DNA of 64,000 nucleotides. Origin: Pandoraea oxalativorans. GTDB taxonomy: Bacteria; Pseudomonadota; Gammaproteobacteria; Burkholderiales; Burkholderiaceae. The translations under genes were made by a program, and so were the position numbers. This document shows positions 1 to 64,000 of the stretch, in pieces (position 1 is the stretch's first letter; each line of letters opens with the position of its first letter). Under the pieces are notes generated by a model that saw nothing but the letters and a program-made list of their open reading frames with translations, ran no database searches and was not told where the DNA came from. The stretch lies in contig NZ_CP011253.3 of the NCBI RefSeq assembly GCF_000972785.3, positions 4,216,001-4,280,000 on the forward strand. The letters are read 5' to 3'.

Positions 1-73
1 GCGCAGGATGCCTAAAAAACGCACGCCTCGCGCATGGATTTTGGAAGCGCGTTAAATTTAGTGTCACAAATGC

Positions 74-103
74 TTGACACAATGCGCAGAATACCCGTAT
101 TAT
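74..103 (+). promoter_or_regulatory. sigma-70 promoter of the initiator tRNA
   Basis: A perfect -35 box TTGACA (74-79) and a good -10 box TATTAT (98-103) are separated by 18 bp. The tRNA begins 14 nt after the -10 box, so the primary transcript has only a very short 5' leader. No other gene lies between. Confidence 0.8.
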
Positions 104-116
104 TCTTCTTCTCAGA

Positions 117-193
117 CGCGGGGTGGAGCAGTCTGGCAGCTCGTCGGGCTCATAACCCGAAGGTCACAGGTTCAAATCCTGTCCCCGCAACCA
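117..193 (+). tRNA. initiator tRNA-Met (anticodon CAT)
   Basis: A 77-nt cloverleaf starting CGCGGGG and ending in an encoded CCA. The anticodon loop CTCATAA carries CAT. Two hallmarks identify it as the formyl-methionine initiator rather than the elongator: the C1:A72 mismatch at the top of the acceptor stem (C117 against A189), and three consecutive G:C pairs (GGG/CCC) flanking the anticodon loop. It delivers fMet to start codons. It stands alone between its own promoter and terminator. Confidence 0.97.
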
Positions 194-201
194 AACATTG
201 T

Positions 202-238
202 AAAAAGCCTTGATTTCGCGAAGAAATCAAGGCTTTTT
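202..238 (+). terminator. intrinsic terminator of the tRNA
   Basis: Stem GCCTTGATTTC / GAAATCAAGGC (207-217, 223-233) with a 5-nt loop, preceded by five A and followed by five T. It begins 8 nt after the tRNA CCA end and closes the single-gene tRNA transcript. Confidence 0.9.
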
Positions 239-351
239 GCTTTTCAGCACAGCACGGCCGCGCAATCGAACAACAACGTGCCGTTCGCCGCAGCGCAGTC
301 GCCCGAAGCCTTCTGATAGAGTCGTCGCGTCACTCTCTATCGAGACATCCG

Positions 352-975
352 ATGACGTCATCTGTCGAACGCAAAACCACCGATGCGGCGTTACAGAGCC
401 CGGACGTGCTCAACAACCCACTCATTCCGGCGAAGACGGCACTGATCGTCATGCACTATCAGACGGACATCCTCGCGCTGTTCCCCGCCGTCGCGCCGAC
501 GCTGCTCGCCAACACACGTGCGTTATGCGACGCGGCGCGCGCCCGCGGCATCGCCGTCTACTTCGTCAAATTCCACTTTAGTCCCGGCTATCCGGAAGTC
601 AGCCCGATGAACCGCAACGGGCAAGGCGTGAAACGGCTGGGATTGTTCGTCGACGACACCATTTCGCCTGAACTGGCGCAACGACCGGACGAGCCGCTCG
701 TCCTCGCGCATCGCGCCAGCGCTTTTTACGGCACCGACCTTCAGTTACGACTGAGCGCGAGCGGCATCGACACGTTGATGATGGTCGGCATCGCCTCGAC
801 CGGCGTCATGCTGTCTTCCGTGGCCTACGCAAGCGACGCCGATTACCGACTTCTCACGGTGAAGGACTGTTGCTACGACCCCGATACGATCGTTCACGAT
901 CACCTTTTCGCAACAGCCTTCGACTCGAGAACGACGGTGCTGTCGCTTGCCGACGCCCTGTCGATTCTGACGTAG
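352..975 (+). CDS. isochorismatase-fold cysteine hydrolase-like protein without the canonical triad
   Basis: 207 residues with the alpha/beta layout of the isochorismatase/nicotinamidase superfamily: strand 1 at ALIVMHYQTDI (30-40), a central SAFYGTDL segment, and a C-terminal GIASTGVMLSS segment followed by DCCYDPD. Active members use an Asp-Lys-Cys triad. Here the Asp position is His35, the Lys position before SAF is not Lys, and the nucleophile position in the GIASTGVML loop is not Cys. Some family members are known with a similar G-I-S-T-S-G-V loop; their activity is unclear to me. No clear Shine-Dalgarno precedes ATG 352. It may be a non-hydrolytic binding protein or use other chemistry. 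The fold is secure; the function is unknown. Confidence 0.8.
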   Translation: MTSSVERKTTDAALQSPDVLNNPLIPAKTALIVMHYQTDILALFPAVAPTLLANTRALCDAARARGIAVYFVKFHFSPGYPEVSPMNRNGQGVKRLGLFVDDTISPELAQRPDEPLVLAHRASAFYGTDLQLRLSASGIDTLMMVGIASTGVMLSSVAYASDADYRLLTVKDCCYDPDTIVHDHLFATAFDSRTTVLSLADALSILT

Positions 976-986
976 ATCGCTGCCAT

Positions 987-1955
987 TCATCCCTTGCGAC
1001 GGTTAAACCGCTGCTCGACGACGCGGCTTCCCCATTGCTCGCCCTCCGCTTCCTCGGCGAGACGAAAACCGAACGATTCATAAAGATGGCGCGCGGCGTC
1101 GAGCCCTTTGAAGGTCCACAGGTAGGTCTCGTTGAAACGCGAGTCGACATACGCCATGGCGGCCGACATGAGACGCCGTCCAACGCCAGAGCCACGCAGC
1201 GCGTCGTCCACGATGAACCAACGCAAGTGGGCGACACCCGTCTCCAGATTCCCATCGATGGCGAGCGAGGCCAGCGTGCGCCCGTTTTCGACGTACAACC
1301 ATAGCGCCTTGCCCTCCGCTGGCAACGCCCCGGCAAACTCCGCCAGCCCGGTCGCCACCTTCTTCTCGAAGTAAGCGCCGAAGCCCCAGTGCTCCGCGTA
1401 GTAGCGTGCATGCAGGCTGGCGATATCGCCGATGCATCCGGGCTGATAACCCTCCGCAATCTGCGCATCGATCCCGGCCTCATCCCCCCGCTTTGCCGAA
1501 TTGTCCTGGGCGAGCGCATCGGCATATAACCCGAGCGAGCGGACCAGCGCTTCCTGATCTGCGGGCACGATACGTCGTAATGCACTCGACACCTGATCGG
1601 TTGCGAAACGGTCGATCTTGCGCCGCAGCTTCTGCCCGGCCTCGGTCAGCGAGAGTTCGGAGGTTCGCGCGTCGTCGTTGGCGGTCGTGCGCCGCACGAG
1701 GCCACTGGCCTCTAGCTTCGCCACTTGTCGGCTGGTGTTCGATTTGTCGAGACGCAGAATATTGCCGAGGTCCTTGGCGCTGATGCCGGGCGTCGCGCCG
1801 ATTTCGATGATGGCGTGGACGGCCGATGGCGCGAGATCGCTATCGGCGAGCGTGGTACGCATGAACCCCAGCTCCCGCACCAGTTTTCTGGAGAAATCGC
1901 GGAGTTCGAGAATCTCCGCTTCGCGCGGCTTACCGGGCAGATCGACGAGGTCCAT
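987..1955 (-). CDS. MarR-family regulator fused to a GNAT N-acetyltransferase
   Basis: About 322 residues with two domains. The N-terminal half is a MarR winged helix: a helix ending in ISAKDLGNILRLDKSNTSR, a recognition helix, and a wing around DDARTSELSLTEAG. The C-terminal half, from about residue 170, is a GNAT fold with YYAEHWGF, a hydrophobic strand 4, and the acetyl-CoA loop ...RGSGVGRRLMSAAM. Such fusions are known in proteobacteria; the acetylated substrate is usually unknown. An in-frame GTG at 1967 is possible, but ATG 1955 has a GTGAGA purine stretch at a suitable distance and is preferred. The gene converges on the upstream hydrolase-like gene. The twin dyads at 2008-2048 lie over its likely promoter, which suggests autorepression. 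Confidence 0.9.
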   Translation of the reverse strand: MDLVDLPGKPREAEILELRDFSRKLVRELGFMRTTLADSDLAPSAVHAIIEIGATPGISAKDLGNILRLDKSNTSRQVAKLEASGLVRRTTANDDARTSELSLTEAGQKLRRKIDRFATDQVSSALRRIVPADQEALVRSLGLYADALAQDNSAKRGDEAGIDAQIAEGYQPGCIGDIASLHARYYAEHWGFGAYFEKKVATGLAEFAGALPAEGKALWLYVENGRTLASLAIDGNLETGVAHLRWFIVDDALRGSGVGRRLMSAAMAYVDSRFNETYLWTFKGLDAARHLYESFGFRLAEEAEGEQWGSRVVEQRFNRRKG

Positions 1956-2007
1956 AGGGCATCTCACATAGGTCGCGAATGACGTCAGTCATGACGGTGA
2001 CGCAAGA

Positions 2008-2054
2008 AAGTTGCGCCACGCAACCAATATAGTTGCGAGGCGCAACTTATGCAA
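2008..2054 (-). promoter_or_regulatory. twin MarR-type operators overlapping a leftward promoter
   Basis: Two copies of the dyad GTTGCG-N3-CGCAAC (2010-2024 and 2032-2046), 22 bp centre to centre, together form a 17-bp inverted repeat with one mismatch (2008-2024 / 2032-2048). Between them on the minus strand is TATATT (2026-2031), and 17 bp upstream is TTGCAT (2049-2054), a plausible -10/-35 pair. One dyad would fill the spacer and the other would cover the start site. The MarR-GNAT start codon is about 50 nt downstream. The dyads are seen; promoter and operator roles are inferred. Confidence 0.65.
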
Positions 2055-2094
2055 GGTGGTGAAATCCCGTGATGCCCGAATGCCGCTGCCGCCG

Positions 2095-3462
2095 TCACAG
2101 CGGCATTCGGTCGATGACCTCGCGCACTTCGGCGAGCACCGGCGCGACCTGCGCCTCGCTCATCGAACTCAACCCCAGCCGAAGCGCATGAGGCGCGTGC
2201 CGCGTCGTGGCGTAGGCCTGCGCCTTCGATACGGCGATGCCGCGCGCAGCCAGCGCAGACGCCGCCCGGTCCATGCGCAACCCCTCGGGCAACGGCAGCC
2301 AGAGAAACAAAGACGACGGATGCGCGACCACCTCCATACCGCGCAACGCCTCACGGGCAACCGTCTGACGCCACTTCGCCTGCGCGCGCTGGCGCTCCTC
2401 CTGACGCTCGACGTCACCGCTCGCGAGCCAGCGCGTCGCGATGGCCGTGACCACACTCGACAGACTCCAGTACGAGGCCCGCACCACACGTTTGACCTGC
2501 GCTGCGTACGCCTCAGGCGCTACGACATACCCGAAGCGCAACCCCGTCGCCACGCTCTTCGAGAGACTCGATACGTAAAACGTACGCTCGGGTGCGGGCG
2601 TGACGATGGGCGGCCCCGCGTTATCGACGAGATACGCATAAGTCGCATCTTCGATGATCAGGCAGTCGTGACGTCGTGCAATCTCTACCAAACGCCGACG
2701 CTGTGCCCTACTCAACACCCAACCCAGCGGGTTGTGCAACGTCGGCATCGTATAGATGGCCCTCACGGCATGGCGACGGCATATCGCTTCGAGCGCATCG
2801 AGATCGGGCCCCACATGTCCACTTCCCGCACCCTGCCCGCGATGCTCCGCCGCGACGGGCTTCAACGCCAGCCCTGCCAGCGACGCCGTCATCTTGAACC
2901 CCGGATACGTCAATGCGTCGACGGCCACGGCATCGCCCGGGCGCAACGTCGTTCGTACCAGGACGTCGAGGCCTTGTTGCGCGCCACCGACGAGAAAGAC
3001 GCGCGCCCCCGGTACGTCGATCCCGCGCGCACGACGCAGATACGCCGCCACCGTCTCGCGTTCGTGTTGCCGACCGCCGGGCGGCTGCTGATGCATCAAC
3101 GCACTGAGATCGCCCGCCGTCGCCAACTCACGCAACGTCGCGCGCAGCAACTCGCTCTGATCCGGCCATGACGGATGGTTGAACGACAGATCCACCGCGC
3201 TGGAACTCAGCCGCGCCTCGTCATCGACGTCCCACTCGCGCTGCATCGGACGATCCCGAACGAATGTCCCCCGTCCGACCTCGCCGACGACCAGCCCCAG
3301 ATCGCGCAGCTTTGCGTAGACCTTGGTCGCGGACGCAATCGCCATGCCGTACTGCGCGGCGAGTTTTCGATGCGTCGGCAGTGCCGAGCCTGGCGGCAGC
3401 GCACCGCTGCGAATATCGGCCGACAGGCGTTCGACGAGCGCAGAGACAGGGGAATCGGTCAT
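2095..3462 (-). CDS. MocR-type regulator: GntR winged helix fused to PLP-dependent aminotransferase fold
   Basis: 455 residues from ATG 3462; an upstream in-frame start would extend into the divergent promoter. The N-terminal 70 residues are a GntR wHTH (LVERLSADIRSGALPPGS, then LPTHRKLAAQYG and VGRGTFV). The remainder is a fold-type I aminotransferase domain with YTMPTLHNPLGW, a DATYAYL segment and the Schiff-base lysine region YVSSLSKSVATGLRFGY. MocR proteins bind PLP as a sensor and usually regulate a divergent neighbour. Here that neighbour is the thioesterase at 3542, with an 80-bp shared intergenic region. The actual ligand is unknown. Confidence 0.9.
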   Translation of the reverse strand: MTDSPVSALVERLSADIRSGALPPGSALPTHRKLAAQYGMAIASATKVYAKLRDLGLVVGEVGRGTFVRDRPMQREWDVDDEARLSSSAVDLSFNHPSWPDQSELLRATLRELATAGDLSALMHQQPPGGRQHERETVAAYLRRARGIDVPGARVFLVGGAQQGLDVLVRTTLRPGDAVAVDALTYPGFKMTASLAGLALKPVAAEHRGQGAGSGHVGPDLDALEAICRRHAVRAIYTMPTLHNPLGWVLSRAQRRRLVEIARRHDCLIIEDATYAYLVDNAGPPIVTPAPERTFYVSSLSKSVATGLRFGYVVAPEAYAAQVKRVVRASYWSLSSVVTAIATRWLASGDVERQEERQRAQAKWRQTVAREALRGMEVVAHPSSLFLWLPLPEGLRMDRAASALAARGIAVSKAQAYATTRHAPHALRLGLSSMSEAQVAPVLAEVREVIDRMPL

Positions 3463-3473
3463 GACTGTACGTA

Positions 3474-3523
3474 GGACAATTTCTTGATTGTCCGATTCTA
3501 GGCGGCGACACTTCAGATCGCAA
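3474..3523. promoter_or_regulatory. dyad and leftward promoter between mocR and the thioesterase
   Basis: A perfect 7-bp inverted repeat GGACAAT-N6-ATTGTCC lies at 3474-3493. On the minus strand TAGAAT (3495-3500) and, 17 bp upstream, TTGCGA (3518-3523) resemble a sigma-70 promoter for the MocR gene, and the dyad would sit at its start site. This is a candidate autoregulatory operator. Confidence 0.45.
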
Positions 3524-3541
3524 ACGTCAAAAGAGACCGCC

Positions 3542-4042
3542 ATGCCCCAGACGACCGACATCCCCCAGGACGCGCAATACCCCGTGCTGACCTATTTGCA
3601 GCGACTGCTCGACGGCACGCTGCGCGGCAACGAATCCATCCATATGCGCTACCCTACGGCGATCTCGCAATTCCTCGGCTTCCGGATCGTGGAAGTCGGC
3701 GAGGCGCTCGCCGTCATCGAACTGGATACCCACCCTGAGATCCACGGCAACCAGCAAGGCACCGTGCATGGCGGCCTGCTGTGCGAACTGGCGGACGCAG
3801 CCATCGGCACCGCACACTCGACACTCATGGGTGAAGGCGAGACGTTCACGAGCATCGATCTGAAGGCGACGTTTCTGCGCCCGGTGTGGGACGCACGTCT
3901 GCTGGCCCGCGCGTGGGCAACGCATCGCGGACGCACCGTCTCGCACTATCAATGCGACATCCAACGTGAGGACGGCAAGGTCGTCGCGCGCGTGGACAGC
4001 GCCGTCATGACCTTGCGCGGGGAGCACGCCAGAGGTCGATGA
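3542..4042 (+). CDS. PaaI-family hotdog thioesterase
   Basis: 166 residues. The hotdog signature is clear: TVHGGLLCELADAAIGTA holds the HGG motif on the central helix, with the catalytic Asp in the ELADAA segment. It continues through a strand TSIDLKATFLRPV and the C-terminal strands of the PaaI_thioesterase family. Members hydrolyse acyl- or aryl-CoA esters as housekeeping or catabolic accessory enzymes. ATG 3542 is chosen because an AGAGA purine run precedes it and the longer reading frame runs through the regulatory region. It is divergent from the MocR regulator, which probably controls it. Confidence 0.88.
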   Translation: MPQTTDIPQDAQYPVLTYLQRLLDGTLRGNESIHMRYPTAISQFLGFRIVEVGEALAVIELDTHPEIHGNQQGTVHGGLLCELADAAIGTAHSTLMGEGETFTSIDLKATFLRPVWDARLLARAWATHRGRTVSHYQCDIQREDGKVVARVDSAVMTLRGEHARGR

Positions 4043-4050
4043 CAGAAAAT

Positions 4051-4088
4051 GAACAGGCCCGCCGATCATCCGACCGGCGGGCCTGTTC
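4051..4088. terminator. bidirectional intrinsic terminator
   Basis: A perfect 14-bp inverted repeat GAACAGGCCCGCCG / CGGCGGGCCTGTTC with a 10-nt loop. It sits between the convergent thioesterase and autotransporter genes and can serve both. T-tracts are weak on either side. Confidence 0.75.
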
Positions 4089-4105
4089 AATCACTGACGC
4101 GACCT

Positions 4106-7100
4106 TCAGAACGGTGCCGTGAACGTCAATCGGAAGCCTTGCTGCAATCCGCCCATCCCCGTCGTCACGCTGTAATCCAGCCCGAAGATGAGCGCACCGG
4201 TGCGCAGTTTCGTTCCCGCACCGACTTGCACGCGGTCGCTGCCGTACGGACTGCCCGGCACGAAGTACACCGGTCCGCTCGACGCGATATCGGCATACGC
4301 CAGTCCCGCCAGACTCTGCCCGTTGAAGTCGTGCTGCAACTCCACACGAATGTAGGGCGAGAACGTCCCGATGCGTGTCGCCTTCGCGAAACCGGCGCGC
4401 ACGCCCAGGGTGCCGGAGAGCGTATTCACGTTCTGCTTGAAATACGTGAGCGCGTTGAGCCCCGCACCGGTTTCGCTGTACTGATCGAGCGTGGAGCGCG
4501 ACGCCGTCAGACGGCCGTACGGCGAGAACAGCCAGTCGTCGGTACGATACTCGTACCCGGCGGACAACGAACCGAAGAACTGCTGGCCGTTGCGCTTGCC
4601 TTGCGCGAAGTCGTTAGCGTCGACAACCCAGCGGCGCGAGTCGAAGCTCAGCGTGCCAAAGCCTGCGACAGCATCGACGAAGAGCACCGGAATCGGACGA
4701 TAGCTCGCGTACAACGCACCGCTATAGCTGTCGCCCGTGCTGCGTGTACCGGAACTGCCAATGTCGGTGGAGTCGTGCCCGTAACCGACGCCCGCGCCCA
4801 GCGAGAACTGATCGGAGAAGCGATAGTCCGCGCCCATCGTCACGCCACCGGTCGTGAACTTGAAGCCCGAGCGCTGGGCGGCCGTGTTGGCGAAACCGAA
4901 GTCCACCGTACCCGCCGTCCAGTAAGCGAAACGCTGGTCGCCGTTCTCGCCTTCGCCGGGCAGGTTGGGACCGTCGCCCGTAGCAACGCCGCTCGTGCCC
5001 GCGTTCTTGTCCGACTTATCGCGCACGTCGAGGCTCCTGGCCTTATTCATCGCCGTCGGGCTGACCTCCCCTCGCAGGCAGGCGTCGCGATCCGTGATGC
5101 CGACGACATCCTGACATCGCGCCGGGTCGCGACTGTTGCCGCGATCCGCCGACGGCAGCACCACGTTCAACCCGTTGCTCGACGGCGCGCGCCCCTTGCC
5201 GTGCAGCATTTCGAGACGCTGGTTGTAGTTGCCGATCTGTGTGGTGGCGAAGCGTCGCGCGGCTTCGACCTGTGCGCCGATGAGACCGGTCACGTCGGGG
5301 TCGGTCGTCGGATCCTTGCGCGGCGCGACGGTGACCTTCGCCGTACCGGGTGCGGATGTGGCGTTCGCGTTCGAGATCGTGTACGAGAGCACCGCGACAC
5401 CGGCAAACGTGGCGGCTGGGACGAAGCGCAACGTGTACTTGTTCCCTGTGGCGACGGCGGCACCCGCGGTCCCCGCTGCGGCGGGCGCAGCCGCTGTGCT
5501 GATGATCGTTGCCGTACCCGCATTCGCCGGTGAGATCGACACGACGTTCGCGCCCGTGAACGGCCCTCCCGTCGCGCCGGTAGTGATGTCGAAGTCGGCC
5601 GTGCCGTTGGCGGCGACAGACGCCTCTTGCGGTGCAGCCGTCACCGGCACGGCCCGCACGGTTACCGTCACCGGAATCGGCGCGGACGTACCGACCGCGT
5701 TGGTCAGCGTGTAGGCAAACGTCACATCGCCATTCGTGCTCGGCGTCGGCGTGTAGACGATGTCCTCGCCATTGACGACGGCCGTACCGCTCGATGGCGG
5801 CGTCGCAATGGCGATGCGCGTGAACGGCCCGCCCACGGCCTTGGCCGTCGCCCGGAACGTAACGGGTGCGTTCGAAAGCGTTTGCGTTTGCACCGGGGGG
5901 GCCGATGCCGCCTGGCCCGTGATGTTGAAGTTGTAGCTCTGCGTCGCCGTGAGCGGCGTGCCCGGCCCCGTGCTCGAATCCGTCGCGGTGACGGTGAACG
6001 TGCTGGCGCCGGTCGTTGTCGGCGTGCCGGAAAGAATGCCCGTCGCCGGATCGAGCGACAAGCCGTTGGGCAATGTGCCCGTCGTGACGTTGTAACGATA
6101 CGGCGCGACGCCATTCGCTGCCGTCACTGTCTGGTTGTACGCCTGCCCCGCGAACGGCGTCGGCAACGATGTAGGACTCAGCGTCATCGTCGACGTGTTC
6201 ACCGTCAGGCTAATCGACTTGTTCTTGGAGAACGGCGCGCCCGTGCCACTCGTGCTGTCGGTCATCTTGACCGAGATCGGGAAGACACCGGCCGCCGTCG
6301 GCGTGCCGGAGATCGTACCCCCGGCGGTCCCCGACGTGAACGTCAACCCGTTCGGCAAGCCCGTCACCACGAAGGTGTAGGGACCGTTCCCCCCACTTCC
6401 TGTGACGACTTGCGAATACGCCTGCCCCAATATTGCGGCGGACAGCGTCGTCGGGGTGACGTCGAGTACCGGCGCGGCAATGCGCAACGTCAGCGGCAAG
6501 GTCGCGGAGAAATGGTTGCTGTCGGTCGCCAGAATGATGAAAGATGCGCCAGTGTTCGTCTGCGTCGGTGTGCCGCTGATGACGCCAGTCGCCGGATTCC
6601 AGTTGATACCTGCAGGCAAAGAGCCCGTCATCAGTGTGTACGTGTATGGCCCGACCCCGCCGCTCGCCTGAATCGTCTGCGCATATGCCGCACCCGCGAC
6701 ACCGTCCGGCAACGACGAGAGGTTGAACGTGATCGTCGGAGGCGTCACCGACATGGCGATGGTACCGCTCGTGATCGAGTACGGGCCGCCCGCCGTGAGA
6801 TTGTCGGTGACTTGCACCTTGAACGAGTAGGCGCCTACTGTCGTCGGCGTGCCGGACAACGTACCGCTCGGATCGAGCGTCAGGCCAGGTGGCAGCGTAC
6901 CGACAGGGGCGTACGTGTAAGGTGCCGTGCCACCCGAGGCCGACTTCAGCGAATCCGAGGTGTAGAACACACCGACAGCGCCAGCCGGAGGCGACGACGG
7001 CGCATAAGCGAACGTCGAAGGCGAAACGGTTACGGAGACGACCCCCGGCAACGATGCGCCTGCGAGGTTCGTCAACGTGTAGGAGAAGGAATCCGTGCCC

Positions 7101-9526
7101 GAGAATCCCGCATTCGGTTTGTAGGTCAACGATGTGCCCACAGCCGTGGCCGTGCCATTGGTCGCTTGCAGGCTGACCCCGACCGACGTGACACCGTTAG
7201 AGAGGTCGACATTGACTGGCGTCGCAGCGCTGTTGAACGCGACGGTCATCGACACAGGCGCCGCCGTGGGTTTTGCGACATAGGTATATCGATCCGCCGC
7301 GCCCGTGGCACTGCTCCCGCCTGCCGACGTGACAATGACGTCCACGGTCCCCGCCGTGCCGGCAGGCACCGTCGCGGTCATCGACGTTGCCGTGCCAAGC
7401 GTAAACCCGGCGCTGGTGCTGCCAAACTTGACACCGGTCACCGCGTTGAGGCCCGTTCCGCTGATGGTCACCTGTCCGCCCCCGCTGTCCGGGCCAATGT
7501 TGGGGGTCACACCGGTGATCGTCGGCGCAGAGACATAGGTGAACTTGTCGACCCCACTCACGGCACTGGTCCCTCCCGCTGTCGTTACGCGCACATCCTG
7601 AATACCGGTGCCCGCAGGCGATGTCGCGGTGATCGACGTGTCGCCGCTAACCGTATAGCCCGTCGCGTTGCTCCCGCCAAAGGTCACGACGGTCGCACCG
7701 GTGAAGCCCGTACCGACAATCGTGACCAATGTGCCGCCTGCACCGGGTCCCGTCGCAGGCGCGATGGCCGTGACGTTCGGCGGGATGACGTACGTGAATC
7801 GGTCGGCGCCAGAGATTGCGCTGGTACCGCCCGGCGTCTGCACCCGGATATCCACCGTCCCTGCGCCGCTGGGCGACGTTGCGGTGATCGACGTACCACT
7901 GTTGACCGTGTACGTTGCGGCATTCGTTCCACCGAACGTCACCTGTGTCGCGCCGCTCAGGTTTGTGCCCGTGATGGTGACTGACGTGCCGCCTGCCGTT
8001 GGCCCGGATTGAGGCGCTACGCTCGTCACCGTGGGCGCCGAAGCGTACGTGAAACTCGTGGGCAGCGTCACACTGCCGCCTGCGGTCGTCACGACCACGT
8101 CGACGAGACCTGCGGCATGCGCGGGGGTCGTCACCGTTATCGAGGTCGGGCTGTTGAACGTCAGGCCGGTCGCGGAGGTACCGTCGAAGGTCACCGACGC
8201 GCCGGCGGTAAAACCTGATCCCGTGATCGTCACGGAAGTGCCGCCCGGGGCCGCGCCGGATGCGGGCGAAATTCCGCTGATTGTCGGCGCGGCGACATAG
8301 GTGTACCGATCGCTTGCCGACGTTGTGCTCGTACCCGCTGCGGTCGTGACGGTGACATCCACCGCGCCGGCAGTCCCGCCGGGGATGGTCGCAGTGAGCG
8401 ACGTGCTGCTGGTGACGTTGACGCCAGTCGCTGGCGTGCCGCCGAAACTCACGGCGGTCGCACCGGCGACGAAGTTCGTGCCGTTGATCGTGATGAGGCC
8501 GCCGCCAGCCGAAGGCCCTTGATTGGGCGTCACACTCGTTACTGTCGGGATGTTGGCGTAAGTGAACTGGTCCGCTGCGCTGGTTGCGCTCGTCCCACCG
8601 ACAGCCGCGACCCTGACGTGAACGGTGCCGCTGCCTGCAGGCGCAACTGCCGTGATGGACGTTGCACTGTTGACTGTGATCGACTGTGCCGACGTGCCAC
8701 CGAACAGCACGTCCGTCACAAACGTGAAATCCGTACCGGAAATCGTGACGCTGGTCCCCCCGCCAGTTTCGCCCTGGCTCGGCGTCACGCCCGTGACCGT
8801 CGGCGGGTCGACGAACGTGAACGTAGCCGGTGTCGGCGCCGTTCCACCGGAGGTCGACAGGCTGACGTTGACAAGGCCGGCGGCATGACTCGGTGTTTTG
8901 ACCGTCATGATCGTCGGACTAACGACTGTCACATCCGTGCCCGCATCCCCCCCGAACGTCACCGCTGGGGGACCGCTCGTCACAAAGTTCGTGCCCGAGA
9001 TCGTCACCGACGTGCCACCGGCCGTCGAACCTTTCGTTGTGCCCAAGGACGTTGCCAGCGACGTGATCGTTGGCACACCTCGTTCGCGATTGACCGTCAG
9101 TACACGCGGATTTCCATAGGTCCCGTTGCCGTTGTCCAGAAACAAGGTGAATGTCCAGGACGTTTGCGTCGAATTCGCGCCTGGCGTGAATCTGTAGATA
9201 TCCTGAGTCTGGTCGTTGACGTCGATACTCAGCCTCGATTGATCCGACAGGACAATATCCGCAGTACTGCCGTTCGCCGCCGTATAGACACCACTGGTGC
9301 CCGAGCCCAGGTTCGGGTCGCAGGCCGCCAGTGCGGCATTGCTGGTGGTGCTTTCCGTGTAGGGCGCAGTCCCGGCCGGAATATTCCAGGTGCAGTCGGC
9401 CATGGCCGAAGACGCGCACAAGAGCGCGAACACCGTGAATAGACACTTCAGGTGGAATAACCAATCCACCAAAAGACCGACGCGAACGCCGGAAGCGACG
9501 TGGCGAGAACGAACGCTGAGCAACAT
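4106..9526 (-). CDS. giant autotransporter adhesin with IPT/TIG and He_PIG repeats
   Basis: 1806 residues. A Sec signal peptide with hydrophobic core LFTVFALLCASSAMA ends near residue 43. Seven IPT/TIG Ig-like repeats follow from about residue 150, each opening with a variant of PTVTSVTPNQGPSAGGTSV and carrying VTFGG and TATSP-type strands. Then come one tandem-type Ig domain, four He_PIG domains with the recurring GTLSGTPT motif, and two further Ig-like domains. A linker (ARRFATTQIGNYNQRLEMLHG) leads to a C-terminal beta-barrel of about 280 residues ending in phenylalanine, as autotransporter barrels do. It would be secreted by the type V pathway and displayed as a long stalk, probably an adhesin. 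ATG 9526 has a GGGGA ribosome site. Near-repeat DNA makes it recombination-prone. Confidence 0.9.
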   Translation of the reverse strand: MLLSVRSRHVASGVRVGLLVDWLFHLKCLFTVFALLCASSAMADCTWNIPAGTAPYTESTTSNAALAACDPNLGSGTSGVYTAANGSTADIVLSDQSRLSIDVNDQTQDIYRFTPGANSTQTSWTFTLFLDNGNGTYGNPRVLTVNRERGVPTITSLATSLGTTKGSTAGGTSVTISGTNFVTSGPPAVTFGGDAGTDVTVVSPTIMTVKTPSHAAGLVNVSLSTSGGTAPTPATFTFVDPPTVTGVTPSQGETGGGTSVTISGTDFTFVTDVLFGGTSAQSITVNSATSITAVAPAGSGTVHVRVAAVGGTSATSAADQFTYANIPTVTSVTPNQGPSAGGGLITINGTNFVAGATAVSFGGTPATGVNVTSSTSLTATIPGGTAGAVDVTVTTAAGTSTTSASDRYTYVAAPTISGISPASGAAPGGTSVTITGSGFTAGASVTFDGTSATGLTFNSPTSITVTTPAHAAGLVDVVVTTAGGSVTLPTSFTYASAPTVTSVAPQSGPTAGGTSVTITGTNLSGATQVTFGGTNAATYTVNSGTSITATSPSGAGTVDIRVQTPGGTSAISGADRFTYVIPPNVTAIAPATGPGAGGTLVTIVGTGFTGATVVTFGGSNATGYTVSGDTSITATSPAGTGIQDVRVTTAGGTSAVSGVDKFTYVSAPTITGVTPNIGPDSGGGQVTISGTGLNAVTGVKFGSTSAGFTLGTATSMTATVPAGTAGTVDVIVTSAGGSSATGAADRYTYVAKPTAAPVSMTVAFNSAATPVNVDLSNGVTSVGVSLQATNGTATAVGTSLTYKPNAGFSGTDSFSYTLTNLAGASLPGVVSVTVSPSTFAYAPSSPPAGAVGVFYTSDSLKSASGGTAPYTYAPVGTLPPGLTLDPSGTLSGTPTTVGAYSFKVQVTDNLTAGGPYSITSGTIAMSVTPPTITFNLSSLPDGVAGAAYAQTIQASGGVGPYTYTLMTGSLPAGINWNPATGVISGTPTQTNTGASFIILATDSNHFSATLPLTLRIAAPVLDVTPTTLSAAILGQAYSQVVTGSGGNGPYTFVVTGLPNGLTFTSGTAGGTISGTPTAAGVFPISVKMTDSTSGTGAPFSKNKSISLTVNTSTMTLSPTSLPTPFAGQAYNQTVTAANGVAPYRYNVTTGTLPNGLSLDPATGILSGTPTTTGASTFTVTATDSSTGPGTPLTATQSYNFNITGQAASAPPVQTQTLSNAPVTFRATAKAVGGPFTRIAIATPPSSGTAVVNGEDIVYTPTPSTNGDVTFAYTLTNAVGTSAPIPVTVTVRAVPVTAAPQEASVAANGTADFDITTGATGGPFTGANVVSISPANAGTATIISTAAAPAAAGTAGAAVATGNKYTLRFVPAATFAGVAVLSYTISNANATSAPGTAKVTVAPRKDPTTDPDVTGLIGAQVEAARRFATTQIGNYNQRLEMLHGKGRAPSSNGLNVVLPSADRGNSRDPARCQDVVGITDRDACLRGEVSPTAMNKARSLDVRDKSDKNAGTSGVATGDGPNLPGEGENGDQRFAYWTAGTVDFGFANTAAQRSGFKFTTGGVTMGADYRFSDQFSLGAGVGYGHDSTDIGSSGTRSTGDSYSGALYASYRPIPVLFVDAVAGFGTLSFDSRRWVVDANDFAQGKRNGQQFFGSLSAGYEYRTDDWLFSPYGRLTASRSTLDQYSETGAGLNALTYFKQNVNTLSGTLGVRAGFAKATRIGTFSPYIRVELQHDFNGQSLAGLAYADIASSGPVYFVPGSPYGSDRVQVGAGTKLRTGALIFGLDYSVTTGMGGLQQGFRLTFTAPF

Positions 9527-9945
9527 GTTTTCCCCGAACCCCCGACGAAAGGCGCTCGGGAATTACATTGTTATTTTTACCAGTCGCACAGGCACGTCAG
9601 GGAGAAACAGCGGTGATCCCCTATCACACAAACAGGCACAGCTTTATTAATGCTTTTTGGCGCCAATCAATGCCCCGCGAATGCGTTCGCAAGCGTAAAA
9701 AACATGAAAATCGCTGTCAAGACACGATGACGAGATTCAAACACGAAGGCATTCAAATCAAGGGTTTTTACCTACCAATTCCCTCAACAATTTCCATCCT
9801 GCGAGAATGTTAAAACGCTCGTTTTAAATCAAAACACCAAAATTCCAAACAAGAAAAACGCGTTAAATCCACACGTTCGGATAGCAGAATTTTCGCGAAC
9901 GAATAAATCAAAATCGTGGCACTGCCACATAACGAGGAAGAGCCA
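9527..9945. other. AT-rich divergent intergenic region
   Basis: About 420 bp of clearly lower GC than its surroundings separate the autotransporter from the divergent tail-collar genes. No credible gene is present. It holds an 18-bp palindrome (see 9810-9827) and several A/T tracts. Promoters for both directions must lie here, but I cannot assign convincing -35/-10 pairs. Confidence 0.6.
9810..9827. promoter_or_regulatory. 18-bp palindrome upstream of the tail-collar genes
   Basis: TTAAAACG-CT-CGTTTTAA is a perfect dyad about 120 bp upstream of the first tail-collar start codon. Its symmetry and AT-rich arms fit an operator; the regulator is unknown. Confidence 0.4.
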
Positions 9946-10491
9946 GTGGAAGCTTATATCGGGGAAATACGCATGTTTGCGGGTGGCGCTATGCCACGAG
10001 ATTGGTTGCCTTGCGCGGGACAGATGTTGAACGTCAACCTCAACCCGGTGCTGTTCTCGCTACTCGGCGTTCAGTACGGTGGCGACGGCAGATCGACTTT
10101 CGCCCTGCCGGATCTGCGCGGCCGTACGCCCATGCACCGGTTGCCCGGCACGTATGAGCAGGGCGTGAGCGGCGGCACGGAGAAGGTCGTACTGACGACG
10201 CAGCAGGTGCCGGGTCACACGCACACGTTTCACGCCGCAACGGACAGTGGCACGCAGCCGACTGCAGGCCCTGACAAGAACCATCTGTTCGCGAAGAGTG
10301 TGGTTGCGACCGACGAAAAAACATCCGATGGCAATGCGCTGTACGGTCTGCCGACGGAACAGACGCTGGTTGCCGAATCGCCCGAGGCATGCGGCACGAC
10401 AGGCGACGGGCCGGGTCACAACAATATGCAGCCGTCTCTGGTCGTGAACTACATGATCTGCGTCAACGGCCTTTTCCCCCCACGTAATTAG
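9946..10491 (+). CDS. phage tail-collar domain protein (MdpB-like), copy 1
   Basis: 181 residues from GTG 9946. This start is chosen because GAGGAAG lies just upstream and the product (EAYIGEIRMFAGG...) then aligns with both downstream paralogues; GTG 9916 has no ribosome site. The tail-collar signature is clear: IGEIRMFAGGAMPRDWLPCAGQ, then LFSLLGVQYGGDG, FALPDLRGRTPMH and a C-terminal NNMQPSLVVNYMICVNGLFP. Such small proteins (microcystin-dependent protein family) commonly occur as tandem sets in Gram-negative genomes outside prophages. Function is unknown; assembly into an extracellular fibre-like or lectin-like structure has been suggested from the phage homology. Confidence 0.85.
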   Translation: MEAYIGEIRMFAGGAMPRDWLPCAGQMLNVNLNPVLFSLLGVQYGGDGRSTFALPDLRGRTPMHRLPGTYEQGVSGGTEKVVLTTQQVPGHTHTFHAATDSGTQPTAGPDKNHLFAKSVVATDEKTSDGNALYGLPTEQTLVAESPEACGTTGDGPGHNNMQPSLVVNYMICVNGLFPPRN

Positions 10492-10500
10492 GAGTTCGAC

Positions 10501-11034
10501 ATGACGCCTTACTATGGCGAAATCCGTATGTTCGCGGGTGACTTCGCGCCGCAGGGCTGGCTGCTGTGTGATGGCACCGTCCTCAACATCTCCGATTACG
10601 AAGTGCTGTTCGCGGTCATCGGCACGAGTTACGGCGGCAACGGCACGAGCACGTTCGCATTGCCCGATTTGCGTCATCAGGTGCCGATCGGTGTGGGCCA
10701 GGGCCTTGGTATGACGAATCGCGTGCTGGGGCAAAAGGTCGGCAGCGCGACGGTCACGCTCACGTCGGCCGACGTGCCGGGGCACTCGCACACCGTCAAT
10801 GCCACGACGACCGACGCGAGCGCGCCTGCACCGGCCGAGGGCATGATGCTGGCCAAGACCACGGCCAACTTCTACGACGCCGGCACGCGCAATCCGCCCA
10901 GTAAAGCGGGGTTGTCGCCCAAGGCCATCAAGCCTGCAGGCAATGCAGAGCCGACCGCACATGACAACATCATGCCGACCGCGACGGTGAATTACATCAT
11001 CGCCGTCAATGGCATCTATCCCTCGCAGGGCTGA
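10501..11034 (+). CDS. phage tail-collar domain protein (MdpB-like), copy 2
   Basis: 177 residues. It carries the same motifs as copy 1 in the same order: YYGEIRMFAGDFAPQGWLLCDG, LFAVIGTSYGGNG, FALPDLRHQVPIG, then VPGHSHTVNA and the ending NIMPTATVNYIIAVNGIYP. The start follows an AGGAG site 9 nt after the stop of copy 1, so the genes are co-transcribed. The middle region between the GHSH and NIMP motifs diverges between copies, as expected of a variable binding face. No transmembrane segment or signal peptide is visible. Confidence 0.85.
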   Translation: MTPYYGEIRMFAGDFAPQGWLLCDGTVLNISDYEVLFAVIGTSYGGNGTSTFALPDLRHQVPIGVGQGLGMTNRVLGQKVGSATVTLTSADVPGHSHTVNATTTDASAPAPAEGMMLAKTTANFYDAGTRNPPSKAGLSPKAIKPAGNAEPTAHDNIMPTATVNYIIAVNGIYPSQG

Positions 11035-11054
11035 CCGAAAACCGGGGCAAACAA

Positions 11055-11573
11055 ATGGATGAATACTACGTTGGCGAGATTCGCATCTACGCCTTCAATT
11101 ACGCGCCGGTCAACTGGCTTCCCTGCGACGGTTCACTCCTTCCGATCAGCCGTTTCACCGCGCTGTTCTCCGTGATTGGCAATCGATTCGGCGGGGACGG
11201 CAGAACCACGTTCGCGGTGCCCGATCTGCGGGGCTACGTGGCGCAGGGGATGAGCGCGCCTGCGGAGCTGGGAAACAAGGAAGGCAAAACGACGGTCACG
11301 CTGACGGATGAAAACATGCCGTTGCATACGCATACCGCCTACGCGAACAATGCGCGTCCGGGCAATGTGACCGGTGACGACAAGTTGCCCGCTCGCTTCA
11401 TCACGTCGGGTGCCAACGCGTTCGTCGAGGATTCGTCGCCAACGTTGGTGGCACTCGCGCCGCAGACGATAGGCACCGTTGGCGGTGGTCAGCCTCACAC
11501 CAATATGCAACCGTACCTGCCGATGAACTTCTGCATTGCAGTGCAGCCCGGGGAGTACCCGCCGCGCCCGTGA
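11055..11573 (+). CDS. phage tail-collar domain protein (MdpB-like), copy 3
   Basis: 172 residues. It follows the same plan: YYVGEIRIYAFNYAPVNWLPCDG, LFSVIGNRFGGDG, FAVPDLRGYVAQG, MPLHTHTAYA and NMQPYLPMNFCIAVQPG. It is 20 nt downstream of copy 2 and followed by an intrinsic terminator, making a three-gene operon. Apart from this trio the locus has no phage structural, lysis or integrase genes, so it is not a prophage remnant. Confidence 0.85.
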   Translation: MDEYYVGEIRIYAFNYAPVNWLPCDGSLLPISRFTALFSVIGNRFGGDGRTTFAVPDLRGYVAQGMSAPAELGNKEGKTTVTLTDENMPLHTHTAYANNARPGNVTGDDKLPARFITSGANAFVEDSSPTLVALAPQTIGTVGGGQPHTNMQPYLPMNFCIAVQPGEYPPRP

Positions 11574-11630
11574 GGGAGGAAAGTTGCCTTCGTCATGGAA
11601 CGGCCGCACGCCAGTATCTCCAAGGCGTTT

Positions 11631-11664
11631 AAAAGCCCGTCAGCGTTTGCGCGACGGGCTTTTT
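11631..11664 (+). terminator. intrinsic terminator of the tail-collar operon
   Basis: Stem AAAAGCCCGTC / GACGGGCTTTT with an 11-nt loop followed by a T-run. It also faces the convergent gene at 11718-12128. Confidence 0.85.
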
Positions 11665-11717
11665 TTCATGGGAGCGGGGATCACCATCACGCGAGGCGGA
11701 CGGCACGAATGGCGGAT

Positions 11718-12128
11718 TCAGTGCCCGCCACCCAACAAATCATGCGAATCGAGAATCGCATAAGCGATCTCGGGGCGCGCATCGAGGCAACGTCGGATGG
11801 CGGCGGGAATGTTGGAGCGGGTTTTCCGGCACAAGCCGGGTTGCGCGTCCAATTGAATGATGATGCCGCGCAGCGTTTTGACTTCGTTCGGGCTTGGCGT
11901 AATGCGCAATCGGATGCCGAGTTGGGCGTGCATCAATCCGATCATGCGATTCAGGTCGCCATAACTGGAAATCGCCTCGATTCGCGCGATCAGCCGTTTT
12001 TCCTCGGCTTGCGTCAGCATGAGAATGCGCCGGTCGCCTTGGGCATCCTGCAACAGCATTTCCCGCTCGCAGGTGCAGGCACCGGGCGGGCACTCCGTAC
12101 GAATGGGAATCTGAATCTCGGCGGCCAT
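11718..12128 (-). CDS. hypothetical protein with N-terminal cysteine cluster
   Basis: 136 residues, not recognised. The N-terminus has three closely spaced cysteines in TECPPGACTCERE, which could bind metal or form a disulphide. The middle is a predicted helix-rich stretch (LTQAEEKRLIARIEAISSYG). Two more cysteines lie near residues 101 and 114. There is no signal peptide or membrane segment. The ribosome site is weak, but codon usage looks like that of the neighbours and the antisense frame has no recognisable domain. It converges on the tail-collar operon. Hypothetical, with moderate confidence that it is expressed. Confidence 0.6.
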   Translation of the reverse strand: MAAEIQIPIRTECPPGACTCEREMLLQDAQGDRRILMLTQAEEKRLIARIEAISSYGDLNRMIGLMHAQLGIRLRITPSPNEVKTLRGIIIQLDAQPGLCRKTRSNIPAAIRRCLDARPEIAYAILDSHDLLGGGH

Positions 12129-12304
12129 GACGGGGACAGCGCGGTTAAGGGGGGGTACGACAGGGAATGGCGGGCGTGGCGCCCATTATCGGCCAAACCA
12201 GTATCGCCGGTGTGACGCCCGGGAGCCATTAGGGATTTCAATGCCCGTGTGCATTCCGCCCCCTATGCTTGAGCCAGCGCAAGGGGAATTCCGGCCGACA
12301 CCGT

Positions 12305-12310
12305 TATACT
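12305..12310 (+). promoter_or_regulatory. -10 box upstream of yjdM
   Basis: TATACT lies 43 nt before the yjdM start. No good -35 box is found at 16-18 bp, so the promoter may be weak or activator-dependent. Confidence 0.35.
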
Positions 12311-12353
12311 CTCGCGCTCGTATTGCCTTCGCATTCTTTCAGGGAAATATCAA

Positions 12354-12695
12354 ATGAGCGCTCTGTCCCCGTGCCCCAAATGCAACTCCGAATTCACGTA
12401 TGAAGACGGCGGAATGTGCATCTGCCCGGAATGCGGTCACGAATGGTCGGCGCAGGCCGAAGCTGCGGCAGAGCCGACCGAGCGCGTCTATCGCGACGCC
12501 ACCGGCGCGATTCTGCAAAACGGCGATACCGTCACGGTCATCAAGGACCTGAAGCTCAAAGGCGGCGGCGGCACGATCAAGATCGGCACCAAAGTGAAGA
12601 ACATCCGCCTGGTCGACGGCGATCACGACATCGATTGCAAGATCGACGGCTTCGGCGCAATGAGCCTGAAAACGGAGTTCGTGAAGAAGGTGTAA
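12354..12695 (+). CDS. yjdM: YjdM/PhnA family zinc-ribbon protein
   Basis: 113 residues, the usual length. It begins with a two-CxxC zinc ribbon ([22 protein letters not shown]) and continues into the conserved PhnA core: [40 protein letters not shown], and a short SH3-like tail. Despite the historical name the family is not a phosphonate hydrolase, and its cellular role remains undefined. The start ATG 12354 has an AGGGA site. A weak hairpin (GCCCGT / ACGGGC, 12707-12732) may terminate it. Confidence 0.92.
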
Positions 12696-12783
12696 ATAAA
12701 GAACTGCCCGTTGGCCATCCATTCCACGGGCTTCGGTTCTCTGTACAAACGGGCGGATCGAGCCACTCTAATGGGGAGCAGTA

Positions 12784-13065
12784 TTAGCCAACTTCATCAC
12801 CTCCCAAGTGAACTTTTCTCGCTCCCCAGGCCAGTAATCTGATCACCCCCTGGTAGGCAAGGATCGTCACGACGAGATCGGCAGTGAATAGCAACGAGAC
12901 ATACAGAAAATCCAAGTCACTGACACCCAGCCAATCCCCGATACTCGCGAGTATCCGCGAATGCTCGGCTGGCATTGGCAAGGGCGTGCTGATCTGGCTC
13001 GCCACATAGAAAAAGATGATGATGAAGATAAGCGTCTTAAGACTCTTGCGAACAAGCGTTTCCAT
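12784..13065 (-). CDS. probable immunity protein of the Tlde1 effector (small membrane protein)
   Basis: 93 residues from ATG 13065. Two hydrophobic segments are visible: LIFIIIFFYVASQI near the N-terminus and FLYVSLLFTADLVVTILAYQ in the second half, with a short exposed loop between. It overlaps the 3' end of the upstream effector gene by 29 bp, the tight coupling expected of an effector-immunity pair. Immunity proteins against periplasmic peptidoglycan enzymes are usually membrane-anchored or periplasmic, which fits. I do not recognise the family; the assignment rests on position and topology. Confidence 0.6.
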   Translation of the reverse strand: METLVRKSLKTLIFIIIFFYVASQISTPLPMPAEHSRILASIGDWLGVSDLDFLYVSLLFTADLVVTILAYQGVIRLLAWGARKVHLGGDEVG

Positions 13066-13564
13066 ATGTCGTGACGTCAATCCATCCGTACGTTGATAAA
13101 CCGGTGTCACGGAGATGGACGGTCGGTGTTTTCAGAATTGCGCGACGAAGCGCCGCATAATCGGCGCGGCTTTGCAGCGTGATGCAGCCGAGAGAGATGC
13201 CACGTCCGCCAGCAGGATGTAGTCTGAAGTTCCCCCGTTTGACACCTTCCGTCCAGGTGTAGTCGTCGATCATCCCGTCGTCGCGATACAACGCAAACCA
13301 CTCGGAGTAGTCTACGGGGCTTCGTGTAAAACCAAACCTAACTTCAACGGCGGTGTTCATAAGCAGTGTCCGAACGCCTCCTTTAGGTCGATCCACGATC
13401 CAGTATCTCCCTGCGGGGATCGGACCTTGATTGGGGCGAGCCGTACAGCCGCCTTGATTTCGATAACTTCCATCCCCTGAAAATGCCGGGAACGTGCCTA
13501 CACCCGAGATCACCAATGGAGATAGGTCTTGACCGCTAACAACGAATTTTCCTTGCAGTGGCAT
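13037..13564 (-). CDS. tlde1: Tlde1-like (DUF2778) L,D-transpeptidase-fold type VI effector
   Basis: 175 residues without a signal peptide. The L,D-transpeptidase-like motif is clear: FRLHPAGGRGISLGCITL gives His116 and the Cys127 nucleophile in an S-x-G-C context, the DUF2778/Tlde1 pattern. The N-terminal half has the typical PIPAGRYWIVDRP segment. Tlde1 family toxins are delivered to the periplasm by the type VI secretion system, where they cut or exchange the D-amino acid of peptidoglycan tetrapeptides. The start has a GAGGA site 46 nt after the hcp stop codon. Delivery presumably used the Hcp encoded immediately upstream, now interrupted. Both catalytic residues are intact. Confidence 0.82.
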   Translation of the reverse strand: MPLQGKFVVSGQDLSPLVISGVGTFPAFSGDGSYRNQGGCTARPNQGPIPAGRYWIVDRPKGGVRTLLMNTAVEVRFGFTRSPVDYSEWFALYRDDGMIDDYTWTEGVKRGNFRLHPAGGRGISLGCITLQSRADYAALRRAILKTPTVHLRDTGLSTYGWIDVTTYGNACSQES

Positions 13565-13610
13565 GGACGTCCTCAGAGGGCAACTGGGAGGTAACAGTCG
13601 TTCGTCGTGC

Positions 13611-13799
13611 TCACCGCTCGTTCCACGCGTCCGAGAATTCGATATTGCCGTCGATGTATTTCCACGTGATGCGCTCGTACATCAGCGAAACTGACTCCGA
13701 GTGATTGAGTTGGGACAGGCCCGCGAGTTTGGTATTTCCCATTCCCGGATTCACACCGGTGACTTTGACGCCTTCCATGCTCATCGTGAAATATGGTTC
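13611..13799 (-). pseudogene. hcp: hcp, 3' fragment
   Basis: Minus-strand frame encoding 61 residues from PYFTMSMEGVKV through NHSESVSLMYERITWKY to FSDAWNER, ending at TGA (13611-13613). This is the canonical C-terminus of Hcp, the type VI tube protein. It has no start codon of its own and abuts the IS3 end at 13800; bases 13797-13799 (TTC) are one copy of the target duplication. The other part is at 20851-21147. Joining the two and removing one TTC gives ...DAGAEE-PYFTM..., a continuous Hcp of 160 residues. Confidence 0.92.
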
Positions 13800-13838
13800 T
13801 GAACCGCCCCGGATTTTGTGGAGATACCGTCTTGCCCG

Positions 13839-14822
13839 TCAAGCGATTGCGACGTAGTTCGCCCGATAAGGCTGTCGTGTCTTCAGAACGCCGAAACACA
13901 GATGCACAAGCTTACGCATTGCAGCGCCGAGTATAGACATGGTGGATTTGCCACGCGCTGCCAAGCGTTCACACAATGCCTTGATGTGGGGGTTATAGCG
14001 TTTAGCGACGACGGCCGCCATGTAGAGAGTTGCCCGTACCTTGGGCGGCCCGGCCTTCGATAAACGTGAAGGGCCCTGGATCGACGATCCCGACTGCCTC
14101 TGCACCGGCACCAGGCCGAGATACGCCGCAAGTTGTTCTGCAGAATCGAAGTGGCGCGCGTGCATGATGGCAAGCAGCGTGCGGCCTACCTGAGGGCCAA
14201 CTGCCGGGATACTTTGCAGCAGCATCAAGTTTGCTTTAAGGCCCGGATGGGCAGCAATGTGATCATCGATCTCGCGTTGCAGGCTGGCTAAATGGCGCTC
14301 CAAAAACTCGATCGTCTCGAGAATCGAATGCAGGACTAGCGCCGTTGGAGCCGTGATTTCCGCTTTCTCATGCCGGTTGCGCTCACGCTGAAGATCTTGT
14401 GCAAGCGCTTCACGGCGCGCCATCAGTGCTTGAAGTATGCGAGCCTCGGGCGCTGGAGGACTCCAGCGCATTGGCTGTGCGTGCATCGCAAAGCGCGCTA
14501 ACACGTGGCTGTCTACCATGTCGTTCTTCGTGCGCACGCCCATTCCCGTCGCAAAAGCACGCACCTGCGCAGGATTAACGACAGACACGGAGAGCCCGGC
14601 ATCGTGCAGGCCACACGCGGCCATCTCGTGATAGACGCCGGTACCTTCGAGCGCGACATGTACGTGGCTCGGCTCGGTGTGTCTCTTGCCCAACCAGCCC
14701 AACAGATCGGTTAGGCCGGCGCGGCTATTGGCAACAACCTTCGTACTATGCTTGCCGTTTGTCATGTCCAGCAGGCAGCAATCCAGCTTGGCTTTGGCAA
14801 CATCAATACCGAGGTAGAACAT
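13839..14822 (-). CDS. IS110-family transposase
   Basis: 327 residues from ATG 14822, which has an AAGGA site; the longer frame upstream is unlikely. The N-terminal DEDD RuvC-like domain is present: GIDVAKAKLDCC, the Glu in ALEGTGVYHE and Asp residues in TKNDMVDSHVLA. The C-terminal Transposase_20 domain follows with SIPAVGPQVGRTLLA, AAYLGLVPVQRQSG and an S-K-A-G-P-P-K segment containing the conserved serine. The gene appears complete and could be active. Its stop lies within about 15 bp of the element end. Confidence 0.93.
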   Translation of the reverse strand: MFYLGIDVAKAKLDCCLLDMTNGKHSTKVVANSRAGLTDLLGWLGKRHTEPSHVHVALEGTGVYHEMAACGLHDAGLSVSVVNPAQVRAFATGMGVRTKNDMVDSHVLARFAMHAQPMRWSPPAPEARILQALMARREALAQDLQRERNRHEKAEITAPTALVLHSILETIEFLERHLASLQREIDDHIAAHPGLKANLMLLQSIPAVGPQVGRTLLAIMHARHFDSAEQLAAYLGLVPVQRQSGSSIQGPSRLSKAGPPKVRATLYMAAVVAKRYNPHIKALCERLAARGKSTMSILGAAMRKLVHLCFGVLKTRQPYRANYVAIA

Positions 14823-15046
14823 CAATTTGATCCTTAATCGAGGAATCAATACCAACTCACCCACTTGCCTTGTACATACAGGGTCCACGCCCTTGGCTAC
14901 CGTTCAGTGTCTGTGCTGGTGAGGGCGAGGCGAAGGGCATTATCTCCACAGCAAGGTCCAAGCCTTCAGGCTCCAAACATGCTCACTTCACCTCATGTGA
15001 CGGTAGCGGAAATTTTCAAGCTAGTTGTCGCCTCCACGAATAAATT

Positions 15047-16126
15047 TCAGGCGGCCTTTCTCTCCTGACTACGGCGCTGTGCGGCGACGTCCTGGTGGTC
15101 GATGCGATCCGGGTTCAGGTGCACAGCATCGACGCGCTGCCAGTTGCGCGTGCGGCCTTTCCAGCGCAGCGGGTGGCGTTGCCGGGCGGCCTCATAAAGC
15201 GCTGCTCGTCGATCCAAAATGGTCTGGTCGAGATTGGCATGGCGCTGCGCCGGCGTCACGAACCGGATCGCGCTGTGACGGTGCTCTTCGTTATACCAGC
15301 GCACCAGCGCGCCCACCCAGGTGCGTGCGGCGAGCAGGGTGTCAAATGCCCTCAGCGGGTAAGTCGGCCGGTACTTTAGGGTCTTGAACAACGATTCAGA
15401 ATAAGGGTTGTCGTTGCTCACGCCCGGGCGGCTGAGCGAGTGCATGACGCCCAGCGTCTGGAGGGTGGCGAGCATCGTCGCACCTTTCATCGGGCCGCCG
15501 TTATCCGAATGCAGAATCACCTGGTCGGGTGGTATCGCTTCGCGCGCACACAGGTCCTTGAGCACTTCACTGGCCAGTGCGCTGCTTTCCTGCGCATAGA
15601 CCTGCCAACCAACGATCTTTCGGCTGAACACGTCCAGAAACAGGTACAGATAAAAATACTGCCCGCGAACCGTGCTCGGCAGATAGGTGATGTCCCAGCT
15701 GTACAACTGGTTCGGCGCACGCGCGCACACCGCACGGGGCTTGCTATGGGCCTGGGCCGGCCGTTCGCTGCGCCGGTGGGCGAGTTGCTTCTCGGCCTTC
15801 AGGACCCGGTAGAAAGTCGATTCCGAGGCAATATAGCGTTGCTGATCTGCCAAGCGCGGCACGATCTGGCTGGGCGGCAGATGACCCAATTCGGCCGAGT
15901 TCGCCACCGCCAGAAGCTCGGCGCGCTCCTCGGCGCTAAGCTTATGGCGCGGCTCGTGGTGTCGTAATGTGCGCCGGTCCACTGCGTCAGGTTCGCCGCG
16001 CTGCCAGCGCTGAACGGTGCGGGCACTGAGCCCCAGAATGACGCACGCGCGTGCTTGGCGAGCCCCGGCCCGAGTCGCCTCGGTGATCAGACCAATCAAT
16101 ACTTTGCGCTGCTCAGACGACGTCAT
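15047..16126 (-). CDS. IS3-family transposase OrfB (DDE domain)
   Basis: 359 residues. An N-terminal helix-turn-helix (LGLSARTVQRWQRGE) precedes the rve integrase core. The catalytic triad is visible: Asp in SWDITYLPS, Asp in ILHSDNGGPMKG and Glu in NPYSESLFKTLKYRP. It continues to the YNEEHRHSAIRFVTPAQRH tail typical of the family. Its start overlaps the OrfA stop by 4 bp, so it is expressed by coupling or frameshifting. It appears intact. Confidence 0.93.
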   Translation of the reverse strand: MTSSEQRKVLIGLITEATRAGARQARACVILGLSARTVQRWQRGEPDAVDRRTLRHHEPRHKLSAEERAELLAVANSAELGHLPPSQIVPRLADQQRYIASESTFYRVLKAEKQLAHRRSERPAQAHSKPRAVCARAPNQLYSWDITYLPSTVRGQYFYLYLFLDVFSRKIVGWQVYAQESSALASEVLKDLCAREAIPPDQVILHSDNGGPMKGATMLATLQTLGVMHSLSRPGVSNDNPYSESLFKTLKYRPTYPLRAFDTLLAARTWVGALVRWYNEEHRHSAIRFVTPAQRHANLDQTILDRRAALYEAARQRHPLRWKGRTRNWQRVDAVHLNPDRIDHQDVAAQRRSQERKAA

Positions 16127-16626
16127 TCGGCCTCGTCCCCGAGCAGCGCACGGTACTTTTTTTGCAGCACCAGTAGCGCCGCAGCCTCAGCCAGCGCCTT
16201 CTCCTTGCGCTTCAACTCGCGCTGCAGTTCAACATTGGCCTGCTTCAGAACCCGCACCTCTTGGGCGCTTTCGCGCCGGCTATCACCGTTTCTGCCCGCG
16301 GCACAGAACTGCGCTCGCCACTGCGCGAGATGATGCGCAAACAAGCCGCGCTCCCGGCACCAGCCATGCAAGGCTTCGTCGACCAGACCATGGCTCTCCT
16401 GCAAGGCCATTAGCCGTTCCTCCAGCGACCAATCTTCCGGTCGTTTTGCGTGTGCAGAGCCCGAGCTCCGATTCGCGGCAGCGGCGCCTCTCATCCATTT
16501 CCTCAATGTCAGTACGTTCACGTTCAATTCGTCGGCCACCGCGCCAACCGTGCGGCTCCCACGCCGCAGGACCTTCGACAGCGCTTGCTCCTTGAACTCG
16601 ACAGAATACGTTTGTTTCACTTTCAA
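16123..16626 (-). CDS. IS3-family OrfA (HTH DNA-binding protein)
   Basis: 167 residues. The first 50 residues are a transposase_8-type helix-turn-helix: SVEFKEQALSKVLRRGSRT, then VNVLTLRKWMRG. A coiled-coil-like region near the C-terminus (EVRVLKQANVELQRELKRKE) would give the leucine-zipper multimerisation known for IS3 OrfA proteins. It begins about 45 bp inside the right inverted repeat. Confidence 0.9.
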   Translation of the reverse strand: MKVKQTYSVEFKEQALSKVLRRGSRTVGAVADELNVNVLTLRKWMRGAAAANRSSGSAHAKRPEDWSLEERLMALQESHGLVDEALHGWCRERGLFAHHLAQWRAQFCAAGRNGDSRRESAQEVRVLKQANVELQRELKRKEKALAEAAALLVLQKKYRALLGDEAE

Positions 16627-16747
16627 CTTACACCTCTGACGCTACTTAATAAGGAAGTTCAGAGGCGACAACTAGTATGACGCCGGGGGGTAGCTAACCA
16701 TCACGAAGACGAAGATACAAGGCTCCAACTCTTGAGAGAATGGAGCC

Positions 16748-17074
16748 ATGAACAAGAGATCGAGCAAGTTTTCCCCGGAAGTCCGGGAGCGCGCAGTGCG
16801 CCTGGTGCGCGAGCAGCGTAGCGAGCATCCGTCGCTGTGGGCGGCGGTCGAGTCGATTGCGCCGATGATCGGCTGCACGCCGCAAACGCTGAACGATTGG
16901 GTCAAGCGCGACGAGATCGATAACGGCGAACGTGCCGGCCTGAGCGCGAGCGAGCGTGATCGCCTGAAGGCGCTGGAGCGCGAGAACAAGGAATTGCGCA
17001 AGACCAACGAGATTCTCAAACTGGCCAGCGCGTTTTTCGCCCAGGCGGAGCTCGACCGCCGTATCAAGTCCTGA
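16748..17074 (+). CDS. outer IS3-family element OrfA
   Basis: 108 residues. HTH of the IS3/IS51 type ([16 protein letters not shown], then [16 protein letters not shown]) followed by a leucine-zipper helix [22 protein letters not shown]. The frame is intact. It overlaps orfB in the -1 frame near 17068-17074, the usual place for programmed frameshifting to OrfAB. Confidence 0.92.
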
Positions 17075-17670
17075 AAGCCTTCATCGATCAGCATCGCGAC
17101 ACCTTCGGGGTCGAGTCGATCTGCAAGGTTTTGCGGATTGCCCCGTCGGGTTACTGGCGCCATGCTGCCCAGCTTCGCGATCCATCCAAGCGCTGCGCCC
17201 GAGTCAAGCGTGACGACGTGCTGTGCCCGGAAATCCAGCGTGTCTGGCACGCCAACATGCGGGTCTACGGCGCAGACAAGGTCTGGAGGCAGATGAACCG
17301 GGAGCAAATTCGGGTGGCCCGCTGCACGGTCGAGCGACTGATGCAGCGGCTGGGATTGCAAGGCGCGGTGCGCGGCAAACGGGTTCGCACAACGATTCCC
17401 GATGTCTCGGCACCTCGCCCGCTGGACCGGGTCAATCGCCAATTCAAAGCCGACCGGCCGAATCAGCTCTGGGTTTCCGATTTCACCTACGTTTCGACGT
17501 GGCAGGGCTGGCTGTACGTGGCGTTCGTCATCGACGTGTTTGCACGACGCATCGTTGGCTGGCGGGTGAGTCGTACCATGCGCACCGACTTCGTACTCGA
17601 TGCGCTTGAACAAGCGCTGTATGCCCGCCAACCGGGCGACGACGGGACGCTGATCCATCACTCCGACAGT
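17068..17670 (+). pseudogene. outer IS3 orfB, first part
   Basis: About 201 codons in the -1 frame relative to orfA. It contains the IS_Phage HTH region ([19 protein letters not shown]), the first catalytic Asp in [14 protein letters not shown], and stops at the second-Asp motif LIHHSDS where an IS110 has inserted. The frame continues after the insertion at 19062 (GSQYVSIRYTE) and again at 20535. All three joined give about 305 residues, normal for this OrfB. Confidence 0.92.
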
Positions 17671-19061
17671 AAGAATACGGGTATCAGATGTTTCCGGGCT
17701 TCTCGCGGCTTTCAATGAGGGCTGTCCGGCGACTTTTGGTGCCGTAAAGCGTTCCGGGCGACCTGACCCACATTCCGATCGACGTAGTGTCTTTCCCCTG
17801 ACCTGTCGATCGTCCGGAACCGCCGAGCGGCGAGGTTTCGCCTCGTCGATACGTGTGACTCAAGAAGGGCCTGACGCTCTGTCGCTTTACTGTCTTGTCC
17901 AGGTACTCGATGCCGGTGAAATCGCCTCAATCTCATCGGCAACCGGAGCAAGGCTCATGAAAGAAGAACCGGCTATTTCTGGATATCGCAACGTTGTGGG
18001 CGGCGTGGATACCCATAAGGACGTGCATGTTGCAGCTGTCGTTGACGAACACGATCGTCTGCTCGGCAGTGAATGCTTCCCTACCACGCGGCATGGCTAC
18101 AAACAGATGCTGCTCTGGATGCGCTCATTCGGAGAGCTTGCCCGGGTTGGCGTCGAATGCACCGGCTCCTACGGAGCGGGCTTGCTTCGCTACCTTCAAC
18201 TGGCCCACGTAACGGTGCTTGAGGTCACGGCACCCGACAGGAGCGACCGGCGCAAACGCGGCAAGGACGACACGCTGGACGCTTGCAACGCGGCGCATGC
18301 TGCCTTTGCTGGTGTGCGTACAGTCACGCCCAAGACACGCGACGGCATGATTGAATCGCTGCGCGTTCTGAAAGTCTGCCGGAAGACCGCCATCTCCGCG
18401 AGGCGCGTTGCATTGCAACTAATTCACAGTACCATCATCAGCGCGCCTGACGAGTTACGCGAATCGCTGCGCAAGATGACACGGATGCAGCTTATTCGAA
18501 CATTGGCCGCGTGGCGTCCCGATCTGTCTGACTATCGGAGCCTGATCTCTGCCAACCGGATTGCATTAAAATCACTGGGGCGTCGGTATCTCGAGTTGCA
18601 CGACGAGATCGCCGACCTCGATGTCATGATCGCGGCTCTGGTCGATGAACTCGCCCCCGATCTGGTCTCCCGGTATTCAATTGGCTATGAGTCCGCTTCG
18701 CAACTGCTACTGACCGCTGGCGACAACAGCGACCGGCTTCAGTCAGAGGCCAGCTTCGCCGCCCTCTGTGGAGTGAGTCCCGTCCCGGCGTCTTCTGGCA
18801 AGGTGACACGACATCGACTGAATCGCGGTGGAGATCGCGCGGCCAACAGCGCCCTGCACATTATCGCCATCGGTCGATTGCGAACCGACGATCGCACAAA
18901 AGCCTATGTCGCCAAACGCGTCAGCGAGGGCCACTCAAAGCTTGAAGCGATTCGATGCCTCAAGCGCTATATCGCACGAGAGGTCTTCTACGCCATCCGG
19001 CAACGTTACCGCCAGATCGCGCAGACCCAATTTACCTCTTGACCTTTAGAAGGGCGTCAGG
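17671..19061 (+). mobile_element. second IS110-family element, inside orfB of the outer IS3
   Basis: Bounded by the two halves of orfB: GACAGT ends at 17670 and GGATCG resumes at 19062, with no base lost from the frame. Size 1391 bp. About 285 bp of non-coding sequence precede the transposase, typical of IS110. No target duplication is evident, as usual for the family. Confidence 0.85.
17957..19042 (+). CDS. IS110-family transposase (second element)
   Basis: 361 residues from ATG 17957. DEDD motif: GGVDTHKDVHVAAV, Glu in GVECTGSYGAG and Asp in KRGKDDTLDA. The C-terminal Transposase_20 region has SASQLLLTAGDNSDRLQSEA, ALCGVSPVPASSGK and the conserved serine near NRGGDRAANSALH. It is clearly different from the first IS110 protein in the window. 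It appears intact. Confidence 0.92.
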   Translation: MKEEPAISGYRNVVGGVDTHKDVHVAAVVDEHDRLLGSECFPTTRHGYKQMLLWMRSFGELARVGVECTGSYGAGLLRYLQLAHVTVLEVTAPDRSDRRKRGKDDTLDACNAAHAAFAGVRTVTPKTRDGMIESLRVLKVCRKTAISARRVALQLIHSTIISAPDELRESLRKMTRMQLIRTLAAWRPDLSDYRSLISANRIALKSLGRRYLELHDEIADLDVMIAALVDELAPDLVSRYSIGYESASQLLLTAGDNSDRLQSEASFAALCGVSPVPASSGKVTRHRLNRGGDRAANSALHIIAIGRLRTDDRTKAYVAKRVSEGHSKLEAIRCLKRYIAREVFYAIRQRYRQIAQTQFTS

Positions 19062-19094
19062 GGATCGCAATATGTTTCCATTCGGTACACCGAG
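19062..19094 (+). pseudogene. outer IS3 orfB, middle fragment
   Basis: Eleven codons, GSQYVSIRYTE, in frame with both the preceding part (17670) and the following part (20535). The last 10 bp, GTACACCGAG, are repeated at 20525-20534 and are the target duplication of the IS256 element. Confidence 0.88.
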
Positions 19095-20524
19095 AGTTAA
19101 AGTCAAATCTGGTGTACGGGGCGTGAGCAAGATTAGGCGGCCAGGGGCTGCTGAGCCGGTGTGCTGTCGGTCACCGGCTCTCCATCCTTGAACGTCATCC
19201 CGTCAAGCATCGTCGCGATCTTTTCGGGGGCGCGGATGCGCCGCCACGAGTCTTCGGCCGACTCGATCAGCTTGAATGCCAGGCCGAGGAACGTCGCGCG
19301 CGAGACGCAGTTGCGCGTGCGCTTGGTGCGGTGACGCACCGTCGCGAAGGTCGATTCAATCGGATTCGTCGTGCGCAGATGCTGCCAGTGTTCGGCCGGG
19401 AAATCGTAAAATGCCAGCAGCTCGTCGCGATCTTGCGTCAGCTTTTCGACCACCTTCGGATACTTTGCCGAGTGGGTATCAACGAAGTGATCGAAGGCAA
19501 CCAGCGCTTCGGCACGCGTGGCGGCCATCCAAATGTCCTGCATCGCCTTTTTGGCGCGGGCCTGCTGCGATTTCGGCAGCGCGTTGAGCACGTTGCCCAT
19601 CTTGTGGAACCAGCAGCGCTGATGCTTGGTCTGCGGGAACACTTCTTCCATCGCTGCCCAGAATCCCATCGCACCATCTCCGCAAGCCAGCAGCGGCCCT
19701 GACTGCAGACCGCGCTTTTTCAGATCGAGCAGCAGTTCGGCCCACGACGCCTTCGATTCCCGATACCCGTCACTGATCGCCACACGCTCTTTCGTTCCGT
19801 CCGGTTTGACACCAATGATCACCAACAGGCACTGGCCGTCGGAATCGTCGCTGCGCACGCCGGTGTGAATGCCGTCAGCCCACCAGTACACCCAGCGCGC
19901 CAACGACAACTCACGCTGATTCCACTGAGCATGCTCATCGGCCCATTGCGCCTTCAGACGACTCACCACATTTGGCGACAGGCCGCTGACCTGGCCGCCC
20001 AGCATGATGCCCATGGCTTCGCTCATGTCGCCCGTCGAGATGCCTCGCAGGTACAGCCACGGTAGTGCGGCCGACACGCGTGCGGATTTGCGAACGTACG
20101 GCGGCACGACCGCCGAATTGAAGCGGATGCCCGAACCCGAGCGATCACGCACCTTCGGTACCCGAACCGGCACCGGACCGATGGCCGTGACGACTTCGCG
20201 CTCTGGTAGGTAGCCGTTGCGCACCACGGCACGCCGACCGTCGATCGACCTCACGTTGCTGTACTGTTCAAGCATGCTCGCCAGTTCCGCTTCGACTGCC
20301 TGCTCGATGATCTGCCGCGCGCCTTGCTGGATCAGTTCATCGAGCGCGCTCTTCGTTTGTGCTTTACTGCCGTTCGTTTCTTTCGTAATCTTCTTCATGG
20401 TGGTCGGGGCCGGCTCGCGCCGGCTTTGCTCGGTGTGCCTTCGACAAGCAACATTCTCAGCTAAACCGCCACCGCCTTCTCATATTTCCCAAAGCACCCC
20501 GTACACCAGATTCGACAATAGCTC
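19095..20524 (-). mobile_element. IS256-family element
   Basis: Inverted repeats with the core AATCTGGTGTACGGGG occur near both ends (about 19107-19122 and 20497-20512). The element is flanked by GTACACCGAG (19085-19094, 20525-20534), a 9- to 10-bp direct repeat close to the 8-9 bp normally made by IS256. Size about 1.43 kb with one intact transposase. Confidence 0.85.
19133..20398 (-). CDS. IS256-family (mutator-type) transposase
   Basis: 421 residues, the normal length. DDE residues: Asp in YWWADGIHTGVR, Asp in LLACGDGAMGFWAA and Glu in TTNPIESTFATVRHRT. The conserved KHQRCWFHKMGNVLNALPKS motif lies between. It appears intact. The N-terminal region SALDELIQQGARQIIEQAVE is typical. Confidence 0.95.
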   Translation of the reverse strand: MKKITKETNGSKAQTKSALDELIQQGARQIIEQAVEAELASMLEQYSNVRSIDGRRAVVRNGYLPEREVVTAIGPVPVRVPKVRDRSGSGIRFNSAVVPPYVRKSARVSAALPWLYLRGISTGDMSEAMGIMLGGQVSGLSPNVVSRLKAQWADEHAQWNQRELSLARWVYWWADGIHTGVRSDDSDGQCLLVIIGVKPDGTKERVAISDGYRESKASWAELLLDLKKRGLQSGPLLACGDGAMGFWAAMEEVFPQTKHQRCWFHKMGNVLNALPKSQQARAKKAMQDIWMAATRAEALVAFDHFVDTHSAKYPKVVEKLTQDRDELLAFYDFPAEHWQHLRTTNPIESTFATVRHRTKRTRNCVSRATFLGLAFKLIESAEDSWRRIRAPEKIATMLDGMTFKDGEPVTDSTPAQQPLAA

Positions 20525-20534
20525 GTACACCGAG

Positions 20535-20816
20535 CGACTTGCCCAAGCGGGCATTGAGCCATCGGTCGGCAGCCGCGGCGACAGCTATGACAACGCCCTG
20601 GCGGAAACGATCAACGGTCTATACAAAACGGAACTGATTCACCGGCGAGCGCCTTGGAAAACGAAGGAATCCGTCGAGCTCGCCACCCTGGAATGGGTAG
20701 CCTGGTACAACCATCATCGGCTGATGGAACCGCTGGGCTATATCCCGCCAGCCGAGGCTGAGGCAAACTACTACAGGCAACTCAGAAATACTGCTGAAGC
20801 GCCTGCGTTAACTTAA
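20535..20816 (+). pseudogene. outer IS3 orfB, last part
   Basis: Ninety-three codons plus stop, beginning RLAQAGIEPSVGSRGDSYDN and holding the catalytic Glu in NALAETINGLYK, then the YNHHRLMEPLGYIPPAEAE tail. An in-frame upstream extension to 20217 reads into IS256 DNA and is an artefact. The right inverted repeat ends at 20850. Confidence 0.92.
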
Positions 20817-20850
20817 ACCAACCGGCCTCCTCGAAAGCCGGGGCGATTCA

Positions 20851-21147
20851 TTCTTCTGCGCCCGCGTCGTTGATGCGATACCAAACCAGCGATGCCGACG
20901 ACAGCGTCTGCCCAGTCGATACCGCCTTGTACAGGTAAGGACTCGAAGCGTCGAACTCCTTTTCCACCATCATTGATGAATGCGTGCGCGTGCCGGTAAT
21001 CTGGCCGCTATGTTCGTCCACGGGAAGATTCACTCCGTGACTAAAGCCGATGATCTCGATGCTGCCCTCTCGCTTGGTCACTCTCGAGGAGCCCTTGATG
21101 GCGGTTCCACCGTCATCTTCGAGCCATAGGTGCGCAGGTATTGCCAT
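20851..21147 (-). pseudogene. hcp: hcp, 5' fragment
   Basis: Ninety-nine codons from ATG 21147 with a GGAGAG site. MAIPAHLWLEDDGG, IKGSSRVTKREGSIEIIGF and THSSMMVEKEFDASSPYLY are the classic Hcp N-terminal and core segments. The frame runs into the IS3 end and stops at once. Hcp hexamers form the inner tube of the type VI secretion system and carry effectors in their lumen. The truncated protein lacks the last strands and C-terminal segment of the barrel and is unlikely to assemble. See the 3' part at 13611-13799. Confidence 0.92.
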
Positions 21148-21286
21148 GCTTTATCTCTCCACATGAAAACGCGTTGATTGCGTGGGGAGCGTATTGATAC
21201 CTTGGGCAGATGGTGTCGGCAATGAGCTATGTCCCAAATGAGGGTTAGCCCCCGCGATTACCGTCAATTCCGGAGCGAGAGCATCG

Positions 21287-21625
21287 TCATCGAACTCCCG
21301 GAGCGGCGAAAGGGGTGTCGATCGTCCCTAACGCCACCGAGATCCAATCGGCCATTTCCGGGCTGTTGCCCGACCAGAACAGAGACGTCCCGCAGTCTGC
21401 GCAAAACTCCCGGCGGACCGATTCGGACGACGCATACGCTTTGATGCGCTCTTTACCCGACAGGATGTAAAGGTCTTTACGGCGCGTTCGTCCATAGCTG
21501 GCAAATGCCGCGCCGTGCCCCTTGCGGCATTGCGAGCAATGGCAATGACTGAATTTGACCATCGGCGCACGAATCTCGAAGCGGATGGCACCGCATAAGC
21601 AGCGTCCTTCAAGCACCGTCGACAT
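21287..21625 (-). CDS. GFA-family zinc protein, C-terminally short
   Basis: 112 residues with a strong AAGGAGGGAG ribosome site. All GFA (glutathione-dependent formaldehyde-activating enzyme / CENP-V) zinc ligands are present: CLCGAI, CHCSQCRKG and FCADCGTSLFW. Most family members run to about 130-140 residues and end with a strand after the VALGTIDTP segment. Here the protein stops shortly after that point (FAAPGVR), so the C-terminus may be eroded. The biochemical role of most homologues is unproven. The downstream neighbour is hcp, 139 bp away. Confidence 0.8.
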   Translation of the reverse strand: MSTVLEGRCLCGAIRFEIRAPMVKFSHCHCSQCRKGHGAAFASYGRTRRKDLYILSGKERIKAYASSESVRREFCADCGTSLFWSGNSPEMADWISVALGTIDTPFAAPGVR

Positions 21626-21726
21626 ACGACTCCCTCCTTGACACGATTCCCCTCACTTTACGCAAGAGAGGCTTTCATTTTCGCGCGTTTATCGAAATGA
21701 GGCGGCTCCCTACACTGACACACATG

Positions 21727-21754
21727 CTGTGATGCAGTGACTGTGATGCAGTGA
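21727..21754. repeat. 14-bp tandem duplication
   Basis: CTGTGATGCAGTGA occurs twice in direct tandem. It lies in a non-coding gap and looks like a slippage duplication. Confidence 0.7.
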
Positions 21755-21783
21755 GACGGGAGGAGACGCCCGCCAAAATGGAA

Positions 21784-21811
21784 AAACCGGCGCACATCGG
21801 TGCGCCGGTTT
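21784..21811 (-). terminator. intrinsic terminator, leftward
   Basis: A perfect 12-bp stem AAACCGGCGCAC / GTGCGCCGGTTT with a 4-nt loop. On the minus strand it runs into a T-rich stretch. It lies about 340 bp beyond nasS and probably ends the nitrate operon transcript. Confidence 0.7.
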
Positions 21812-21876
21812 CCGTTAAGAACCCAACCGTCTCCAGCAGGTGCGTCCTCACAACGCCCTCACCACACACGACGGCC

Positions 21877-22137
21877 ATGAAAAAGAAGATTGCTTTAGCG
21901 GCGTTTCTCGCAGTCCCCGGATCTTTCGCGATCCTCGCCCTCGCCTGCCTGCACCCGGTCCTGCGCCGTGAACTGGCCCGTGCAGCCGGACTCGAACCCG
22001 TATTCGCCAACGTGTCGCGACAAGTCGTCCTGCTCGCGCTCGTCTATCACCTGAACATGCACCACCGTGACCGCGAGCGCGCTGTGCGCGCCTGTCTTGC
22101 CCGTGGCGGCGTCGATTGCGACGTTTTCGCACAGTAA
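21877..22137 (+). CDS. small hypothetical protein with N-terminal hydrophobic segment
   Basis: 86 residues from ATG 21877. The N-terminus (KKKIALAAFLAVPGSFAILALA) is a positively charged stretch followed by a hydrophobic helix, a signal peptide or membrane anchor. The rest is basic and helical, with two cysteines near the C-terminus in RACLARGGVDCDV. I do not recognise a family. It converges on nasS with a 9-bp gap. It may be real, but no homologue is asserted. Confidence 0.45.
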   Translation: MKKKIALAAFLAVPGSFAILALACLHPVLRRELARAAGLEPVFANVSRQVVLLALVYHLNMHHRDRERAVRACLARGGVDCDVFAQ

Positions 22138-22146
22138 GACGGCCAC

Positions 22147-23346
22147 TCACCGCGACCGAATGGCGAATCCGTCGATGTAAGCCGTCAGGTCGACAGCACT
22201 CGCAGCATCCCACCGACGACCGTCGCACAGCACTTCGCCCGTTGCTGCCGACACCACCGGCACCGCCTCCGCGCTCGCCGCAGCCGCGAACAAGTCGGTC
22301 TGATTCACTTCCGCCGCCATTTGCGCAGCATGAACGACCGCATCGTCCCCCACCATCCCCCAACGGCGGTACTGGGAAACGAACCACATCCCGTCCGACG
22401 GATGCGGGTAATTCGCCGCGCCGCCGTCAAAGAAGCTCACAGGCAATAACGCGTGCCGCCCGGACAGCCGTCCGAAATCCCCGAGCAAGCGCGCCGCGAT
22501 CAGATCGCGCGGTGCGCCCACCCACGCCGGTTCGGCCAGCCAGCCCGCCGCTTCCGCCCGATGCCCCGGCATGCCCAGCCACCGGCACGCGCTCAGCAGC
22601 GTGCGCACCAGCGCTTGCGCCGTCTTCGGATAACGGGTGACGAAGTCCCGCCGGCTGGCGAGTACCTTCTCCGGATGATTCGGCCAGATATCGCTCGACA
22701 CCGCGACGGTGCGCCCCAACCCGCGCGCCTGCGCCACCGCATGCCACGGCTCGCCGCAACAGAAGCCGTCCAGCCCGCCCTCTTCCATCGCCGCCACCAT
22801 GTGCGCGGGCGGGATCACGATGCTGGCAATGTCGCGTAAGGGGTCGATGCCCTGCGCGGCGAACCAGTAATTCATGAACATCGCGTGCGTGCCCGTCGGG
22901 AACGTCTGCGCAAACACCGGTTTGCGACCGAGCGACGCCAATGCCTCACGTAAATCGCCCGTCTCAGCAAGCGCGTCGGCCAGCGATGGCGTCACCGTCA
23001 CCGCCTGGCCGTTGCGGTTGAGCACCATCAATACGGCCATGTCCTCGCGCGGCCCGCCAATGCCCAGTTGCACGCCATAGACCAGCCCGTAGAGCGAATG
23101 CGCCGCGTCCAGTTCTCCGGTGAGCAGCTTGTCGCGGATCGCTGCCCACGACGCTTCCCGACTCAGCTCCAGCGTGAGTCCATGCTCGTGCCCCAGTTCC
23201 AGGCGCTTCGCCACGACCAGCGGCGCGGCATCCGATAGCGCGACGAACCCCACGCGCAAATGACGCTTCTCCGGCACATTATCCGAAATTCGATCTTGTC
23301 GATCCGGCGATGGCCCATCGGAAGCCAACCATGATGACGTCGACAT
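22147..23346 (-). CDS. nasS: NasS nitrate/nitrite sensor (NrtA-like)
   Basis: 399 residues resembling the nitrate-binding NrtA/CmpA proteins: RVGFVALSDAAPLVVAKRL at the start, SLYGLVYGVQLGIGGP, NRNGQAVTV, FPTGTHAMFMNYWFAAQG and GFCCGEPWHAVAQARGLG. Unlike transport NrtA it lacks a signal peptide, and no nrtBC permease lies nearby. With nasT directly upstream (9-bp gap) it is the cytoplasmic sensor NasS. In characterised species NasS sequesters NasT and releases it when nitrate or nitrite binds. It is the last gene of the nir-nas operon. The first 30 residues are poorly conserved and ATG 23346 is tentative. Confidence 0.88.
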   Translation of the reverse strand: MSTSSWLASDGPSPDRQDRISDNVPEKRHLRVGFVALSDAAPLVVAKRLELGHEHGLTLELSREASWAAIRDKLLTGELDAAHSLYGLVYGVQLGIGGPREDMAVLMVLNRNGQAVTVTPSLADALAETGDLREALASLGRKPVFAQTFPTGTHAMFMNYWFAAQGIDPLRDIASIVIPPAHMVAAMEEGGLDGFCCGEPWHAVAQARGLGRTVAVSSDIWPNHPEKVLASRRDFVTRYPKTAQALVRTLLSACRWLGMPGHRAEAAGWLAEPAWVGAPRDLIAARLLGDFGRLSGRHALLPVSFFDGGAANYPHPSDGMWFVSQYRRWGMVGDDAVVHAAQMAAEVNQTDLFAAAASAEAVPVVSAATGEVLCDGRRWDAASAVDLTAYIDGFAIRSR

Positions 23347-23355
23347 GTGCAGTGT

Positions 23356-23931
23356 CTATCCCAGTAATTCGGCAATAGAGACGAGTTGGCGCGCCACTTC
23401 GACGAGCTTCTCGCCCTGATCCATCGCCCGTTTGCGCAGGATGGCGTAGGCCTCCTGCTCGGAAATCCGTCGCCGGTCCATGAGCAGCCGCTTGGCGCGG
23501 TCGATCAGTTTGCGGTCGGCCAGTTCGCTTTCCGCCTTGGCCAGCCGCGCGCGCAACTTCTCCTCGTGCGCGAAGCGCGCGAGCGCGACTTCGAGAATCG
23601 GCGCGAGACGGTCCGCCGCCAGCCCTTCGACGGAATACGCCGTAACACCGGCGTCGACGGCTGCACGAATGAGCGACTGATTGCCGTCGGCGGAAAACAT
23701 CAGCACCGGACGCGGCGCAGCCGCATTCATGACCGCCAATTGCTCCAGCGTATCGCGCGACGGCGACTCGGTATCGATGATGACCACGTCCGGCCGCTCG
23801 CTTTCCACCACGCGCGGCAACGCCTGCGGCTTGGCGACCTCGGCCAGCATCTCGCATCCCAGACGCGCGAGCGCCGCCCGCAACTCGCCAATCGGCTTGT
23901 CGGTATCGGTCACGAGCAGCACGCGCAACAT
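23356..23931 (-). CDS. nasT: NasT ANTAR-domain antiterminator
   Basis: 191 residues from ATG 23931; a TTG start upstream would overlap cobA. The N-terminal pseudo-receiver (LRVLLVTDTDKPIGELRAAL, DVVIIDTESP) is followed by a coiled coil (EEKLRARLAKAESELADRKL) and a C-terminal ANTAR RNA-binding domain (IDRAKRLLMDRRRISEQEAYAILRKRAMD). NasT binds hexaloop hairpins in nitrate-assimilation leaders and prevents termination. The matching target is visible in this same operon: an A-x-x-G hexaloop hairpin competing with a terminator just before nirB (30611-30666). The operon thus encodes its own antiterminator, giving feedback. Confidence 0.92.
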   Translation of the reverse strand: MLRVLLVTDTDKPIGELRAALARLGCEMLAEVAKPQALPRVVESERPDVVIIDTESPSRDTLEQLAVMNAAAPRPVLMFSADGNQSLIRAAVDAGVTAYSVEGLAADRLAPILEVALARFAHEEKLRARLAKAESELADRKLIDRAKRLLMDRRRISEQEAYAILRKRAMDQGEKLVEVARQLVSIAELLG

Positions 23932-23959
23932 GCCGTGCTCGCCCGGGGTGATGGGGACG

Positions 23960-24754
23960 TCAGGCGGCACGTGCGACGACTTCCTCAACGATCACACCCA
24001 CCCCGCCCATCCCGCCCATCCCGCCCATCCCGCCCCTCGCCATCGACGCCTCACCCACGGCCCCGCCGACGAGAAGAATGGCCGGACTGGCGAAGCCTTG
24101 CGCGCGCACGTCGGCCGCCAGTCGCGCCAGCGTCGTCACCATGCGGCGCTCCTGCGGTGTGCCCGCCCACTGCACCGCGCCCGCCGGTGTGTCCGCATCG
24201 AGATGCGCCAGCAACGTCGCGCTCAATTCCTCCACCCGATGTAGTCCCATGTAGATCGCCAGCGTGGTGCCGGTCGCGGCGAGCGCCGCCCAGTTGGGGG
24301 CACTGCCGTCCTGCCGGTGCGCCGTGACAAAGGTCACGCCCGCGCAGTGATCGCGGTGCGTGAGCGACATGCCGAGACCGGCCGCCGCCGCGAACGCGGA
24401 CGAAATGCCGTTGACGATCTCGACCGGCACGCCCGCACGCCGCAACGCCGTCATCTCCTCGCCCGCGCGACCGAACATCAGCGCGTCGCCGCCCTTGACT
24501 CGCACCACATGCGCGCCGCGCTTCGCGAAACGGCACATCATCCGCTCGATGAACGCCTGCGGCGTCGATCGGCAACCGCCGCGCTTGCCCACGGCAATCA
24601 CGCGCGCCTGCGGTGCGAGCGTGGCGATCTCCGGATTGGCCAGATCGTCCACGAGCAACACGTCGGCCTCGCCGAGCACGCGCGCCGCGCGCAACGTCAG
24701 CAGATCGAGCGCGCCAGGCCCGGCGCTGAGCAGCGTGACTTTGCCGTTCTTCAT
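23960..24754 (-). CDS. cobA: uroporphyrinogen-III C-methyltransferase (SUMT)
   Basis: 264 residues. The SUMT/CobA fold is clear: VTLLSAGPGALDLLTLRAARVL, VGKRGGC, VVRVKGGDALMFGRAGEE, IVNGISSAFAAAAGLGMSLTHRD and TLAIYMGLHRVEEL. It methylates uroporphyrinogen III at C-2 and C-7 to precorrin-2, the route to siroheme, the cofactor of NirB encoded upstream. ATG 24754 has an AGAAGGA site. The C-terminus carries a glycine-methionine tail made by a 9-bp DNA repeat (24002-24037). It lies 29 bp before nasT. Confidence 0.93.
   Translation of the reverse strand: MKNGKVTLLSAGPGALDLLTLRAARVLGEADVLLVDDLANPEIATLAPQARVIAVGKRGGCRSTPQAFIERMMCRFAKRGAHVVRVKGGDALMFGRAGEEMTALRRAGVPVEIVNGISSAFAAAAGLGMSLTHRDHCAGVTFVTAHRQDGSAPNWAALAATGTTLAIYMGLHRVEELSATLLAHLDADTPAGAVQWAGTPQERRMVTTLARLAADVRAQGFASPAILLVGGAVGEASMARGGMGGMGGMGGVGVIVEEVVARAA
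24002..24037. repeat. 9-bp tandem repeat within the cobA 3' end
   Basis: Four units of CCCGCCCAT, the last with one mismatch, encode Gly-Gly-Met repeats near the CobA C-terminus. Unit gain or loss keeps the frame, so it is a potential length polymorphism rather than an on/off switch. Confidence 0.85.
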
Positions 24755-24937
24755 GATCCTTCTCCCTCGGTTCCTCGTTGCCTTCAATGTCTTGTGTGGG
24801 CGCCTTGCGCACCTTGTGCACGGTGAGGCCAAGGTCGTTCGAATTGCCCTCGCCATCCATGCCGCCCGCGTCGCTCAATTGGGCCATCCCGCCCGTTCCG
24901 CCCGCGCTCTTCGCGCCACCACGATTCGTCATTGCGC

Positions 24938-27646
24938 TCACGCCGCGTTCGTCGCCATCGACGCCGAGGCCGCAGTGGCGCACATGCGCTGTAACTCGGG
25001 CACGCACGATCCGCAGACCGTGCCGCAACCCAGCTTCGCCTTGAGTTGCGCGACATCCGAGCCAGCGGCAATAGCCGCGTCGATGCTGGACGCCGTGACC
25101 GACTTGCACTGGCAAACGGTTCGGTCGCGCGGTGCCGCCGGGCCGCTATCGGCCACGAACACGGCGTGACGCGCGCGGGTCCACGGCGAAGCCTCCCGAA
25201 CGCGGGCGAGCAACGTCGTCGATCCCCCAACATCCGCCTCGCTGCCTGCGACCAGCACGCCGTCGATGAGCTTGTCTCGCCACGCCACGCGCTTGATCAT
25301 GGCACGGCGCGCGTCTCGATACTCCAATAGCGACTCGTCTCGCGGCAGGGCCAGCGCCGTATGCAGACGCTCCAGCCAATCGGCATCCGGCTCGGCATCG
25401 GCGGCCGTCACTACCAGCCGGTCTTCGCCCTCAAGACGCACAGTCGCGAACCGTCGCTGCGCGAGCAAAGGCTGCACGGCAGCGTGCAATTGCAGCGCGT
25501 CGCCACGACGCACCGCCGCTACGCGCCAAGGCAGGGTCACGGGTTCGACGCGCACCGCTGCATGCTTCAATTCCGGTTGCTTCGAGTATTTGTCGACGGC
25601 ACCGATCGTGGTGTCGTTCACGCCGCCGCCACCGAGAAACTGACCGCTCCAGTGCATCGGGACGAACACTGTGCCCGACGCCACGTCGTCGCTCAACGCC
25701 AGCATCAGCACCCGTTCGCCGCGACGGCTCGACAGGCGCACGAACTCGCCCGCCCGCAAGCTGCGACGCGCGGCATCCGCCGGATGCATCGTCAGTGCCG
25801 GTTCAGGGGCGTGCTCGAACAACTGCCACACGCGTCCCGTGCGGCTCATACCGTGCCACTGATCGCGCAATCGTCCCGTAATCAGACGCAGCGGATGTCG
25901 CGCGTTAATGGGCTCGGCCACCGGGCGATACTCGAACGCGTGAAAGCGTGCACGGCCGTCGCCGGTCGCGAACACGCCGTCTTCATAGCGACGTGCCGCG
26001 CCGTGCGCTGCGCCCGCCGGATACGGCCACTGCTGCGGACCGTCGCGCTCCAGCAAGGCGTAGTCGATGCCGCCGATATCGAGATCGCGACCGAGCGTGA
26101 GCGCGCGATGCTCGTTGAAGATCGCCTCGATGGACGAAAACACGAACGGCTCGGGCGACGCGTCGAGCTTCGGCGCGAGACGCCGCGCCACCTCGCTTGC
26201 AATCCACCAGTCCGCACGCGCATCGCCGGGTGCCGGGACGGCCGCACGCACTCGGGAAATCCGGCGCTCGGAATTCGTTACGGTACCGGCCTTCTCGCCC
26301 CAACTCGCGGCGGGCAGCAGCACATCCGCGTACGGTACGGTATCCGTCTGATGAAACGCCTCCTGCACGACGACGAACTCCGCCGTCGCCAGCGCTTCGC
26401 GTACGCGTGCGCTGTCCGGCATCGAATGCACTGGGTTCGTGCAGACAATCCAGATTGCCTTGATGCGTGCGTCGCGCACGGCGTCGAACATCTCCACAGC
26501 AGGCAGCCCCGGCGTGGCGGAGAGCCCCTGCACGCCCCAGCGCTGTTCGACTTCGGCACGATGGGCCGCGTTACCGATATCGCGATGCGCGGCGAGCATG
26601 GTCGCCAGTCCGCCGACTTCTCGGCCGCCCATGGCGTTGGGCTGACCGGTCAGCGAGAACGGCCCGGCGCCGGCGCGTCCGATCTGCCCCGTTGCCAGAT
26701 GCAGATGAATGAGCGCGAGGTTCTTTTCCGTGCCGTGGCTCGACTGGTTGAGCCCCATGCAATACAGCGAAAGCGCCGCCGGGCTGTCCCCGAACCAGTC
26801 TGCCGCCTGACGCAACGCCGACTCTTCGATGCCGCAGATATCCGCGACGAGCTGCGGCGGGTAAGCACGCAGCACTTGCTTGAGGGCGTCGAACCCTTCC
26901 GTATGCGCATCGATATAACGACGGTCGATGCGCCCTTCCCAAATGAGGTGGTGCAGCATGCCGTGAAACAAGGCGACGTCCGTGCCCGGCACGATCGACA
27001 GATGCAAGTCCGCCATCGCCGCCGTATCGGTGCGGCGCGGATCGACCACGATCCAGCGAATCGACGGGTCGAGCGCCTTCGCCGCTTCCAGACGGCGGAA
27101 CAGCACCGGATGCGCATACGCCATGTTGCTGCCCGCGAAGATCACGGTGCGGGCGGCTTCGAGATCGTCGTAGCACGTGGGCGGGCCGTCGGCACCGAGC
27201 GCCATCTTGTATGCACTCACGGCGCTCGACATGCACAGTCGCGAGTTCGTGTCGATGTTGTTGGTGCGCACCAGTCCTTTCGCGAGCTTGTTGAAGACGT
27301 AGTAGTCCTCGGTCAGCAACTGCCCCGAGACGTAGAACGCCACCGAGTCCGGCCCGTGACGGCGGATGACGTCGGCAAAGCGCGACGCCACCGTCTCCAG
27401 CGCAGCGTCCCACGTTGCGGGGACACGCCCGGCATCGCGCGTGGCGCGCATCTCGGGCGTCAGCACACGCCCGGTGAGCGATTGCGCTGTCAGCGGCAGC
27501 GTCATGCCCTTGCTGCACAGCCGTCCGTAGTTCGCCGGATGGTTCGGATCGCCCTGCACGCCGACGATGCGCTCGCCGTCGCTCTCGACGAGCATGCCGC
27601 AACCGACGCCGCAGTAGCAGCAGGTGGTTTGCGTGAGAGTTGTCAT
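24938..27646 (-). CDS. nasA: assimilatory nitrate reductase catalytic subunit NasA
   Basis: 902 residues. The N-terminal [4Fe-4S] ligands are Cys9, Cys12, Cys16 and Cys44 (CCYCGVGC and LCSKG). The bis-MGD molybdopterin oxidoreductase body follows with NSRLCMSSAVSAYKMALGAD, VVDPRRTDTA, LTGQPNAMGGREVGG and a C-terminal dinucleotide-binding domain (HPLRLITGRLRDQWHGMSR). A BFD-like [2Fe-2S] domain closes the protein (RTVCQCKSVTASS, GCGTVCGSCVPEL), as in NasA enzymes that take electrons from NAD(P)H or ferredoxin partners. It reduces nitrate to nitrite in the cytoplasm. It lies 79 bp after nirD. A 183-bp gap to cobA holds no convincing gene. Confidence 0.95.
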   Translation of the reverse strand: MTTLTQTTCCYCGVGCGMLVESDGERIVGVQGDPNHPANYGRLCSKGMTLPLTAQSLTGRVLTPEMRATRDAGRVPATWDAALETVASRFADVIRRHGPDSVAFYVSGQLLTEDYYVFNKLAKGLVRTNNIDTNSRLCMSSAVSAYKMALGADGPPTCYDDLEAARTVIFAGSNMAYAHPVLFRRLEAAKALDPSIRWIVVDPRRTDTAAMADLHLSIVPGTDVALFHGMLHHLIWEGRIDRRYIDAHTEGFDALKQVLRAYPPQLVADICGIEESALRQAADWFGDSPAALSLYCMGLNQSSHGTEKNLALIHLHLATGQIGRAGAGPFSLTGQPNAMGGREVGGLATMLAAHRDIGNAAHRAEVEQRWGVQGLSATPGLPAVEMFDAVRDARIKAIWIVCTNPVHSMPDSARVREALATAEFVVVQEAFHQTDTVPYADVLLPAASWGEKAGTVTNSERRISRVRAAVPAPGDARADWWIASEVARRLAPKLDASPEPFVFSSIEAIFNEHRALTLGRDLDIGGIDYALLERDGPQQWPYPAGAAHGAARRYEDGVFATGDGRARFHAFEYRPVAEPINARHPLRLITGRLRDQWHGMSRTGRVWQLFEHAPEPALTMHPADAARRSLRAGEFVRLSSRRGERVLMLALSDDVASGTVFVPMHWSGQFLGGGGVNDTTIGAVDKYSKQPELKHAAVRVEPVTLPWRVAAVRRGDALQLHAAVQPLLAQRRFATVRLEGEDRLVVTAADAEPDADWLERLHTALALPRDESLLEYRDARRAMIKRVAWRDKLIDGVLVAGSEADVGGSTTLLARVREASPWTRARHAVFVADSGPAAPRDRTVCQCKSVTASSIDAAIAAGSDVAQLKAKLGCGTVCGSCVPELQRMCATAASASMATNAA

Positions 27647-27725
27647 GAGGACTCCGGCGCTTGTGGGTGTGTGTCGTGGGTATTGCGCAAAATATTGCGT
27701 AAAACGATGAAGAACGCGGCAAACG

Positions 27726-28091
27726 TCAGGCCGCTACCGTCTCCATCGCGGGAGTGCTCACCGTCTCGTCAATCGACAGATACACCTCGCCTGCGTCGAT
27801 CCGCACCGGGAAGCGCTGAGCGCAGCCGACATCCGGCGCGCAGGCATCGCCCGTCTTCAGATCGATGTTCCAGGCGTGCAGCGGACACGTCACCTTCTCG
27901 CCGTGCACGATGCCCTGCGACAACGCGCCGCCCTTGTGCGGACACTTGTCGCGCAGCGCGAAGACGTTGTCGCTCTCGGTGCGAAACAGCGCGATGTTGC
28001 CGCTCGCGTGGGTCAGCACGCGCGTGCCCAGACGCGGGATCGCATTCACTTCGCAGATATGCAGCCAGATCGGTTGGGATGGCGTCGTCAT
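27726..28091 (-). CDS. nirD: nitrite reductase (NADH) small subunit NirD, Rieske-type
   Basis: 121 residues with a Rieske fold. The cluster ligands are intact: Cys-x-His in KCPHKGGALSQG and Cys-x2-His in TCPLHAWNIDL. Many NirD proteins have lost these ligands; this one can bind a [2Fe-2S] cluster, as in NasE-like versions. It partners NirB in the six-electron reduction of nitrite to ammonium. The gene starts 9 bp after the nirB stop. Confidence 0.93.
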   Translation of the reverse strand: MTTPSQPIWLHICEVNAIPRLGTRVLTHASGNIALFRTESDNVFALRDKCPHKGGALSQGIVHGEKVTCPLHAWNIDLKTGDACAPDVGCAQRFPVRIDAGEVYLSIDETVSTPAMETVAA

Positions 28092-28100
28092 GAAATCTCC

Positions 28101-30578
28101 TCAGGCAGTCGTGGTTTCGGACGTGACTTCGGCAGGCGTGGCGCTCGACGTCGGCAGGGTGAGTGGCCGGTACTCGCTGGCTTGCGCACCATTGATACGC
28201 GCCTGCCACGGGTCGGGCAGTCCGTCGAGCGAAAACAACAGACGCTCGTACAGTGCCCGTCGATTGGCGGCGTCCGCCACCACGCGCTGCTTCACGTAAT
28301 CGCGGCCCACACGATCGAGGTAATGCACCGTGCGGTCGAGGTAGTAAGCTTCTTCGCGATACAACTGGAGGAATGCGCCGGTGTACTCCTTGACCTCCTC
28401 GGCCGTCTTCACCTTCACGAGGAACTGCGCCACTTCGGTCTTGATGCCGCCGTTGCCGCCCACATACAGCTCCCAGCCCGAGTCGACGGCAATCACGCCC
28501 ACGTCCTTGATTCCGGCTTCGGCGCAGTTGCGCGGGCAGCCCGACACGGCCAGCTTTACCTTATGGGGCGACCACATGTTCGCGAGCATCGTCTCCAGAT
28601 CGATGCCCATCTGCGTGCTGTTCTGGGTGCCGAAGCGGCAGAACTCGCTGCCCACACACGTCTTCACCGTGCGGATCGACTTGCCATAAGCGTGGCCCGA
28701 CGGCATGCCCAGATCGCGCCACACATTCACCAGATCGTCCTTCTTCACGCCGAGCAAGTCGATGCGCTGACCGCCCGTGACCTTAACCATCGGAATCTGA
28801 TACTTGTCCGCCACGTCGGCAATGCGGCGCAGCTCGCTCGCATTCGTCACTCCGCCCTTCATCTGCGGGATGACAGAGAACGTGTTGTCCTTCTGGATGT
28901 TGGCATGCACGCGTTCGTTGACGAAGCGGCTTTGCGGATCGTCCACCGCTTCCTTCGGCCACGTGCTGAGCATGTAGTAGTTCAACGCCGGACGGCACGT
29001 CGCACAACCGTTGGGCGTGCGCCATTCGAGGAAGTCGAAGGCGGCGCGGTGCGTGGTCAGGCGATGCTCGCGCACTGCGCGACGCACATCCGCGTGCGAC
29101 AGATCGGTGCAGCCGCACACGGCCTTCTCCTTCGGCGCGGCGTCGTAGGTCGAGCCAAGCGTGCTCATCAGAATCTGTTCGCAAAGACCCGCGCACGATC
29201 CGCAGGAACTGGCCGCCTTGGTGTGCTTCTTCACCTCATCGAGCGTGAACAGGCCCTTCTCGGTGATGGCCTTGACGATGGTGCCCTTGCAGACGCCATT
29301 GCAGCCGCAGACCTCATCGGTATCGGCCATGGCCGATGCGCGATTCTGCCCTTGCGTGCCCACGTCGCCCACGCTCGACTCGCCGAACATGATGCGCTCG
29401 CGCAATTCGCCCAACGTACGTCCTTCGCGCAGCAGCTTGAAGTACCACGCACCGTCGGCCGTGTCGCCGTACAGGCAGGCACCGACGAGCTTGTCGTCGC
29501 GAATCACGAGCTTCTTGTAGACGCCGCTCGCCGGGTCCGACAGCACGATTTCCTCTGTGCCCTCGCCCCCCAGAAAGTCGCCCGCCGAGAAAAGATCGAT
29601 GCCCGTGACCTTGAGCTTCGTGGACAAGACCGAGCCGCGATAGCTGCCGATGCCCATGAGCGCCAGGTGATTCGCACAGACCTTGGCCTGCTCGAACAAC
29701 GGCGCGACGAGACCGTACGCCACACCGCGATGGCTCACGCATTCGCCCACGGCGTAGATGCGCGGATCGTAGGTTTGCAGCGTGTCCGAGACTACGATGC
29801 CGCGTGCGCAGTGCAACCCGGCCGCTTCGGCCAGCGTGGTATTCGGGCGGATACCTGCGGCCATCACAACGAGATCCGCCGCAATTTCGTCGCCGTTGCT
29901 GAACTTCACCGCGCGCACGCAGCGGTTCTCGTCGCCGAGAATCTCCGACGTCTGATGCGACAGACGGAACACAAGGCCGCGCGCTTCGAGCGACTGTTGC
30001 AGCAGCTTGCCTGCCGTGCTGTCGAGCTGACGCTCCAGCAGCGTGTCGGCCAGATGCACGACTGTGACCTCCATGCCGCGCAGCTTCAGGCCGTTCGCCG
30101 CTTCGAGTCCGAGCAGTCCACCGCCGATCACCACCGCGTGACGCTTCACTTTGGCCGTCTCGATCATGATTTCGGTGTCGCGAATGTCGCGATAGCTGAT
30201 CACGCCATCGAGATCCTTGCCCGGCACCGGCAGAATGAAGGGGCTTGAGCCGGTCGCGATCAGCAGACGGTCGTACGGCGCTTCGGTGCCGTCGGCGCAG
30301 CGCACCACGCGGCGCCGACGATCGATCTGTGTGACCTCGCGCCCCAAATGCAACGTGATGCCCTTCTGCGCGTACCAGTCGAGCGGATTGAGCACGATGT
30401 CCTTGAACGCCTGTTCGCCAGCGAGCACCGGCGAGAGCAGGATGCGGTTGTAGTTCGGATGCGGCTCGGCGCCGAACACGGTGATGTCGTATTGGTTCGG
30501 CGCAATCTCAAGCAGCTCTTCGAGCGTACGGATGCCGGTCATGCCGTTGCCGATGACGACCAGACGAGGTTTGCGCAT
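28101..30578 (-). CDS. nirB: nitrite reductase (NADH) large subunit NirB
   Basis: 825 residues from ATG 30578, which has a GGAGAAG site; the longer frame runs through the leader terminator and is excluded. Domain order: FAD/NAD(P)H oxidoreductase (LVVIGNGMTGIRTLEELLE, HAVVIGGGLLGLEAANGLK), a BFD-type [2Fe-2S] domain with CGCNGVCKG and SSCGSCAGLC, then the ferredoxin-like and siroheme/[4Fe-4S] sulphite/nitrite reductase domains. The cluster ligands are visible in CVGSEFCRFG and VSGCPRNCAEAG. It transfers electrons from NADH to nitrite. It is the first gene of nirB-nirD-nasA-cobA-nasT-nasS. Confidence 0.96.
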   Translation of the reverse strand: MRKPRLVVIGNGMTGIRTLEELLEIAPNQYDITVFGAEPHPNYNRILLSPVLAGEQAFKDIVLNPLDWYAQKGITLHLGREVTQIDRRRRVVRCADGTEAPYDRLLIATGSSPFILPVPGKDLDGVISYRDIRDTEIMIETAKVKRHAVVIGGGLLGLEAANGLKLRGMEVTVVHLADTLLERQLDSTAGKLLQQSLEARGLVFRLSHQTSEILGDENRCVRAVKFSNGDEIAADLVVMAAGIRPNTTLAEAAGLHCARGIVVSDTLQTYDPRIYAVGECVSHRGVAYGLVAPLFEQAKVCANHLALMGIGSYRGSVLSTKLKVTGIDLFSAGDFLGGEGTEEIVLSDPASGVYKKLVIRDDKLVGACLYGDTADGAWYFKLLREGRTLGELRERIMFGESSVGDVGTQGQNRASAMADTDEVCGCNGVCKGTIVKAITEKGLFTLDEVKKHTKAASSCGSCAGLCEQILMSTLGSTYDAAPKEKAVCGCTDLSHADVRRAVREHRLTTHRAAFDFLEWRTPNGCATCRPALNYYMLSTWPKEAVDDPQSRFVNERVHANIQKDNTFSVIPQMKGGVTNASELRRIADVADKYQIPMVKVTGGQRIDLLGVKKDDLVNVWRDLGMPSGHAYGKSIRTVKTCVGSEFCRFGTQNSTQMGIDLETMLANMWSPHKVKLAVSGCPRNCAEAGIKDVGVIAVDSGWELYVGGNGGIKTEVAQFLVKVKTAEEVKEYTGAFLQLYREEAYYLDRTVHYLDRVGRDYVKQRVVADAANRRALYERLLFSLDGLPDPWQARINGAQASEYRPLTLPTSSATPAEVTSETTTA

Positions 30579-30610
30579 GCTGTCTTCTCCTGTTGCGCCT
30601 GCAGCGCCCG

Positions 30611-30658
30611 AAAAACAAAACGGCGTCCATCCGTGCCGAAGCACAGAGGGACGCCGTT
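30611..30658 (-). terminator. conditional terminator in the nirB leader
   Basis: On the minus strand a 10-bp stem AACGGCGTCC / GGACGCCGTT, with an internal GTGC-TTCG-GCAC mini-hairpin, is followed by TTTTGTTTTT. It ends about 32 nt before the nirB start, downstream of the sigma-54 promoter, so it must be bypassed for operon expression. Its 5' arm overlaps the competing hairpin at 30642-30666. Confidence 0.88.
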
Positions 30659-30666
30659 GTCCTGTG
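30642..30666 (-). promoter_or_regulatory. ANTAR-type hexaloop hairpin (NasT target)
   Basis: In the leader RNA, GGAC-AACGGC-GUCC forms a stem with a six-base loop whose first and fourth bases are A and G, the ANTAR recognition rule. The stem can extend by CACAG / CUGUG across a small bulge. The loop and 3' strand are the same bases that make the 5' arm of the terminator, so the two structures exclude each other. A second upstream hexaloop hairpin, usually present, was not found with certainty. Confidence 0.72.
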
Positions 30667-30747
30667 GGTACGTCGTAGGCTGTCCCGCCCGACGTCGCAC
30701 CTGAATTCGTTGCCGGCGACGCCTTTGCCGCTGGCACTAACGCTTAC

Positions 30748-30763
30748 GCAACAAGCGTGCCAG
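30748..30763 (-). promoter_or_regulatory. sigma-54 promoter of the nir-nas operon
   Basis: CTGGCACG-CTTG-TTGC on the minus strand matches the -24/-12 consensus TGGCACG-N4-TTGC perfectly. Transcription would start near 30736, leaving a leader of roughly 160 nt that contains the hexaloop hairpin and terminator. Confidence 0.85.
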
Positions 30764-30863
30764 CACGTGAGACATCAGCCACCGAGCATTGTCTGGCAAG
30801 GAGAAGATCAGAAGTTGTCTATGGGAAATGCCCGAAAATGGAGTGAAGAAACGTCAAATCTGC

Positions 30864-30880
30864 TGCACCGCACCAGTGCA
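30864..30880. promoter_or_regulatory. NtrC-like enhancer site
   Basis: TGCACC-GCACC-AGTGCA differs at one base from the NtrC consensus TGCACC-N5-GGTGCA. It is centred about 136 bp upstream of the predicted sigma-54 start, a normal enhancer distance, and links the operon to nitrogen limitation. Confidence 0.75.
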
Positions 30881-30933
30881 TGACGCGGGACCGCCGCCCC
30901 GCGCGCACCAACTTGATGCCAGCATGCGGTGCG

Positions 30934-32337
30934 TCAAGCGGCTTCCTTCGGCTTGGCATCTGGCGATTTATGTCCGCTGACTTGTGCGCCAGCATCGTGC
31001 GGCAGGCGTATGCCGTCGATCAGTGCGAGTAAAGCAATCGCAGCCATGACGACGAACGTCCAACGGAAACTCGCGGTGCTGAACGGTGCGGCACCCGCCA
31101 CTTCCGTGAACTTGAGGATGAGCGCACCGAGCGCGATGCCCATGCCCGTCATCATCTGCTGAAGCGCGGAAGACAGCGTCGCGGCGCCGCTCATGTCGTC
31201 GGGCGGCACGTCGGCGAACGCCATCGTGGCGAGCGTCGTGAACTGCATCGACCGGCAGATGCCGCCGAACAGCAGCACGAGCGCGACGATCCAGAACGGC
31301 GTCGTCGACGACAGTGCGGCGCACATCAAGAAGCCGATCACGACAAGCACACCGTTGCCCAGCAGCACACGACGGAAGCCGAAGCGCTTAAGGATGGCTG
31401 TCGTTGCGGGCTTGATGCCCAGATTGCCCGCGAAGAGTGCGAGCATCAGCAGGCCGGACGTCACCGCGCTCAGACCGAACGCCAGTTGAAACATCAGCGG
31501 CAGCAGAAACGGAGCGCTGCCGATCGTCATGCGAAAAAGCGAACCGCCCCACACCGTCACGGCGAACGTCTGTACGCGCATGGCCGCCAGATTGATGAGC
31601 GGGTGCGGCGTGTGCAGGAAGTGCCGGATCGCCCCGCCCATCGAGAGCAATCCGACGGCCAGGCAACCGACCACCATCGGCCAGTCGGCGGGCGTGCGGC
31701 TCGCCAACTCGACGCCGAACATCAGCAAGCTCGCGCCGACGCCACTCATCACGAAGCCCGGCCGATCGAAAGGTTTGCGCTCGCCCGGCGAGGGGCCGAC
31801 CAGCCACAACGCGCCCGCGAACGCCGCGAGGCCCAGCGGCACGTTGATCAGGAAAATCCAGTGCCAGCTCCACGTCGATGAGATGAAACCGCCGAGCGCG
31901 GGACCGAGGACCGGCGCGGCGAGGCCCGGCCACGTGATCGTTGCGATGGCGCGCACCAGCTCCGGCTTGGGCGTATTGCGCAGCACGACGAGTCGCCCGA
32001 CCGGCACCATCATCGCCCCGGCCAGCCCCTGAAGCACCCGGCAGGCGGTGAACATGCCGAGGCCCGTGCTCATCGCGCACAGCACCGACGCCAGCGTGAA
32101 AAGTGCGATGGCGGCGGGGAACACGCGACGCGGCCCGAGCCGGTCCGCCAGCCAGCCGCTCGCCGGTATGAACGCAGCGAGAGCGACGAGATAAGCCGAG
32201 AGACCAATGGACAGTTGCGACGGCGCGACGCCGAAGTCTGTCGCCATGGCGGGCAGCGACGTGGTGATGATGGTAGCGTCGAGGTTCTCCATGAAGAACG
32301 TCGACGCCACCAGAAAGGGCAGCGCGCGTCGGCTCAC
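30934..32337 (-). CDS. MFS drug-resistance transporter (DHA2/EmrB type)
   Basis: 467 residues with the 14-helix DHA2 pattern: motif A GWLADRLGPRRVF after helix 2, a helix-5 motif C-like LAAPVLGPALGGFIS, and alternating hydrophobic helices to the C-terminus. It exports drugs or organic compounds using the proton gradient. The start is GTG 32337, which directly follows the TGA of the acyl-CoA dehydrogenase gene with a GGGGGA site, so the two are translationally coupled. The 355 bp to nirB hold only the nir control region. Confidence 0.9.
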   Translation of the reverse strand: MSRRALPFLVASTFFMENLDATIITTSLPAMATDFGVAPSQLSIGLSAYLVALAAFIPASGWLADRLGPRRVFPAAIALFTLASVLCAMSTGLGMFTACRVLQGLAGAMMVPVGRLVVLRNTPKPELVRAIATITWPGLAAPVLGPALGGFISSTWSWHWIFLINVPLGLAAFAGALWLVGPSPGERKPFDRPGFVMSGVGASLLMFGVELASRTPADWPMVVGCLAVGLLSMGGAIRHFLHTPHPLINLAAMRVQTFAVTVWGGSLFRMTIGSAPFLLPLMFQLAFGLSAVTSGLLMLALFAGNLGIKPATTAILKRFGFRRVLLGNGVLVVIGFLMCAALSSTTPFWIVALVLLFGGICRSMQFTTLATMAFADVPPDDMSGAATLSSALQQMMTGMGIALGALILKFTEVAGAAPFSTASFRWTFVVMAAIALLALIDGIRLPHDAGAQVSGHKSPDAKPKEAA

Positions 32338-33507
32338 TCAATCCCCCTGCATCAACGCGCGTCCAATGATGAGTTGCTGAATCTGCGTGGTGCCTTCGTA
32401 CAGGCGCAGCAGACGCACGTCGCGATAGAAGCGCTCGACCTTGTATTCATTGATGTAGCCCGCCCCGCCGTGCACCTGCACGCCGCGATCCGCCACGCGT
32501 CCGACCATTTCCGTGCAGAACAGCTTGGCGCACGAGGCCCGTGTGCTGACGTCGGCGTCGCGCGTGCCGACAGGCTTCGCGTCGTAACGCGCGGCGCAGT
32601 CCTGCACCATCGACCACCCGGCGTAGAGTTCGGCCTGACTGTCGGCGAGCATCGCCTGTACTAACTGGAAGTCGCCGATGCGCTCGCCGAACTGTTTGCG
32701 CTCACGCGCGTAGGCCACGGACTCGTCGAGGATGCGCTGCGCCATGCCGCAGGCGAGCGCCGCCACGTGCAAACGCCCCCGGTCGAGCACCTTCATGGCC
32801 GTCTTGAAGCCCTTGCCCGCCTCGCCGCCGATGATGTTCGACGCCGGGACGCGCGCGCCTTGCAGCACGACGTCGCAGGTCTTCGTCCCCCGCTGGCCCA
32901 TCTTCTTGTCCGGCTTGCCCAGCGACAGCCCCGGTGTGTCAGCGGGGACGATGAACGCCGAAATGCCACCCGCGCCCTCGCCGCCGGTGCGCGCCATCAG
33001 CGTGAACGCTCCGGCGCGCGGCGCGTTGGTGATGAAACGCTTCACGCCGTCGAGTACGTAGACGTCGCCGTCGCGCACCGCACGGGTCTTGAGCGCAGCC
33101 GCATCCGATCCCACATCCGGCTCCGTCAGTGCGAACGACATGATCAGATCTCCGCTCGCCACGCGCGGCAACAGATCGCGCTTCTGCGCGTCGGTACCGT
33201 CCATCAGAATGCCCTGCGAGCCGATGCCGACGTTCGTGCCGAACACCGACCGGAAGGCCAGCGACGTCTGTCCGAATTCATAGGCCACACGCACTTCCTG
33301 CGCCATCGACAATCCGATTCCGCCGAATTCCTCGGGAATCGACAACCCGAACAGTCCCATCTCCTTCATCTCGTCGACGAGGACGGCAGGCACTTCGTCG
33401 TGTTCTTCGACGTCGTTCTCGGCGGGCACGAGCCGCTCGCGGATGAAGCGTTGCACCGCCGCGAGCAACAACTCGAACGATTCGCTATCCAGTCCCTTGG
33501 ATGTCAT
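32338..33507 (-). CDS. acyl-CoA dehydrogenase
   Basis: 389 residues from ATG 33507 with an AAGGGA site. Conserved acyl-CoA dehydrogenase segments are present: MSFALTEPDVGSDAAALKT around the FAD, DGVKRFITNAPRAG, MGQRGTKTCDVVLQGARVP and the catalytic Glu in RLYEGTTQIQQLIIGR. It oxidises an acyl-CoA to the enoyl-CoA and passes electrons to ETF. The substrate is unknown. It is paired with an MFS exporter and divergent from a MarR-led efflux operon, a setting that suggests aromatic or branched acyl compounds. Confidence 0.93.
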   Translation of the reverse strand: MTSKGLDSESFELLLAAVQRFIRERLVPAENDVEEHDEVPAVLVDEMKEMGLFGLSIPEEFGGIGLSMAQEVRVAYEFGQTSLAFRSVFGTNVGIGSQGILMDGTDAQKRDLLPRVASGDLIMSFALTEPDVGSDAAALKTRAVRDGDVYVLDGVKRFITNAPRAGAFTLMARTGGEGAGGISAFIVPADTPGLSLGKPDKKMGQRGTKTCDVVLQGARVPASNIIGGEAGKGFKTAMKVLDRGRLHVAALACGMAQRILDESVAYARERKQFGERIGDFQLVQAMLADSQAELYAGWSMVQDCAARYDAKPVGTRDADVSTRASCAKLFCTEMVGRVADRGVQVHGGAGYINEYKVERFYRDVRLLRLYEGTTQIQQLIIGRALMQGD

Positions 33508-33672
33508 TGGGCGTCCCTTGAAATATGTCGTAACACTTGGCGGCGGTCGCAAAGCCCGCGCGCCCGATGCCGCTATCTTACCCGTCGCAATCCCGGACAG
33601 GCACGCCACATCTGCCTTCGCGACGATTGGCGGCCGAGGCTTCCCACGATTCCCACGGATTTCGCAACAGCC

Positions 33673-33709
33673 TATTAGCTAGCATCCTAATTATTAGTTA
33701 ACATATAAT
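33673..33709. promoter_or_regulatory. MarR operator region with perfect -10 box
   Basis: A direct repeat TATTAG(C/T)TA (33673-33681 and 33692-33700) overlaps the dyad CTAAT-T-ATTAG (33687-33697). TATAAT (33704-33709) ends only 8 nt before the MarR start codon. On the minus strand TTAACT and TAATAG, 18 bp apart, could serve the acyl-CoA dehydrogenase gene. A MarR dimer here could control both directions. Confidence 0.55.
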
Positions 33710-33717
33710 CTTTCGCC

Positions 33718-34191
33718 ATGACATCCCTAGAATCGCTCCGTTTTGTCTTCACCAGCCATCTGCTGCTGGCAGGCAAACAATGGCGCCAGTTATCGCAGGG
33801 CGCCATCGTCGAATACGGTATTTCCGCAGCGAGCGCCGGCCCCTTGCTGTTCATCCGCCGTCTTGGCCAGGGTGTGCGTCAGGTCGAGCTGGCCGAGTAC
33901 GTCGGGCTCGAAGGGGCGTCGCTCGTGCGTCTGCTCGATCAGTTGTGTGCGGCCGGTCTGGTCGTGCGCGAGGTCGACGCGAGCGACCGTCGCGCCAATG
34001 CGCTGCGACTCACCGAAGCGGGTGAAACGCTCGCCGAAAAGCTCGAAGTCGAACTCAGCCAGTTGCGCGCGAAAGTGTTCGCGAACATTCCCCGGGAAGA
34101 TTTCGACGCCGTGCTGCGCGTGTTCGAAACGCTCAACCGTGCAGCGGATCCGGACGGTTCCATCCTCACGATGGAACTCCCCAAGAAGTAG
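33718..34191 (+). CDS. MarR-family transcriptional regulator
   Basis: 157 residues. Winged-helix core: GVRQVELAEYVGLEGASLVRLLDQLCAAGLV, then wing residues REVDASDRRANALRLTEAGE. It leads an operon with FUSC, DUF1656, HlyD and NodT genes, so it probably represses the pump and responds to an aromatic acid. There is no Shine-Dalgarno before ATG 33718 and the -10 box predicts transcription starting at or within about two bases of the ATG, so the mRNA may be leaderless. Confidence 0.9.
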   Translation: MTSLESLRFVFTSHLLLAGKQWRQLSQGAIVEYGISAASAGPLLFIRRLGQGVRQVELAEYVGLEGASLVRLLDQLCAAGLVVREVDASDRRANALRLTEAGETLAEKLEVELSQLRAKVFANIPREDFDAVLRVFETLNRAADPDGSILTMELPKK

Positions 34192-34206
34192 TCAAAGACG
34201 TCGACC

Positions 34207-36222
34207 GTGCTTACCTGGCCTTCCTCCCGCGACTGGATTTTCTCGATCAAGGCGTTCGTTGCCTCGATGCTGGCGCTCTACATCGCGCTCGCACTCGGCC
34301 TGCCGCGCCCCTACTGGGCGATGGCCACCGTCTACATCGTCTCGCATCCGCTCACGGGCGCAACCCGCTCCAAGGCGCTGTACCGCGTGCTCGGCACGCT
34401 GCTGGGTGCTGCGGCGTCCATTGCGTTCGTGCCCGCGCTCGTCAACACACCTGAATTACTGATGGCCGCCGTCGGTCTGTGGACCGGCACACTGCTCTAC
34501 ATCTCGCTGCTGCACCGCTCGCCTCGCAGCTACGTGTTCCTGCTGGCGTCGTACACGCTGCCGCTCATCGCCCTGCCCGCCGTGAATACTCCGTCGGGCA
34601 TTTTCGACATTGCCGTCGCGCGTTCGGAAGAGATCATTCTCGGCATCGTCTGCGCCAGCGTCGTGGGCGCGGTGGTTCTGCCCACGAGCGTGGCGAAAGT
34701 GCTGCACGACCGCTCGACCCGCTGGCTCACCGACGCCGCGCGCTGGACCACCGACATGCTCTCGGCCGACCCCGAGGGGAAGGCCACGCGTCACATGAGC
34801 CGTCATCGCATGGCGGCCGACATTCTGGCGCTCGATCAGTTGATCGGCCAACTGTCGTATGACGCCGATACATCCGAGCGCGTGCGCGACGCACAGGAAC
34901 TGCGCGGGCGCATGACGATGATGATGCCGGTGCTCTCGACCGTGGCGTCGCTGGTGCAGACATTGCGGCGGCATCCAAACGGTGCGCCCGAAGCGCTCGA
35001 AGCCAAGATGGCGGAAATCGTCGCGTGGCTGCGCCGGGGCGCACCGTCGCCCGCGCCCGCCCATCTGCTCAAGCCGCCACAATCGGCGGGCGAAGCGTCC
35101 GACTGGTACGGCGCGCTCGTGTCCGCGACCGAAGACCGCCTGCGCTCGCTCGTGCAACTGTGGCAGGACTGCGCCTCGCTGCAACGCCGCTTCGGCCTGC
35201 AGGAAGATGCGCCCGAATGGACGCCCGCCTTCCCGCACTGGGAGCTGGGTGGTGCGCGTCACTACAATCACGGCCTGCTGCTGTTCTCGACGATCTCGGC
35301 AGCACTGTGCACGTTCCTGATGGGCATGGCGTGGATCTATACGGGCTGGAACGACGGCGCGGCCGCTGTCTCGCTCGGCGCGGTTGCCTGCTGCTTCTTC
35401 GCAGCGATGGACGAGCCCGCACCGTTCATCCGCTCGTTCTTCTGGGCGACGGCCGTGTGCGTGGTGTTCGCCGCCGTGTACGTCTTCTTCATCCTGACGA
35501 ACGCCCATGACTTCGGTCTGCTCGTTGCACTGTTCGCCGTGCCGTTCGTGTTGCTCGGCACACTGATCCCGCAGCCGCGCTTCACGATGGTGGCCATGCT
35601 CGTGGCCGTAAACACGGCGACTTTCGTGGGGATTCAGGGCGGCTACAACGCCGACTTCCAGAGCTTCCTGAACAACAACGTCGCCGGTCTGGCCGGGGTA
35701 CTCTTCGCCCTGTTGTGGACCTTGCAGACGCGCCCGTTCGGCACCCGCGTCGCCATGCGTCGACTGATTCATTCGAGCTGGCGCGATATCGCAAAGAATG
35801 CGTTGGGCCGCTCGGTGAGCGAACACAACCGGCTGCGGGCGCGGTTGCTCGACCGGCTCGGCCAACTGGTACCGCGTCTGGCGGCGAGCGAAAGCGAAAC
35901 GTCGAGCGACGGCTTCACCGAAGTGCGCGTCGAACTCTCTGCACTCGCCCTGCAACGCGAATTGCCGAATCTGAATCCATCGCAGCGTAATGCCGTCGAG
36001 GCCGTGCTCTGCGACGTGGCGCGCTTCTACCAGTCGCGACTCGATGCACAGGTGAGCCAGCCCGACGCCACGCTGCGAGACAAACTGCTGGGCGCCGTGC
36101 GCTCGTTGGTGGCCCATAGCGATCAGGCCTCGCGCAGTGCGCGCGCCTCGCTCATGGACATCCACGTCGCACTCTTCCCGCCTGCATCCCCTTCCCCCGC
36201 TTCGTCACGGAGTGCCCCATGA
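34207..36222 (+). CDS. aaeB: FUSC/AaeB-type aromatic-acid efflux permease
   Basis: 671 residues. Two blocks of about five to six membrane helices (one at 20-180, one around 345-510) are separated and followed by cytoplasmic regions, the FUSC/AaeB plan. N-terminal segment ALGLPRPYWAMATVYIVSHP is conserved. With AaeX- and AaeA-like partners it would export aromatic carboxylic acids such as hydroxybenzoates from the cytoplasm. GTG 34207 is the first start after marR, 15 bp downstream. Its 3' end overlaps the DUF1656 gene by 4 bp. Confidence 0.88.
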   Translation: MLTWPSSRDWIFSIKAFVASMLALYIALALGLPRPYWAMATVYIVSHPLTGATRSKALYRVLGTLLGAAASIAFVPALVNTPELLMAAVGLWTGTLLYISLLHRSPRSYVFLLASYTLPLIALPAVNTPSGIFDIAVARSEEIILGIVCASVVGAVVLPTSVAKVLHDRSTRWLTDAARWTTDMLSADPEGKATRHMSRHRMAADILALDQLIGQLSYDADTSERVRDAQELRGRMTMMMPVLSTVASLVQTLRRHPNGAPEALEAKMAEIVAWLRRGAPSPAPAHLLKPPQSAGEASDWYGALVSATEDRLRSLVQLWQDCASLQRRFGLQEDAPEWTPAFPHWELGGARHYNHGLLLFSTISAALCTFLMGMAWIYTGWNDGAAAVSLGAVACCFFAAMDEPAPFIRSFFWATAVCVVFAAVYVFFILTNAHDFGLLVALFAVPFVLLGTLIPQPRFTMVAMLVAVNTATFVGIQGGYNADFQSFLNNNVAGLAGVLFALLWTLQTRPFGTRVAMRRLIHSSWRDIAKNALGRSVSEHNRLRARLLDRLGQLVPRLAASESETSSDGFTEVRVELSALALQRELPNLNPSQRNAVEAVLCDVARFYQSRLDAQVSQPDATLRDKLLGAVRSLVAHSDQASRSARASLMDIHVALFPPASPSPASSRSAP

Positions 36223-36428
36223 GCGGCGATATCGACATCTACGGTGTATTCGTGCCGACGCTGCTGGCCCTGATGGTCGTGGCGTTCGTGCTGACGGGCG
36301 CGCTGCGCTTCGTACTGGCGCGCATCGGCTTTTACAAGCTCGTCTGGCACCGCTCCTTATTCAACCTTGCTGTGTACATCATCGCGCTGGGCGGCATCGT
36401 CGCCGTGGCGCACGCCTGCCAACCATGA
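36219..36428 (+). CDS. aaeX: DUF1656 (AaeX-like) small membrane protein
   Basis: 69 residues with two transmembrane helices (FVPTLLALMVVAFVLTGAL and LFNLAVYIIALGGIVAVAHA) and the typical N-terminal E/D-I-D-I-YGVFVP motif. Family members always accompany FUSC-HlyD efflux systems and are thought to assist the permease. It overlaps both neighbours by 4 bp. Confidence 0.92.
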   Translation: MSGDIDIYGVFVPTLLALMVVAFVLTGALRFVLARIGFYKLVWHRSLFNLAVYIIALGGIVAVAHACQP

Positions 36429-37396
36429 AACTGAAACTTCGCTCTCTCGGCCCTGTCGTTCTGACGCTCGCGGTCTCCTGCGTGGCGGTCTACGTGCTGC
36501 TGCATCTCTGGGACTACTACACCGTCGCCCCGTGGACGCGCGATGGCCGTATTCGCGCCGACATCGTGCAGGTCGCCCCCGACGTCTCCGGCCTGATTAC
36601 CGACGTCGAGGTCAAGGACAACCAGCCGGTGCACCGTGGCGATCTGCTGTTCGTGATCGACCGCGATCGCTACACGCTCGCGTTGCAGCAGGCCGAAGCG
36701 ACCGCCGCCGCCCAGCGCGCCACGCTCGCGCAGGCGCGTCGCGAGAACGCACGCAATCGTCAGTTGACGGAAGTGGTGGCCAAGGAAGTTGTTGAAGCCG
36801 GTCAGGCCAAGGTCGAATCCGGTGAAGCCGCCGTCGCCCAGGCCGACGCTGCGGTGCGCCTTGCGAAGCTCAATCTGGCGCGCACGCGCGTGCTCGCGCC
36901 TGCCGATGGCTACCTGAACGACCGTCTGCCGCGCGTGGGCGATTACGTGACAACGGGTCGTCCGGTCCTCTCGATGGTCGATGCGGGTTCGCTGCACGTC
37001 GAAGGCTATTTCGAAGAAACCAAGATGCGCGGCATCCATATCGGCGACAAAGTGGAGATTCGCCTGATGGGCGAGCGTCACGTGTTGCACGGGCATGTGC
37101 AAAGCATCGTCGCCGGTATCGAGGATCGCGACCGCACCAGCGGCGCGTCGATGCTGCCGAACATCAACCCCACCTTCAACTGGGTCCGTCTCGCACAGCG
37201 CATTCCCGTGCGCATCGCGCTCGACGACGTGCCCGCCGACATGCGCCTCGTCGCCGGTCGCACCGCCACGGTGACGGTCGTCGAAGGTCAGGGCAAAGCC
37301 CCCCAACCGAAGCACGCGGCGCAGCCCGACGGCGCAGCACCGACGGCGATGGCCGCCGTCACGCGAAGCGATGCACCGGCAGGAGTGCGCAAGTGA
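36425..37396 (+). CDS. aaeA: HlyD/AaeA-type membrane fusion protein
   Basis: 323 residues. One N-terminal membrane anchor (LVLTLAVSC...YVLLHLW region), lipoyl halves around GRIRADIVQVAPDVSGLIT and RTRVLAPADGYLND, a helical hairpin between, and a beta-barrel with VEGYFEETKMRGIHIGDKV. It bridges the AaeB-like permease and the NodT-like outer-membrane factor. It starts within the DUF1656 stop and overlaps the next gene by 4 bp. Confidence 0.93.
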   Translation: MKLKLRSLGPVVLTLAVSCVAVYVLLHLWDYYTVAPWTRDGRIRADIVQVAPDVSGLITDVEVKDNQPVHRGDLLFVIDRDRYTLALQQAEATAAAQRATLAQARRENARNRQLTEVVAKEVVEAGQAKVESGEAAVAQADAAVRLAKLNLARTRVLAPADGYLNDRLPRVGDYVTTGRPVLSMVDAGSLHVEGYFEETKMRGIHIGDKVEIRLMGERHVLHGHVQSIVAGIEDRDRTSGASMLPNINPTFNWVRLAQRIPVRIALDDVPADMRLVAGRTATVTVVEGQGKAPQPKHAAQPDGAAPTAMAAVTRSDAPAGVRK

Positions 37397-38898
37397 GTAA
37401 GACGAAGACAACCCGGCCCCGCCTCCTTCTACTGAGCGCCGTGGCCGCTGCGGCCACACTCGTTGCAGGATGCACGACCGTCGGACCGGACTATCATCTG
37501 CCCGAGCAGTCGGTCATGCGCTCGCCCGAGGCAAACGGCGCGCTCGCGAAGGTTGCGCCGACGGCTGCGGTCTCCCTCGAAGCGGTGCCCGATGACTGGT
37601 GGCAATTGTACGACGATCCGACGCTCGACGCGCTAGTGAAAGAAGCGCTCGCCGCCAATACGAACGTGCGCGTGGCGCTAGCCAACGTGCAACGTGCGGT
37701 CGCGCTGTATCACGAAGTGGAGTCCGAGAATCTGCCGCAGGGGGGTGTGCAGGCCGAAGCGGCCCGCGCCCAGATCTCGGGTGAAAGTCTGCTCAAGGAA
37801 GAGAAGCTGCCGGTGGTGAACATTGCCGTCGCCACGCTCGGCATCTCCTATCAGATCGACTTCTTCGGCAAGCTGGCCCGTGCGGACGAAGCCGCACTCG
37901 CCGCCGCCGAAGCGAGTCAGGCTGCTCTCGATGTCGCGCGCGTGAGCGTGGCGGCCGAGACCGTGCGGGCGTACGTGCAAAGCTGCGCGGCCAATCACGA
38001 GTACGACATTGCCAACGAGCAACTGAAGTTGCAGGAGCGCAGCGTCGCGATCACCCGCAAGCTGGTGGACGCCGGGCGCGATCAGCCGACCGATCTGCTG
38101 CGCGCACAGGCGCAAGCCGACACATTGCGTGCCGCGCTGCCGCATTACCTGGCGCAGAACGAAGCCGCCAACTACCGGCTGGCCGTGATGCTCGGCAAGG
38201 TACCTGGCACGCTCGACGCAAGCCTCACGCAATGTCGTCGTATTCCGCAACTCACGCAGGCGCTGCCCGTCGGTGACGGCACCGCGCTGCTCAAGCGTCG
38301 CCCGGACGTGCGTCAGGCAGAGCGCGAACTGGCATCGGCCACGGCCAGGATCGGCGTGGCGACGGCAGACCTTTACCCGACGATTCGCTTCGGCGCATCG
38401 ATTGGCGCAAACGGCGTGCTGGAACACTTCGGTCAGGGGCGCACCGAGCAATGGACCGTCGGTCCGATGATCTCGTGGTCGCTGCCGACCAACGGCGTGC
38501 GCTCGCACATCAAAGGGATGGAAGCCGGCGCGAAGGCCGCGCTCGCGCACTTCGACGGTGTGGTGCTCAAGGCGATTCAAGAAACGCGGACATCGCTCTC
38601 GGCGTACACCCGCGAATTGCAACGCGACGATGCGCTGCGCGACGCGCGCGACAAATCCCGTGCCGCTGCGCAACAGAACCATAAGCTCTATCAGGCTGGC
38701 CGTGCGCCGTACCTCACGAGCCTCGACGCCGAACGCACGCACGCGAGCGCCGAAGCCGCGCTCGCCGCCTCGGAGACACAGGTCGCCATGGATCAGGTCA
38801 ATCTGTTCCTGGCGCTGGGCGGCGGATGGCAATCGAGCGTCGCTCACGACAAGGCCGCTTTGGCCGAATCTGATTCGTCCGACGCATCTACGCATTGA
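37393..38898 (+). CDS. NodT-family outer-membrane efflux lipoprotein
   Basis: 501 residues. Lipoprotein signal ending in the lipobox LVAGC, then TTVGPDY, the typical NodT/OprM start. Two OEP repeats follow with VALANVQRAVALYHEVESE, ISYQIDFFGKLARADEAALA and LLKRRPDVRQAERELASATARIGVA. It forms the TolC-like channel of the efflux operon. The start GTG 37393 overlaps the aaeA stop. No internal duplication anomalies were seen. Confidence 0.93.
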   Translation: MSKTKTTRPRLLLLSAVAAAATLVAGCTTVGPDYHLPEQSVMRSPEANGALAKVAPTAAVSLEAVPDDWWQLYDDPTLDALVKEALAANTNVRVALANVQRAVALYHEVESENLPQGGVQAEAARAQISGESLLKEEKLPVVNIAVATLGISYQIDFFGKLARADEAALAAAEASQAALDVARVSVAAETVRAYVQSCAANHEYDIANEQLKLQERSVAITRKLVDAGRDQPTDLLRAQAQADTLRAALPHYLAQNEAANYRLAVMLGKVPGTLDASLTQCRRIPQLTQALPVGDGTALLKRRPDVRQAERELASATARIGVATADLYPTIRFGASIGANGVLEHFGQGRTEQWTVGPMISWSLPTNGVRSHIKGMEAGAKAALAHFDGVVLKAIQETRTSLSAYTRELQRDDALRDARDKSRAAAQQNHKLYQAGRAPYLTSLDAERTHASAEAALAASETQVAMDQVNLFLALGGGWQSSVAHDKAALAESDSSDASTH

Positions 38899-38961
38899 TC
38901 CACGCATTGAAACGAGGTCGCACGCGCGTATTTCACGATACGCTGCCGGACCTTCAGAAAC

Positions 38962-39002
38962 ACACAAGCCCCGTCGGGACCGAGGTCCTCTGGCGGGGCT
39001 GT
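38962..39002. terminator. long hairpin after the efflux operon
   Basis: CACAAGCCCCG / CGGGGCTGTG arms enclose a smaller GGACC-GA-GGTCC hairpin. There is no clear T-run, so it may be a terminator of low efficiency or a 3'-end stabiliser. The remaining sequence to 39172 shows only one further small dyad (GACGC / GCGTC near 39007-39022) and no gene. Confidence 0.5.
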
Positions 39003-39172
39003 GGCAAGTGACGCGCTAAGGCGTCGTGAAAAAGATTCGCGCAGCGCGGGCGGGACTCGTTAGCGTCGTCGATGCGATCGAACGAATCAGGCGGGCCGTC
39101 GGCGAATCGGGTACGGCTTCAGAACTTTAGTACATCTCGGGACGGACAGTCCCCCTTCCACACATCGAGACT

Positions 39173-39436
39173 TCAGTTCACCGACGGGGCTTGCGGCACA
39201 GCGATGTGTCGTGCAGCTTCGATTTCAGCGGTGCGTTTTTGCAGTTGAACCGATTGCTCGAAGGTGTACGGGAAGTTGAATTCCGTCACCGGCGACAGAC
39301 CGAGTTCGCGTGCAGCTTGCAGTTCGGCACGCACGTGTTCACGGGTCACACCGGTCGATTGCTCGGCAGCGAAAGCCGAGCCGGCGGCTACGGTCAGGCT
39401 AACCAGCGCAATGGCGCTCAGCAGGTTCTTTTTCAT
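39173..39436 (-). CDS. DUF4148 family small periplasmic protein
   Basis: 87 residues. A Sec signal peptide (KKNLLSAIALVSLTVAAGSAFA) gives a mature protein of about 64 residues with the DUF4148 pattern TREHVRAELQAARELGLSP. The family is abundant and near-restricted to Burkholderiales; its role is unknown. It has a strong AAAAGGAG site and its own promoter upstream. Confidence 0.92.
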   Translation of the reverse strand: MKKNLLSAIALVSLTVAAGSAFAAEQSTGVTREHVRAELQAARELGLSPVTEFNFPYTFEQSVQLQKRTAEIEAARHIAVPQAPSVN

Positions 39437-39475
39437 GGAAAACTCCTTTTATCGTTCGTATGTCGTTCAAAGTGA

Positions 39476-39518
39476 CGAAAACCGCTAACTAATCAGTTTT
39501 CGCCATGAGTAAATTATA
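39476..39518 (-). promoter_or_regulatory. -10 box and leader hairpin of the DUF4148 gene
   Basis: A perfect TATAAT on the minus strand (39513-39518) lies about 77 nt before the start codon. The leader contains a 7-bp stem CGAAAAC / GTTTTCG (39476-39502). A convincing -35 box was not seen. Confidence 0.55.
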
Positions 39519-39840
39519 GTTTTCCCTAGGAATTGAACTAGCCTCAAAGCGACAACACACCGTTTCGGAAAAGGTGTGAAATCGGATGAATTCAAGGGGG
39601 AATGTCTCGAAAATGGCGGAAATATGTCGCGCAATGGGCTAAGGCGGCCCATGTGAATTCATACGGATCTCTCGAAAATCGCGCGTTTCTCGCCCAATGA
39701 AAGTCGGGCTACAGACAGGCTGAAAAACCGACCGTTTGCGATCTGAAGTCGCAAAGGAAAGCGGTTCCGTGAACGCCCGGCATTAGCGCTCACGAACCCT
39801 ATTTGATAAGGCGTTACTGCGGGGAACTACGGCGATAACT
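39519..39840. other. non-coding interval before the LuxR gene
   Basis: About 320 bp with no credible gene. It has lower GC than the surroundings. I see no lux-box-like dyad and no terminator with a clear T-run. Confidence 0.5.
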
Positions 39841-40608
39841 TCAGGGGGAAATCAGACCGGTGCTGATCGCGGCCGCAATGGCCTGATGCCGGTTGACCGC
39901 GCCGAGTTTGCGCTTGGCGTTATTGATGTGAAACGTGACGGTATGCTCGGAGATCTTCAGGATCAGTCCGATTTCCCAAGCCGTCTTCCCGCGCGCCGCC
40001 CACAAGAGACTTTCGATTTCGCGCGGGCTGAGCTTGCCGGTACAGCGGCTGGCTACCCACTGCATGTCGAGTTGTTGAATCGCCTGGTGGAAATACAGCG
40101 CCGTCAGATAGATTTCACCGACCATGCGCACTTCGAGTTCGGCCGATTCTTCCGGCGATTTTGCGGTCGCCGCGCTGAAGATCGCCCGCTCACCCGCAGC
40201 GCCGTAGATAGGGATCGATACGCCACTGCCCAGACCATGCGCTCTCGCGTCGGCAAAGATCGGATGCGGTCGCTTTTGCATGAGAAACGTGCGCCAGAGA
40301 ATCGGCAGCGGCGACAGATTCGCCGCCACCAGCACCGGATCGACTTCGGCATATCCAGCGCTCTGATAGCGCTCGATCCAGGCAGGCGGGAACGTCGTGA
40401 AGATGTGACGGCTCGGCATGCCCTGCGCAGAAATGATTCGATCTTCCATCTGGAATGCAGCGGCTTCACGCTCGCGACGCGGCAACAACGGGGCATAAAA
40501 CAGCGCGTCGTATTCCAGCGTTTGCGTCAGCTTCTGAAACTCGGCGTCCAGCGCCTCGACCGAGCGGGCCCCCAGCAGCCCCTCATATCGATAAAGGTTG
40601 TGATGCAT
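39841..40608 (-). CDS. LuxR-family regulator with autoinducer-binding domain (solo)
   Basis: 255 residues. The N-terminal autoinducer-binding domain keeps the residues that contact acyl-homoserine lactones in TraR/LuxR: W and Y in PPAWIERYQS, D-P in AEVDPVLV, W in LPILWRTF and G in GSGVSIPI. The C-terminal GerE HTH is clear (KLSPREIESLLWAARGKTAWEIGLILKISEHTVTFHI). No luxI-type synthase is present in the window, so this is an orphan or solo that may sense exogenous signals. Confidence 0.92.
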   Translation of the reverse strand: MHHNLYRYEGLLGARSVEALDAEFQKLTQTLEYDALFYAPLLPRREREAAAFQMEDRIISAQGMPSRHIFTTFPPAWIERYQSAGYAEVDPVLVAANLSPLPILWRTFLMQKRPHPIFADARAHGLGSGVSIPIYGAAGERAIFSAATAKSPEESAELEVRMVGEIYLTALYFHQAIQQLDMQWVASRCTGKLSPREIESLLWAARGKTAWEIGLILKISEHTVTFHINNAKRKLGAVNRHQAIAAAISTGLISP

Positions 40609-40756
40609 TGCGAGTTACACGTTCTCAATAATTGCCGGTTTGGATGCCGTTATTCGCGCATTGTAGTCCGAGCCTCGTGTTTTGCGGGGAGTAATTTTGC
40701 CCAATAAAACAATGACGCTTTTTCACGTGGAGTGCGAATCATTTTCTCATCGAATT

Positions 40757-41650
40757 TCACAGTACGCTGCCCAGCCCCTCCAATGCCGACAAGACTTTTC
40801 GCAATCCCGGCGTAAGCGGTTTATCTTGCCTGACGACAATCGCCAACGTTCTCGTTAATTCCGGCGTGAGTGCCGATATACGCAATCCGCGTCGATGATG
40901 AACGGCATTCACCGACATTTTCGGCACGATGCTGTAACCGAGTCCTGCCGCCACCATCTCCTTGATCGCTTCGATGCTGCCCAGCGCCATGACCGGACGC
41001 ATGCGCAACCCGGCTTGCAGAAACCAGTCGTCGATCAGCAGCCGGGTGCTGCTGCCGGACTCGAACGCGACCATGGGCGCGGCGGCCAGCGCGTGCGGCG
41101 TGATTTCGTCGCCCCACGTGTTGTCGTTCGCCGGTGCGATGGCGACGAATTCGTCGCGCAACACCGGCGTGACGTGCAGGCTGCGCCCCGCCGCAGGCAA
41201 CGTCACGAGGCCGATATCGAGCCGGTTTTCCGTAACGGCCGCAACGACATCGTCGGTGTTGCCCGTGCTCACCCGGATGTCCAGTTGGGGATGCCGTTTG
41301 CGCATCGCGCGCAGCATGGGCGGCAGCAGATGAATGCAGGCCGTCGCCCCCGTGCCGATGCCGACTTCCCCGGCGACACCCTGCGCGTGGCTCGTCAGCG
41401 CCTGCATCGCCTCTTCGACGGCGGCATCGATGCGGCGCGCGTGTTCAAGCAACGTCAGCCCGGCTGACGTCGGCTTAAGCCGCTTACCCACTCGCTCGAT
41501 GAGGCGCACGTTCAGGCGTTGCTCCAGTTGACGCACCTGAAGGCTGACGGCCGGTTGAGACAGGTCGAGACGCACTGCTGCCGCAGAGAAACTTCCGGCG
41601 TCGACGACTTCGGCGAAAGTATGCAACTGATCCAGATTCAAGCGTCGCAT
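40757..41650 (-). CDS. LysR-family transcriptional regulator
   Basis: 297 residues from ATG 41650. HTH: LDQLHTFAEVVDAGSFSAAAVRLDLSQPAVSLQVRQLEQRL. A substrate-binding domain follows (EVGIGTGATACIHLLPPMLRAM, FESGSSTRLLIDDWF). An upstream in-frame extension would cross the intergenic operator and is rejected. It is divergent from the MFS gene at 41826 and likely controls it. Confidence 0.9.
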   Translation of the reverse strand: MRRLNLDQLHTFAEVVDAGSFSAAAVRLDLSQPAVSLQVRQLEQRLNVRLIERVGKRLKPTSAGLTLLEHARRIDAAVEEAMQALTSHAQGVAGEVGIGTGATACIHLLPPMLRAMRKRHPQLDIRVSTGNTDDVVAAVTENRLDIGLVTLPAAGRSLHVTPVLRDEFVAIAPANDNTWGDEITPHALAAAPMVAFESGSSTRLLIDDWFLQAGLRMRPVMALGSIEAIKEMVAAGLGYSIVPKMSVNAVHHRRGLRISALTPELTRTLAIVVRQDKPLTPGLRKVLSALEGLGSVL

Positions 41651-41662
41651 CTCAAAGTTTTC

Positions 41663-41679
41663 CTTATGAACCGGATAAG
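41663..41679. promoter_or_regulatory. LysR-type binding dyad
   Basis: CTTAT-N7-ATAAG contains the T-N11-A core of LysR boxes. It lies 13 bp upstream of the LysR start in the 175-bp space shared with the divergent MFS gene, consistent with autoregulation. Confidence 0.5.
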
Positions 41680-41825
41680 ATGCCAAGACTTTACCAAGAG
41701 ATGGGACGAGCGCACCATGCAGAGCGTGACGTCGGTCCGGGACGTCCGAACGCACCAACGCCTCGTCGACGTTTCGCGATGACGCCTGAATCCGGTACGA
41801 ATCCGTCATTGCCCTCCATATCGTC

Positions 41826-43001
41826 ATGCCTCACGTTCTCCGGCTCGGCCTCGCACAACTCATCAACTGGGGCGTGAGTTTCTATCTGCCCGGCGCCTTT
41901 GCGTGGCGCATCGCACGCGACACGGGCTGGGCGCAGACGTGGGTCTTCGCCGGTCCGTCGCTCGCCATGCTGGTGATGGCCGCCGTGTCGCCGCTCTCGG
42001 GCCGTTGGCTCGAACGCATGGGCGGACGCCGTGTGATGTGCCTCGGCACCCTGATTTGCTCCGCCGGATGCGCCGCACTGGCCACGAGCACGACGCTCGT
42101 GCAGTTCTACGCCGCGTGGTGCCTGCTGGGCGTGGGCATGCGGCTGTCGCTGTACGACGCCGCCTTCGCCACGCTGGCCGCCCTCTACGGCCCCACCGCC
42201 CGTCGGCCGATGACGCAGATCACACTGATCGGCGGCCTCGCTACGACCGTCTTCTGGCCGATCGGCAACTGGCGCGGCGACACATGGGGATGGCGTCCGG
42301 GCGTGACTGTGTATGGCGCGTTCGGCCTGCTGGCGTGGGCGTTGCTGCGCAGCCTGCCGCCGACGCCCCCGCGTGCACCGGCTACCGACGCCAGCAACAA
42401 GACACGCGCCCCACTCCCCTGGCGGCCCGCCCTGCTCTACGGCGCGATCATGGCGCTGGTGTCGATCGTGTCGTCGGGGATGGCGGCACACCTTACCTCC
42501 CTGTTGAGCGTGCGAGGGCTACCGGTCGGGCTCGCCGCGCTCTGGGGACTGGGTCAGGTGTGTGCGCGAACGCTGGAATGGCTTCAGCCACGCCAGTCGA
42601 GCGCGGTGAGTCTCAACGTCGTGGTCGGCGGTGGGTTGCCGCTGTGCTTCGCGCTGGGATTGGCAGGGATGTCGTCCGTCGTCGTCGCCGGCGTCTTCAT
42701 CTTCTTCTTCGGCGCGCTGAACGGACTGGCGACGCTGCTGCGCGCCAGCCTGCCACTGGAACTCTTCTCGCATGAAGCCTATGCGCGGGCGCTCGGCACC
42801 TTGCTCACGCCCGCCTTCGCGGTCTCGGCCGTCGCCCCCTGGGCCTACTCGGTAGCCCGCGCGCACTGGGGCGACGCGGCCATCCTCTGGGGGTCACTGG
42901 TCATCGGCCTGCTGATCGCGGTGGCTGCGCTATCGCTGCGGCGTCTGGGGCAGACAACGCCTGCTCGACAAATGTCCGAAGAAACTCGATCCATGTCTTG
43001 A
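41826..43001 (+). CDS. MFS transporter
   Basis: 391 residues with about 12 predicted helices. Helix 1 LAQLINWGVSFYLPGAFAW, motif-A-like loop SGRWLERMGGRRVM, and a central cytoplasmic loop near residues 180-200. I do not recognise the substrate family. ATG 41826 was used, although the ribosome site is weak. Its last 101 bp overlap the convergent LysR gene's 3' end (42901-43001). Confidence 0.85.
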   Translation: MPHVLRLGLAQLINWGVSFYLPGAFAWRIARDTGWAQTWVFAGPSLAMLVMAAVSPLSGRWLERMGGRRVMCLGTLICSAGCAALATSTTLVQFYAAWCLLGVGMRLSLYDAAFATLAALYGPTARRPMTQITLIGGLATTVFWPIGNWRGDTWGWRPGVTVYGAFGLLAWALLRSLPPTPPRAPATDASNKTRAPLPWRPALLYGAIMALVSIVSSGMAAHLTSLLSVRGLPVGLAALWGLGQVCARTLEWLQPRQSSAVSLNVVVGGGLPLCFALGLAGMSSVVVAGVFIFFFGALNGLATLLRASLPLELFSHEAYARALGTLLTPAFAVSAVAPWAYSVARAHWGDAAILWGSLVIGLLIAVAALSLRRLGQTTPARQMSEETRSMS

Positions 43002-43854
43002 CCTTCGCGTCGAGGTACAGCCGCGACGCGTAGACCGCGTAGACGTTCGTCCCCTGCAGCGCGTACTCGGGCAGCACCCGCACCAGCGAACCGCTGCGCA
43101 ACGCCGAGAGTACGGAGAGCAACGGCACCGGCCCCACGCCACAGCCGCTGATGAGCGCCGCCGCCAGCGAGTCAGCCGTGTTCACGCGTAGCCGCCCCGA
43201 CGGCACCGGCAGTTTCACGCTGCCGTCCGGACCATCGAAAAGCCAGTGATCGACGGCGTAATGCGGGGCGTTGAGGCGTACCTGCGTGTGCTGCGCCAGT
43301 TCGTCCAGCGAGCGCGGTGCGCCATGTCTGGCGAGATACTGGGGGGCTGCGCACAGCACCGACGCCATCCGGCAAATCCGTGCCGACACCAGGCCCGAAT
43401 CGGGCAACTGCGTCGCGGCGAGCCGCAGCGACACGTCGATGTTCTCCTCCAGCAGATCGGGCACGCGCGACGACAGCAGCAAGTCGGCCTCGACGTCCGG
43501 GTACTGCTCGAGGAAGCGCGCCAATGCGGGCACCACGAACACCTGCCCGAAGCTGGCTGGCGCGTGCAGACGCAGCGTGCCGCTGGGCGCGGCGCTGGCC
43601 GCCCCGGCTTCGGCCTCCGAGACGTCGACCAGCGCGATGATGTCGCGGCAACGCTCAAGGTAGCGCTTGCCTGCGTCGGTCAGGGCAAGCTTGCGCGTCG
43701 TGCGATGCAGCAGCCGCGTGCGCAGGTGCGCTTCGAGCTCGGAGATGGCCTTGGACACTTGTGGCGTGGTCATGTCGAGCGCGCGCGCCGCACCGGCAAA
43801 GCTCGCGACGTCGGCCACGCGCACGAAGATCCGCATGTTCTTTAAGGTGTTCAT
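42901..43854 (-). CDS. LysR-family transcriptional regulator
   Basis: 317 residues from ATG 43854. HTH: MRIFVRVADVASFAGAARALDMTTPQVSKAISELEAHL. The effector domain has PSGTLRLHAPASFGQVFVVPAL and ENIDVSLRLAATQLPDSGLV. It is divergent from the nitroreductase gene at 44057, its probable target, and converges with overlap on the MFS gene. The last roughly 30 residues are encoded antisense to the MFS 3' end. Confidence 0.9.
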   Translation of the reverse strand: MNTLKNMRIFVRVADVASFAGAARALDMTTPQVSKAISELEAHLRTRLLHRTTRKLALTDAGKRYLERCRDIIALVDVSEAEAGAASAAPSGTLRLHAPASFGQVFVVPALARFLEQYPDVEADLLLSSRVPDLLEENIDVSLRLAATQLPDSGLVSARICRMASVLCAAPQYLARHGAPRSLDELAQHTQVRLNAPHYAVDHWLFDGPDGSVKLPVPSGRLRVNTADSLAAALISGCGVGPVPLLSVLSALRSGSLVRVLPEYALQGTNVYAVYASRLYLDAKVKTWIEFLRTFVEQALSAPDAAAIAQPPRSAGR

Positions 43855-44056
43855 GGAGCGCGATGATATCGCGGGACGGCGGTGGCGCAGACAATGACGC
43901 CGCTGCGACGACAAAGACGTGCCTGCCGAGATAACCGCAAGTCATATGCACGTGCGGCGATATTCGTTGGGATCGGCAGCCGCGCGGGGTATCCTAGCGG
44001 CCCGATCCGATGTATCCGAGTGCACCGACTGCACGCTATCCGACGAGACAATTCGC

Positions 44057-44656
44057 ATGACCGATATCAACACCCGCCAAGCCGATCATCCTATCGACCC
44101 GCAATTCGTGGCCCGCTGGTCGCCGCGTGCGTTCAAGGACGAAACGATTCCCGAAGCCACCCTGCTGTCGTTCTTCGAAGCGGCTCGCTGGGCACCGTCG
44201 GCCTACAACGCGCAACCGTGGCGCTTTGTCTTCGCCCGCCGCGGCACACCGCATTGGGACCAGTTCGTCGGCTTCCTGAACGAGTTCAACCAGACGTGGG
44301 CCAAGAACGCCGCCGCCATCGTTCTCGTGATCTCGAAGTCGACGCTCACGCCCCCGGGCAGCGACCAGGAAGTCCCGGCCCCGACCCACAGCTTCGACGC
44401 CGGTGCAGCCTGGGGCTACCTCGCCCTGCAAGCCTCGCTCGCGGGCTGGGCGACGCACGGTCTGGCCGGTATCGAACACGACAAGATCCGCAACGCACTC
44501 GATCTGTCGTCGAAGTACAAGATCGAGGCGGCCATCGCCATCGGCCGTCCGGGCGGCGACGTGAACGCACTGCCCGAAGGCCTGCGCGCTCGCGAAGTGC
44601 CGAGCCCGCGCGAGCCGCTCGCCAAGATCGCTTCGGAAGGCCGCTTCGCGTTCTGA
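44057..44656 (+). CDS. nitroreductase family protein
   Basis: 199 residues. FMN-binding nitroreductase segments: RWSPRAFKDETIPEATLLSFFEAARWAPSAYNAQPWRF at the N-terminus, AAWGYLALQASLAGWATHGLAGI in the middle and AIGRPGG near the end. Members reduce nitroaromatics, quinones or flavins with NAD(P)H. ATG 44057 is chosen; sequence upstream in frame does not resemble the family. Confidence 0.92.
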   Translation: MTDINTRQADHPIDPQFVARWSPRAFKDETIPEATLLSFFEAARWAPSAYNAQPWRFVFARRGTPHWDQFVGFLNEFNQTWAKNAAAIVLVISKSTLTPPGSDQEVPAPTHSFDAGAAWGYLALQASLAGWATHGLAGIEHDKIRNALDLSSKYKIEAAIAIGRPGGDVNALPEGLRAREVPSPREPLAKIASEGRFAF

Positions 44657-44700
44657 TGCCTTCGCGCCTGTCGTCGCCAGGTGGCTGACGGCTACGCATG

Positions 44701-44738
44701 AAAAAAACCCGCCGGATCGCAAGACCCGGCGGGGTTTT
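44701..44738. terminator. bidirectional intrinsic terminator
   Basis: A-run, stem CCCGCCGG / CCGGCGGG with a 10-nt loop, then GTTTT. It separates the convergent nitroreductase and RND outer-membrane genes and has T-runs for both directions. Confidence 0.88.
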
Positions 44739-44776
44739 CGATTGACGTAGACCGATGCGATCACGCTACGGTCACG

Positions 44777-46237
44777 TCACGACGCTTCACTCTCAGGCTT
44801 CCATCCGCCCCCCAGCGCACGATACAGCGCCACATGATTGACGAGTACTCGCTGCTTCACGTCGATCAGTTGCTGCGCCGCGTGGAATTCGCTGCGCTGA
44901 GCGTCTAGCAGTTCGAGATAGCTCGCCACCCCGTTCACGTAGCGACGCTTGGCCAGCCGCAACCGCTCACGCTCACCATCGGACACACGCTTTTGCGCCT
45001 GATATTGACGCGCGAGCAGTTGTTGCGCCGTGAGCGCATCGTCGACTTCCGCAAACGCCGTCTGGATCGCGCGCTCGTACGAGACGACCGCCATCTCCTT
45101 GCGGACATTCGCCAGATTGAGGCCCTGAATGTTGCGCCCGCCACTGAAGATCGGCACGGTGATCTGCGGCATGAAGGACCACACGCCGGTGCCTGCGCCG
45201 AACAGATCGGAGAAGCTGGCGCTGGCGGTGCCGATGTCGGTCGTCAGTCGGACCGACGGGAAGAATGCCGCGCGCGCCGCGCCGATATTCGCGTTGGCCC
45301 CGCGCAGCTTCGCTTCGGCCTGACGAATGTCCGGACGACGCATCAGCAACGACGACGGCAAGCCCGCCGCGACCGGTACCACGAAAGCACCGTCGAGCGA
45401 CGCCGCCGCTGCGGGCTTCGCGCCGACATCGCCGGTGAGCACCTGCAACGCGTGCACGATCTCGCTGCGCTGACGTTCGCGCTCGGCGAGCGCCGCCCGC
45501 GCCACTTCGACCTGCGTCGTCTCGGTGTTCAGGTCGAGGTCGTCGACCAGCCCTCGCTCGGCGCGCAGACGAATGACGCGAATGCCGTCCTCACGCGCCG
45601 CCAGCACATCGCGGGCGTAAGCGATCTGCTCGTTCGCGGCGGCCAGTCCGATATAGGTCGTCGCCACTTCCGCCACCAGACTCACCTGCGCCGCGCGCTG
45701 GGCTTCCTCGCTCGACAGGTACTCCTGAAGCGCGGCGTCGCGCAGACTGCGCACACGCCCGAAGAAGTCCAGCTCGAACGCGCTCACCCCCACCGTCGCA
45801 CGCACATCGTTGGCGACATAACCGCCCGGCGTGTCGCTTGCGCCATCGGGTTGCCCGGCCGTGCCGGAGTAACGCTGACGGGAGAACGCGCCGCCCGCCT
45901 GAACGCTCGGCAGCAGATTGGCCGACTCGATGCCGTACAACGCGCGCGCTTCCTGCACGCGCAGCGACGCCAGCCGCAAGTCGCGATTCTGTGCGAGCGC
46001 ACGGCGAATCAGCGTCTGCAAGTCCGCGTCCGTGAAGACCTCGGCCCAATCGGCGTCGGCGGAAAGCGGATCGGCGAGTGCGAGATGCGCACCGCTGCCC
46101 GTCGGGGCTTCGTACGTCGTTGGCATCGGTGCCCCCGGACGCTCATACGTCGGCGCCATGGTGCATCCGGCCAGCAACGCGAACAGGCACACGCCGGCCA
46201 CGGTTATCCCGCGCATGCGGGGTCGAAACATCGTCAT
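44777..46237 (-). CDS. RND-system outer-membrane lipoprotein (OprM/NodT type)
   Basis: 486 residues. Signal with lipobox LLAGC, then TMAPTYERP. OEP repeats with DLRLASLRVQEARALYGIESANLLPS, FELDFFGRVRSLRDAALQEYL and SLLMRRPDIRQAEAKLRGANANIGAARAAFFPS. It is the exit channel of the tripartite pump. The start overlaps the RND gene stop by 4 bp. Confidence 0.94.
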   Translation of the reverse strand: MTMFRPRMRGITVAGVCLFALLAGCTMAPTYERPGAPMPTTYEAPTGSGAHLALADPLSADADWAEVFTDADLQTLIRRALAQNRDLRLASLRVQEARALYGIESANLLPSVQAGGAFSRQRYSGTAGQPDGASDTPGGYVANDVRATVGVSAFELDFFGRVRSLRDAALQEYLSSEEAQRAAQVSLVAEVATTYIGLAAANEQIAYARDVLAAREDGIRVIRLRAERGLVDDLDLNTETTQVEVARAALAERERQRSEIVHALQVLTGDVGAKPAAAASLDGAFVVPVAAGLPSSLLMRRPDIRQAEAKLRGANANIGAARAAFFPSVRLTTDIGTASASFSDLFGAGTGVWSFMPQITVPIFSGGRNIQGLNLANVRKEMAVVSYERAIQTAFAEVDDALTAQQLLARQYQAQKRVSDGERERLRLAKRRYVNGVASYLELLDAQRSEFHAAQQLIDVKQRVLVNHVALYRALGGGWKPESEAS

Positions 46238-49200
46238 ACTTTCCCCTCGACGGCCGGTGCGGCGTCATGCCCATCATGCCCATCGTGCGTATGGTGCGGC
46301 GCATCCTTGCCCAGATGCGAGCGGCGCACGAAACGGCCCACCAGCAGGAAAAACAGTGGCACCAGGAAGATCGCCAGCACCGTGGCCGTCACGATCCCGC
46401 CCAGCACGGCCACACCGATCGCGCGCTGCGCACCCGACGCCGGGCCGGTCGCAATCGCCAGCGGCACCACGCCGAAGCCGAACGCCAGCGAAGTCATCAC
46501 GATCGGACGCAAACGCAGTCGCGCAGCTTCGACCGCCGCATCGAACCATGTCATGCCCTGCTTCGCGAGATCGTTGGCCACTTCCGCAATCAGAATGGCG
46601 TTCTTCGCCGACAGACCGATGGTCGCAATCAGGCCGACCTTGAAGTAGATGTCGTTGGGCATGCCCATCAGACTCACCGCGCCGAGTGCGCCAATCACGC
46701 CGAGCGGCACCACCATGATGACCGCCGCCGGAATCGCCCAGCTCTCGTAAAGCGCCGCGAGCGCGAGGAACACCACCAGCACCGACAGCGCAAACAGGAT
46801 CGGCGCCTGCGCGCCCGACGCCCGCTCTTCGAGCGACTGACCGCTCCACTCGTGCCCGATGCCCGCAGGCATCTCCGACATCAGTTGCTCCATGCGCGCC
46901 ATGGCTTCGCCGCTGCTCTTGCCTGGCGCCGATTCGCCCTGAAGCGTGAACGACGGATAGCCGTTGTAGCGCTTCAGTTGCGGCGAGCCGAGCTTCCACT
47001 TGAGCGTGACGAATGACGACAGCGGCACCATCTCCCCGCTGGCGTTGCGCACACGCAGATTGCCGATGTCTTCCGGCGACACGCGCTGACGCCCGTCCGA
47101 CTGCACGACCACGCGGCGATTCTCGGCACCGAGCATGAAGTCGCCCACATACTCCGAACCGAACATGGTGGCGAGCGTGGTATTCACATCGTCCATGCCG
47201 ACCTTGAGCGCTTCCATCTTGCGACGGTCGATGGCGATGTCGATCTGCGGCACCTCACCCTGCCCGGCAAAGATCACGTTCTTAAGCACGGGATCCTTGG
47301 CCGCCTTTTGCAGCAACTCGTCGCGCGCGGCGGTGAACACTTCCGCGCCCACACCCGCACGATCCTGCAAGCGCAGATTGAAGCCGTTCGACGAACCGAG
47401 TTCCGGCAGCGCCGGGCTGTTCATCGCGATCATCATGCGGTCCGGCTGGCCGGTGAACTTCGCGTTCACGCGCTCGACGATGGCGTTCACGCCGTCATGC
47501 TTCGACGTGCGCTCGTGCCAATCCTTGAGCGTGACGTACAACATGCCACCGCCAGGGCCCGCGCCGAACTCGTTCCAGCCGCCCAGCACGAACACGTGCT
47601 TGACCGGCTCGTTCTGCATCAGATAGCTCTCGATACGCTTGAGCGCCGTCATTGCCTCAGGCAACGTTGCGCCCTGCGGCTCGGAGGCCATCACCATGAA
47701 GCTGCCGGTGTCTTCCTCCGGCACGAAGGCCGACGGCAGACGCACGAACGCCAGCGGCACCGCGATCAGAATCGCGCCGTACACCAGCATCGAGCGCCAC
47801 GGATGACGCAGCGTCTTGTCGACCCGGCGCGTATAGCGCTCGGTGCCCATCGCGAACGTGCGGTTGAACCAGCCGAAGAAGCCGCGCTTCTCGTGGTGGT
47901 CGTGCGCCACCGGACGCAGCAACGTCGCGCACAGCGCCGGTGTCAGCGAGAGTGCGAGGAATGCCGAGAAGCTGATCGACACCGCGAGGGTGACCGCGAA
48001 CTGCCGGTAGATGTTACCCACCGCGCCCGAAAAGAACGCCATCGGAATGAACACCATCACCAGCACCACCGTAATGCCGATGATGGCGCCGCTGATCTGC
48101 TTCATCGCCTTGACCGTCGCCGCATACGGGGACAGCCCCTCCTCGACCATGATCCGCTCGGTGTTCTCCACCACGACGATGGCATCGTCCACCAGAATGC
48201 CGATGGCCAGGACCATGCCGAACATCGTGAGTGTGTTCACGGAGTACCCCAGGCCCAGCAACACGCCGAACGTGCCCAGCAAGGCCACCGGTACGACGAG
48301 CGTCGGGATCAGCGTCGCACGCAGGTTCTGCATGAACAGGTACATCACGATGAACACGAGCACGATGGCCTCGAGCAGCGTCTTCACGACCTTCTGAATC
48401 GACACCTTCACAAACGACGCCGTCTCGTAAGGCATCTGATATTCGACGCCCGCCGGGAACAGCTTCGCCTGTTCGTCCATCACGGCGCGCACGGCCTTCA
48501 TCACTTCGACGGCGTTCGAGCCTGCCGCGAGCTTGATGCCCATGGCGGTAGCCGGCAACCCGTCGACGCGCGACGAATAGTTGTAGTCCGACGCGCCCAG
48601 TTCCACGCGCGCGACGTCGCCCAGCCGGATGGCCGAACCGTCGGCGCGCACGCGCAACGGAATGCTCGCGAACTGCTCCGGCGTGGAATAAGTGGTGTCG
48701 GAGACGACGTTGGCGTTGATCGGTGCGGACGTCGGCGTCGAGCCAGCGCCCAGATCGCCGACCGTCACGCGCGCGTTATAGGCGCGCACCTTGGACACGA
48801 TGTCGGACGCCGTGAGGTCGAGCGCGACGAGTCTCGTCGCGTCGGGCCAGATGCGAATGGCCTTTTCCGTGCCCCAGAACTGCACCTGACCGACGCCCGG
48901 CACGCGCTTGAGCTGGTTGACGACCTGCGACGCCGCCAGCTCCCCCAGATCGAATTCGCCGATGGCCGGATTGCGCGAGGACAGCGTCACCACCATGTGG
49001 ATGTTGTCGGCCGCACGTTCGACCTTCACGCCATAGCGACGCACGACCTCAGGCAAGCGCGACTCGACCGTCTTCAGCCGGTTCTGCACTTCCACGGCCG
49101 CCAGATCGAGACTGGTGCCCTGACGGAACGTGAGGTTGACCGACGACTCGCCGTTACCGCTCGTGGCCGACGTATACATCAGCCCCGGCGCGCCGTTCAT

Positions 49201-49404
49201 CTGACGTTCGATGATGGCCGTGACCGAGTCTTCGACGACCTTCGCCGAAGCGCCCGGGTAGCTGCTGTACACGCTGACCATCGGCGGCGCGATGTCAGGG
49301 TATTGCGCGACGGGTAGCGCTCGAATGGCCAGCAGGCCGACGAGCGTAATCATCAGAGAGATCACCCAGGCAAAAACCGGGCGATCGATAAAGAAACGAG
49401 CCAT
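46234..49404 (-). CDS. RND multidrug efflux permease (HAE1/AcrB family)
   Basis: 1056 residues, full length. Start MARFFIDRPVFAWVISLMI is canonical. The proton-relay aspartates occur in GILVDDAIVVVEN of helix 4, and the large periplasmic loops and internal two-fold repeat are present. It exports hydrophobic drugs by proton antiport as a trimer. It lies 5 bp after the membrane fusion gene. Confidence 0.96.
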   Translation of the reverse strand: MARFFIDRPVFAWVISLMITLVGLLAIRALPVAQYPDIAPPMVSVYSSYPGASAKVVEDSVTAIIERQMNGAPGLMYTSATSGNGESSVNLTFRQGTSLDLAAVEVQNRLKTVESRLPEVVRRYGVKVERAADNIHMVVTLSSRNPAIGEFDLGELAASQVVNQLKRVPGVGQVQFWGTEKAIRIWPDATRLVALDLTASDIVSKVRAYNARVTVGDLGAGSTPTSAPINANVVSDTTYSTPEQFASIPLRVRADGSAIRLGDVARVELGASDYNYSSRVDGLPATAMGIKLAAGSNAVEVMKAVRAVMDEQAKLFPAGVEYQMPYETASFVKVSIQKVVKTLLEAIVLVFIVMYLFMQNLRATLIPTLVVPVALLGTFGVLLGLGYSVNTLTMFGMVLAIGILVDDAIVVVENTERIMVEEGLSPYAATVKAMKQISGAIIGITVVLVMVFIPMAFFSGAVGNIYRQFAVTLAVSISFSAFLALSLTPALCATLLRPVAHDHHEKRGFFGWFNRTFAMGTERYTRRVDKTLRHPWRSMLVYGAILIAVPLAFVRLPSAFVPEEDTGSFMVMASEPQGATLPEAMTALKRIESYLMQNEPVKHVFVLGGWNEFGAGPGGGMLYVTLKDWHERTSKHDGVNAIVERVNAKFTGQPDRMMIAMNSPALPELGSSNGFNLRLQDRAGVGAEVFTAARDELLQKAAKDPVLKNVIFAGQGEVPQIDIAIDRRKMEALKVGMDDVNTTLATMFGSEYVGDFMLGAENRRVVVQSDGRQRVSPEDIGNLRVRNASGEMVPLSSFVTLKWKLGSPQLKRYNGYPSFTLQGESAPGKSSGEAMARMEQLMSEMPAGIGHEWSGQSLEERASGAQAPILFALSVLVVFLALAALYESWAIPAAVIMVVPLGVIGALGAVSLMGMPNDIYFKVGLIATIGLSAKNAILIAEVANDLAKQGMTWFDAAVEAARLRLRPIVMTSLAFGFGVVPLAIATGPASGAQRAIGVAVLGGIVTATVLAIFLVPLFFLLVGRFVRRSHLGKDAPHHTHDGHDGHDAAPAVEGKV

Positions 49405-49409
49405 TTGAA

Positions 49410-50687
49410 TTACGTCTCCGCTTTGGAGGCCGGACTGCCGTTGCCCTGAGGCTCGGCGTCGGTAGACTTGGCGGTCTCTTCGCCCGCACGCTTCACGTCT
49501 TTGGCAACTTTGGTGTCATTGCCCGCGACCTTGGTCTTCACCTTCATGCCGTCGGAAAACTGCGTCAGGTTCTGAACGATGACCTGCTCGCCGCCCTTGA
49601 GACCGTCCGTCACCAGCCAGTCGTGACCTTCGATGGCGTCCGCGTGGACCCTGCGGTCGTGCACGCGGCCATCGGCGTCGACCACACGAACGATGGCGCC
49701 CGCCGTGGTGCGCGTAAGCGCTTCGCGCGGCACACGCACGATGTTCGGATTGACCGCGCCCTGCATGCGCACTTGCACAAACGCACCGGGCAGCAGCACG
49801 CCGTCCGGGTTCGGCAGCAATGCGCGCATGGCGATGGTGTCCGTGCCAGGGTCGACCGCCAGATCCGTGAAGAGCAGCTTGCCGGCCAGGGTGTACTCGC
49901 GCCCGTCCGGCAGCGTGACGTGCACCTGCGGTGCGGCTGCCTCGTTGCCGTGCTCCAGCTTGCCTGCCCGCAGGTCGCGCGTCATGGCGTAGACCTGTGC
50001 GGCGGGCTGCGAGAAGTTCACGTAGATCGGATCGATCTGTTCCACCCGTGTGAGCAGGGTCGGCGAGTCGAGACCGACCAGCGCGCCTTCGGTGACTTCG
50101 GCACGACGCACGCGTCCCGCGATGGGCGAAACAACGCTCGTGTAACCGAGGTTGAGTTCCGCTTTGCGCACTTCGGCGCGCGCGGCCAGCACTTCGGCAC
50201 GCGTACGCGCTTCGGCGGCACGGGACTCGGCGTCTTCACGGGCGCTGATGGCACGCTCCTCAAGCAGGCCGCGATAGCGCTCGATCTTGTCTTTGGCGGA
50301 ATCGTGTTCGGCTTGCGCCTTGGCGAGCGCACCGCGTGCGGCGTCAAGCGCAGCGGATAGCGGCTGCGGGTCGATGCGAAACAGCACATCGCCCTTGGCG
50401 ACCTTCTGGCCTTCCTGATATTTGCGCTCCATGACGACGCCGCCCGCGCGGGCACGCACGTCGGCACTGCGGTAGGCCTCGAGACGACCGGGCTGCTCGG
50501 TCGTGAGCGGCTCGGCGCGACGCTCGACCGTGCGCACGACGGCCTCCGGTGTAGCGTCGGCGTCTTCCTTTTTGTCACGGCCAGAGCACGCGGCGAGAAG
50601 CAACACACTGGCGATCAGGGTGGCGGAGACACCCGTCAGGACTCCGAAACGGGTACGGAGAGTTCGGTTATCGATTTTCGATGACAT
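49410..50687 (-). CDS. RND membrane fusion lipoprotein (AcrA type)
   Basis: 425 residues. Lipobox LLAAC, lipoyl segments around GRLEAYRSADVRARAGGVV and YTSVVSPIAGRVRRAEVTEGALV, a hairpin of about 70 residues, and the beta-barrel DPIYVNFSQPAAQVYAM. A lysine-rich, low-complexity tail of about 40 residues follows the last domain. It begins the three-gene pump operon and is divergent from a LysR gene. Confidence 0.95.
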   Translation of the reverse strand: MSSKIDNRTLRTRFGVLTGVSATLIASVLLLAACSGRDKKEDADATPEAVVRTVERRAEPLTTEQPGRLEAYRSADVRARAGGVVMERKYQEGQKVAKGDVLFRIDPQPLSAALDAARGALAKAQAEHDSAKDKIERYRGLLEERAISAREDAESRAAEARTRAEVLAARAEVRKAELNLGYTSVVSPIAGRVRRAEVTEGALVGLDSPTLLTRVEQIDPIYVNFSQPAAQVYAMTRDLRAGKLEHGNEAAAPQVHVTLPDGREYTLAGKLLFTDLAVDPGTDTIAMRALLPNPDGVLLPGAFVQVRMQGAVNPNIVRVPREALTRTTAGAIVRVVDADGRVHDRRVHADAIEGHDWLVTDGLKGGEQVIVQNLTQFSDGMKVKTKVAGNDTKVAKDVKRAGEETAKSTDAEPQGNGSPASKAET

Positions 50688-51004
50688 GTAAGCACGTTGA
50701 ATTTACGACATCCGGTCAAGGGTGTCGCAACCGCGTTCGGTGCGCGGCGTCGAGCGACGGGCTGGCCGCATATGCGCCAGCGATGGGGGAGGACCGGGGC
50801 CCCACATCGCTCCGGAGACACCATGGACGGCAGGTACGCGTTGCGCGAAGGAGGTCTATGCCCGAGACCACCGGACCGGGGGGATCCGGTCGTCTGCCGC
50901 CAAGCCTATGTTGGCGTTTCAATCTGGCGTTTCAATTGGAGCTGCGCGATTCTGCCGCGAAATTGTTGTTAGAAAAAGTTGGAACCTATCTATAAAATGA
51001 ATGG
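50688..51004. promoter_or_regulatory. control region between the RND operon and its LysR gene, with direct repeat
   Basis: About 317 bp without a gene. TGGCGTTTCAAT is repeated directly at 50912-50923 and 50925-50936, a 13-bp period. TATAAA (50991-50996) ends 8 nt before the LysR start. The region probably holds divergent promoters and the LysR operator, but I see no standard T-N11-A dyad of confidence. Confidence 0.45.
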
Positions 51005-51877
51005 ATGAACTGGACAATAGAACAATTGCGCTACTTTGTGGCGGCAGCGGAGGACGGCTCGATATCCGCTGCCGCGCGTCGCATGGGGAAAGCCCAGTCG
51101 GCGGTGAGTACGGCGATTTCGCTGCTCGAGGCGGATTTGGGATTTGAACTATTCGACCGCAGCCGTCGGAATGCACGCCTCACCGATCAGGGCGAGGTGA
51201 TGTTGCTCGAAGCCAAGGAGTTGTTGCGGCAGGCCGAGGGGTTGAACCATCGGGCGAACGCGCTGGCGTTCGGCGAACAGCCTCAGTTGTCGCTGGCGCT
51301 GGACGAGGCGCTGCCGTATCAGGCCGTCAGCGAACTGGTGCGCGACCTCGCCTATCAATTCGCCTATCTCGAACTGACGCTCCTGAACGGCACCTCGACG
51401 GAAGTCGCCGAGTACGTGGAGAAGCAGCGCGCGGATATCGGCTTTCACGTCGACCGTGGGGCGATCTCGTCGGCGCTGGGCCACAAGTACATCGGCTCGG
51501 CTGTGCAGGGCGTATTTGTGGCGGGCGACCATCCGCTGGCCTATCGCGATCAGGTCACGCGCGGCGATCTCGCGAAATATCGTCAGCTTCTGTTGCAGAT
51601 GGACGACATCACGCCGCTGCAACTGAGCCCGTCGATCTGGCGCGCGGACAGCTCGTACGTCATCGCCAGCATGGTCGTGGACAAGCTTGGCTGGGCAGTG
51701 CTGCCCATCGATATTGCGGCGTACGAAGATCTTCATGAACTACGTTGCGACGATCTCGGTCTTCCGCAGTTGCCGGTGCGCATGCTGTGGCGGTTCGGTC
51801 GCGAACCCAACGATGTCATGCGCTGGTGCGAAGCGCGCTTCGGGGAATTGCTGCGGGCGAGTTCAAAGGGGACCTGA
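51005..51877 (+). CDS. LysR-family regulator, probable regulator of the RND pump
   Basis: 290 residues. HTH: IEQLRYFVAAAEDGSISAAARRMGKAQSAVSTAISLLEADLG. An in-frame TAA at 50993-50995 fixes the start at ATG 51005, yet there is no Shine-Dalgarno and a -10-like TATAAA lies immediately upstream, so the message may be leaderless or nearly so. Divergent arrangement with acrA-acrB-oprM-type genes suggests it governs the pump. Confidence 0.9.
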   Translation: MNWTIEQLRYFVAAAEDGSISAAARRMGKAQSAVSTAISLLEADLGFELFDRSRRNARLTDQGEVMLLEAKELLRQAEGLNHRANALAFGEQPQLSLALDEALPYQAVSELVRDLAYQFAYLELTLLNGTSTEVAEYVEKQRADIGFHVDRGAISSALGHKYIGSAVQGVFVAGDHPLAYRDQVTRGDLAKYRQLLLQMDDITPLQLSPSIWRADSSYVIASMVVDKLGWAVLPIDIAAYEDLHELRCDDLGLPQLPVRMLWRFGREPNDVMRWCEARFGELLRASSKGT

Positions 51878-51912
51878 AAACCATGCATGGCGCGGAAGCC
51901 GCGCGGGCAAGC

Positions 51913-52371
51913 CTAACGAGGTGACTTGCGCTGACGCGCCAGAAAGCGGTCCAGTTCACCGGCAAACGCCTTGCTGTCGCGCGGACTGAACGGGGCGGGA
52001 CCGCCGGTCTCGATCCCCGCGGTGCGCAACTGGTCCATCATGTCGCGCACGGAAAGGCGCTCCTTGATGTTCTCCGGCGTGAACCAGCTCCCGCGCGGGT
52101 CGAGCGCACGCCCGCCCATCTCGATGACCGCCGCCGCGAGCGGAATGTCCGCGGTAATCACCAGATCCCCCGCTTCGACCATCTCGACGATACGCGCGTC
52201 CGCCACATCGAACCCTGACGGCACCTGAATCGATCGGACGAACGGTGACGGCGGCGTGCGCAGAAACTGATTTGCCACCAGCGTGACCATCATTTCTTCA
52301 CGCTTGGCCGCGCGGAACAGGATTTCCTTGATGGCGGCGGGGCAGGCGTCGGCGTCGACTAGCACTTGCAT
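51913..52371 (-). CDS. yaiI: YaiI/YqxD family (UPF0178) protein
   Basis: 152 residues with the family signature [20 protein letters not shown] at the N-terminus, [18 protein letters not shown] and [20 protein letters not shown]. The fold is PIN-like with clustered aspartates (Asp7, Asp9), suggesting a nuclease-like site, but the function is unproven. It converges on the LysR gene with a 35-bp gap. Confidence 0.95.
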
Positions 52372-52452
52372 TTCAGGTCACTTCCTCCAGAGAGGCGACC
52401 ATGATACGGCAACGCGAAGAGAATCTTTGTCGCTTTTATCGGATGCGGTAGC

Positions 52453-52529
52453 TGGCCTGCCCAGAGGGATTCGAACCCCCGACCGTCGGCTTAGAAGGCC
52501 GATGCTCTATCCAACTGAGCTATGGGCAG
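52453..52529 (-). tRNA. tRNA-Arg (anticodon TCT)
   Basis: 77 nt with encoded CCA. The acceptor CTGCCCA pairs with TGGGCAG, and the anticodon stem TCGGC / GCCGA encloses the loop CTTCTAA with anticodon TCT, reading AGA. It is the minor-codon arginine tRNA in this GC-rich genome. No integrase or attachment duplication is seen beside it. Confidence 0.96.
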
Positions 52530-52723
52530 TGCGTGATGGCGGCGATCGGATATCGCTGCCGGAGAGACCCGGGGGCTGCGCGCACGTGAAACGTGCGCCA
52601 CATCCGAGTAATCGACGATTATAGCGCACGTACAAGCCAGTTTCATACGCGGCGCTTCGGGACTTGTCCCCTTTGCGTGCCATCTCGTTCGCATCTAGAC
52701 TTCGAGTGTGGAGGAACGCGCTC

Positions 52724-53929
52724 ATGAACGAGATCGAACGCGAACAACGCTTTGGTGCGCACAACTACTCACCCCTGCCCGTCGTGCTCTCGCATGCCAA
52801 GGGCGTCTGGGTCTGGGACGTCGAGGGCAATCGCTATCTCGACATGATGAGCGCTTATTCCGCCGTCAGTCACGGGCACGCGCATCCGCGTCTCGTCGCC
52901 GCGCTCACCGCGCAGGCGCAGCGCCTCGCCGTCGTCTCCCGCGCCTTCTACACCGACCGTCTCGGCGCTTTTCTCGAACGCCTCTGCGACCTCACCACAC
53001 TGAGCGGCGCCCTGCCCATGAACACCGGCGCCGAAGCCGTCGAAACCGCCATCAAGGCGGCGCGCCGCTGGGGTTATAGCGTGAAGCGGATTCCCGCCGA
53101 ACGCGCCGAAATCATCGTCGCCGACGGCAATTTCCACGGACGCACCACCACCATCGTCGGCTTCTCGTCGGAACCCGCCTATCGCGCCGATTTCGGCCCG
53201 TTCGCGCCCGGCTTCATCCGCGTGCCGTATGGCGACATCGACGCCGTACGCGCCGCCATCACCCCCAACACCTGCGCCGTCCTGTTCGAAACCATTCAGG
53301 GCGAAGGCGGTATCGTCGTGCCGCCTGACGGCTTTCTTCGCGGACTGCGTCAACTGTGTACCGAGCAGAACGTCCTTATGCTGCTCGACGAAATTCAATC
53401 GGGTCTGGGGCGCACCGGCCGCTGGTTTGCCTATCAGCACGAAGGCATCGTGCCGGACGGCATCATGCTCGGCAAAGCCCTCGGAGGCGGCCTGCTGCCG
53501 GTGTCCGCCTTCGTCGCGCGACGCGACGTGATCGACCTGTTCGAGCCGGGCAGCCATGGCTCGACGTTCGGTGGCAACGCGCTGGCAGCCACCGTCGCAC
53601 TCGAAGCGCTCGACGTCATGGCCGACGAAGACCTGCCGGGCAGAAGTGCGGAGATGGGCGAATACCTGCTATCGCGCCTGCATGCGATTCATTCGCCATT
53701 GATTCGGGAAGTGCGCGGTCGCGGTCTGTGGGCAGGCATCGAAGTCGATCCGGCGCGGGCCGACGCTCACGACCTCTCGATGGGGATGCTGCGACGACGT
53801 GTCCTCGCCAAGGAAACCCGCGCGACGGTGCTGCGTCTCGCGCCGCCGCTCGTCATCGAACGCGCAGAGATCGACAGCTGTATCGCCGCGCTCAAGGCAG
53901 TACTTGCCGAAGCCGAAGGTCATCGCTGA
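52724..53929 (+). CDS. rocD: ornithine--oxo-acid aminotransferase
   Basis: 401 residues from ATG 52724 with GGAGGAA. Class III PLP aminotransferase: NYSPLPVVLSHAKGVWVWD, MNTGAEAVETAIKAARRWGY, FHGRTTTIVGFSS, LLDEIQSGLGRTGRW and the Schiff-base lysine in IMLGKALGGGLLPVS. It converts ornithine and a 2-oxo acid to glutamate semialdehyde and an amino acid, linking arginine and proline metabolism. It stands alone. Confidence 0.93.
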   Translation: MNEIEREQRFGAHNYSPLPVVLSHAKGVWVWDVEGNRYLDMMSAYSAVSHGHAHPRLVAALTAQAQRLAVVSRAFYTDRLGAFLERLCDLTTLSGALPMNTGAEAVETAIKAARRWGYSVKRIPAERAEIIVADGNFHGRTTTIVGFSSEPAYRADFGPFAPGFIRVPYGDIDAVRAAITPNTCAVLFETIQGEGGIVVPPDGFLRGLRQLCTEQNVLMLLDEIQSGLGRTGRWFAYQHEGIVPDGIMLGKALGGGLLPVSAFVARRDVIDLFEPGSHGSTFGGNALAATVALEALDVMADEDLPGRSAEMGEYLLSRLHAIHSPLIREVRGRGLWAGIEVDPARADAHDLSMGMLRRRVLAKETRATVLRLAPPLVIERAEIDSCIAALKAVLAEAEGHR

Positions 53930-53964
53930 TCCGGGCGCGCCACATGTCGAACATGTCGACCGTC

Positions 53965-54294
53965 TCAATGGGCAGACGACTTCGACCAGAGATTCATCAC
54001 CAGTACCCCGGCGATGATCAGCGCCATGCCGAGCAATGCCGGAGCGTCGAGCTTCTGCCCGAAGAGCACGCGTGACGCAATCGAGATGAGCACGATGCCC
54101 AGGCCCGACCACATCGCATAGGCGATGCCCACCGGAATCGTGCGCAGCGTGAGCGACAGCATGTAGAACGCGATGCCGTACCCGACGACGACCAGCGCTA
54201 CGGGACCCACGCGCGAGAAGCCATCGGAGGCCTTCAATGCCGACGTCGCAATCACCTCTGCCACGATTGCCACCAACAGGTACACGTACGCCAT
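53965..54294 (-). CDS. emrE: small multidrug resistance (SMR/EmrE) transporter
   Basis: 109 residues from ATG 54294 with AAAGGAG. Four helices; the essential glutamate sits in helix 1 ([16 protein letters not shown]), and the helix-3 segment [17 protein letters not shown] is typical of EmrE. It exports quaternary ammonium compounds as a dimer with dual topology. It converges on rocD with a 35-bp gap. Confidence 0.94.
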
Positions 54295-54548
54295 CGACAC
54301 TCCTTTCGCTTTCGCGCTGCCCGGTTCAAGGCCGGTCATCTTAACCGACGGCCTTGCGCAGCGCCGCCCACGTCGAGCGTCCTCGTGCGCATGACCGCGC
54401 GAACGATGGCGTGTTCGTCCATCGCAAAAATCGCCTGCAAGAATGTCTTGCCAAAGCGCCCGACGCCGCGCTACAGTCGCCGTCACGGTGTGGCCAGCAC
54501 ACCGGCGTCGCTCGGACGGTTCCGGGCGCTTACGTTCCAGGGTTCAAC

Positions 54549-55766
54549 ATGTCCAGCTCTCAGGGCTCGCGCAGCTTTGCGCGCATCAATCGTCTTCCCC
54601 CGTACGTTTTCAACATCACCGCCGAACTGAAGATGGCCGCGCGCCGTCGTGGCGAAGACATCATCGATCTGTCGATGGGCAACCCCGATGGGGCCACGCC
54701 GCCGCATATCGTCAGCAAGCTCGTCGAAGTCGCACAACGTCCCGATACCCACGGCTATTCGACCTCGCGCGGTATTCCGCGTCTGCGTCGCGCCATCACC
54801 CACTGGTACAAGGACCGCTACGACGTCGAACTCGACCCGGAGCGAGAAGCCATCGTCACCATCGGGTCGAAGGAAGGCCTCGCCCACCTGATGCTCGCCA
54901 CGCTGGATCAGGGCGACACGGTGCTCGTGCCCAATCCGTCCTACCCGATTCACATCTACGGCGCGGTCATCGCCGGTGCGAACATCCGCTCCGTGCCGAT
55001 GACGCCCGGGATCGACTTCTTCACCGAACTCGAACGCGGCATTCGCGAGAGCCATCCGAAGCCCAAGATGGTGATCCTCGGCTTCCCGTCGAATCCCACG
55101 GCGCAATGCGTCGAACTGGAATTCTTCGAACGCGTCGTCGATCTTGCACGCAAGCACGACATTCTCGTGGTGCACGATCTGGCCTATGCCGACATCGTGT
55201 ATGACGGCTACAAAGCGCCGTCGATCATGCAGGTGCCCGGCGCGCAGGACGTCGCCGTCGAATTCTTCACGTTGTCCAAGAGCTACAACATGGCCGGCTG
55301 GCGTATCGGCTTCATGGTCGGTAATGCGGAACTGGTCGCAGCGCTCGCGCGCATCAAGAGCTATCACGACTACGGCACGTTCACGCCGGTTCAGGTCGCC
55401 GCCATTGCCGCACTCGAGGGCGATCAGACGTGCGTCGAGGAAATTCGCGAGCAGTACCAGCGCCGCCGCGACGTGCTCTACAAAGGACTGACGGAAGCGG
55501 GCTGGGCGGTCGATCTGCCGAAGGCGTCGATGTACATCTGGGCACGCATTCCCGAACCCTACCGCACGCTCGGCTCACTCGAATTCGCCAAGAAGCTGCT
55601 CGCGCAGGCGAAGGTGTCGGTCTCGCCAGGCATCGGCTTCGGCGAGTATGGCGACGAATACGTGCGCTTCGCGCTGATTGAAAACGAGTCGCGCATCCGT
55701 CAGGCGGTGCGCGGCATCAAGCACATGTTCCGTGAAGACGGATTGGTGCAGCCGGTCACCGCTTAA
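54549..55766 (+). CDS. alaC: glutamate-pyruvate (alanine) aminotransferase AlaC
   Basis: 405 residues from ATG 54549 with an AGGG site. Class I/II fold: [67 protein letters not shown] and the PLP-lysine in [16 protein letters not shown], all characteristic of AlaC/YfdZ. It makes alanine from pyruvate and glutamate. A strong terminator follows. Confidence 0.93.
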
Positions 55767-55795
55767 GCACAACGGCATGCGCCGATCACGACGAA

Positions 55796-55826
55796 AAAGG
55801 GGGACGCATCGGATGCGTCCCCCTTT
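55796..55826. terminator. strong bidirectional intrinsic terminator
   Basis: A near-perfect stem AAAGGGGGACGCA / TGCGTCCCCCTTT with a 5-nt loop, A-rich before and T-rich after. It separates alaC from the convergent thiolase operon and serves both. Confidence 0.92.
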
Positions 55827-55850
55827 CGTTTTGCGCCGCCGCTCACACGC

Positions 55851-56273
55851 TCAGGCGGGCAACCACTCCTGCAACGTCACCTCGATGGTAATGAACGAGA
55901 GATTGCCGCCGCGCACGAAGCGTCCCGCGAACATGCGCCCCTCGGTGTCCGCCACCATGCCGTGCAGCATCGGCATGGCGCTTGCCGAATCCGCCCCCTT
56001 CGGGCGTGTATCGACCTCACCGAACACGTTGAGAATCTCCACCCCGGGGCCGTTCACCACCTGTTCGCGCCAGCCGTCGCCGGCGCGAAACGCCAGCCTC
56101 GCATCGATCAGACTCCCCACTGCGCCACGCACGATCGCGCGCGCAATCGCATGCTCGGCGCACAGCGCCTCGATGCTTTCCGTCAGATCCTGATTCGGCT
56201 TCAGGCGCGCCACCACCAACCTGCCCAATGTGCCATTTTCGATGGCGACGGGAACATCCAGCGCGACGCTCAT
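55851..56273 (-). CDS. DUF296/PPC-domain protein, copy B (altered metal site)
   Basis: 140 residues from ATG 56273. It has the PPC (DUF296) trimeric domain layout: VARLKPNQDLTESIEALCAEHAIARAIVRGAVGSLIDARLAF, then MPMLHGMVADTEGRMFAGRFV. In many prokaryotic PPC proteins a His-x-His and a downstream GGH bind a metal; here the second His is Gly and GGH is AGR, so the site is incomplete. The start overlaps the stop of copy A by 4 bp. It is the last gene of the thiolase operon. Confidence 0.82.
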   Translation of the reverse strand: MSVALDVPVAIENGTLGRLVVARLKPNQDLTESIEALCAEHAIARAIVRGAVGSLIDARLAFRAGDGWREQVVNGPGVEILNVFGEVDTRPKGADSASAMPMLHGMVADTEGRMFAGRFVRGGNLSFITIEVTLQEWLPA

Positions 56274-56806
56274 GACAGTTCTCCCGCCACCGGGCGCAAC
56301 AGGTGGAACCGTGTCTCCTCGTCGTCGCCCGTCACGTATCCACCGTGCGCAAAGAGACACAGACGAATCACCACCGGTTCGTCTCCGGCCCACGTGTGAT
56401 CGAGAATCAGATGCCCGCCATGCAGCTCGCCCGACGGATCGGAAAAGCCCGCATGGCAGTGCATCAGCGTCGCGCCGTCGGCCGTTCGGCCCACGGTAAT
56501 CGCGCCGCCGATCAGATCGACTTCGCGCGTCTCGTCGACCGGCTCACCATAGCCGAAGGGACGATCCGCATCCGTCGTGTTCTCGATCATGTGGTACCGC
56601 AGACCTCGCGCGGTCCCCGCACAGAAACGCCCGACGCCGCCGCCGTACGCATAGCGGGATAACGCCGCGCGTAAAGCCTCGCCGAGATTGGCACCGGTCC
56701 GGATCGTCACGCGCAGTTCGTGCTGCCCGCTCAACACGCAGTCTTCCACACGGGGTAACGTGGGGGCGCCTGCATGTCGATAGACCCGTGAAAGCGCAGG
56801 TTTCAT
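56270..56806 (-). CDS. DUF296/PPC-domain protein, copy A (intact metal site)
   Basis: 178 residues from ATG 56806, which overlaps the stop of the ligase gene in an ATGA. The PPC domain is present with RTGANLGEALRAALSRYAYGGGVGRFCAG and the complete metal-type motif LMHCHAGFSDPSGELHGGHL (His-Cys-His and Gly-Gly-His). A conserved FGYGEPVDETREVDLIGG segment lies between. The biochemical activity of such operon-borne DUF296 proteins is not established. Coupling to acyl-CoA ligase and thiolase suggests a catabolic lyase or carrier role. Confidence 0.82.
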   Translation of the reverse strand: MKPALSRVYRHAGAPTLPRVEDCVLSGQHELRVTIRTGANLGEALRAALSRYAYGGGVGRFCAGTARGLRYHMIENTTDADRPFGYGEPVDETREVDLIGGAITVGRTADGATLMHCHAGFSDPSGELHGGHLILDHTWAGDEPVVIRLCLFAHGGYVTGDDEETRFHLLRPVAGELS

Positions 56807-58380
56807 AGTCGATAGTCTCCTTGCTCTTCGAGCATCGTCTTGATTTGCTTCTTCACGATCTTGCCGTAGCCCGATTTGGGCATGGCACTCCAGAACACGA
56901 AGCGACGCGGCCACTTGTAGCGGGCAATACGCGCTTCGAGATGTCCGAGCAGTTCATCGGCCTGTGCGGCCATGCCTTCCCGGGCGACCACCACCGCGAG
57001 CCCGCTCTCGCCCCACTTGGGGTCGGGCACGCCAAGCACCGCGCACTCCGACACGCACGGATGCGTGAGCAGCGCTTCCTCGATCTCACGCGGGTAGACG
57101 TTCGAGCCACCCGAGATGTACATGTCCGACGCCCGGCCCGTGATGTACAGGAATCCCTGCGCATCCACATGGCCTAGGTCGCCGGTGTGGAACCAGTCGT
57201 CCTTGAACGCCTTGGCGTTGGCGTCCGGATTGTTGTGATACCCCATGAAGACGGCCGGACCGCGCACGCAGATTTCGCCCGACGCGAACGCCGGTTGACG
57301 CTGCCCCTGCTCGTCCAGAATCGCCACCTCCATACCCGTGCGCGGCACCCCGCACGTGCCGACGCGCGCATCGGGCGCATCGTCGTCATCGCTGTGCAGC
57401 CACGGCGGCAACACCGTGATGTTGCCCGTCACCTCGCCCAGTCCGTAGTACTGCACCAGTACGCGGCCCAGCTTCTGCAACGCGTACTTCTGATCGGCGC
57501 GATACATCGGCGCGCCCGCGTAGATTACGAAGCGCAGCGAGCTATGGTCGTAGCGGTCCACCGTCGGATCTTCCACCAGCATCTTGACGATGGTCGGCAC
57601 CGTGAACATGTTGTCGACCCGGTGACGCTCGATGGCCTGCCAGACCTGTTCCGCGTCCATCTTCTCGCCCGGCAGCAACACGCTGGCCGCACCGCGTGCC
57701 GTGTTGACGATGGCGTGAATGCCCGCGCCATGCGACAAGGGGGCAACGACCATCGAGCGGCTGCGATACGTAATGCCGGGCATCAGATCGGCCAGATGGT
57801 TGGTGACGACGAACGCCATCTGCCCGTGCGAGAGCACGCCCGCCTTCGGATGGCCGGTCGTGCCCGAGGTGTAGAAGAACCACAGCGGATCTTCGTATTC
57901 GACTTCCTCCTCGTAACCCTGAGCCCCCATGTGTTCGGCAACGAGTGTCTCGTAATGCAACTCGCCCGCGCGCGGTGCGCCGAGGGCGATGACGTGGCGC
58001 AATGCGGGCGACGCCGCACGCACCGCATCGACGTGGCCTTCGAAACCCGCGTCATAAATCATCACGCAAGCGCCGCTCGACTGCCCCAGATACGCCGCCT
58101 CGGGGGCGGTGATGCGGAAGTTCGTCGGCACCCACACGGCCCCGAGGCGAAACGCGATCCATGCGCTCTCGAAAATCGGCAGGTTGTTACGCGAATGCAC
58201 GAGCAACTTGTCGCCCTTCTTCACGCCGAGCTTGCGCAGCGCGTCGACCACAGCGTTCACGCGGGCATCGATCTCGCCCCACGTCGTGACGTTCTCGCCG
58301 ACGATCAGCCCGGGTTCGTCCGGGTGCCGCCGCGCGACGTCGGCCAACATCCGGCCGAGGTTCATGACCTTCTTGAGCAT
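56803..58380 (-). CDS. AMP-forming acyl-CoA synthetase
   Basis: 525 residues. ANL superfamily motifs are complete: P-loop FFYTSGTTGHPKAGVLSH, YYGLGEVTGNI, WFHTGDLGHVDAQGFLYITGR and the C-terminal catalytic lysine region PKSGYGKIVKKQ. It activates an organic acid to its CoA thioester with ATP. The exact acid is unknown; length and motifs fit medium-chain or aromatic-acid ligases. It lies 28 bp after the thiolase gene. Confidence 0.93.
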   Translation of the reverse strand: MLKKVMNLGRMLADVARRHPDEPGLIVGENVTTWGEIDARVNAVVDALRKLGVKKGDKLLVHSRNNLPIFESAWIAFRLGAVWVPTNFRITAPEAAYLGQSSGACVMIYDAGFEGHVDAVRAASPALRHVIALGAPRAGELHYETLVAEHMGAQGYEEEVEYEDPLWFFYTSGTTGHPKAGVLSHGQMAFVVTNHLADLMPGITYRSRSMVVAPLSHGAGIHAIVNTARGAASVLLPGEKMDAEQVWQAIERHRVDNMFTVPTIVKMLVEDPTVDRYDHSSLRFVIYAGAPMYRADQKYALQKLGRVLVQYYGLGEVTGNITVLPPWLHSDDDDAPDARVGTCGVPRTGMEVAILDEQGQRQPAFASGEICVRGPAVFMGYHNNPDANAKAFKDDWFHTGDLGHVDAQGFLYITGRASDMYISGGSNVYPREIEEALLTHPCVSECAVLGVPDPKWGESGLAVVVAREGMAAQADELLGHLEARIARYKWPRRFVFWSAMPKSGYGKIVKKQIKTMLEEQGDYRL

Positions 58381-58408
58381 TTCTCGTCTCCTTGATGGCC
58401 CGGCACGC

Positions 58409-59575
58409 TTAGCGCGCTTCGAGAATGCTCACGTAGTTCGCCACGGCCGCGCCGCCCATGTTGAAGACGCCCGCCAGCTTCGCATCGGGAATCTGCATGT
58501 CGCCCGCCGTCCCCGTCAGTTGCATCGCCGCCATCACGTGCATCGACACACCGGTCGCGCCCACCGGATGCCCCTTCGCCTTCAGACCGCCCGACGGATT
58601 CACCGGCAGCAGGCCGTTCTTTTCCGTCAACCCTTCGGCCAGGACACTCGCACCCTGTCCCGGCTTGGCCAGCCCCATGGCTTCGTATTCGATGAGCTCG
58701 GCGATGGTGAAGCAGTCATGCGTCTCGACCAGCGACAGATCCTTCAGCGACACCCCGGCCACACCCAGCGCCTGACGCCACGCATGCTGACCGCCTTCGA
58801 ACGCCAGCGGGTCGCGTCGCGAGAGGGGCAGATAGTCGTTGACCTGCACGGCCGCGCGGAAACCGACCGCCTTGGGCATGCTGCGTGCGACATCTGCCTT
58901 GGAGATGACCAGCGCAGCCGCACCGTCCGACACCATCGAGCAGTCGGTGCGCTTGAGCGGACCGGCCACGAACGGGTTCTTCTCGGAGACGTTGCGGCAG
59001 AAGTCGTAACCGAAGTCGCGACGCATATGCGCATACGGATTGACCGAGCCGTTGCGGTGGTTCTTCGCCGCAATGCGCGCGAGCGCGTCGGATTGATCGC
59101 CGTAGCGCTCGAAGTAGGCCTGCGCGATGGTGCCGAACACGCCCGCGAAGCCACCGGGAATGCCAGCCTCCTCACGCGCATACGAACACTTGAGCAGCAC
59201 TTCGCCGACCTGTGGCGTGGCGAGTTCGGTCATCTTCTCGAAGCCGATCACGAGCACATGGGTGGCTTTGCCCGCTTCGATGGATTGCAGCCCGCCATGT
59301 ACGGCGGCGGAACCGGTCGCGCACGCATTTTCGTAGCGCGTGGCGGGTTTGAAACGCAGGCCGGGGATGCGGTTGAAGATGAGCGACGACGGGAAGTCCT
59401 GATACAGGAAGCCGCCGTTGAAGGTACCGACGTGGATGGAATCGATCTGTTCGGGCGAGAGGCCCGCATCGTCGAGGGCGGCCTGGGCGACGTCGGCCAG
59501 CAGGACCTCGGCGTCGACGTTATCGAGTTTGCCGAACTGGGAGTGGGCCCAGCCGGTAAGGCATGCAGCAACCAT
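58409..59575 (-). CDS. thiolase-family acetyl-CoA acyltransferase (SCPx-like)
   Basis: 388 residues from ATG 59575 with GGAGA. The active-site Cys is in RYENACATGSAAVHGG and the catalytic His in GGLKAKGHPVGATGVS. The usual C-terminal Cys of degradative thiolases (C-x-G) is replaced by NMGG in VFNMGGAAVANYVS, as in SCP-x-type thiolases. Such enzymes cleave or condense branched or steroid-like acyl-CoAs. The companion DUF35 protein that often accompanies them is absent; two DUF296 genes occupy the operon instead. It is the first gene after the sigma-54 promoter at 59616-59632. Confidence 0.9.
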   Translation of the reverse strand: MVAACLTGWAHSQFGKLDNVDAEVLLADVAQAALDDAGLSPEQIDSIHVGTFNGGFLYQDFPSSLIFNRIPGLRFKPATRYENACATGSAAVHGGLQSIEAGKATHVLVIGFEKMTELATPQVGEVLLKCSYAREEAGIPGGFAGVFGTIAQAYFERYGDQSDALARIAAKNHRNGSVNPYAHMRRDFGYDFCRNVSEKNPFVAGPLKRTDCSMVSDGAAALVISKADVARSMPKAVGFRAAVQVNDYLPLSRRDPLAFEGGQHAWRQALGVAGVSLKDLSLVETHDCFTIAELIEYEAMGLAKPGQGASVLAEGLTEKNGLLPVNPSGGLKAKGHPVGATGVSMHVMAAMQLTGTAGDMQIPDAKLAGVFNMGGAAVANYVSILEAR

Positions 59576-59615
59576 GAAGTGTCTCCGGAAAATTGGGGTC
59601 ATCCAGACTCCGGTG

Positions 59616-59632
59616 AGCAATTTCGATGCCAG
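59616..59632 (-). promoter_or_regulatory. sigma-54 promoter for the thiolase operon
   Basis: CTGGCATCGAAATTGCT on the minus strand has the TGGCA-N6-TTGC pattern with GG and GC at -24/-12 and correct spacing. Predicted start near 59605, about 30 nt before the thiolase ATG and its GGAGA site. Confidence 0.78.
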
Positions 59633-59854
59633 ATCCTTGCAAGGCGCGAGTACACGGGCAGCGCAACGCCTGATCTGTCACGTCGACGGCCCGGTCAGTC
59701 GTCGTTGCGAGGTCGTTCCCTTGCTGCGCTTGTGGCGCCTATGCAATTGACGCAAGCGTAAAGCGGGAGCCGCTGGCCCATCAAGTGAATTCTGAAGCCC
59801 ACCGGATGAAGAAAATTTGCTGTGCCGCAGCAATGCCCGGCATGCCGAAATGCG

Positions 59855-59933
59855 TGCGACACCTGTCGCACCGGGCGTGGCGGCATTTGCGACAGGTGTC
59901 GCAACGCGTCGGCGAAATGCGACAGGTGTCACA
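59855..59933. promoter_or_regulatory. triple palindrome, probable shared sigma-54 enhancer
   Basis: Three 16-bp copies of TGCGACA-NN-TGTCGCA lie at 59855-59870 (perfect), 59888-59903 (perfect) and 59918-59933 (one mismatch). Centres are 33 and 30 bp apart, about three helical turns. They lie roughly 225-300 bp from the leftward -24 box and 190-270 bp from the rightward one. This is the geometry of upstream activating sequences for an AAA+ sigma-54 activator. Confidence 0.78.
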
Positions 59934-60120
59934 CCCGCATGTTTGCTGTGTCCGGGCGAGCCTCGCACGCGCAGCAAGACGCGCCGTGCCCCGCCAGCGT
60001 CGCGCACGCCTGTTGCGCCTGATGAAAGGCCCAAGCGGGGCGCACGGTCCACGCGCAGCACCGCCTTCGGGAATTCACTGATGCTTAACAACGTAAGGGT
60101 TTTCCCGTTCGGATGCCGAA

Positions 60121-60137
60121 CTGGCATTCGATTTGCG
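60121..60137 (+). promoter_or_regulatory. sigma-54 promoter for the TRAP operon
   Basis: CTGGCATTCGATTTGCG has TGGCA-N6-TTGC with GG (60123-60124) and GC (60135-60136) at the right spacing. The predicted start near 60148 leaves a leader of about 100 nt before the TRAP binding-protein gene. Confidence 0.78.
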
Positions 60138-60248
60138 TAAGATTAGCCAGCCACTTTTTCGAGTTGGCCGGGACGCTGCATCGCAGCACGCTTGCACGCC
60201 CCGAGCTTCAGACGCAGTCACCAAACCAATAATCAGGAGACATGCAGT

Positions 60249-61268
60249 ATGAGCACTATGGATCGCCGCCATTTCATCAAGGTTGTGGCCGCCACATCGG
60301 CCGCCGCCGCTACGGGGTTGTATCAGACGCAGGCGCACGCTGCCGAATTCACGCTGAAGTTCGCCAATAACCTGCCGGTCAGCCATCCGATGAACATCCG
60401 CGCCAAGGAGATGGCGCAGAAGATCGCCGAGCAATCGAAAGGCCGCATCGACTTCCAGATCTATCCGAACAATCAGTTGGGCTCCGACAGCGACATGCTG
60501 AGCCAGATTCGTTCGGGTGCGATCGACTACTTCACGCTCTCGCCGCTGATTCTCGGCACGCTCGTACCCGCCGCACAGATTTCGGGCGTGGGCTTCGCGT
60601 TCAAGGACTACAGCCAGGTGTGGGCGGCCATGGACGGCGATCTCGGTGCGCACGTGCGCGGCCAGATCGCGAAGACGACCGTGTTCGCGTTCGACAAGAT
60701 CTGGGAGAACGGTTATCGCCAGATCACCACGAGCAGCCGTCCGATCAACTCGCCGACCGACCTCAAGGGCCTGAAGATCCGCGTGCCGACGAGCCCGCTG
60801 TGGACGTCGATGTTCAGGGCGTTCGATTCGTCGCCCACGTCGATCAACTTCGCCGAAGTGTATTCGGCCCTGCAGACGCACATCGTCGAAGCGCAGGAAA
60901 ACCCGCTGGCGCTGCTGACCACGGCCAAGCTCTACGAAGTGCAGAAATACGTGTCGATGACGAACCACATGTGGGACGGTTTCTGGTTCCTCGCCAACAA
61001 GCAGAAGTGGGACAAGCTGCCGAAGGACCTTCAGGAGATTGTCACCGCCAACGTGAACGCCGCCGCCATGGCGCAGCGCGACGACGTGCGCAAGCTCAAC
61101 GATGGCGTGATGGCGGAGCTCAAGCAGAAGGGTCTGGTGTTCAACGCCCCGAACAACGAGCAGTTCCGCGACAAACTTCGCGCCGCCGGCTTTTACGCCG
61201 AATGGCACAAGAAGTTCGGCGACGAAGCATGGGCCATGTTGGAAAAGTACACTGGGAAGCTCGCGTAA
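60249..61268 (+). CDS. dctP: TRAP transporter substrate-binding protein (DctP family)
   Basis: 339 residues from ATG 60249 with an AGGAG site. A twin-arginine-like signal (DRRHFIKVVAATSAAAATG ... AHA) precedes the mature domain. DctP motifs include FANNLPVSHPMNIRAKEMAQ, the conserved arginine region KGLKIRVPTSPLWTSMFRAF that usually contacts the substrate carboxylate, and FAEVYSALQTHIVEAQENPL. It binds an organic acid in the periplasm. The next gene starts directly after its stop codon. Confidence 0.94.
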   Translation: MSTMDRRHFIKVVAATSAAAATGLYQTQAHAAEFTLKFANNLPVSHPMNIRAKEMAQKIAEQSKGRIDFQIYPNNQLGSDSDMLSQIRSGAIDYFTLSPLILGTLVPAAQISGVGFAFKDYSQVWAAMDGDLGAHVRGQIAKTTVFAFDKIWENGYRQITTSSRPINSPTDLKGLKIRVPTSPLWTSMFRAFDSSPTSINFAEVYSALQTHIVEAQENPLALLTTAKLYEVQKYVSMTNHMWDGFWFLANKQKWDKLPKDLQEIVTANVNAAAMAQRDDVRKLNDGVMAELKQKGLVFNAPNNEQFRDKLRAAGFYAEWHKKFGDEAWAMLEKYTGKLA

Positions 61269-63146
61269 ATGGAAACGTTGACGATGACGGCCGAGCCGAC
61301 GCACGCGCTCGCCCGCCTCTTCTGCCACGTCAACCGCGCGGTGATGAAAGTCACCGAGGCGGTTGCCGTGCTGCTGGTGGTGGCGGAAACTCTCATCCTG
61401 CTCGCGGGCGTGGTCTCGCGTTACGGGTTCGACAATCCGCTCACGTGGTCGGATGAGCTCGCGCAGATGCTGTTCATCTGGCTCTCGATGCTCGGCGCGG
61501 TGCTTGCCCTCGACCGGGGCGAGCACATGCGCTTGTCCGCCATCGTCAACAAGCTTCCCGCTGCCTGGCGCGACTGGTTCCAGACCATGGCCGCGCTGAC
61601 GGTGTGCGTGTTCGTCGCGCTCATCATCATGCCCGCGTACACGCATGCCATCGAACAGATGGACATCACCACGCCGGCACTGGAAATCCCCGACGGGCTG
61701 CGCGCAGCCGCCCTGCCGGTAGGCGCGGCGCTCATGCTCATTGCCGCAATCTCACGCATGGCACGCTGCTCCAGTGCGCGTCAGTTCGGCCTCGGCGTGC
61801 TGTTCGTCGCAGCGCTCGGTGCGGCGCTCTGGCTCGGCCGCCCTGCGCTGATCGCGATGGGCAACTACAACCTGCTGATCTTCTTCGTGCTGATTGTCGG
61901 CGCATGCGTGGCCGGCGGCATTCCGATTGCGTTTGCCTTCGGGACCGCCACGCTCGCGTATCTGGCGCTGGTGACGGACGCACCGCTGCAAATCGTCGTG
62001 AGCCGCATGGACGAAGGCATGTCCGGCCTCGTGCTGCTGTCAGTGCCGCTGTTCGTGCTGCTGGGTGCGCTCATCGAGATGAGCGGTCTGGCGCGCAGTC
62101 TGATCGAGTTCATGGCATCGCTGCTCGGCCACGTGCGTGGCGGCCTGCAATACGTGCTGCTCGGCGCGATGTTCCTCGTCTCGGGCATTTCCGGCTCGAA
62201 GGCGGCCGACATGGCAGCCGTCGCCCCGGCGCTCTTCCCCGAGATGCAACGCCGGGGCTCGAAGCAGGAAGACCTGGTGGCGCTGCTGTCGGCCACCGGC
62301 GCCATGACCGAGACGATTCCGCCGAGCCTCGTGCTCATCACGATCGGTGCGGTGTGCGGTGTGTCGATCACGGCGCTCTTCGTCGGCGGCCTGCTGCCTG
62401 CCGTGATCGCCACACTCGCCATCGTCGTGGTGTGCTTTGCCCGCTCGCGCAAGGAAGCGCCGAGCGCAGCACGTCGCGCACCGTGGGGCGTCATCGGCAA
62501 GACGTTTATCGTGGCGCTGCCCGCCCTCGCGCTGCCGATCCTCATCCGCACGGCCGTGATCGAGGGCGCGGCTACAGCGACCGAAGTCTCGACCATCGGT
62601 ATCGCCTACACGATCGTGATCGGCTTGATCGTCCACGCCTTCAGGAAGCACCTGAACTTCAAGCGTCTTTATCCGCTGCTCACGGAAACGGCCGCACTCT
62701 CCGGCGCGATTCTGCTGATCATCGGCATGGCGACGGCCATGGCCTGGGCGCTCACGCAATCGGGTTTCTCCGCGAAGCTCGTCGGCCTGATGCACGGCGT
62801 GCCGGGTGGACAAGTCGGCTTCCTGCTCATCTCGATGGTCGTGTTCATCGTGCTCGGCAGCGTGCTCGAAGGCATTCCCGCCATCGTGCTGTTCGGCCCG
62901 CTGCTGTTCCCGGTCGCCCGCTCGCTCGGCATTCACGACGTGCACTACGCGATGGTCGTCATTCTCTCGATGGGGATGGGCCTGTTCGCTCCGCCGCTCG
63001 GCGTGGGCTTCTATGCCGCGTGCGCCATTGGCAAGACATCGCCCGACAAAGTGTTCAACCGGATGTGGACCTATATGGGCGCGCTGCTCGTCGCCCTGCT
63101 CGTCGTGGTCTTCATCCCCTGGATCTCGATCGGTTTCCTGAAGTAA
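61269..63146 (+). CDS. dctQM: TRAP transporter fused DctQ-DctM permease
   Basis: 625 residues. The first about 170 residues form a four-helix DctQ domain (VVSRYGFDNPLTWSDELAQML). From about residue 205 comes the 12-helix DctM domain with GIPIAFAFGTATLAYL, SVPLFVLLGALIEMSGLAR, GGLQYVLLGAMFLVSGISGS and PPLGVGFYAACAIGK. It imports the DctP-bound acid with sodium or protons. Fusion of Q and M is a known variant. Confidence 0.95.
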   Translation: METLTMTAEPTHALARLFCHVNRAVMKVTEAVAVLLVVAETLILLAGVVSRYGFDNPLTWSDELAQMLFIWLSMLGAVLALDRGEHMRLSAIVNKLPAAWRDWFQTMAALTVCVFVALIIMPAYTHAIEQMDITTPALEIPDGLRAAALPVGAALMLIAAISRMARCSSARQFGLGVLFVAALGAALWLGRPALIAMGNYNLLIFFVLIVGACVAGGIPIAFAFGTATLAYLALVTDAPLQIVVSRMDEGMSGLVLLSVPLFVLLGALIEMSGLARSLIEFMASLLGHVRGGLQYVLLGAMFLVSGISGSKAADMAAVAPALFPEMQRRGSKQEDLVALLSATGAMTETIPPSLVLITIGAVCGVSITALFVGGLLPAVIATLAIVVVCFARSRKEAPSAARRAPWGVIGKTFIVALPALALPILIRTAVIEGAATATEVSTIGIAYTIVIGLIVHAFRKHLNFKRLYPLLTETAALSGAILLIIGMATAMAWALTQSGFSAKLVGLMHGVPGGQVGFLLISMVVFIVLGSVLEGIPAIVLFGPLLFPVARSLGIHDVHYAMVVILSMGMGLFAPPLGVGFYAACAIGKTSPDKVFNRMWTYMGALLVALLVVVFIPWISIGFLK

Positions 63147-63177
63147 CGCTAACCCTGTAACGGTTTCGCGGTATCAC

Positions 63178-63215
63178 CGACGGGCTCCGCCGCACAGCTG
63201 GCGGCGGGGCCCGTG
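63178..63215 (+). other. intercistronic hairpin
   Basis: ACGGGC-T-CCGCCG pairs with CGGCGG-G-GCCCGT around a short loop. It lacks a T-run, so it more likely modulates mRNA stability or expression between the permease and the dehydrogenase than terminates. Confidence 0.5.
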
Positions 63216-63248
63216 CTGTAGCCATCAGTACATTTAGGAGTCCATAGC

Positions 63249-64000
63249 ATGACGGAGAAGGTAGCAGTAGTCACGGGCGGTGGAATGGGTATCGGCGCCG
63301 CCATTTGCGAACGTTTGGTCAAGGATGGCATGACGGTCGTCGTGGCCGATCTGAACGAAGGTGCGGCGACTGAGACGGCCGCAGCGCTGAGTGCGTCGGG
63401 CGGGCGCGCGTGGGCGCTGGGCATGAACGTGGGCGAGGAGGCGTCGATTGCCGACGGCTTTGCACAGATTGCCAGGCGGCACGGGCGCTGCGACGTGCTG
63501 GTGAACAATGCGGGCGTCGCCAAGACGTTCCCGTTTCTCGACTACCCGCTCGATCACTGGCATCAGGTCATGGCCGTCAATCTGACGGGCACCCTGCTAT
63601 GCGGGCAGCACGCCGCGCGTCTCATGCGCGAGCAGCGCTGGGGACGGATCGTCAATCTGGCGTCGGTCGCGGGCATTCTTGCCAGCGCCGGACGCACGGC
63701 ATACGGCACGTCGAAGGCGGCCGTGATCGGGCTGACGCGCCAGATGGCCATCGAACTTGCCCCCTTCGGCATCACCGCCAATGGGATCGCCCCCGGCCCC
63801 ATCGACACGCCGCTGACCAAAGTGCTGCACTCGGACGTTTCGCGCCGTCACTACACGGAGACGACGCCGCTCGGGCGCTACGGACAGCCGCATGAAATCG
63901 CCGGTGCGGTGAGCTTTCTCGCGTCGGACGACGCGTCGTATGTCACCGGCCATATCCTGCCGGTCGACGGCGGCTTCGTCGCCGCCGGGATTCTGGAAAT
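63249..64000 (+). CDS. short-chain dehydrogenase/reductase (SDR), truncated by the window end
   Basis: At least 250 residues; ATG 63249 with TAGGAG, and the frame is open at the last base. Classical SDR motifs: VAVVTGGGMGIGAAICERL for NAD(P) binding, VLVNNAGVAKTF, catalytic Ser and Tyr-x3-Lys in NLASVAGILASAGRTAYGTSKAAV, and LPVDGGFVAAG near the C-terminus. An Asp after strand 2 (VVVADLNEG) suggests NAD preference. It probably oxidises a hydroxy intermediate of the imported compound. It is very likely almost complete. Confidence 0.92.
   Translation, partial: MTEKVAVVTGGGMGIGAAICERLVKDGMTVVVADLNEGAATETAAALSASGGRAWALGMNVGEEASIADGFAQIARRHGRCDVLVNNAGVAKTFPFLDYPLDHWHQVMAVNLTGTLLCGQHAARLMREQRWGRIVNLASVAGILASAGRTAYGTSKAAVIGLTRQMAIELAPFGITANGIAPGPIDTPLTKVLHSDVSRRHYTETTPLGRYGQPHEIAGAVSFLASDDASYVTGHILPVDGGFVAAGILE

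Follow-up and report, generated by a model that had tools for sequence, protein, structure and literature searches.

Divergons with a shared enhancer are a kind of system that is already known. In E. coli, the hyc/hyp (FhlA) and zraP/zraSR (ZraR) divergent sigma-54 promoters have common activator sites; their activators bear sensory or receiver domains, unlike EBP1, the activator described here. SfnR of Pseudomonas putida is a sigma-54 activator with no sensory domain, and its gene is under the LysR-type protein CysB, which regulates the sulfur response globally and from an unlinked gene. The Pandoraea oxalativorans locus that we describe resembles this pair in that a sigma-54 activator gene would be under a LysR-type protein, but differs in that the LysR gene is the divergent neighbour of the activator gene. 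In the orp1/orp2 divergon of Desulfovibrio vulgaris, as portrayed in the available part of PMC3897727, one EBP (DVU2106) acting on palindromic sites switches on two divergent sigma-54 operons. Our locus is similar in its divergent operons with predicted sigma-54 promoters, its palindromic sites and the presence of the activator gene in the same cluster. However, orp1/orp2 has two palindromic sites, separated from the promoters by IHF sites, and cell-division-linked genes (PMC3897727), whereas in the Pandoraea divergon three sites are grouped at the centre, no IHF site is evident, the activator is paired with a LysR and the genes are catabolic. Within a literature survey made mostly at title level, we found no published description of this EBP family, operator or cluster, and nothing that joins DUF296 and thiolase.

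Results

Two divergent operons occupy the end of the window (the whole 64,000-nucleotide stretch of DNA that was analysed). The minus-strand operon encodes a thiolase (58409-59575; profile match, PRK07516 type), an AMP-forming acyl-CoA ligase (56803-58380; profile match, PRK07470 type) and two PCC/DUF296 proteins, b (56270-56914; a weak match, just below the Pfam cut-off) and a (55851-56393). By eye, protein b may start at an ATG near 56806 and protein a at an ATG near 56273. Neither PCC protein had a match among PDB sequences. The plus-strand operon encodes the TRAP solute-binding protein DctP, with a TAT-type leader (60249-61268), a fused TRAP permease DctQM (61269-63146) and a short-chain dehydrogenase (SDR; 63249-64000, extending 4 bases beyond the window end). 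Both sequence search and fold search, the latter based on a model of middling quality (mean pLDDT 71.5), gave 4oan of Rhodopseudomonas palustris as the nearest solved relative of DctP; its density was reportedly modelled as 2-acetolactate. The best NCBIfam match of the LysR protein is AlsR (255.7 bits, below the cut-off of 430). A review, in its available part, counts 2-acetolactate among new TRAP ligands. We treat a 2-acetolactate-like substrate as a lead only.

The original prediction placed two divergent TGGCA-N6-TTGC promoters between these operons, with three copies of TGCGACA-N2-TGTCGCA, 30-33 bp apart, lying between the promoters. Both boxes are present: TGGCATCGAAATTGC on the minus strand (59617-59631), the predicted -24/-12 promoter of the thiolase-ligase-PCC operon, and TGGCATTCGATTTGC on the plus strand (60122-60136), that of the TRAP-SDR operon. 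There are just three exact TGGCA-N6-TTGC matches in 64 kb, two of which are these boxes, and when the intergenic region was shuffled 20,000 times by mononucleotide, no shuffle had both. With one mismatch allowed, the window contains 20 matches compared to 17.4 expected; because this is the chance level, the promoter claim rests on position and conservation. A longer form of the sigma-54 consensus is TGGCAYN5TTGCW, which occurs 29 times in the genome versus 6 times for a reversed control, and it is fitted by the minus box and not by the plus box, whose last base is G. We took TGGCA-N6-TTGC together with rpoN as the mark of a sigma-54 promoter, and an rpoN gene was found in the genome. No IHF consensus at up to one mismatch is present in the P. 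oxalativorans divergon; some are present in the divergons of other loci.

The palindromes, which are putative EBP1 operators, are TGCGACACCTGTCGCA (59855-59870) and TGCGACAGGTGTCGCA (59888-59903), both exact, and TGCGACAGGTGTCACA (59918-59933), which has one mismatch. They are spaced 33 and then 30 bp apart, each distance close to three turns of the helix. At up to three mismatches the window contains 10 palindromes compared to 6.8 expected, so little above expectation that only the three near-perfect copies count. The genome-wide search that the original prediction called for yielded one further exact site, at a second locus (EBP2, below), giving three exact palindromes in 6.5 Mb, two of them at the divergon. 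Across 32 genomes of the genus there are 73 exact sites in 28 genomes (54 at the divergon, 17 near the paralogous EBP2/LysR pair and 2 elsewhere), whereas the reversed palindrome, used as a control, gives 3 sites, spread over 3 genomes.

Lack of conservation of the boxes or palindromes had been named in advance as counting against the prediction; in 26 Pandoraea loci they are conserved at 92-99%. Mean identities per element in this footprint were 0.992 and 0.974 for the thiolase-side and DctP-side boxes and 0.945, 0.940 and 0.923 for palindromes 1, 2 and 3, compared to 0.39 and 0.37 from palindrome to palindrome, 0.55 and 0.47 for the two remaining gaps, and 0.63 overall. The gene-adjacent intergenic stretches are likewise conserved (0.95 and 0.76). 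Two more conserved islands are seen at about 59751-59769 and 60087-60108. Conservation in the 26 loci together with the genome-wide counts rules out a chance origin of the sites.

Both boxes are exact in the divergons of all 30 Pandoraea genomes that have EBP1 (29 distinct plus L194), in 10/10 Herbaspirillum divergons and 8/8 of the Pseudomonas group, and in only 2/6 others. Three palindromes are a Pandoraea trait, found in 26 of the 30 divergons (L194 included). Herbaspirillum divergons have one each, and five of the eight in the Pseudomonas group have none at up to two mismatches, though all eight retain both boxes; the L101 (= L139) divergon also has both boxes and no palindrome. Where the genes have separated, TRAP and thiolase units retain their own exact -24/-12 elements in Pseudomonas L159, L164, L165 and L166. 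A separated PCC pair retains its own exact box in L130 (= L100), L202, L139, L148 and L152, accompanied by an exact palindrome in L130 (= L100) and L202 and by none in L139, L148 and L152. Counter-examples are units of L130, L198, L199 and L202. In particular, Chitinasiproducens (L130) has palindromes and no box at up to one mismatch by thiolase/DctP, and the L202 thiolase and DctP and the L199 DctP have neither box nor palindrome. In one genome, G472, the 20 kb examined around an EBP1/LysR pair (62% identity) gave no match to thiolase, ligase, DctP or PCC.

The activator gene had been described as not being in the window. This is literally so, but a Fis-type sigma-54 activator, sought in the genome as had been proposed, was found in the divergon locus itself: EBP1, which begins 1.2 kb beyond the window end. 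In window numbering, the LysR gene would lie at 64058-65002 on the minus strand, followed by EBP1 at 65184-66440 on the plus strand, downstream on the SDR side and divergent from the LysR gene. EBP1 has a Sigma54_activat domain (PF00158, 215.7 bits) with AAA lid and the Walker A sequence GETGTGKE, and a C-terminal Fis-type HTH (PF02954, HTH_8). About 65 residues precede the AAA+ domain, and Pfam recognised no sensory domain, with matches solely to AAA+, lid and HTH families. EBP1 is an EBP without a recognised sensory domain, of the SfnR/PspF type. In all 84 EBP-family rows (81 loci, some from one genome) GAFSGA replaces the GAFTGA loop; among outgroup rows, GAFSGA occurs in 0/24 and GAFTGA in 21/24. 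A serine variant of this loop is expected to be functional. The family is nearly always beside a LysR gene.

A LysR-type box, ATACC-N5-GGTAT, is usually present between the LysR and EBP1 genes. Of the 30 Pandoraea EBP1 loci, 29 have the core TACC-N5-GGTA in this gap, as do 13/13 Herbaspirillum loci and 6/10 others (two of the six from one genome); outside the gap the core is rare in the loci. It is missing from the gap in 13/13 Pseudomonas-group, 10/10 EBP2 and 4/10 other loci. At the P. oxalativorans locus the gap contains the T-N11-A dyad looked for ahead of a LysR-controlled EBP gene, and the divergent LysR probably controls EBP1.

The second locus is a paralogous EBP2/LysR pair bearing the same exact palindrome, beside a ham/mgo-like (diazeniumdiolate-type) cluster. 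As far as the available parts of PMC5878181 and PMC3298696 go, ham/mgo/pvf clusters are associated with fragin, valdiazen and the mangotoxin signal, and genes for LysR, a 'Fis regulator' and aldo/keto reductase adjoin Pandoraea ham clusters (PMC5878181); these parts contain no link of the ham-side 'Fis regulator' to sigma-54 or the operator. The P. syringae mgo promoter has been assigned to sigma-70 in the portion of that work available. Genes of these kinds are also found at the second locus, in the order DUF3050, AurF-type N-oxygenase, A-T-reductase NRPS and cyclase-type protein, and its product may be a diazeniumdiolate signal. In P. oxalativorans itself, a transposase gene lies between two pieces of the DUF3050 frame.

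EBP2 and its N-oxygenase share one distribution, 21 of the 32 genomes of the genus. A single EBP/LysR pair sits between the two clusters in two Paraburkholderia/Burkholderia genomes. We considered ham as a prerequisite of the TRAP cluster and rejected this, as the N-oxygenase has no match at E 1e-40 in 21/25 non-Pandoraea EBP-family genomes. A tree of 32 of 39 chosen sequences (seven were filtered out, including all but one outgroup row) clusters Pandoraea EBP2 with Paraburkholderia EBP (100/99), separate from Pandoraea EBP1, with the root unsure. For 14 distinct Pandoraea loci (18 rows minus four second copies from the same genome), we scanned the 900 bp (621 in L104) ahead of the ham-like operon. 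An exact -24/-12 element is present in 12 of these (not L149, L154). A palindrome scored above the cut in L155 only (537 bp upstream), and direct control of the operon by the palindrome is thus unsupported. The ham-like operon of Paraburkholderia L203 and L204 has a box and a weak palindrome site 190 bp upstream, and the PPTase gene adjoining the operon has both palindrome and box.

Discussion

The sequence evidence supports the original prediction of a divergon with a shared enhancer, with corrections: the activator has no recognised sensory domain, the operator is found again at a ham/mgo-like locus, and the set of three sites is a Pandoraea trait. We consider it very likely that the locus is a two-tier catabolic regulon, running from ligand to LysR to EBP1 to the shared enhancer and both promoters. 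The LysR-type sensor would answer a ligand, probably a substrate or product of the pathway, and switch on the divergent EBP1 gene. Because EBP1 consists of AAA+ and Fis-type HTH domains, its activity would be set by its amount rather than by a sensory domain. EBP1 dimers would occupy the three in-phase palindromes, form a hexamer and, by looping the DNA, cause sigma-54 polymerase to open at both -24/-12 promoters. TRAP uptake and SDR would in this way be induced jointly with ligase/thiolase/PCC breakdown.

Palindromic 7-2-7 sites are typical of small dimeric repressors too, and the genome has 14 strong EBP matches. Conceivably, then, the palindromes bind another regulator, such as a TetR- or LysR-type repressor, and an unlinked EBP drives the sigma-54 promoters, a reading to which the G472 pair, with no divergon genes nearby, would also be suited. 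We think this unlikely: 71 of the 73 exact genus sites are at EBP1 or EBP2 loci, the exact palindrome outside Pandoraea is again beside the same EBP family, and the LysR1-EBP1 gap carries its own, different dyad. Still less likely, and in our view very unlikely, is that one promoter alone depends on sigma-54, with the enhancer working for that side only. In L148, L150 and L152 the thiolase-side box does have one mismatch and the DctP side is exact, but both boxes are near-invariant across Pandoraea and exact in 29/29 distinct divergons there, as in all 10 Herbaspirillum and all 8 Pseudomonas-group divergons.

A reading that is compatible with the two-tier regulon, and that we hold to be a reasonable minority possibility, is that EBP1 and EBP2 are interchangeable on the divergon, with either LysR providing input. 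The operators at the two loci are identical, the HTH regions of EBP1 and EBP2 are close (CRASLYRKLKQLSIPHVRD vs CRTSLYRKLRELHIPHVRD), and a single EBP lies between both clusters in the two Paraburkholderia/Burkholderia genomes. On the other hand, 10 of the 32 genus genomes have EBP1 without EBP2 and the divergon is intact, so EBP2 is dispensable there. More speculative, and in our judgement somewhat doubtful, is the wider idea that the GAFSGA EBP family, with one operator code, links uptake and breakdown of a small branched hydroxy- or keto-acid to diazeniumdiolate signalling, some Paraburkholderia using one pair for both and Pandoraea having separate paralogues that still have the operator in common and could cross-talk.

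With the two-tier regulon, a conserved cluster that includes two DUF296 proteins and is seen in Pandoraea, Herbaspirillum, Paraburkholderia and Pseudomonas gains a putative activator, operator and sensor. It also offers a candidate regulator for the Pandoraea ham-type signal clusters, where a 'Fis regulator' had been noted. Furthermore, the natural variation among loci, from three sites through two and one to degenerate copies, is a ready-made experiment on shared enhancers.

Results

Both promoter boxes and all three palindromes of the original prediction were confirmed at their claimed positions. Exact TGGCA-N6-TTGC (-24/-12) boxes face the thiolase operon (minus strand, 59617-59631) and the TRAP operon (plus strand, 60122-60136), and copies of TGCGACA-N2-TGTCGCA lie between them at 59855, 59888 and 59918, the last with one mismatch. 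Successive palindromes are 33 and 30 bp apart, about three helical turns. The coordinates put 223 bp between the minus box and the first palindrome, and 188 bp between the third palindrome and the plus box, distances in the usual range for sigma-54 enhancers. Within the window, the -24/-12 motif with one mismatch and the palindrome with three mismatches both occur at chance frequency, so the case for the sites rests on exactness, place and conservation.

The nearest named loci place the window in Pandoraea. At E 1e-80, EBP1, an enhancer-binding protein (EBP) gene just past the window end, was detected in 30/32 genomes of this genus. The other two are a 1.2 Mb genome and one that is 89% complete and carries only the paralogue EBP2. 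The divergon has both boxes exact in all 30 EBP1-bearing genomes (29 distinct sequences plus L194, the divergon of genome G222, on a different contig). With up to two mismatches allowed, three palindromes are present in 26/30 (L194 included), two in 1/30 and one in 3/30; the 25 triplets other than L194 are spaced 33/30 (11), 34/30 (11) or 34/31 (3). In the proposed intergenic alignment, made from 26 Pandoraea loci, boxes and palindromes stand out as conservation islands, as do the stretches adjoining both start codons and two further islands. The latter (about 59751-59769 and 60087-60108 in the window) lie between the enhancer and each promoter, gave no match to the IHF consensus, and are possibly sites of another regulator. 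On its TRAP side, the divergon of four Pandoraea loci (L092, L093, L094, L095) has a second exact -24/-12 box, 54 bp from the other. Across the 32 genus genomes, the only exact palindromes outside both EBP loci are L195:5580 and L196:4718, a number similar to that of a reversed control pattern (3).

The genome has one rpoN gene and 20 Sigma54_activat matches, 14 of them strong. Searching it for a Fis-type activator, as had been suggested, revealed EBP1 beside the divergon. The probable activator gene is literally absent from the window, as first noted, but it belongs to the same locus, starting 1.2 kb past the window end (Sigma54_activat match at 1.4 kb). The 418-residue protein comprises an AAA+ domain, lid and Fis-type HTH, with no sensory domain recognised. 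Natural GAFSGA replaces GAFTGA in 84/84 listed family rows, including those of Pseudomonas; GAFTGA is found in 21/24 outgroup rows. An ISL3-family transposase gene (L036:12489-13745, outside the window) lies directly 3' of EBP1 (L036:11184-12440).

EBP1 is divergent from a LysR gene, and the gap holds a dyad, ATACC-N5-GGTAT, consistent with the T-N11-A pattern typical of LysR boxes. A LysR-type dyad is present in this gap in 29/30 Pandoraea EBP1 loci (not L080), 13/13 Herbaspirillum loci and 6/10 other loci, two of which (L111 and L197) represent one genome; the gaps of 13 loci from the Pseudomonas group and of 10 EBP2 loci from Pandoraea lack it.

Many of the named Pandoraea loci repeat genomes already counted, and the 67 divergons reduce to 53 distinct sequences. 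Both boxes are present in 10/10 distinct Herbaspirillum divergons, each with one palindrome between them within two mismatches, exact in 10/10; three further Herbaspirillum loci stop short of the divergon and are outside this count. In the Pseudomonas group, which includes one MAG named only Gammaproteobacteria, both boxes occur in 8/8 divergons; 3/8 have a palindrome when up to two mismatches are allowed, and a core like GACACCTGT persists in several. Among loci L101, L130, L141, L148, L150 and L152, both boxes are exact in 2/6, and 5/6 have a palindrome within two mismatches.

In rearranged loci, several units keep a box of their own. Kilobases of DNA separate the TRAP unit from the thiolase unit in Pseudomonas loci L159, L164, L165 and L166, yet each unit keeps an exact -24/-12 beginning 53-86 bp ahead of the first matched codon. 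Where the PCC pair adjoins the LysR gene, it keeps an exact box of its own, as seen in L130 (= L100), L202, L139, L148 and L152; L130 and L202 add an exact palindrome. There are counter-examples, however: thiolase and DctP of L130 have a palindrome without a box, L202 thiolase, L202 DctP and L199 DctP have neither, and the box at L198 thiolase and PCC carries one mismatch.

The EBP family is rare beyond these relatives. Among 399 genomes drawn evenly from the order, E 1e-100 is reached only by the source genome and G472. The latter carries an EBP/LysR pair with a LysR-type box (L111/L197), yet no divergon genes: thiolase, ligase, DctP and PCC gave no match in the 20 kb fetched. Of the 80 named loci, 24 (L169-L192) carry none of the genes concerned. 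The remaining 56 comprise 42 with a match to thiolase or DctP and 11 with one of AurF type, 2 loci being counted in both sets, and 5 with neither, whose flanks are mostly short or ended by the contig.

The one other exact palindrome of the source genome, its third, is 1.4 kb from the end of the EBP2 gene and precedes a 4'-phosphopantetheinyl transferase gene, which has an exact -24/-12. EBP2 shares 59% identity with EBP1 across residues 63-410, and its gene likewise diverges from a LysR gene. Its neighbours (aminotransferase-like, cyclase-type, A-T-reductase NRPS and AurF-type genes, DUF3050 pieces) are of the kinds that make up ham/mgo clusters (PMC5878181, PMC3298696). PMC5878181 mentions LysR, 'Fis regulator' and aldo/keto reductase genes next to ham clusters of Pandoraea. 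EBP2 and the AurF-type gene co-occur in the same 21/32 genus genomes, a raw count that ignores kinship; in 17 of these 21, EBP2 has an exact palindrome no more than 4 kb away. The DUF3050 frame (L193:2063-4297 = C1:1166063-1168297, outside the window) is in two parts, one on each side of a Mutator-family transposase gene (L193 2580-3845); the parts sit together in L102, L103, L104 and L110.

In Paraburkholderia phenoliruptrix (L148/L200/L203) and Burkholderia sp. WSM2232 (L150/L201/L204), a TRAP divergon and a ham-like operon flank one EBP/LysR pair, whose EBP clusters with Pandoraea EBP2 in the tree. P. fungorum (L152) has a TRAP cluster with an EBP2-type EBP and gave no AurF-type match. In genome G266 (L198/L199), two EBP genes lie about 14 kb apart, one near a ham-like cluster and the other near TRAP genes, which may represent an intermediate step in the duplication. 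A -24/-12 precedes the ham-like operon in 12/14 Pandoraea loci, but a good palindrome does not, so control of this operon by EBP2 is only plausible.

Discussion

Judging by sequence features, conservation and gene content, we consider it probable that LysR would sense a ligand and raise EBP1, which would bind the palindromes and, by looping, activate both sigma-54 promoters. Genome G472, where the pair occurs with no divergon gene matched in the 20 kb fetched, makes us slightly less confident. A small branched hydroxy- or keto-acid is a possible substrate, a lead based on the ligase, SDR and thiolase and on the DctP relative 4oan with its reported ligand.

In hyc/hyp and zra, as proposed here, one EBP serves two divergent sigma-54 operons. 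The gene of the sigma-54 regulator SfnR is reportedly under control of the LysR protein CysB, resembling the proposed step from LysR to EBP1. The orp operons offer a similar case: two divergent sigma-54 operons are activated by a single EBP bound at palindromes (PMC3897727). We found no description of this EBP family, or of the present combination, in our searches of open-licence PMC papers. Shared-enhancer divergons and LysR control of an EBP gene are each known; what is new here is the proposed link of the EBP family to the signal cluster.
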